Virus record (IMG/VR): IMGVR_UViG_3300046467_000138
Coordinates: 1 to 21,921 of that record
Direction: 5' to 3' (one strand)
DNA: 21,921 bases
Origin: a virus
Of the stretch, positions 1 to 21,921 are shown piece by piece (within the stretch, counting starts at the first letter, position 1; the number at the start of each line of letters is the position of its first letter). Both the position numbers and the translations under genes were made by a program. The notes beneath the pieces are model-generated. The model ran no database searches. It was not told where the DNA came from and worked only from the letters and a program-made list of their open reading frames with translations.

Positions 1-2
1 TT

Positions 3-1643
3 TCAAGATGTGGTGGAGTTTTAGGTAATTCACTCAAAGTTTCAGTTTGTGCCAGTTCAGACGCATTCTTTAATGATGCAGTAACCACAACAGCAGCTGG
101 ATCAGTAGAGGCTTTAGGACAAACAACAATAACCGTTATTGCAAGTAATGTATTCACGGTAAGAGACAGAATTAGATTCACAGGACATTTAACAGACTAT
201 AGAGTAACATCATTACCTGATGCAACTCACATCGTTATTGAATCATTAAATCAACCATCAGGAACAGGACTAACAGAAGCCGTTCCAGCGACCACAAACA
301 TCGATAGATACTGGGAATTTAGCACATATTTCTCCAAAGCACCAGCAAAATCAGCAGGTGCATTGAACGCAGGAGCAGGAAATGACGAAATCCATGTTGT
401 AGTTGTTGATGAAGACGGTGTAATATCAGGAACAGCACACACAGTTCTCGAATCATACGGTTTCGTATCTTGTGCATCAGACGCAAAAGACGGACAGGGT
501 GGTTCTAGTTATTACAAAAATGCAATCGGGTTAGGATCAGACTGGGTATACTGGGCAGGTCATTCTACTTCAATATTCACAGCAGCAAACGAAACAATCA
601 CATTAGCAGCATCTGTATCAGATACATTTGCAAGACCTTCCGCACCTATCAATGATTCATTGACTGGTGGTGCAGACGGTAGATCAGGAACAGCATTAGA
701 AAAATACGGTGCATGGACAGACCATTTCCAAGATGGTGAAACTATTGACATTTCTTTCCTAATTGTCGGTTCAACTAGAACTGATAATGGATCAGGAACG
801 GATCAAGACCTTCTTACAGATTGGACAACAGTAACAAATCAAGCAATTAACCTTTGTGAAGCAAGAAAAGATTGTATAGCAATCGTTTCACCAAGACGAG
901 CTGATGTAGTAAATATTACATCCGAGTCAACTCAAGCAGCAAATGTTAAAACAACTGGTGATACAGCATCATCTAGTTCATTCGCAACAATGGATAGCAC
1001 TTGGGTTTATCAGTATGATAGATTTAACGACAGATACGTTTGGATTCCAGCATGTGGACACACAGCAGGTATTATGGCAAGAGCAGACCTTTTAAGAGAC
1101 CCTTGGTGGTCTCCAGCAGGATTCTCAAGAGGACAATACTTAGGTATTACTAAACTTGCATTCAATCCAAAACAAGCATCTAGAGATGACTTATATAACG
1201 CAAGAATTAACCCAGTCGTGACTTTTCCCGGCCAAGGAACAGTTCTTTACGGTGACAAAACAATGTTAACATCACCATCTGCATTTGATAGAATCAATGT
1301 TAGAAGGTTGTTCATCGTATTAGAGAAAGCAATAGCAACAGCAGCAAAATCCCAGTTGTTTGAATTTAACGATTCATTCACAAGGGCACAATTTAGAGCT
1401 GCAGTTGAACCTTTCTTAAGAGATGTTAAAAATAGACGAGGACTGGTAGACTTCTCAGTATTGTGTGATGAAACAAATAACACAGATACAGTCATAGATA
1501 GAAACGAATTTGTTTGTTCCATCTTTGTGAAGCCTGCAAGGTCAATTAACTTTATCACTCTTAACTTCGTAGCCGCAAGGTCAGGGGTTGAGTTTGAAGA
1601 AATCTACACTGCAGTCGGTTACGAAGCAGGAACAACAGCATAA
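3..1643 (+). CDS. gp18: Tail sheath protein gp18 (5'-truncated by window edge)
   Basis: Contractile tail sheath subunit, polymerising around the tail tube of the myovirus tail. The frame is open from the first bases of the window, so the gene begins upstream: 546 residues are visible against about 659 in T4 gp18. The visible N-terminal part contains RCGGVLGNSLKVSVCAS, typical of T4-like sheath proteins. The C-terminal third (residues after about 330) holds the conserved core, with WIPACGHTAGIMAR, a DPWWSPAG stretch, and an LFIVLEKAI helix followed by F.FNDSFTR. The first in-frame ATG at 363 is internal and not the start, since conserved sheath sequence continues upstream of it. The gene is followed after 13 bases by the tail tube gene, the usual 18-19 order. 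Identification is from remembered family sequence and synteny; I am very confident. Confidence 0.95.
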   Translation, partial: SRCGGVLGNSLKVSVCASSDAFFNDAVTTTAAGSVEALGQTTITVIASNVFTVRDRIRFTGHLTDYRVTSLPDATHIVIESLNQPSGTGLTEAVPATTNIDRYWEFSTYFSKAPAKSAGALNAGAGNDEIHVVVVDEDGVISGTAHTVLESYGFVSCASDAKDGQGGSSYYKNAIGLGSDWVYWAGHSTSIFTAANETITLAASVSDTFARPSAPINDSLTGGADGRSGTALEKYGAWTDHFQDGETIDISFLIVGSTRTDNGSGTDQDLLTDWTTVTNQAINLCEARKDCIAIVSPRRADVVNITSESTQAANVKTTGDTASSSSFATMDSTWVYQYDRFNDRYVWIPACGHTAGIMARADLLRDPWWSPAGFSRGQYLGITKLAFNPKQASRDDLYNARINPVVTFPGQGTVLYGDKTMLTSPSAFDRINVRRLFIVLEKAIATAAKSQLFEFNDSFTRAQFRAAVEPFLRDVKNRRGLVDFSVLCDETNNTDTVIDRNEFVCSIFVKPARSINFITLNFVAARSGVEFEEIYTAVGYEAGTTA

Positions 1644-1656
1644 TTAGGGGAAACAG

Positions 1657-2154
1657 ATGGCAACTATAGATGAATTTAAAGCACAACTGATAGCAGGTGG
1701 GCCGAGAGCCAATAGGTTTAAGATTTTCATACCTAGAGCTGGCAATAAGATTGAGTTCTTAGCAAAGGCAGGTAACATTCCAGCGGCAGTTGTTGGACAA
1801 ATTGATGTCAAATGGAGAGGAAGTATTCTTAAATTAGCAGGAGATAGAACTTTTGCAAATTGGACAGTGACCATTCTTAATGATGTTGAGTTTTCAGCAA
1901 GAACAGCATTAGAAGCTTGGCAACAAGAAATTCAAGAGATGGGTGGTGGCAATGGTTCAACTACAACCGATTACCTAATCTCTAGAGCGTTCGTAGAACA
2001 ATTAAACAAAGATGATTCTGTCCTTGCAAGATACGAGTTCTTTAATATGTTTCCAGTTAATATAGGTGAAATAGCCTTAAGTCATGAAACATCTGACGAA
2101 TTGGAATCATTTGATACAGAATTTGCATTTTCGCACTGGGAAAGAGTTATCTAA
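1657..2154 (+). CDS. gp19: Tail tube protein gp19
   Basis: Major tail tube subunit, 165 aa (T4 gp19 is 163 aa). Stacked hexamers form the inner tube that the sheath drives through the cell envelope. The N-terminus has the tube-fold pattern N-R-F-K-I-x-I-P-R, followed by an AGNIPA loop and a W-x-V-T-I-L-N-D strand before the long helix beginning TALEAWQQEI. A good ribosome binding site, AGGGGAAACAG, lies directly upstream of the ATG. It sits between sheath and portal genes as in other T4-like phages. After its stop codon there is a small inverted repeat (2156-2175) and a late-type promoter for the portal gene, so the portal may also be transcribed separately. Confidence 0.95.
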   Translation: MATIDEFKAQLIAGGPRANRFKIFIPRAGNKIEFLAKAGNIPAAVVGQIDVKWRGSILKLAGDRTFANWTVTILNDVEFSARTALEAWQQEIQEMGGGNGSTTTDYLISRAFVEQLNKDDSVLARYEFFNMFPVNIGEIALSHETSDELESFDTEFAFSHWERVI

Positions 2155-2155
2155 G

Positions 2156-2175
2156 ACAATATAGTGAAATATTGT
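2156..2175. repeat. Inverted repeat after gp19 stop codon
   Basis: Perfect 7-bp arms ACAATAT and ATATTGT with a 6-base loop (AGTGAA) start two bases after the gp19 stop. The stem is AT-rich and has no T-tract, so it is at best a weak terminator or an mRNA 3'-end/processing structure. It lies 12 bases upstream of the late promoter box for gp20. Confidence 0.4.
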
Positions 2176-2187
2176 ATCCTTTTGGGA

Positions 2188-2195
2188 TATAAATA
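2188..2195 (+). promoter_or_regulatory. T4-type late promoter (TATAAATA) for gp20
   Basis: Exact match to the T4 late promoter box recognised by gp55-RNA polymerase. In T4 the box spans about -13 to -6, which would place +1 at 2201, the A of the gp20 ATG. No Shine-Dalgarno sequence is visible before that ATG. The box match is seen; the transcription start is inferred by T4 geometry. Confidence 0.65.
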
Positions 2196-2200
2196 ATAGT

Positions 2201-3742
2201 ATGGATATTTTTGGGTTTGAAATAACTCGTAAAAAAGACGAGTTAAGAGGAACGAAGGTCAATCAACAGACCTCTTTTGTTCCACCTGTGGACGATGACG
2301 GAACACCGATCATCTCCCAACAGCCAGGCGGTTTTATAACAGGTGGTGCTTACGGTCAATATATTGACATGGAAGGCGGTATTAAGAATGAGGCAGGTCT
2401 CATTAATAGATACCGAGAAACATCTTTGATACCTGAGTGTGACTCAGCAATCGAAGATATTATAAATGAGTGTATCACTTCGGATAGTGCTGATAGAATA
2501 GTGACACTCGATCTCAGAGATGTGAAACTCTCTGACAGTATCAAAGGTAAGATACAAGACGAGTTTAGTCACATATTATCAATAATGAAGTTCAATCAGA
2601 ACTCTCATGAAATTTTCAGAAAGTGGTATATCGATGGAAGAATATACTTCCATAAGGTTGTGGATACAAAACGCCCTAAATTGGGTATTGTAGACCTTAG
2701 AAATATCGATCCTCTTAAGATTAAGAAGATTAGGAATATAGAAAAGGACAAAGACAATAAAACAGGGATGGATATTGTCAAGAAGGTTGAAGAATTTTAT
2801 GTCTTCAACGATAAAGGTTTTGATAAGAGCGGAACTGCAAATGAAGGTTCCACTCTTAAAATTGCCCCTGAGGCAGTGACATACACTACATCAGGGTTAC
2901 TTGATTACACAAAGAATGTGGTAATTGGGTATCTGCATAAGTCATTGAAGACTGCAAATCAGTTATCAATGATGGAAGATGCACTTGTAATCTATAGGAT
3001 TTCAAGAGCTCCCGAAAGGAGAATCTTCTACATTGATGTTGGTAACTTGCCGAAGGCAAAAGCAGAACAATACTTATCAGATGTTATGAACAGGTATAAG
3101 AACAAACTTGTTTATAATGCACAGACAGGTGAGATCAAGGATGATCGTAAACACATGTCTATGTTAGAAGATTTTTGGCTACCTCGAAGAGAAGGTGGTC
3201 GTGGAACGGAGATAACTACTCTGCCAGGCGGACAAAACCTTGCAGAAATAGAAGATATAGAATACTTTAAGAAGAAACTATATCAATCTTTGAATGTTCC
3301 TGTTAGTAGAATGGAGCCTGACAATGGGTTTAACATGGGTCGAGCTTCAGAGATTAGTCGAGATGAGTTAAAGTTTAACAAATTTACTAATCGTCTACAG
3401 AAGAAGTTTGCAAGGGTGTTTACTGATATTTTAAGAACTCAGATAATACTCAAAGAGATTTTAAATGCAGATGAGTTTGATAAGGTGAAAGATTTCTTAT
3501 TATACGATTTTGCAACTGATAACCATTTCACAGAGTTGAAAGAGGTGGAGATCATGAGAGAAAGGCTTGAAACCCTTTCACAGGCTTCTGAATATGTTGG
3601 TAAATATTACTCACATGAATATGTAAGGAAATATATACTAAGACAGACAGAAGAAGAAATAAAGGTCATTGACAAGCAGGTGGACAGTGAAAAAGAAACT
3701 GGTGGAAACGATGACGATAATAATGATGGAGATAACTGGTAA
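2201..3742 (+). CDS. gp20: Portal vertex protein gp20
   Basis: Portal protein, forming the dodecameric ring at the unique capsid vertex; it initiates head assembly, is the DNA channel during packaging and binds the neck. Length 513 aa against 524 in T4. Recognisable T4-portal segments include RYRE near residue 70 followed by PE.D.AIEDIINECI, the MEDALVIYRISRAPERRIFYIDVGNLPK.KAEQYL stretch (about 259-293), and the LPGGQNL.EIEDIEYFKKKLY....VP.SR segment (about 343-374). The C-terminal tail is very acidic and Asn/Asp-rich, as is common in this family. There is no ribosome binding site, and the ATG coincides with the predicted +1 of an upstream late promoter. The stop overlaps the next ATG (TAATG). 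Confidence 0.96.
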   Translation: MDIFGFEITRKKDELRGTKVNQQTSFVPPVDDDGTPIISQQPGGFITGGAYGQYIDMEGGIKNEAGLINRYRETSLIPECDSAIEDIINECITSDSADRIVTLDLRDVKLSDSIKGKIQDEFSHILSIMKFNQNSHEIFRKWYIDGRIYFHKVVDTKRPKLGIVDLRNIDPLKIKKIRNIEKDKDNKTGMDIVKKVEEFYVFNDKGFDKSGTANEGSTLKIAPEAVTYTTSGLLDYTKNVVIGYLHKSLKTANQLSMMEDALVIYRISRAPERRIFYIDVGNLPKAKAEQYLSDVMNRYKNKLVYNAQTGEIKDDRKHMSMLEDFWLPRREGGRGTEITTLPGGQNLAEIEDIEYFKKKLYQSLNVPVSRMEPDNGFNMGRASEISRDELKFNKFTNRLQKKFARVFTDILRTQIILKEILNADEFDKVKDFLLYDFATDNHFTELKEVEIMRERLETLSQASEYVGKYYSHEYVRKYILRQTEEEIKVIDKQVDSEKETGGNDDDNNDGDNW

Positions 3743-3921
3743 TGGCTGAATTAAAAGACATTAATAGAGAAATAGTAGATACTATTGCAGATGGTCAGTT
3801 GAGTGATGCTCAAGACCTTATTAAACAGGGTTTAATGAAGAAAGCTGGTGAAACAGTGGACATGAAAAGGGTTGAGCAACAAGTAAATTGGACTGATAAA
3901 CAGGAAGAAGAAGAATCTTAA
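3742..3921 (+). CDS. Small prohead core-like protein (gp67 position)
   Basis: A 59-aa ORF too short for many gene finders, but its ATG overlaps the gp20 stop (TAATG) and it ends one base before the next ATG, so it is almost certainly translated. It begins MAELKDINREIVDTIADGQL, is helical and charged throughout, has a clear amphipathic helix around residues 18-32, and ends in a run of glutamates (QEEEES). In T4, the gene at this position is 67, a small acidic prohead core protein of about 80 aa. The functional link here rests on position, size and composition; I do not see a convincing sequence match to T4 gp67. No (L/I)xE prohead protease site is obvious in it. Confidence 0.7.
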   Translation: MAELKDINREIVDTIADGQLSDAQDLIKQGLMKKAGETVDMKRVEQQVNWTDKQEEEES

Positions 3922-3922
3922 A

Positions 3923-4225
3923 ATGAAAAGCTTTAGAGAAATAACTCAAGAATTGAACGAAGCAAAGTTCAAAGCTCCTAGGGGAACCAAGGAATTAAAG
4001 AGAGATTTCGTCAAGGCTGGTGGAAAATCTTTTGAAATCGTGTATGTTCAGAACAAGAAGAAACAGGTAGAAGTATATCTTGATAGCACCTCAATGGGTG
4101 ATCCATATAAAGATATGAAAACTGCCGAGAAAGAGATGAAAGACATTAAAAAGGTTATGAAACAAATGTCAGAAGATTTTAACATAGAAGAATTAAAGGG
4201 GTTTATCAATGAAATTAATAACTGA
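3923..4225 (+). CDS. Prohead core protein (gp68 position) with N-terminal capsid-targeting-like peptide
   Basis: A 100-aa lysine- and glutamate-rich helical protein in the position of T4 gene 68 (prohead core), immediately before the protease gene, whose ATG lies inside its last codons (17-base overlap). Its N-terminus, MKSFREITQELNEAKF, closely resembles capsid-targeting sequences of T4 internal proteins. L11-N12-E13|A14 fits the T4 gp21 cleavage preference (L/I)-x-E followed by a small residue. The protein is therefore likely packed into the prohead core and trimmed at residue 13. The remainder has a short beta-like centre (SFEIVYVQNKKKQVEVYLD, about 37-55) and a charged coiled C-terminal helix. 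The position and cleavage motif are seen; the role is inferred from T4. Confidence 0.75.
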   Translation: MKSFREITQELNEAKFKAPRGTKELKRDFVKAGGKSFEIVYVQNKKKQVEVYLDSTSMGDPYKDMKTAEKEMKDIKKVMKQMSEDFNIEELKGFINEINN

Positions 4226-4862
4226 GTTTAATAATTACGGTGTAGAACCTGTGATAGTAGAAGCCAATTCAAAAGGTGTCAAAGAATACTTTATTGAAGG
4301 TGTTTTTATGCAAGCAGAAGTAAAAAACCGAAATGGTCGTGTATATCCTAAAGCAATTATGGCTAATGAAGTTAAACGATATAAAGCAGAATTTATTGAT
4401 AAATCAAGAGCGTTTGGGGAGTTAGGACATCCCGAAGGGCCGACAATCAATTTAGACAAAGTCTCTCATATGATTACATCTTTAGAAGAAGATGGTAATA
4501 ATTATGTTGGTAGAGCAAAGATTTTAAGCACACCAAACGGTCAAATCGTAAGAAATTTAATCGATGACGGTGCTAAATTAGGAGTGTCATCTAGAGGATT
4601 AGGTTCCTTGGAACAAAAGGGTGATACACAAGTAGTAAAGGGAGACTTTCAGTTAGCAACCGCTGCTGATATTGTTGCAGACCCTTCTGCACCTGAGGCT
4701 TTCGTAGAAGGTATCATGGAAGGTGTAGAGTGGATTTACGATAATGGTATCCTAAAGGCCCAAGATGTAGAGGAAATGCAGAATGAATTAAAATTTGCAA
4801 CCCTAAATAAATTGGAAGAAACAAAGATAAATTTATGGAAAAGGTTTGTTGAGAACCTTTAG
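4209..4862 (+). CDS. gp21: Prohead core scaffolding protease gp21
   Basis: Serine protease of the T4 prohead core (MEROPS S80 type), 217 aa against 212 in T4. It cleaves the scaffold, core proteins and major capsid protein at (L/I)xE sites during head maturation. Conserved family blocks are visible: EGVFMQAEVKNRNGRVYP (about 30-47), FGELGHP with the catalytic His at residue 74, and LGVSSRGLGSL with the catalytic Ser at 127 or 128. The N-terminus MKLITEF contains L-I-T-E at residues 3-6, a possible self-cleavage site. Translation appears coupled to the upstream core gene (17-base overlap). It is followed by a late promoter and the scaffold gene. Confidence 0.95.
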   Translation: MKLITEFNNYGVEPVIVEANSKGVKEYFIEGVFMQAEVKNRNGRVYPKAIMANEVKRYKAEFIDKSRAFGELGHPEGPTINLDKVSHMITSLEEDGNNYVGRAKILSTPNGQIVRNLIDDGAKLGVSSRGLGSLEQKGDTQVVKGDFQLATAADIVADPSAPEAFVEGIMEGVEWIYDNGILKAQDVEEMQNELKFATLNKLEETKINLWKRFVENL

Positions 4863-4864
4863 TA

Positions 4865-4872
4865 TATAAATA
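4865..4872 (+). promoter_or_regulatory. T4-type late promoter (TATAAATA) for gp22
   Basis: Exact late-promoter box three bases after the gp21 stop. Predicted +1 near 4878 leaves a leader of about 29 bases containing a strong ribosome binding site, AACAGGAG, before the gp22 ATG at 4907. An overlapping second NATAAATA reading is at 4869-4876. Confidence 0.7.
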
Positions 4873-4906
4873 AATAAGAATAAACTCAAATTAACAGGAG
4901 CATAAA

Positions 4907-6277
4907 ATGGCAGAGTTAGAAAACCAAGCAGCAATCGAAGAGGTGAAAACTTCTACAGTTGAAGAATCAGCTGTGAAGCAACCTCACGAAGGTGCTGAGA
5001 AAGGTGACGCAAAGCCCGTAAAACAAGGTTCATCCGATGCTGAGACCATAGGGTCAGGCAAAGCGGTGGTCGTCAAACCTGAGGAAAATCCTGTTGACAA
5101 AGCTGTGGCAGCTTCCAAAGCAGCCGCCGATGAGACCAAACCAGTAAAGGACGCAGTCAACAAATTAGCTGACAAAGCCGAGAAAGGTGAAAAACTCAAA
5201 GAAACAGAAGATAACGAAGACGAAGATGCAATCACAGAGAAAGCACCTTCTAAAATGGAATCTATCAAGGCTATCGTCAACACTATGAAGGAAATGACCA
5301 AAGAAGACCTACAAAAAACTTTTGGTTCAATATCAGAAGCAGACGTAGACGAATCCTTGACAAAAGCAGAAGTCGCTAGAAAAATCGTTGAAACCTTAAA
5401 AGGTATGGACGAAGAAGAAGTCTTTAAATTCGCAGAAGGATTCAATTCTTCTAAGAAGGAAGAAGAAGAATCAGTTAAAGAATCAGTGGAAACTGATGAA
5501 GAAACTCCAGCGTCAGTTGAAGCAGATTTAGTAGAGATTGAAGTAGAAGACGACTTAAAAGCAATCTCTGAAGCACTTGACCTTTCCGAAGAAAATGCTG
5601 AAAAAGCAAAAACAATCTTTAAAGCTGCAATTAACAGTAAAGTTGCACAAATTAAAGAAGAATTGGAAACGGCAAAACAAGAAGAAATTAAAACCTCGGT
5701 AGAACAAGTTAAAACTGATCTTTCAGAAGCAGTTGACAAGTATCTTACCTATTGCGCAGAAGAGTGGACGAAAGAAAACGAACTCGCAATCGAAAGGGGT
5801 TTGAGATCGGAAATGACAGAAAACTTTATTACAGGATTGAAAACATTGTTCGTAGAACATTATGTTGAAGTTCCCGAAGATAAGTATAATGTTATTGATG
5901 AACTCGCAAATCGTCTCGATGATATGGAACAAAAACTTGACGGTGAAGTCCAGAAGAATATGGATGTAACCGAAGAGTTAGACCAAATCAAGAGAGGCAA
6001 TGTAATTAGAGAGGCCTGCGAAGACCTTTCTGAATCACAGAAAGAAAAAATGGCATCACTCGCAGACGGAGTAGACTACAAAGACGGCACTGATTTCGCA
6101 GAGAAAGTAAGTGAAGTTAAAGCAGCCTATTTCGGTAAATCCGAAGGTGATGACATTGCTGAGGAAACCAAAGTTGAGGAAGGAACTGGAACATTTGAAG
6201 GTGAAGCATCATCTCCTGTTCTTGATCCTACCATTGCTAGGTATTCCAAAGCTATTTCTAATTTAAATCCTTTATAA
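4907..6277 (+). CDS. gp22: Prohead scaffolding core protein gp22 (long form)
   Basis: Main scaffold of the prohead core, around which gp23 assembles and which gp21 then degrades to peptides. Assignment rests on position between gp21 and gp23 and on the character of the protein: 456 aa, highly acidic, Glu/Lys/Ala-rich, with long predicted coiled coils (about 210-360) and almost no aromatics in the first 250 residues. It is clearly longer than T4 gp22 (269 aa). The extra sequence looks like the low-complexity E/K/A/P/S-rich N-terminal 110 residues. Several L/I-x-E sites (LKE, ITE and others) fit protease turnover. The C-terminus (PVLDPTIARYSKAISNLNPL) is less charged and could contact the shell. 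An inverted repeat spans its stop codon. Confidence 0.9.
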   Translation: MAELENQAAIEEVKTSTVEESAVKQPHEGAEKGDAKPVKQGSSDAETIGSGKAVVVKPEENPVDKAVAASKAAADETKPVKDAVNKLADKAEKGEKLKETEDNEDEDAITEKAPSKMESIKAIVNTMKEMTKEDLQKTFGSISEADVDESLTKAEVARKIVETLKGMDEEEVFKFAEGFNSSKKEEEESVKESVETDEETPASVEADLVEIEVEDDLKAISEALDLSEENAEKAKTIFKAAINSKVAQIKEELETAKQEEIKTSVEQVKTDLSEAVDKYLTYCAEEWTKENELAIERGLRSEMTENFITGLKTLFVEHYVEVPEDKYNVIDELANRLDDMEQKLDGEVQKNMDVTEELDQIKRGNVIREACEDLSESQKEKMASLADGVDYKDGTDFAEKVSEVKAAYFGKSEGDDIAEETKVEEGTGTFEGEASSPVLDPTIARYSKAISNLNPL

Positions 6278-6291
6278 TAATATAAAGGATT
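6266..6291. repeat. Perfect 11-bp inverted repeat spanning gp22 stop codon
   Basis: Arms AATCCTTTATA (6266-6276) and TATAAAGGATT (6281-6291) around loop ATAA. The gp22 stop (6275-6277) sits in the top of the left arm. There is no T-tract behind it, and the gp23 ribosome binding site AAGGGGAAA starts about 7 bases downstream. Consistent with an mRNA hairpin between scaffold and capsid cistrons rather than an intrinsic terminator. Confidence 0.55.
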
Positions 6292-6310
6292 AATTTAAGG
6301 GGAAACAAGT

Positions 6311-7621
6311 ATGTTTTTATCAGAAAACTTACAGGAAAAGTGGAAGCCGATTCTAGAGCACTCCGATCTACCTAAGATCGAAGACAACTACAAGCGCGCA
6401 GTCACAGCAGTAATCCTAGAAAACCAAGAAAAGGCTCTTAACGAAGATCGCCAAACCTTGGAAGAAGCTGCACCTTTGAATGCTACTGGAAGTTCTGCAA
6501 TATCTAATTGGGATCCGATTTTGATCTCATTAGTTCGTAGAGCTATGCCGAATCTCGTTGCATACGACATTTGCGGTGTTCAGCCGATGACAGGCCCAAC
6601 TGGACTTATCTTTGCTATGAAAGCAAGGTATAACGACTATCCATCAGTAGGAAGAGAATCTAAATCAGAAGCTCTTTTCAACGAAGCAAGAACTGGTTAC
6701 TCTAGTTCTGTTAACCCTACTGCAGATGGTCTAGGAACAGATAACATTAGTGATCCTTTTGATACATCTTCACCTTCGTATGCAGATACGACTGGTGCTG
6801 GTATGTCTACAGCAAGTGCAGAAGCACTTGGTGATGTAGAAGCATCAAATGGTTTCGCACAAATGGCTTTCACAATAGAGAAAGCAACTGTCACAGCTAA
6901 ATCAAGAGCATTGAAAGCCGAGTATACACTCGAATTAGCACAAGACCTCAAAGCAATCCACGGTCTTGACGCAGAATCAGAACTAGCAAATATTCTTAGT
7001 TCTGAAATCTTAGCAGAAATCAATCGCGAAGTTGTCAGAAATGTTAACATTCAAGCAAAAGTTGGTGCAGCCGCAACAGCCGTAGCTGGAACTTTTAACC
7101 TTGATGTCGACGCAAACGGTAGATGGTCAGTTGAGAAGTTTAAAGGATTGTTGTTCCAAATCGAAAGAGAAGCAAATACAATAGCAAAAGAAACTCGTAG
7201 AGGTAAAGGAAACTTTATTCTATGTTCTTCTGATGTTGCATCGGCTCTTTCTATGGCAGGCGTTTTAGATTACGCTCCCGCTTTATCTACTAACATCAAT
7301 GTTGATGACACAGGCAATACTTTTGCTGGTGTTCTTAACGGCCGTGTTAAAGTCTATGTCGACCCATATGCTGGTGTCGATTACATGACTGTTGGATATA
7401 GAGGAAGTAATCCTTATGATGCTGGTATTTTCTACTGCCCATATGTTCCACTTCAAATGGTGAGAGCAGTTGGGGAAAACACATTCCAACCAAAAATCGG
7501 ATTTAAAACTCGATATGGTATGGTTTCTAACCCATTCGTGGGTGCGACTCCGTCTAGTGGAATGGCAACAGCAGCAACTAACCAGTATTACAGAAAAATG
7601 GCTGTAAGCAACATTCTGTAA
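6311..7621 (+). CDS. gp23: Major capsid protein gp23
   Basis: Precursor of the HK97-fold capsid hexamer subunit, 436 aa against 521 in T4. Diagnostic blocks are an N-terminal KWKPILEH, the SLVRRAMPNLVAYDICGVQPMTGPTGLIFAM block (about 75-105), LELAQDLKAIHGLDAESEL, and the C-terminal YVPLQMVRAVGENTFQPKIGFKTRYGM. By comparison with T4 (cleavage after E65 in LTE|AE), the gp21 site here is probably L50-E51-E52|A53 (LEE|AAP). A strong ribosome binding site (AAGGGGAAACAAGT) precedes the ATG. An intrinsic terminator follows 56 bases after the stop. No gp24-like vertex protein gene follows, unlike T4. Confidence 0.98.
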   Translation: MFLSENLQEKWKPILEHSDLPKIEDNYKRAVTAVILENQEKALNEDRQTLEEAAPLNATGSSAISNWDPILISLVRRAMPNLVAYDICGVQPMTGPTGLIFAMKARYNDYPSVGRESKSEALFNEARTGYSSSVNPTADGLGTDNISDPFDTSSPSYADTTGAGMSTASAEALGDVEASNGFAQMAFTIEKATVTAKSRALKAEYTLELAQDLKAIHGLDAESELANILSSEILAEINREVVRNVNIQAKVGAAATAVAGTFNLDVDANGRWSVEKFKGLLFQIEREANTIAKETRRGKGNFILCSSDVASALSMAGVLDYAPALSTNINVDDTGNTFAGVLNGRVKVYVDPYAGVDYMTVGYRGSNPYDAGIFYCPYVPLQMVRAVGENTFQPKIGFKTRYGMVSNPFVGATPSSGMATAATNQYYRKMAVSNIL

Positions 7622-7677
7622 GGTTAGCAATAGCCCTACTATAAAACAGTTTTATATATCATATAGATTATGTTTTC

Positions 7678-7704
7678 AAGGGACTCTTCGGAGTCCCTTT
7701 TTTT
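7678..7704 (+). terminator. Intrinsic terminator after gp23
   Basis: Perfect 9-bp stem AAGGGACTC / GAGTCCCTT (7678-7686 and 7691-7699) closed by a TTCG tetraloop, with seven Ts at 7698-7704. A classic rho-independent terminator ending the capsid transcript, as also occurs after gene 23 in T4. A shorter AT palindrome (7640-7656) lies just upstream. Confidence 0.93.
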
Positions 7705-7712
7705 CGCCTAAA

Positions 7713-7720
7713 TATAAGTA
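7713..7720 (+). promoter_or_regulatory. Possible variant late promoter (TATAAGTA)
   Basis: One mismatch from TATAAATA, nine bases beyond the gp23 terminator and 49 bases upstream of the next ATG, where a new promoter is needed. The same TATAAGTA string recurs at 8029-8036 just after an exact late box, so it may be background. Confidence 0.35.
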
Positions 7721-7768
7721 GGGAAGTCAAAAGGACAACCCATACACACAGACACACAGGAGAAAATC

Positions 7769-7984
7769 ATGGCTGAATCAAAATCAGGTTTTGAAATTCG
7801 TGCAGACTTGCTTAATCAAGCACAAGGTCTCTTGGAAGGAAACTACCAAAGAGAAGTCGACTCTGTTTATTGTCACAACGATAGCTATCCCGAAGATAAA
7901 AAGGAATTGCCCGTAAGGGAAATTCTTGTTCGAGATGTTGTTGATGTTGCAAAACAGTTTAACGAATTTGTTAATCAAAAATAA
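7769..7984 (+). CDS. Small conserved-type phage protein, unknown function
   Basis: A 71-aa acidic protein with a strong ribosome binding site (CACAGGAGAAAATC) directly upstream. It begins MAESKSGFEIRADLLNQAQG, has a helical N-terminal half, a central segment with a single cysteine (VYCHNDSYP), and a C-terminal amphipathic helix (about 52-70). It has no membrane segment or catalytic motif that I can recognise. It is flanked by the gp23 terminator upstream and by a strong hairpin plus a late promoter downstream, so it may be its own short transcription unit expressed with the head genes. I recall similar small proteins after gp23 in marine T4-like phages, but cannot give a role. Confidence 0.8.
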   Translation: MAESKSGFEIRADLLNQAQGLLEGNYQREVDSVYCHNDSYPEDKKELPVREILVRDVVDVAKQFNEFVNQK

Positions 7985-7990
7985 CAATAT

Positions 7991-8014
7991 GGTGAGGGGA
8001 GAAATCCCCTCATC
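7991..8014 (+). terminator. Strong GAAA-tetraloop hairpin after 71-aa gene
   Basis: Ten-bp stem GGTGAGGGGA / TCCCCTCATC (one G-T pair) with a GAAA tetraloop, six bases after the stop codon. No T-tract follows; the next bases are the late promoter box TATAAATA. It is therefore either an atypical terminator or a 3'-end stabilising/processing hairpin insulating the next unit. Confidence 0.55.
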
Positions 8015-8022
8015 TATAAATA
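8015..8022 (+). promoter_or_regulatory. T4-type late promoter (TATAAATA) for 51-aa and tail-tube-like genes
   Basis: Exact late box abutting the hairpin. Predicted +1 near 8028 leaves a leader of about 24 bases with GAAGG as ribosome binding site before the ATG at 8052. Confidence 0.7.
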
Positions 8023-8051
8023 GATGTATATAAGTAAAATGAAGGTTAATA

Positions 8052-8207
8052 ATGGCGTTTGGGTGGATTAATAGAAGAGCGTGGGCTACAAAGAAGGCAA
8101 CGTCACAAGGTCGAGGTGGTCGAGGTAGAAGAACTAAAATTTCAATGTCAACCATGAATAAACATAAACGTAGAAATTATAAGGCATATCGAGGACAAGG
8201 CAAGTAA
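8052..8207 (+). CDS. Small highly basic protein, unknown function
   Basis: A 51-aa ORF between a late promoter and the tail-tube-like gene, whose ATG overlaps its stop (TAATG), which supports real translation. About a third of the residues are Arg or Lys, with the RG-rich segment QGRGGRGRRTK (about 19-29) and a basic C-terminus ending in YRGQGK. It carries essentially no acidic residues. This composition suggests nucleic-acid or capsid-core binding, for example a DNA-condensing internal protein or RNA-binding peptide, but I recognise no family. The late promoter and gene neighbours point to expression with virion genes. Confidence 0.7.
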   Translation: MAFGWINRRAWATKKATSQGRGGRGRRTKISMSTMNKHKRRNYKAYRGQGK

Positions 8208-8740
8208 TGGCAATCAATAGATCGATTCTCAATAAGAACAATTTTAGATTATTGATAGATAGGATACCAACAGTTGAATACTATATTCAAACTGTGAATA
8301 TTCCCGGCCTGACAATGAATGAAACTATATTAGCTACTAGAATAGGTCTAGATGGGTATTTTCCCGGCGATAAGATACAGTTCGATACACTTGATATAAC
8401 CTTCCTAGTCGATGAAGATTTAGGAAATTTCAAAGAAATGTATGATTGGATGGATGCAATAGTTCCAGTTAAAGACAGTTCTGCATTTCAAGGATTGGTT
8501 GGTGGAACATCAACATCTACTAATGTAACTGCAAATAAGAAAGCTGGATTGGAACAATATTCAGACATTACACTTGTTATGAACACTAACAAAAATATTC
8601 CTAACAAATATTTTAGATTCCACGATTGTTTCCCTATAACATTAGGTGCATTAGAGCTTCAGTCAGGTGCTGACGCAGAACCAGTGACCAGTGCAGTATC
8701 CTTTAGGTTCAGTTATTACGATATAGCAGACACTTCGTAA
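8207..8740 (+). CDS. Second tail-tube-fold protein (gp19/gp54-like; possibly the gp3 equivalent)
   Basis: A 177-aa protein sharing the pattern of phage tail tube proteins with gp19 of this window: N-N-F-R-L-L-I-D-R-I-P near the N-terminus, a VNIPGLTMNE loop, a GD.I.FDTLDITFLVDEDL strand pair, then a helix (NFKEMYDWMDAI). The C-terminal half has DITLVMNTNKN and a final VSFRFSYYDI strand. It is therefore a virion tail component. By marine T4-like synteny (after gp23, before uvsY) this slot is commonly given to gp3, the tail completion/sheath stabiliser; by sequence pattern it also resembles baseplate tube initiators such as gp54. I leave the symbol open. Start chosen at the TAATG overlap. Confidence 0.8.
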   Translation: MAINRSILNKNNFRLLIDRIPTVEYYIQTVNIPGLTMNETILATRIGLDGYFPGDKIQFDTLDITFLVDEDLGNFKEMYDWMDAIVPVKDSSAFQGLVGGTSTSTNVTANKKAGLEQYSDITLVMNTNKNIPNKYFRFHDCFPITLGALELQSGADAEPVTSAVSFRFSYYDIADTS

Positions 8741-8746
8741 ATCATC

Positions 8747-8775
8747 TTCTCAAACACCATGTTATATGGTATAAT
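8747..8775 (+). promoter_or_regulatory. Sigma70-like promoter for uvsY
   Basis: TATAAT at 8770-8775 with a weak -35 (TTCTCA, 8747-8752) at 17-bp spacing. Predicted +1 at about 8782 is two bases before the uvsY ATG at 8784, which lacks a Shine-Dalgarno sequence. A 5-bp inverted repeat (ACCAT/ATGGT) lies between the boxes. Confidence 0.5.
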
Positions 8776-8783
8776 AGTATATT

Positions 8784-9230
8784 ATGACACTTGATGAAAT
8801 TAAAAAAGAATGGGCAGTTGATTGTGAAATCGATGATATAGAACTCGATAAGGCCTCATTAGTCGTTCCTAGACTACACGCAAAATACTCAGACCTGTTA
8901 TCAACTAAAACCTTACTGTTAAAACAGTATACTCATAGGTATAATACCCTTCTGAAAGATAAATGGATGTGGTATAGAGGTGAATTGTATGAAGAAAGGA
9001 GAATAAAACTTGGTTTTAAACCTGATCCATTTGATGGATTAAAACCACCTTTAAAAGCAGATATGCACTACTGGTTTAATGCAGATAAAGACCTACAGGA
9101 AATGAATGCAAAGATAGAATATCTTAAGGTAACAGTCGATTACCTAAAAGAGTGTCTAAACAATGTTACATGGAGACACCAAACAATAAAGAATACGATT
9201 GAATGGCGTAAGTTCATGGCAGGAACTTAA
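8784..9230 (+). CDS. uvsY: Recombination mediator UvsY
   Basis: UvsY loads the UvsX recombinase onto gp32-coated single-stranded DNA in recombination-dependent replication. This protein is 148 aa against 137 in T4. It shares the T4 layout: N-terminal M-T-L-D-E-I-K-K-E-W, a long basic helical middle with repeated aromatic positions (KDKWMWYRGELY), a pair of helices after LQEMNAKIEYLK, and a C-terminus of the form I-x-x-x-x-E-W-R-K-F-M-A-G-T matching the T4 ending MRAFEAGK. UvsW follows two genes on. Translation may be leaderless. The next gene's ATG abuts its stop directly. Confidence 0.92.
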   Translation: MTLDEIKKEWAVDCEIDDIELDKASLVVPRLHAKYSDLLSTKTLLLKQYTHRYNTLLKDKWMWYRGELYEERRIKLGFKPDPFDGLKPPLKADMHYWFNADKDLQEMNAKIEYLKVTVDYLKECLNNVTWRHQTIKNTIEWRKFMAGT

Positions 9231-9917
9231 ATGATACTTTCTAGTTATATTTGGTTTGCTCCATCTTATTTTTCCCCTAAAGAATGTGACGAAATTGATC
9301 GAGCTGCATTGACATTACCTGTTCATGAAGGAAGAATTGGTAAGGATGATAGGGATGCAGATTCACCCACAGAAGAAGGTGGAAATCGTGATGATTCAAT
9401 CAGAACATCTACTATAAAATGGTTCTCACCCACAGACGGAGACTTACCAGCAAATATTATTCAAAAATTATTTGATGTCACTTGTCAAGCAAATGATGAA
9501 ACAGGTTGGCAACATAATTTTGATTATAAAGAGAATACCCAATACACAGTTTATCATGCAGATAATGAAAAACCAAAGGGAGATTTTTATACTTGGCATA
9601 CGGATGCTGGGCCAGAAGTGAATCCTGATGGTAGTATGAGAAAGTTAAGTATGACAGTCCAATTATCTGACCCTGATGATTACGAAGGTGGTCATTTTCA
9701 ATGGTTAGAACCACAAAGACAATTTGACAAAATGGAAATTAATACAGGGAAACCTACCATAGATATTGAACAGTGTATATGCACAGCACCCTTTTCTGCA
9801 AAGGAAAGAGGTAGTGTTATTATATTTCCATCATTCTTGTATCATCAAGTAACACCTCTCTCTAGAGGAATACGAAAGGTATTGGTTAATTGGTATTGTG
9901 GAAAACCTTATGTCTAA
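9231..9917 (+). CDS. 2OG-Fe(II) oxygenase (prolyl-4-hydroxylase-like)
   Basis: A 228-aa non-haem iron, 2-oxoglutarate-dependent dioxygenase. The double-stranded beta-helix core shows H123-x-D125 (TWHTDAG), the distal iron His at 205 (FLYHQVTPL) and the 2OG-anchoring Arg at 215 (G-I-R-K-V-L-V-N-W). The N-terminus (YIWFAPSYFSPKECDEID) is the usual lead-in of this family. The catalytic set is complete, so it should be active. The substrate (protein, nucleic acid or small molecule) cannot be told from the sequence. It sits between uvsY and uvsW, with its ATG immediately after the uvsY stop and its end overlapping uvsW. Such oxygenases are frequent in marine T4-like phages. Confidence 0.92.
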   Translation: MILSSYIWFAPSYFSPKECDEIDRAALTLPVHEGRIGKDDRDADSPTEEGGNRDDSIRTSTIKWFSPTDGDLPANIIQKLFDVTCQANDETGWQHNFDYKENTQYTVYHADNEKPKGDFYTWHTDAGPEVNPDGSMRKLSMTVQLSDPDDYEGGHFQWLEPQRQFDKMEINTGKPTIDIEQCICTAPFSAKERGSVIIFPSFLYHQVTPLSRGIRKVLVNWYCGKPYV

Positions 9918-11322
9918 TACAGTAAGTGTATCAAAAGTAAACGATGTTTTTATGAAGGTCGATTGTGATGATGGCCTGGCGAGAGACTTGTATGACTTTT
10001 TCTCTTACACTGTCCCGAATGCAAAGTTCATGCCCTCGGTTAAGAATCGTTATTGGGATGGTAAGGTAAGACTCTTTTCAATTAAAACCCATCAAATTTA
10101 TATTGGTCTATTACCTTATGTGGATGAGTTTTGTCGTGAACGAGGATTTAATTTTGAAGGGGTCTACGATGTTATTGGAGAGAAAACTAATTATAAGAAT
10201 ACTGAAAACTTTATTAAATCGTTAAATCTCCCTTTTGAACCTAGAGATTATCAGATAGAAGCTTGGGAAACTGCAATACAATATGGAAGACAGTTATTGT
10301 TATCACCAACTGCAAGTGGTAAATCTCTTATAATCTATATGTTGGCAAGATACTATGACCAAAAGACAGTTATAATTGTTCCCACCACTGCATTAGTAGA
10401 ACAGATGTATAAGGATTTTAAATCCTATGGGTATGATGAAGAGATGTGTAGGATTTATAGTGGTCAAAAAGTATTTGATGCACCTATTACTATTACCACA
10501 TGGCAATCATTAAGTAGAGCTCCAAAGGATGTTATACAATCATTTGATTTGGTTGTGGGTGATGAAGCACACTTGTTTAAAGCACAAATGTTAAAGGGTA
10601 TTTTAGAGAAAATGAAAACCACTGCATTAAGGTTTGGAACAACAGGAACACTAGATGGAAGTGAAGTGCATCGACTCCAACTGGAAGGTATGTTCGGGCC
10701 GTGTAAAAAGGTTATCACATCTTCGGAATTAATGGAAGATGGAACTATCGCAAATCTGTCTATTGATTGTGTTATACTTAAACATCCTAAACAAAAGAAA
10801 ATGTCTTACCAAGATGAAATGGATTACTTAGTAAGTTGTGATAGTCGGAATGAATTTTTATGTAATCTAGTGTATAGTTTAAAGGGCAATACACTTATCT
10901 TATTTCAGTTCGTGGAGAAGCATGGTGAGATATTACATAAGAAAATGTTTAGTAAGTTGGGTAAAAAATTACACTATGTATATGGTGGAACTGATACACT
11001 GGACAGAGAAGCTGTTAGAGAAATAGTAGAGAAGAATAAAGATCATGTTATTCTTGCATCATACGGAACATTCTCTACTGGTGTTAATATTAAAAGAATT
11101 GATAATATCATTTTTGCCTCTCCAACAAAATCAAGAATTAGAAACTTACAGTCTATCGGAAGAGGGTTACGAAAGACTGATGATAAGGATTCTATGAGGT
11201 TATTTGACATTGCAGATGACTTACAAAACAAGAATTACACCCTTAGTCACCTTAAAGATCGTATAAATATTTACAACGAAGAGAATTTCGTTTATGAAAT
11301 TAAACAATTCGATCTAAAATGA
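9910..11322 (+). CDS. uvsW: RNA-DNA/DNA helicase UvsW
   Basis: Superfamily 2 helicase that unwinds R-loops and branched DNA and moves the phage from origin-dependent to recombination-dependent replication. About 470 aa against 503 in T4. Motifs (from ATG 9910): N-terminal nucleic-acid domain with FFSYTVPNAKF and Y-W-D-G-K-V-R-L; Q-like PRDYQIEAW (about 112); Walker A SPTASGKS (132-139); motif Ia VPTTALVEQM; DEAH (218-221); motif VI QSIGRGLRK. The frame is also open from a GTG at 9898, but I prefer ATG 9910, which gives an 8-base overlap with the oxygenase gene and matches the T4 N-terminus better. Its stop overlaps the next ATG (ATGA). Confidence 0.95.
   Translation: MSNTVSVSKVNDVFMKVDCDDGLARDLYDFFSYTVPNAKFMPSVKNRYWDGKVRLFSIKTHQIYIGLLPYVDEFCRERGFNFEGVYDVIGEKTNYKNTENFIKSLNLPFEPRDYQIEAWETAIQYGRQLLLSPTASGKSLIIYMLARYYDQKTVIIVPTTALVEQMYKDFKSYGYDEEMCRIYSGQKVFDAPITITTWQSLSRAPKDVIQSFDLVVGDEAHLFKAQMLKGILEKMKTTALRFGTTGTLDGSEVHRLQLEGMFGPCKKVITSSELMEDGTIANLSIDCVILKHPKQKKMSYQDEMDYLVSCDSRNEFLCNLVYSLKGNTLILFQFVEKHGEILHKKMFSKLGKKLHYVYGGTDTLDREAVREIVEKNKDHVILASYGTFSTGVNIKRIDNIIFASPTKSRIRNLQSIGRGLRKTDDKDSMRLFDIADDLQNKNYTLSHLKDRINIYNEENFVYEIKQFDLK
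11262..11269 (+). promoter_or_regulatory. Possible intragenic late promoter (TATAAATA) inside uvsW
   Basis: Exact late box near the 3' end of uvsW, about 50 bases upstream of the ATG of the 178-aa gene. It could give that gene late expression. Because it encodes conserved-region residues it may be chance. Confidence 0.35.
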
Positions 11323-11855
11323 CAGAAAATATAACACCTCAACAATACGAAGTATTGAAACTACGAACAGGGCAAGAGATTGTCGGGATGACTAGAAATA
11401 CTACAACAGGGGTTCACATTACTTTACCCATGATGTGTCATTTAACTGTTCAATCTCCAAGGAAGGACACCCTTGCAACTTTCTATCCTTACGCACCTAT
11501 GAGTCAGGATGCAACTATTGTTATCCCTAATAATATGATTGCGCACCGTAATAAAATGAATGAACAGTTTATTCCTTTCTACGATAGTGCATCAGCAGAA
11601 TGGATGCAAATGTTGGATGAAGGAAAGGTTCCATTGATCAATAATCTGTCAACTTCAAATGAATCCCGACCTATAGGATTCAAACAACACATGGACAGAG
11701 TTGTTCAAGCAATGATTGAAGATGCAATAGACAACCCTATGTCTGATGATGAGATGGCAAAAATGGAACAAGAAATGATGGATGAAGAGTTCGAAAGTTC
11801 ATATAAAGAATTTGCAAATCTCCCAGCTCCCATCGATAAGAAAAAACTCCATTAG
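11319..11855 (+). CDS. Unknown protein with Sm-like N-terminal pattern and acidic C-terminus
   Basis: A 178-aa protein between uvsW (4-base ATGA overlap) and the gp55 region. The first 90 residues look like a small beta barrel: VLKLRTGQEIVGM (12-24) matches the Sm1 pattern (hydrophobic-x-hydrophobic, G18, I21, G23-M24), followed by G31-V-H-I-T-L. A later IVIPNNMIAH resembles an Sm2-type strand. The C-terminal half is helical and strongly acidic (DDEMAKMEQEMMDEEFES), possibly disordered or DNA-mimicking, and ends in basic KKKLH. I do not recognise a named family. An RNA-binding or Hfq-like role is inference from residue spacing only. No clear ribosome binding site; translation is probably coupled to uvsW. 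Confidence 0.75.
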   Translation: MTENITPQQYEVLKLRTGQEIVGMTRNTTTGVHITLPMMCHLTVQSPRKDTLATFYPYAPMSQDATIVIPNNMIAHRNKMNEQFIPFYDSASAEWMQMLDEGKVPLINNLSTSNESRPIGFKQHMDRVVQAMIEDAIDNPMSDDEMAKMEQEMMDEEFESSYKEFANLPAPIDKKKLH

Positions 11856-11885
11856 ACTTTAACTCTGTCTAAATAATTGCGTGTT

Positions 11886-11900
11886 ATAACTGGTAGTTAT
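11886..11900. repeat. Small inverted repeat after the Sm-like gene
   Basis: Perfect 6-bp arms ATAACT and AGTTAT with loop GGT. It lies in the 84-base gap before the 58-aa membrane protein gene, just upstream of a TATAAATT box (11908-11915) that could be a promoter -10 or variant late box. Operator-like by position; no further support. Confidence 0.35.
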
Positions 11901-11939
11901 TGCACGGTATAAATTTTATTAATATATAAGAAAAGAACC

Positions 11940-12116
11940 ATGACCACAGCAGAGCTAACCGAGTCTGCGAAGAAAATGGTGTCTAACGAAGTCGAAAACA
12001 TAAGGGGAAACTTTCTTTGGAAAAAGTCCCAAGAAGTCGTAGAATTTGTCACACTACTTGTCCTTCCCATTCTCAGTCCATTAATCTTAATGTGCCTATC
12101 TAACGTAAGAATTTAA
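11940..12116 (+). CDS. Small single-pass membrane protein, unknown
   Basis: A 58-aa ORF with an acidic soluble N-terminus (MTTAELTESAKKMVSNEVEN), a short basic stretch (WKKS) and one hydrophobic segment at about residues 34-54 (VVEFVTLLVLPILSPLILMC) ending in a basic tail NVRI. This suggests an inner-membrane protein with its C-terminus outside. The weak upstream AAGAAAAG may act as ribosome binding site. It is followed by another tiny membrane-type ORF; both fill the space between the Sm-like gene and gp55. Possible roles (holin-like, superinfection exclusion, envelope modulation) cannot be separated from sequence. Confidence 0.6.
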   Translation: MTTAELTESAKKMVSNEVENIRGNFLWKKSQEVVEFVTLLVLPILSPLILMCLSNVRI

Positions 12117-12155
12117 GGCAATCTTCACTGTGCTTGTGTGTTTACAGGAACACTC

Positions 12156-12281
12156 ATGCAATTTAATTTTGAAGACTATTTCTATGCAATAATGCAATTT
12201 TGCAAGGAACATCCTGTCTACGCTACCACATTCTTCTTTTGTGGATACTGGATAGGAAGCATAATAAGAGGTGGGGTTTAA
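12156..12281 (+). CDS. Very small membrane-type peptide, unknown
   Basis: A 41-aa ORF, MQFNFEDYFYAIMQFCKEHP at the start, then a hydrophobic segment (about 21-38, VYATTFFFCGYWIGSIIR) and a glycine-rich end. The ribosome binding site ACAGGAAC lies 5 bases upstream of the ATG. It is tandem to the 58-aa membrane protein with a 39-base gap. Aromatic-rich composition and two cysteines are notable. No family recognised. Confidence 0.5.
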   Translation: MQFNFEDYFYAIMQFCKEHPVYATTFFFCGYWIGSIIRGGV

Positions 12282-12476
12282 CCACTAAATACATTATGTA
12301 ACAAGTATATCTATAGTAATAGAAGTATTATTATAGTATTCCCCTTGGGACTATATTATTATATCATGAATTTGAGAATTTACCAGTGCCTTTCTTAAAA
12401 AACTTTCATAAATCCCGCAATTAAATAAATACTAAAAAGCCCTTACAATATAGGGATTTTGTAGTATAATATTACT
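12282..12476. other. Non-coding gap before gp55 with stem-loop and promoter
   Basis: About 195 bases without a credible gene. It holds an imperfect stem-loop at 12332-12355 (TATAG + TCCC, loop CTT, GGGA + CTATA, with a 3-base bulge), a NATAAATA-like box at 12424-12431, a second imperfect stem (AAAA-G-CCCT at 12435-12443 with AGGG-A-TTTT at 12452-12460), and the gp55 promoter. The second stem ends in TTTTG and could be a weak terminator for the upstream small genes or an operator, as it covers the -35 and spacer of the gp55 promoter. Confidence 0.55.
12442..12470 (+). promoter_or_regulatory. Sigma70-like promoter for gp55
   Basis: TATAAT at 12465-12470, -35-like CTTACA at 12442-12447, 17-bp spacing. 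Predicted +1 at about 12477 coincides with the gp55 ATG, and there is no Shine-Dalgarno sequence, suggesting a leaderless mRNA. A 5-bp inverted repeat TAGTA/TACTA surrounds the -10 region. Confidence 0.55.
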
Positions 12477-13037
12477 ATGGCAACTAAAAAACCAAACGAA
12501 CATTATGTAAACAATAAAGAGTTTACGGAAGCAGTCGCTAATTATAACGAGTCAGTCGTTCTTGCAAAAGAGAATGGTGATGAGGAAATACCTAGAATGA
12601 CTGAATATATAGGAGAGTGCATTTATAAGATTGCAACTCGACTATCTACTAGGCCTAATTTCATTAACTATACCTATAGGGATGAAATGATATGTGATGC
12701 AATAGAAAATTGTATTCAATATATCCGTAATTTCAATAGAGAAAAATCTAATAATGCTTTCGCATATGTAACACAGATTTGTTATTATGCTTTCTTAAGA
12801 AGGATTCAAAAAGAAAAGAAACAAGTTTTCATTAAACAAAAACAAATCGACGCCGCAAACATTACGATGGATGCCTATACAACTATAGACGGTCAACATG
12901 ATCCTAACTTAACAAATACCAATGTTGAGTGGATGCAAGAGAACATGACTAGAGTTGATTACGAACCAAGAAAATCAAGAAAAAAACCAGCAACAACTAA
13001 AAAAACTAAAAAGAATTTAGAGAACTTTACTAAGTGA
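12477..13037 (+). CDS. gp55: Late-transcription sigma factor gp55
   Basis: Minimal sigma70-family protein that directs host RNA polymerase to TATAAATA late promoters; with the sliding clamp it activates late genes. Length 186 aa against 185 in T4. It matches T4 gp55 in the N-terminal H-Y-V-N-N-K-E motif and in the sigma region 2 core: NYTYRDEMICDAIENCIQ (about 61-78), RNFNREKSNNAFAYVTQICYYAF and RRIQKEKKQ, where T4 has GYTQ.[21 protein letters not shown] and [23 protein letters not shown]. The C-terminus is lysine-rich (TTKKTKKNLENFTK), where T4 has its clamp-binding end; the T4 SLDFLYE-type clamp motif is not obvious beyond LENF. The stop overlaps the gp47 GTG start (GTGA). Confidence 0.95.
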   Translation: MATKKPNEHYVNNKEFTEAVANYNESVVLAKENGDEEIPRMTEYIGECIYKIATRLSTRPNFINYTYRDEMICDAIENCIQYIRNFNREKSNNAFAYVTQICYYAFLRRIQKEKKQVFIKQKQIDAANITMDAYTTIDGQHDPNLTNTNVEWMQENMTRVDYEPRKSRKKPATTKKTKKNLENFTK

Positions 13038-14101
13038 AACTCGCGATCATAAATGACACCCATGCGGGTGTTCGTGGGGACATGGTAGAAATGGCAGAAT
13101 ATCAAGGTCGTTTCTATAATGAAATATTTTTCCCCTACTTATTAGAAAATGATATAAATCATATCATCCACTTGGGCGATTATTTTGATAGACGAAAGTT
13201 TATTAATTTTGCATCATTAAAATCTAATAGAGACCACTTTATTGAACCTTTAATAAAGAATAATTTCTCAATGGATTTAATTATTGGAAATCATGATACT
13301 TATTATAAGAACACCAATGATGTTAATGCACCTGAGTTGTTATTATTCAATGAAGCAAACATAGAGGTGATTGGATCGCCAAAAGTAAAGGAGTATGATG
13401 GATGTAGACTTGCACTTGTTCCTTGGATTAATAATGATAACTATGCAGATAGTGTTGAATTTCTACTTACCGCTGACGCTGCAACTTGCATGGGTCATTT
13501 TGAAATTGAGGGTGCAATGATGAATCCTCAAGTTATGTGTTCACATGGTTTAGATCATACTTATTTAAAACGATTTGACAAAGTTTACAGTGGACATTTT
13601 CACCACAAAACAGATTTAAAAAATATTAGGTATCTTGGTTCTCAGATGCAATTTACATGGAATGATTATGATGACGAAAAATACTTCCATATATTTGATA
13701 CTGAAACATTAGAAATGAAACCTATACACAACCCTCTCAGAATGTTTGAAAAAGCATTCTATGACGATACTAAAGAAACATTTGAAAGTATACGAGATAA
13801 AGACTACGACAATTACACCAAAAAATTTGTTAAAGTTATTGTAGTTAATAAGGACAACCCATACTGGTTTGATTCATTCTTAGATAAAGTTCATGCCGCT
13901 AACCCAATACATTTACAGATAGTTGATGATCATCAACATATGGATTTGATGGGTGACGATGAAATAGAAGATGTAGAAGATACACTAACTATTTTATCAA
14001 AGTATATTGATGGATTAGAAATTCAAGGAAAGAAAAAACCACTTAACGAATTGATGACATCATTATATAATGAAGCATTGGACGAACATACTTATCTATG
14101 A
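13034..14101 (+). CDS. gp47: Recombination endonuclease subunit gp47 (Mre11-type)
   Basis: Mre11/SbcD-type metallophosphoesterase; with gp46 it resects double-strand ends to supply single strands for UvsX/UvsY and degrades host DNA. Length 355 aa against 339 in T4. Five phosphoesterase motifs are visible: D8-x-H10 (INDTHAG), G-D49-Y (HLGDYFDRR), G-N86-H87-D (IIGNHDTYY), M-G-H155-F and S-G-H188-F-H190. The GTG start overlaps the gp55 stop by four bases and gives the canonical MKLAIINDTH beginning. It ends in an ATGA overlap with gp46, so the pair should be translated in a fixed ratio. Confidence 0.96.
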   Translation: MKLAIINDTHAGVRGDMVEMAEYQGRFYNEIFFPYLLENDINHIIHLGDYFDRRKFINFASLKSNRDHFIEPLIKNNFSMDLIIGNHDTYYKNTNDVNAPELLLFNEANIEVIGSPKVKEYDGCRLALVPWINNDNYADSVEFLLTADAATCMGHFEIEGAMMNPQVMCSHGLDHTYLKRFDKVYSGHFHHKTDLKNIRYLGSQMQFTWNDYDDEKYFHIFDTETLEMKPIHNPLRMFEKAFYDDTKETFESIRDKDYDNYTKKFVKVIVVNKDNPYWFDSFLDKVHAANPIHLQIVDDHQHMDLMGDDEIEDVEDTLTILSKYIDGLEIQGKKKPLNELMTSLYNEALDEHTYL

Positions 14102-15813
14102 TTAATTTTACAACGGTTAGATATAAAAACTTACTTTCGGCGGGAAACACCTATACCGAAATAAAATTAGACGATCACCAAACAACCCTAATTCTAGGAG
14201 AAAACGGTAGTGGTAAATCTACCCTACTGGATGCACTTTGTTTTGGACTCTATGGAAAGGGGTTCAGAAACCTCAAGAAAGACCTTCTAGTCAACTCTAT
14301 TAACCAAAAGGGCCTTGAGGTAGAGGTGGACTTTAATATTGGTAAGAGACAGTATAGAGTCATTAGAGGTGCAAAACCAAACAAATTTGAATTATATGTT
14401 AATGACAACTTGGTCAATCAAGATGCAAATGTCAGAGACTACCAAGAACACTTAGAAAAGAACATACTCAAAATGAATTATCGTTCTTTTACTCAAGTGG
14501 CTATCCTAGGGTCAGCTAACTTTACTCCATTTATGCAATTAAAATCTGCTGAAAGGAGAAAACTTGTTGAAGACCTTTTGGATATAACCATCTTTTCTAC
14601 TATGTCAGAAATATTAAGAAAGAAACTTTCTAACCATGTTGTTAATGTTAGAGAAAATGATCATGAAACCGACCTTTTGGAAGAAAGAATTAACGGATTG
14701 AATGAACAACTTGAAGCACTTCGTGAGAATAGAGATACGAGAATTAAACAGTATAAAGGAACCGTTGAGGAAACCCAAACTAATATTGATAATCTCATGG
14801 AGAAAATAGATAAAAAGACGGAAATCGTGACTACGAAAACATCCACTATTGAGGATTATGATGGGAAAATGGAACAGGTGCGAGAAGAGATTTATTTGGA
14901 AGGTAAACTCAATGATAATTATAAGAAAGCAATTAAGGAAATTAAATTTTATGAAGACAATGACGAATGTCCCACCTGTGAGCAAGAGTTAAATGAAACA
15001 CATAAGAGAGAACACCTTGAGACACATAAGAGCAAGAAGACGGAACTATCGAATGCTATTACAGAAATCGGGAAAGCCATCCAAAAATCCCAAAAAAGAC
15101 TCGTAGAAATCGCTACAATCCAAGAAGGAATTCATGATATACAAAAACAAATCGGCTTGTTGCAAACAGAATTAGTATCTAATCAGAAGTTTATCACCAA
15201 AATACAGAAAGAAATTGATGGACTAAAAATAGAAGGAACCACTGGAACAAATGTCCATGAGAAAATTGATGATAGTGAAGAGAATTTAAATATTCTACAT
15301 GCAAAGAAAAAGAATTTAGCAGAGACAGGTCACTATTTTGAAATAGCACAAATGTTGTTAAAAGATCAAGGGGTTAAACTAAGGATCATAAAACAATATG
15401 TTCCTATCATGAATAAACTAATACAGAAATACTTAGCACAACTTGAGTTTTATGTTGGGTTTGAATTGAATGAATCTTTTGAAGAAACCATCAAGTCACG
15501 ATTCAGAGATGAATTTAAATATGATAATTTCTCCCAAGGTGAAAAGATGAGAATCGATCTTGCATTATTGTTTACATGGAGAACAGTAGCAAGAATGAAA
15601 AACAGTGTTAACACCAATCTATTGATATTGGATGAGGTGTTTGATTCTTCATTAGATGCAGCTGGCACGGATGATTTTTTAAGGTTATTGAATGGACTTA
15701 CCGAGAAAACTAACGCATTTATCATATCACACAAGGGTGATGCACTGTATGACAAGTTCAATGATGTAATCAGATTTGAAAAATACAAGAACTTCTCAAG
15801 ACTTGCAAAATAG
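14098..15813 (+). CDS. gp46: Recombination endonuclease subunit gp46 (Rad50-type ATPase)
   Basis: SMC/Rad50/SbcC-type ABC ATPase partner of gp47, 571 aa against 560 in T4. N-terminal half-ATPase with Walker A GENGSGKS (34-41) and Q-loop region (QVAILGSANFTPFM); antiparallel coiled coil interrupted by the zinc hook C291-P-T-C294; C-terminal half with signature F478-S-Q-G-E-K-M, Walker B NLLILDE (D512, E513), D-loop SSLD and the switch histidine in ISHKGD. All key residues are present. Translation is coupled to gp47. A 12-base gap leads to the next gene and contains a late-type box. Confidence 0.97.
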   Translation: MINFTTVRYKNLLSAGNTYTEIKLDDHQTTLILGENGSGKSTLLDALCFGLYGKGFRNLKKDLLVNSINQKGLEVEVDFNIGKRQYRVIRGAKPNKFELYVNDNLVNQDANVRDYQEHLEKNILKMNYRSFTQVAILGSANFTPFMQLKSAERRKLVEDLLDITIFSTMSEILRKKLSNHVVNVRENDHETDLLEERINGLNEQLEALRENRDTRIKQYKGTVEETQTNIDNLMEKIDKKTEIVTTKTSTIEDYDGKMEQVREEIYLEGKLNDNYKKAIKEIKFYEDNDECPTCEQELNETHKREHLETHKSKKTELSNAITEIGKAIQKSQKRLVEIATIQEGIHDIQKQIGLLQTELVSNQKFITKIQKEIDGLKIEGTTGTNVHEKIDDSEENLNILHAKKKNLAETGHYFEIAQMLLKDQGVKLRIIKQYVPIMNKLIQKYLAQLEFYVGFELNESFEETIKSRFRDEFKYDNFSQGEKMRIDLALLFTWRTVARMKNSVNTNLLILDEVFDSSLDAAGTDDFLRLLNGLTEKTNAFIISHKGDALYDKFNDVIRFEKYKNFSRLAK

Positions 15814-15820
15814 ATAAATA
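15813..15820 (+). promoter_or_regulatory. Late-type promoter (GATAAATA) for the 500-aa gene
   Basis: One mismatch from TATAAATA and within the NATAAATA form I recall for marine T4-like phages. The last base lies exactly six bases before the ATG at 15826, the same geometry as the exact late box before gp20, predicting +1 at the ATG. It overlaps the gp46 stop codon. Confidence 0.5.
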
Positions 15821-15825
15821 GTATT

Positions 15826-17328
15826 ATGGGAATTACAACACAAACAGTAGAACAACACATTCTAATGGAAGCAGATACTTCTGCAGCTACTAATGTTGAG
15901 ATGGCTATCTGTTATCATTATAATTTATCGAAAGTTGGTGATGAAATTGAAGCACAAAAAGCATCAGGAATTAATGACAAGAATTTTGCAAAATTAACAC
16001 CACCAGTATTAAAAATAGGTGAAAAGGTTGCATCACAGATGGGAAACCGTGGATCATTATTAAGACATTCGGGTGCATCGAAGGGTGGAAAAAACCATTA
16101 TAAAGGTGGTGCAGATAACACACCTAAGGCAGATTTTTATGGGAATGCAACAAACCGTATTTCATTAAAGAAATCAGGTGGTGGTGGTAAAGGTGCTCAA
16201 CTTATGAGTGCAAAATCTGCTGAAGCCGCTGGGGTATTCCAAGCTGCAATCGGTCATTTTGAAAATAATGGTGGTAGTGGTCTTTCAGAAAGTAAAGAGT
16301 TTACAAGTGCTATTGATATTTTACAAAATAAAATGTTAGAAACTGCAAGAAATGATATGGTTGTCCAAGCTGGTAAATCTAAAAAAGAATTTGGTATATG
16401 GTATTCAACTGAGAGTTCAAGATTTAAAGCTTTCACACAGAAAGCAGGACTTGATGCAAAGCAAGCTACAAAACATTTAAAAGCAGAACTTAGTATGGTA
16501 GGTGCCGCACAGAAGATTGATAAGAAACATTATGAGAAGTTACCTTCCGAAAAGGATTTAAGATCAGCTGGTCTAAAAAGAATTGACAGATCAAATTCTT
16601 TAGAACCATACCGAAAAGAGTTTGAAGAAAATTCAGATGTGCAACTTGGGGATGTTCAAGTAAGTGCAAGACACTTAGAGAAGGTAGAAGCAGATAAATT
16701 AACCGCCTCAGCAGTTAAAAACCAAGTGTCGGATATTATTAAAAAATCTATTGACGGAACAGCATGGAAAATAGAATTACAAAAGTTCTTTGATACGAAT
16801 GATGGTCTTAAAAAGTGGATGGTTTACGAGGCTGGATCAGGATTATATAAATTTACAGGTCATAATTCTACTGGATCACCATACACTGGTAGTAATGAGA
16901 ATGTTGCAAATAGAATTTTAGTGTTTAACGACAGTGGAATTTCAAAGGAATATAAAATGATGGATTATGCAATGGCTAATCCACAGTTATGTGATAAGAT
17001 AGATGTAACATTTAAAGCAACAGGAAAAAGAACTTATATGGCACTTAGAATTGCATCAGAAGTAGAACACAATCTTCCTATGTTGCAAGAAGAATTAAAA
17101 AATATTGAATCTAAATTTCTTGCAGAAGGGTTTATTGGAGACATGAAAAAGAAATTTACAAACTTTCTTGATAAAGTAAAAAAAGCAATATGGAACTTTA
17201 TCGTGAAGTTGATTGAAAAAGTTATAGGAAACATTAAAGTTCTTGCAAAGAAAGGAATAACTGCATTTAATGAAGCGATGGGATTGGATATGCAAGGACG
17301 CGTAGGAATGAAAACACCATCATGGTAG
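15826..17328 (+). CDS. Putative capsid-packaged protein with nuclease-like (D-SxK) motif and amphipathic C-terminus
   Basis: A 500-aa protein of unknown function. The N-terminus runs to L13-M14-E15|A16 (ILMEADTS), which fits the gp21 prohead-protease site and the length of T4 internal-protein targeting peptides. Residues 97-128 read ...TPKAD103 ... RIS113LK115 ... AQ125LMSA, with E25 in a preceding helix (NVEMAICYHYN). The order E...D...SxK...Q resembles PD-(D/E)xK nucleases, with Ser in place of the second acid. The middle is lysine-rich and soluble. The last ~65 residues after FLAE434|G are a cationic amphipathic helix (KKAIWNFIVKLIEKVIGNIKVLAKK). It sits between gp46 and peptide deformylase (7-base overlap) with a late-type box abutting its ATG. 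A structural or injected virion protein is inferred. The nuclease reading is tentative. Confidence 0.7.
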   Translation: MGITTQTVEQHILMEADTSAATNVEMAICYHYNLSKVGDEIEAQKASGINDKNFAKLTPPVLKIGEKVASQMGNRGSLLRHSGASKGGKNHYKGGADNTPKADFYGNATNRISLKKSGGGGKGAQLMSAKSAEAAGVFQAAIGHFENNGGSGLSESKEFTSAIDILQNKMLETARNDMVVQAGKSKKEFGIWYSTESSRFKAFTQKAGLDAKQATKHLKAELSMVGAAQKIDKKHYEKLPSEKDLRSAGLKRIDRSNSLEPYRKEFEENSDVQLGDVQVSARHLEKVEADKLTASAVKNQVSDIIKKSIDGTAWKIELQKFFDTNDGLKKWMVYEAGSGLYKFTGHNSTGSPYTGSNENVANRILVFNDSGISKEYKMMDYAMANPQLCDKIDVTFKATGKRTYMALRIASEVEHNLPMLQEELKNIESKFLAEGFIGDMKKKFTNFLDKVKKAIWNFIVKLIEKVIGNIKVLAKKGITAFNEAMGLDMQGRVGMKTPSW

Positions 17329-17966
17329 GAACTACAATATGGGAATTGCAAGAAGAGGCCTCAAAGGTATTGAGAACTCCACCCGCTGAGTTTGATTTTA
17401 TTAATCCCATAGCCGATCCAAAAGAAATTGAAAAGAAACTTATTGAAGTTATGGATAAGTTTGGTGGTTTAGGTCTTTCTGCAAATCAAGTAGGATTAGA
17501 TGCAAGAGTATTTATAATGAAAACTGCAGATAAAGGAACTGTCGCATTCTTTAATCCCGAATTTACAAAAGTCTCTCAAGAAACAGATTTAATGAAGGAA
17601 GGATGTCTTTCTTTCCCCGATATATATTTAATGATAAAACGATCTAAGCAGGTCGAAATGAAATACTATGACTCTGACGGTGTCCAACACGTTATTATGT
17701 TAGAGGGATTGGGTGCAAGATGTGTCCAACATGAAGTAGATCATTTAAATGGAATAATTTTTTTACAAAGAGCAAGTCAAATGAAGGTTGAAAGGGCCCT
17801 CAAAGCAAGACCTAAAGAAAAACGAAAACGAATTGAGTATGAAAAACGACAAGCACTCGCGAAATACATCCAATCTACCGTTCAGACCGATACTGATCCC
17901 GAACATGATAACGGAACAGGAATCATTGAACCTGATTTGGTTCCACAAAACGCACAAGCATCTTAG
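17322..17966 (+). CDS. def: Peptide deformylase
   Basis: Fe/Zn-dependent peptide deformylase removing N-formyl groups from nascent proteins, cytosolic. All three catalytic motifs are present: G-L-S-A-N-Q (51-56; consensus GxGxAAxQ, with Ser for the first Ala), E-G-C95-L-S, and H137-E138-x-D-H141. The metal ligands C95, H137, H141 and the catalytic E138 are intact. Length 214 aa is longer than typical phage and plastid-like forms (about 130-190) because of a C-terminal tail after about residue 165 (basic KEKRKRIEYEKR, then acidic), which overlaps the next gene in another frame. The ATG overlaps the upstream stop by seven bases. Deformylases are known marine T4-like auxiliary genes, thought to act on proteins such as photosystem subunits or phage products; the target here is unknown. 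Confidence 0.95.
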   Translation: MVGTTIWELQEEASKVLRTPPAEFDFINPIADPKEIEKKLIEVMDKFGGLGLSANQVGLDARVFIMKTADKGTVAFFNPEFTKVSQETDLMKEGCLSFPDIYLMIKRSKQVEMKYYDSDGVQHVIMLEGLGARCVQHEVDHLNGIIFLQRASQMKVERALKARPKEKRKRIEYEKRQALAKYIQSTVQTDTDPEHDNGTGIIEPDLVPQNAQAS

Positions 17967-18492
17967 AAGTATTGGTGACGGTTCTGATTACCGTGGTATT
18001 GAAAAGGAATTTATTCACACTGAGTGGATAAGACAACTTTTTTATAAAGTTGATTTTCAAGTAACTGGTATTCTTAAAGAAGAAACTGGTAAAACCTATT
18101 ATCCCGAACAAACGGGCACCCTAAATGAATGGGAAATTGGTGGTTTTCAAGAACCACACTTAGATACTTATTCTAATGTTGAACTAAATTCACTCTCTTC
18201 TACAGAAATTGATCACCTAAAAACCCATCCTAATCGAGAATGGACGCTTATACTGCCCTTAAATGCCAACTTTAAAGGGGGAGAGTGTTACTTCCCAGCA
18301 GCAGATAACAATCCAGTGTCCCTGTGGCACTCTCCTGCCGCAGGAGAGGGTGTTTTGTTCAATGGCATAGACCACTTACACGGTGTTACAACGGTTAGAA
18401 GAGGGTCAAGACACACCGTTTCTAACTGGTATTCATCAAATCCTGATAATATTCCATCTGATCAAAGAAAATTCATCCAACCTGATAATTAA
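17839..18492 (+). CDS. Second 2OG-Fe(II) oxygenase
   Basis: A 217-aa prolyl-hydroxylase-type dioxygenase. From ATG 17839 the iron ligands are H107-x-D109 (EPHLDTY) and H181 (DHLHGVTTV), with the 2OG-binding Arg at 191 (RGSRHTVSNWY). The strand ECYFP and the EWTLILPLN core are typical. The start is uncertain: the frame opens with a TTG at 17788, then ATG 17839, then ATG 17905. The family lead-in PILIPNMITEQESLNLI lies upstream of 17905, so I favour 17839. The gene therefore overlaps the deformylase tail out of frame by 128 bases. It is not a close copy of the first oxygenase at 9231. Substrate unknown; all catalytic residues present. Confidence 0.85.
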   Translation: MKNDKHSRNTSNLPFRPILIPNMITEQESLNLIWFHKTHKHLRSIGDGSDYRGIEKEFIHTEWIRQLFYKVDFQVTGILKEETGKTYYPEQTGTLNEWEIGGFQEPHLDTYSNVELNSLSSTEIDHLKTHPNREWTLILPLNANFKGGECYFPAADNNPVSLWHSPAAGEGVLFNGIDHLHGVTTVRRGSRHTVSNWYSSNPDNIPSDQRKFIQPDN

Positions 18493-18494
18493 AT

Positions 18495-18524
18495 TTGACT
18501 TTGCCCGCTGCTTTTTCATATAAT
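18495..18524 (+). promoter_or_regulatory. Early promoter P1 (sigma70-type, repeat family)
   Basis: TTGACT (18495-18500), 18-bp spacer, TATAAT (18519-18524). The spacer contains TGCCCGCTGCTTTTT, shared with P2 and P3. It begins three bases after the upstream gene's stop. Predicted +1 near 18531 runs into the palindrome GTGCGCAC. Confidence 0.85.
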
Positions 18525-18532
18525 ATATGAAT

Positions 18533-18540
18533 GTGCGCAC
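18533..18540. promoter_or_regulatory. GTGCGCAC palindrome downstream of P1
   Basis: Perfect 8-bp palindrome about +3 to +10 of the P1 transcript, followed by CTTTTT. It could be an operator or a minimal terminator-like element separating P1 from P2. The GC-rich run stands out in an AT-rich context. Confidence 0.35.
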
Positions 18541-18568
18541 CTTTTTATAAAAATCCCAAAAAATAAAT

Positions 18569-18598
18569 TTGACAATGCCCGCCACTTTTTGCTATAAT
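18569..18598 (+). promoter_or_regulatory. Early promoter P2 (consensus sigma70, repeat family)
   Basis: Perfect TTGACA (18569-18574), 18-bp spacer with TGCCCGCCACTTTTT, GC then perfect TATAAT (18593-18598). Preceded by an A-rich run (CAAAAAATAAAT) like an UP element. It lies 74 bp downstream of P1 and drives the 27-aa peptide and following genes. Confidence 0.92.
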
Positions 18599-18620
18599 GT
18601 ATATAGAAATGGGAAATAAT

Positions 18621-18704
18621 ATGGATAAAGACTTAATATACGGACTGATGAATATGGCAATTTTTGTAGGAATAGTAGGACAGGCACTTAGTTATGTCTC
18701 TTAG
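18621..18704 (+). CDS. 27-aa membrane peptide, unknown
   Basis: First ORF after promoter P2: MDKDLIYGLMNMAIFVGIVG, then QALSYVS. A GGGA element (18611-18614) seven bases upstream can serve as ribosome binding site; an in-frame ATG at 18609 would add four residues. It has one short hydrophobic segment (about 6-24) and its stop overlaps the next gene's ATG by 11 bases, so at minimum it is a translational leader for the 71-aa gene. No family recognised. Confidence 0.45.
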   Translation: MDKDLIYGLMNMAIFVGIVGQALSYVS

Positions 18705-18909
18705 GATTGCAGAAAAACATAAAGTTAATGGTGGACTCTACGATAGAGGCACCTGTGACTCTTATTATAGAAGAGGTATAAAACCTCACTATTTTCCACA
18801 TGGAACATACCATGGTAAACGAATAAAAGACTTAACTGCATATCAAGTAAAGATTTACATGAAAGGTTATAACGATAATGAGGCCGATGGCTTCTATAAA
18901 GAATGGTAA
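18694..18909 (+). CDS. Small basic protein with CDSYYRRG motif, unknown
   Basis: A 71-aa basic protein: MSLRIAEKHKVNGGLYDRGT, then CDSYYRRGIKPHYFPHGTYHG, then DLTAYQVKIYMKGYNDNE and a C-terminal FYKEW. Rich in Tyr, His, Arg and Lys, with one cysteine. I recall comparable small proteins with the DSYYRR...PHY...GY pattern in marine T4-like phages, without a known role. A distant likeness to ribosome modulation factor (short, basic, ending in a helix with a GY pair) is possible but weak. It lies in the P2 early operon directly before the CobT-like gene (4-base gap). Confidence 0.75.
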   Translation: MSLRIAEKHKVNGGLYDRGTCDSYYRRGIKPHYFPHGTYHGKRIKDLTAYQVKIYMKGYNDNEADGFYKEW

Positions 18910-18913
18910 GAAA

Positions 18914-21346
18914 ATGTCATTAAGATCACAAAAAGATAATTTAGCAAAACTGATGGCAACTGAGGACTTAACCATAGTCCATAAAAAAGTTCCAACAGCA
19001 TATTTTGATGTAAAAAATAGGGTGCTTTGTTGCCCTACTTTTAAAGACGATATATCTTCCGAACTTTATGACTTGTTTATGGGTCATGAAGTAGGTCATG
19101 CACTGAATACACCATATGAGGGATTACACTCCACCATTAAAAAGAACAGAACACTTAAAGGTTATCTCAATGTTATCGAAGACGTTAGAATTGAGAAAGC
19201 AATCAAACACAAATATCAAGGTTTAAGAAAATCATTTTTCACAGCTTATAATGAGTTGATGGGAAGAGACTTTTTTGGATTAAAGAAAATGAAAATGACA
19301 ATCGATGAACTTTCATTGATTGATAAAATTAACCTGACTACAAAAGTTGGTCATAGAGTTAATATCAAACTTAATAAAGAAGAACAACCGTTTTTAGATT
19401 GGGCAGAAAGATGCAAAACTTGGGAAGAGGTTGTTGAATGTGCCGAAGCAATTTACGAATGGTCTAAAGAAAACGAAACAAGATCACAGCAAGAAAATCA
19501 AACTTTCTTTGTCCCTCAAGATTTTGAGGAAGATGAAGAAGGTGAGGAATTTGATGAAGATGAAGGAAGTGAAAATAGTTTTGAAGATTATTCTGATGAA
19601 GATAGTCTTCCTGATGAAGATGATGTAGAAGGAATGGGTAAAACCAAAGACTCTGATGAAGATTCAGAGAATGAAAAAGAAGCAGAAGGTGATGAAGAAT
19701 CTGACTCAGAAGATGAAGAAGAAGGCCAACAAGATCAAGACGGTATGGGTGGTCGAGAAGGTGGCAAGTTTGAAGGTGACTATGATGATAAGGACGGAGC
19801 AAGAGAATCAATCACTGAACATTTTGCACACAATAACGAAGAAGAGTATTTAGAAGAAAAACCAATAGTAAGAACAAATATTGATCTTCGTAAAGTATTT
19901 AAAGAAACGGATATTGATGAAATCAGAGTTTCTTATAAAGAAGTATTAGAAGATTGGAGAGCATTCTTCGGTGGTCAAATTAAAAGCAGATATAACGCAA
20001 CAATAAAAGACGCGGACATTGAAAGAGGATTGAGATTAGCAAAACATACTGGTAAAAAACTTACCGACAAAAATAAAAAACTTATCATGCACATGGCAAA
20101 AGAATTTGAAATGAAACAAACTGCAATGAGAAGTGTTAAATCGTTCCAAGGTAAAACTGGTGAACTTGATATGAACATGTTAGCAAAATATCAAATAGTA
20201 GATGACATTTTCAAAAGAGCAACTTACACACCTGATGGTAAAAATCACGGTATTACAGTTCTATTAGATTGGAGTGGATCAATTTGGAGACAAGTAAATG
20301 ATCTTCTTGAGCAGTCAATCATTCTAGCAGAGTTTTGTAGGAAAGTTAACATTCCTTATAGAGTGTATCTTTTCTCCGATGCCTATAAAAGAGTGGATTG
20401 GACAACTGGTAAAGCTTTGGACAGCAATAAAGATCATCGTGACGGTGGTTATATTATTGAAATAATGTCTAATGAAATGAAAAACAGAGAACACACTGAA
20501 ATGATGTCATATCTTGGTTCAATTTGGAACGGTCAAATGTATAGTTCTTATAAACGCTGGGATACGGTAGTTGAAGAATGGAATAAATGGTTTGAAGGTG
20601 TGGATCATGTTGAAGACTATTATGACATGCAAAGTAACGAAAAAATGGTTCCTTATGTTTACTCTTTAGGTGGAACACCTCTTAATAATGCACTGGTAGT
20701 AATGAGAAAATTCTTACCTGAGTTTGCAAAACAATATCAAATTGAAAAATCAATTTTGACAGTGATTACTGATGGATATTCTCACAGTTCACCTCTCACT
20801 AGCATGAGCGATGAGGAAGGGAAAGATAGAACTTCACAAGAGAAATTCTTAACAGATGATGATACCGATTCTTGGAACATACTGGTAGAAAGAAATATAA
20901 TTGATCCTTATAACAGAAGGGTCTATCCTTTTTCAATACCAAACAGATATGCAAGATACAATGATTTTGCACATACTCAAAACTTATTAGACTGGTTGGC
21001 AAAAACAACTGGTGTGATTGTGACTGGATATTTCTGCATAGAAAGAAAGGGAGATGCCTACACACTGTTACAAAGTATTAGAGACGCACATCCTGATCGT
21101 CCTTGGTTTGAACTAGACAGTATTTGGAAAGAAGCAAGAAAGACTGGAACTGTCATAGAGTGTCACGGATATAACAAATTATTCATGACTACCACTAACG
21201 CATTATCAGTTACAGGTGAGGATGGATTATCAGACGAATTTGACGGTGCAAAAAAAGTAAGATTAATTGCAGCGTTTAAAAGAAACCAAAAATCTAAAAC
21301 AACATCAAGATTTTTAACAAATGAATTTATAAAGGAAATAGCATAA
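18914..21346 (+). CDS. CobT/NorD-like protein: HExxH metallopeptidase-like domain, acidic linker, VWA domain
   Basis: An 810-aa protein. The N-terminus has GH58E59VGH62, a zinc-type HExxH, followed by N-V-I-E89-D-V-R-I-E, the spacing seen in metallopeptidase-like domains linked to VWA proteins. Residues about 200-320 are an extremely Asp/Glu-rich linker, as in cobaltochelatase CobT. The C-terminal VWA domain has a full MIDAS: D452-W-S454-G-S456, T588 (GGTPL) and D620 (VITDGYSH). CobT-type proteins work with an AAA+ ATPase (CobS/MoxR). Cyanophages often carry CobS, which might lie outside this window. Cobalt insertion is not shown; a MoxR-VWA protein-remodelling role is equally likely. The frame opens at 18878, but ATG 18914 avoids overlap with the preceding gene. 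Confidence 0.85.
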   Translation: MSLRSQKDNLAKLMATEDLTIVHKKVPTAYFDVKNRVLCCPTFKDDISSELYDLFMGHEVGHALNTPYEGLHSTIKKNRTLKGYLNVIEDVRIEKAIKHKYQGLRKSFFTAYNELMGRDFFGLKKMKMTIDELSLIDKINLTTKVGHRVNIKLNKEEQPFLDWAERCKTWEEVVECAEAIYEWSKENETRSQQENQTFFVPQDFEEDEEGEEFDEDEGSENSFEDYSDEDSLPDEDDVEGMGKTKDSDEDSENEKEAEGDEESDSEDEEEGQQDQDGMGGREGGKFEGDYDDKDGARESITEHFAHNNEEEYLEEKPIVRTNIDLRKVFKETDIDEIRVSYKEVLEDWRAFFGGQIKSRYNATIKDADIERGLRLAKHTGKKLTDKNKKLIMHMAKEFEMKQTAMRSVKSFQGKTGELDMNMLAKYQIVDDIFKRATYTPDGKNHGITVLLDWSGSIWRQVNDLLEQSIILAEFCRKVNIPYRVYLFSDAYKRVDWTTGKALDSNKDHRDGGYIIEIMSNEMKNREHTEMMSYLGSIWNGQMYSSYKRWDTVVEEWNKWFEGVDHVEDYYDMQSNEKMVPYVYSLGGTPLNNALVVMRKFLPEFAKQYQIEKSILTVITDGYSHSSPLTSMSDEEGKDRTSQEKFLTDDDTDSWNILVERNIIDPYNRRVYPFSIPNRYARYNDFAHTQNLLDWLAKTTGVIVTGYFCIERKGDAYTLLQSIRDAHPDRPWFELDSIWKEARKTGTVIECHGYNKLFMTTTNALSVTGEDGLSDEFDGAKKVRLIAAFKRNQKSKTTSRFLTNEFIKEIA

Positions 21347-21624
21347 TGTATATTAAAAATAATTTAGCAATAGAACCAACTTATTGGGACTCTTTAAGTG
21401 TGGGAAAATATAGTAAATTTGCAGACGCAGTAATGGATGTAGGGCCTAGTCCTTGTGTATTCCATAAGTGTCCTAGGATTGAAAAATGTGCCAAGGAAGC
21501 CGTAGAATGTTTTGCATTCAGAATATGGGTGAATGGTGGTGAAAAATATCTCACAGAGAAGAATAAAAAAGGTGAGATTAAATGTCTTAATAAGATGCAA
21601 ACTAGGATGGAACCAATAAAATGA
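21346..21624 (+). CDS. Small Cys-rich protein, possible metal-binding, unknown
   Basis: A 92-aa protein starting in a TAATG overlap with the CobT-like gene. Four cysteines are grouped at C37-x4-C42-x5-C48-x6-C55 (PCVFHKCPRIEKCAKEAVEC), followed by FAFRIWVNGG; this could bind zinc or an Fe-S cluster. A fifth cysteine lies near residue 80. The pattern C..C....C......C-x-A-F resembles small phage proteins I have seen without function. It ends in an ATGA overlap with the next gene, so it belongs to the same early operon. Confidence 0.75.
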   Translation: MYIKNNLAIEPTYWDSLSVGKYSKFADAVMDVGPSPCVFHKCPRIEKCAKEAVECFAFRIWVNGGEKYLTEKNKKGEIKCLNKMQTRMEPIK

Positions 21625-21815
21625 ATTATCTTAAAGAGATTACAGTTTGGGATAAAGTAGATCATTTTACAGTTCCTAATCACACTTACATGGTTGATGA
21701 TGATGGACACTTAACAGGATACATTAAAACTGGAACCAAGAAAGAGATAATTTTCAAAAAACCTATCAAAAACTTCTCAAAATCATGGAGAAAATTTGTT
21801 ATTCTCAAAAAATAA
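21621..21815 (+). CDS. Small basic protein, unknown
   Basis: A 64-aa ORF with a four-base ATGA overlap with the Cys-rich gene. It begins MNYLKEITVWDKVDHFTVPN, has a beta-rich centre with a DDDGHLTGYIKTG turn and a lysine-rich end (KKPIKNFSKSWRKFVILKK). No motif or family recognised. It ends three bases before promoter P3's upstream sequence, so it closes the operon. Confidence 0.65.
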   Translation: MNYLKEITVWDKVDHFTVPNHTYMVDDDGHLTGYIKTGTKKEIIFKKPIKNFSKSWRKFVILKK

Positions 21816-21817
21816 AC

Positions 21818-21847
21818 TTGACAATGCCCGCAGCTTTTTGCTATAAT
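21818..21847 (+). promoter_or_regulatory. Early promoter P3 (consensus sigma70, repeat family)
   Basis: Perfect TTGACA (21818-21823), 18-bp spacer with TGCCCGCAGCTTTTT, GC, perfect TATAAT (21842-21847). Nearly identical to P2 from the upstream A-run (CAAAAAATAAAC) to the -10 box. Predicted +1 near 21854, about five bases before the ATG at 21859. Confidence 0.92.
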
Positions 21848-21858
21848 ATGTATGTAGA

Positions 21859-21921
21859 ATGAAAAAAGAACTTAAAAATATCATGGAATTAACCAACAAA
21901 GTCGAGGGTTCACTGCCCTTC
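21859..21921 (+). CDS. Start of an early gene, truncated by window end
   Basis: First ATG after promoter P3; open for 21 codons to the window edge (MKKELKNIMELTNKVEGSLP, then F). No Shine-Dalgarno sequence and only about five leader bases. Too short to identify; a CobS-type AAA+ partner of the CobT-like protein would be one guess from context, unsupported by these residues. Confidence 0.5.
   Translation, partial: MKKELKNIMELTNKVEGSLPF

Follow-up and report, generated by a model that had tools for sequence, protein, structure and literature searches.

A conserved nuclease-like protein of marine T4-like phages, predicted to be packaged in the head and trimmed at both ends

For the protein encoded at 15826-17328 of the window (the whole stretch of DNA analysed, a 21,921-nt virus record of a marine T4-like phage), a scheme is proposed in which a precursor is packaged, trimmed twice and injected, and carries a nuclease core; as a whole this scheme is considered somewhat probable. 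From the sequence, packaging in the head is very probable and injection into the cell is probable, while action against host or competitor DNA is suggested tentatively. Capsid targeting with prohead-protease trimming had been proposed in the first-pass annotation and is strongly supported by the conserved leader junction. It is extended here by a second conserved site, L432-x-E434/G435 (a slash marks the predicted cleavage point), which that annotation did not mention.

Genome setting

In the window, the genes for portal gp20, prohead protease gp21, scaffold gp22 and major capsid protein gp23 occur in this order, followed downstream of gp23 by apparent UvsW, gp55, gp47 and gp46 genes. The identities of gp21 and gp22 were obtained with Pfam, and the remaining window genes were named by eye from sequence and order. 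The ORF at 15826-17328 lies immediately 3' of gp46, in overlap with a gene for peptide deformylase; its features are listed in Table 1. In addition, a 100-aa ORF at 3923-4225, just 5' of the prohead protease gene, begins MKSFREITQELNE/AKF and also has a leader with an L-x-E/A site, making it another candidate for a packaged or a core protein.

Table 1. Positions of the features discussed, in window coordinates
Feature	Position	Strand	Remark
gp21-type prohead protease (Peptidase_S77)	4209..4862	+	Pfam E 6.4e-37; likely processing enzyme
gp22-type scaffold	4907..6277	+	Pfam E 6.9e-68; core that leaders would bind
Late-type promoter box GATAAATA	15813..15820	+	13 nt 5' of ATG
Precursor of the nuclease-like, predicted packaged protein, 500 aa	15826..17328	+
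Leader, residues 1-15, capsid-targeting-like propeptide ending L-M-E/A	15826..15870	+	E at P1 in 44/44
Predicted mature protein, residues 16-434	15871..17127	+	46 kDa, pI 9.1; AF2 pLDDT 90, pTM 0.87
E25, first helix of mature protein	15898..15900	+	Invariant
D103 of (T/S)(P/S)K(T/A)D motif	16132..16134	+	Invariant
S113-L-K115, SxK on beta strand	16162..16170	+	S and K invariant
Q125-L-M-S128 motif	16198..16209	+	S invariant in deepest alignment
E133, start of next helix	16222..16224	+	17 residues lie between it and K115; 12-13 in compact relatives
E335-A-G-S-G339-L-Y-K342-F343, second conserved motif	16828..16854	+	Consensus EAxSGxxKF
K397, late strand	17014..17016	+	Invariant lysine
Second prohead-protease-like site L432-A-E434/G435	17119..17130	+	[LI]xE/[GAS] in 35/42 complete family members
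C-terminal tail, residues 435-500	17128..17325	+	Basic amphipathic, pI 10.1, final TPSW

Relatives of the window protein

Used alone, the window protein gave no match in Pfam or PHROGs, and neither it nor one close relative matched anything when searched singly against cultured phages. Scans of IMG/VR gave 49 loci, and distant members L054-L056 then formed a bridge to gp15 of Methylophilales phage Melnitz, gp126 of Pelagibacter phage HTVC008M and a homologue in Microcystis phage Mel-JY01. The family comprised 96 relatives, reduced to 46 representatives, and with a wider profile a relative was found to be encoded in 236 matching stretches. The window-type and Melnitz-type profiles detect each other, mostly at 30-68 bits. 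A Foldseek search of BFVD returned a single match, the unannotated cyanophage S-RIM50 protein AMO42966 (E 1.2e-6), which is also supported as a distant homologue by profile (E 2.9e-5). Among the records of 20 relatives, 12 carried Peptidase_S77, and these comprised all those of at least 59 kb except G004 (78,962 bases) as well as some shorter ones. A sub-threshold match of a phiKZ internal-head-protein to the tail region of L054 was also observed (E 6.5e-5).

The sole genome match, L149 (JAAXIF010000105.1), was considered as a bacterial homologue and rejected. It is a divergent member on a T4-like phage contig with window-like gene order, where it occupies the corresponding slot, flanked by gp46 and peptide deformylase; the contig is binned with a Sphingobacteriales MAG. 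A phage contig in a bacterial bin gives no restriction-modification context, and the contig is probably misbinned, or else a hint at the host. Phages of SAR11 and OM43, which rank with the commonest marine bacteria, are among the carriers, and the family is testable with the cultured phages HTVC008M and Melnitz.

N-terminal leader and first cleavage site

The protein begins MGITTQTVEQHILME/ADTSAATNVEM, in agreement with the 15-residue leader ending L-M-E/A described in the first-pass annotation. A leader was present in 44 of the 45 representatives having a complete 5' end. In all 44 the P1 residue is E, over leader lengths of 10 to 186 residues; P3 is L in 38, I in 5 and N in 1 (L or I in 43/44), and P1' is A in 31, S in 6, G in 5, T in 1 and E in 1 (A, S or G in 42/44), so that the junction, for which conservation among aligned homologues had been proposed as a check, is not variable. 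The leaders themselves share little common sequence and are 10-44 residues long, apart from three of 176-186; 26 of the 44 have 10-16 residues and the rest are longer. From the cleavage point to the invariant helix glutamate the distance is near-constant, at 9-10 residues in most members.

The pattern [LI]xE[AGS] within residues 6-45 was found in 38 of 45 family members compared with 65 of 549 other ORFs on the same contigs (Fisher p 3e-25, which overstates independence because family members share ancestry). A strict leader regex run on whole contigs picked up just 8 of the 45 members, since many leaders are long or atypical, and the junction test is the robust leader test of the two.

In T4, gp21 cuts after L/I-x-E, leaders have 10-19 residues, and leader positions 4 and 7 matter for the targeting of IPIII (PMC9026906). 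A propeptide of this length, an L/I-x-E junction and a gp21-type protease gene are all found in the window. All 22 short leaders (10-13 residues) carry F, Y or L at position 4 and F, Y or H at position 7, and relatives' leaders such as MKSFNQYLLAE and MKTYRQFINEE fit these key positions in the manner of the T4 internal proteins; the window leader MGITTQTVEQHILME has T at both 4 and 7, without the aromatics of its short-leader relatives. The window protein resembles IPI, IPII and IPIII in its short L/I-x-E leader predicted to be cut by gp21, its late-type promoter and its basic mature form. It differs from them in its 419-residue mature protein, enzyme-type conserved residues and C-terminal cleavage site. 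In three relatives (L091:3416-4975, L093:3479-5020 and L094:3473-5020) an N-terminal extension of 176-186 residues precedes the L-x-E junction, and this fused domain would be removed by cleavage.

Late-type promoter

The late-type promoter box noted earlier near the ATG was found, and TATAAATA occurs with identical 13-nt spacing at 2188-2195 before the portal gene gp20. Within 120 nt upstream, TATAAATA was present for 24 of 45 family members and 17 of 621 other ORFs, the latter set containing spurious ORFs and the former being interrelated; late expression of the family genes is predicted from this enrichment. The boxes at 2188-2201 and 15813-15826 are very near the start codons, and the 15826 ORF has no obvious Shine-Dalgarno; gp20 and this ORF may have very short or leaderless late transcripts.

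Conserved core residues and predicted fold

The residues E25, D103, S113-L-K115 and Q125 were located as had been claimed, and D103 and K115, the two whose variability in homologues was to be checked, proved invariant. The residues invariant in all 46 representatives are E25, K101, D103, S113, K115, M127, S128, E133, E335, A336, G339, K342 and K397; Q125 is conserved in 98%. In the deepest alignment, compared by aligned position, E25, K101, D103, S113, K115, S128, E335, G339 and K397 are kept, and in S-RIM50 E133 is either shifted or missing. The D-K spacing is 10-12 residues, and the K-E spacing is 12-13 in 22 of the 46 and 17-18 in the other 24. The conserved first-helix E, D and SxK variant of the PD-(D/E)xK pattern are present; S takes the place of the canonical D or E of (D/E)xK, and SxK is a known variant. 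The predicted active site is most likely of the SxK kind, consisting of E25, D103 and S113-x-K115 together with E133 and/or E335.

The AF2 model of residues 16-434, built with 67 sequences, is confident (Table 1); an earlier run with 7 sequences was poor (pLDDT 53) and was discarded. The model has a helical start, a beta hairpin bearing SLK and QLMS, a helix from near E133, a long helical insertion and then four strands, and this order agrees just partly with the restriction-endonuclease fold. Foldseek against the PDB gave no match with the model (best E 0.75), PDB sequence searches gave no match of consequence, and profile searches of Pfam, NCBIfam and PHROGs recognised no nuclease family. 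The term nuclease-like is plausible on the motif order, and a PD-(D/E)xK-like nuclease core, placed in no family, is judged rather likely.

Alternatively, the protein might be packaged and injected in the manner of an internal protein and, with an inactive nuclease-like fold, serve as an anti-restriction or anti-defence inhibitor. Each of the T4 proteins IPI, IPII and IPIII is an inhibitor of Type IV restriction enzymes (PMC12373910), the missing acidic residue of (D/E)xK would suit an inactive fold, and the divergence of L149 in the same slot is what arms-race cargo would show. However, E25, D103, S113 and K115 are invariant among the 46 representatives and stay so in the deepest alignment, which suits catalysis over binding, inhibitors usually diverge fast, and SxK is also found in the HpaII family of restriction enzymes; the inhibitor reading is considered unlikely.

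Comparison with restriction enzymes

The motif order of the family core, E...KTD...SLK...QL.S, resembles that of the HpaII family (PF09561), in which a first-helix E, K-[ST]-D, S-[IL]-K, [QST]L.[SN] and a later [DE]...G follow in the same order. An N-core profile aligned to HpaII at KSD...SIKS...STLLN with p about 0.03, a result matched by one shuffled decoy in 40, and in the profile comparison the C-half did not exceed the decoys. At full length, hhalign gave P 0.65 and hmmsearch scores were near zero, and in hmmscan with Pfam the family was not recognised by the HpaII model. Membership in HpaII, convincing by eye over both halves, is not claimed, since full length and C-half are unsupported and the profiles back the core motif alone, weakly. 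A search of the PDB by sequence found no HpaII structure, which would account for the absent PDB match if the HpaII link is real.

The CCGG-family enzymes Cfr10I, NgoMIV, Bse634I and Ecl18kI have a variant active site, PDx21-53Kx12-13E (PMC4652773). As in these enzymes, the acidic residue before xK is absent and, in compact relatives, an E follows 12-13 residues after K; the CCGG-type site suggested by this spacing is not claimed, as the D-K spacing of 10-12 does not fit. In the window type the arrangement is K-x17-E, and searches by sequence and by fold gave no match to the CCGG-family enzymes.

C-terminal cleavage site and tail

At the second site, Melnitz-type members read LTE/I or LNE/F. 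Cleavage at L432-x-E434/G435 would free a basic 66-residue tail. In T4, propeptides are removed from both ends of Alt by gp21 (PMC9026906). The window protein with its two predicted sites is similar to Alt, an injected enzyme trimmed at both ends, and differs from it in having no ADP-ribosyltransferase family match and other conserved residues. The homologues of Microcystis phage Mel-JY01 and cyanophage S-RIM50 start at the mature position and have neither leader nor tail, while a prohead protease is encoded in both genomes. Packaging thus appears as a module on a conserved core, and leader and tail would be gained or lost jointly around that constant core, on the basis of these two cases.

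These features also bear on the possibility that the protein is a head-assembly core protein similar to gp67 and gp68, cleaved for morphogenesis and without a role in the new host. The late-type promoter, the L-x-E sites and the basic mature form would be shared by such a protein, and gp21 cuts T4 core proteins as well. T4 core proteins, however, are cut to multiple fragments, whereas here one 419-residue domain modelled with confidence by AF2 lies between two sites and holds enzyme-like invariant residues. Moreover, leaderless homologues occur in cyanophage and Microcystis phages that have the protease, indicating that the family is not a general assembly part, and the core-protein reading is regarded as quite improbable.

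Neighbouring genes and virion evidence from other phages

In many relatives the next gene codes for a DUF6267 protein that has a K-[WY]-D-G motif and usually a leader ending LxE, and this protein is possibly a co-packaged partner of the nuclease-like protein. In L058:9025-10257, L057:6473-7729 and many others, the KWDG motif of DUF6267 is ligase-like and the leader mostly ends L-x-E/D or similar. An NMNAT/cytidylyltransferase-like gene, sometimes leader-bearing, follows DUF6267 in many relatives; the window itself has neither gene. Cytidylyltransferases of this neighbouring type have been detected in cyanophage virions, one of them by mass spectrometry in S-CREM2 (PMC10665884). This S-CREM2 protein, gp154, begins MKNFSSFLTE/A, and further virion-detected non-structural proteins of S-CREM2 begin MKDFDSFLEE, MKDLHSFLTE and VKRFDAFLTE. 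In two S-CREM2 regions the leader regex matched 4 of the 13 proteins detected in virions and none of the 37 undetected ones (Fisher p 0.003, an optimistic value since the regex was written after the leaders were seen). The leader pattern, tied to the published virion mass spectrometry of a marine T4-like phage, would allow injected cargo to be predicted from sequence in such phages. No virion proteome reporting the nuclease-like family was found.

It is very improbable that the protein is a replication or recombination enzyme active during DNA replication with incidental L-x-E motifs: gp46 and gp47 adjoin it in the window, helicase and primase genes adjoin it in relatives, and the S-RIM50 and Mel-JY01 forms have no leader or tail (the leaderless S-RIM50 form may indeed be such an enzyme), but this reading accounts for neither the conserved junctions nor the late promoter, and neighbours in relatives share the leader kind, one of them being of a virion-found type.

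A putative Cas9-like nuclease, gp12, has been reported in virions of cyanophage S-CREM2 (PMC10665884). It (L162 7704-10313, 869 aa) carries LRFASFMAE/A near its start, which suggests that gp12 is another leader-bearing packaged nuclease. Annotated as a nuclease and found in virions of a marine T4-like phage, gp12 is comparable to the nuclease-like, predicted packaged window protein; it is set apart by its 869 aa and its annotation as another kind of nuclease. The statement that no described system has this make-up stands largely, except for this report and for the well-known T4 internal-protein/Alt delivery system. The injected T4 proteins characterised so far are inhibitors or modifying enzymes; a system of the T4-internal-protein kind is known already, and the nuclease-like cargo is novel.

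Proposed mechanism

In the proposed scheme of packaging, trimming and injection, the precursor would be synthesised late as an internal head protein and directed by its leader to the prohead scaffold core. The gp21 protease would cut after L-M-E15 and L-A-E434 to give the basic mature protein, which would remain with the packaged DNA and leave together with it when a cell is infected. The mature core, as a metal-dependent nuclease of the PD-(D/E)xK kind, would then cut DNA inside that cell. In T4, EcoRI and staphylococcal nuclease can be packaged when fused to a leader (PMC9026906, PMC3012670), indicating that a packaged nuclease is physically feasible. A natural injected nuclease, if true, would be a new way of disabling host or competitor DNA before phage gene expression, and it poses the problem of how the phage's own DNA survives in the head; this DNA might be spared through its modification, the absence of metal, the sequence specificity of the enzyme or inhibition by the tail.

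More speculatively still, the family may be a widespread one of restriction-enzyme-like precursor nucleases with a capsid address and a removable tail, harmless until freed in the head by the prohead protease and injected with the genome to attack the DNA of the host or a rival as soon as infection begins, with divergent, exchangeable versions in one slot. Two family members of different types were observed in tandem on one contig (L046:387-1538 and L046:1535-3019), and this pair and the divergent version in the slot of L149 are as expected for exchangeable cargo.
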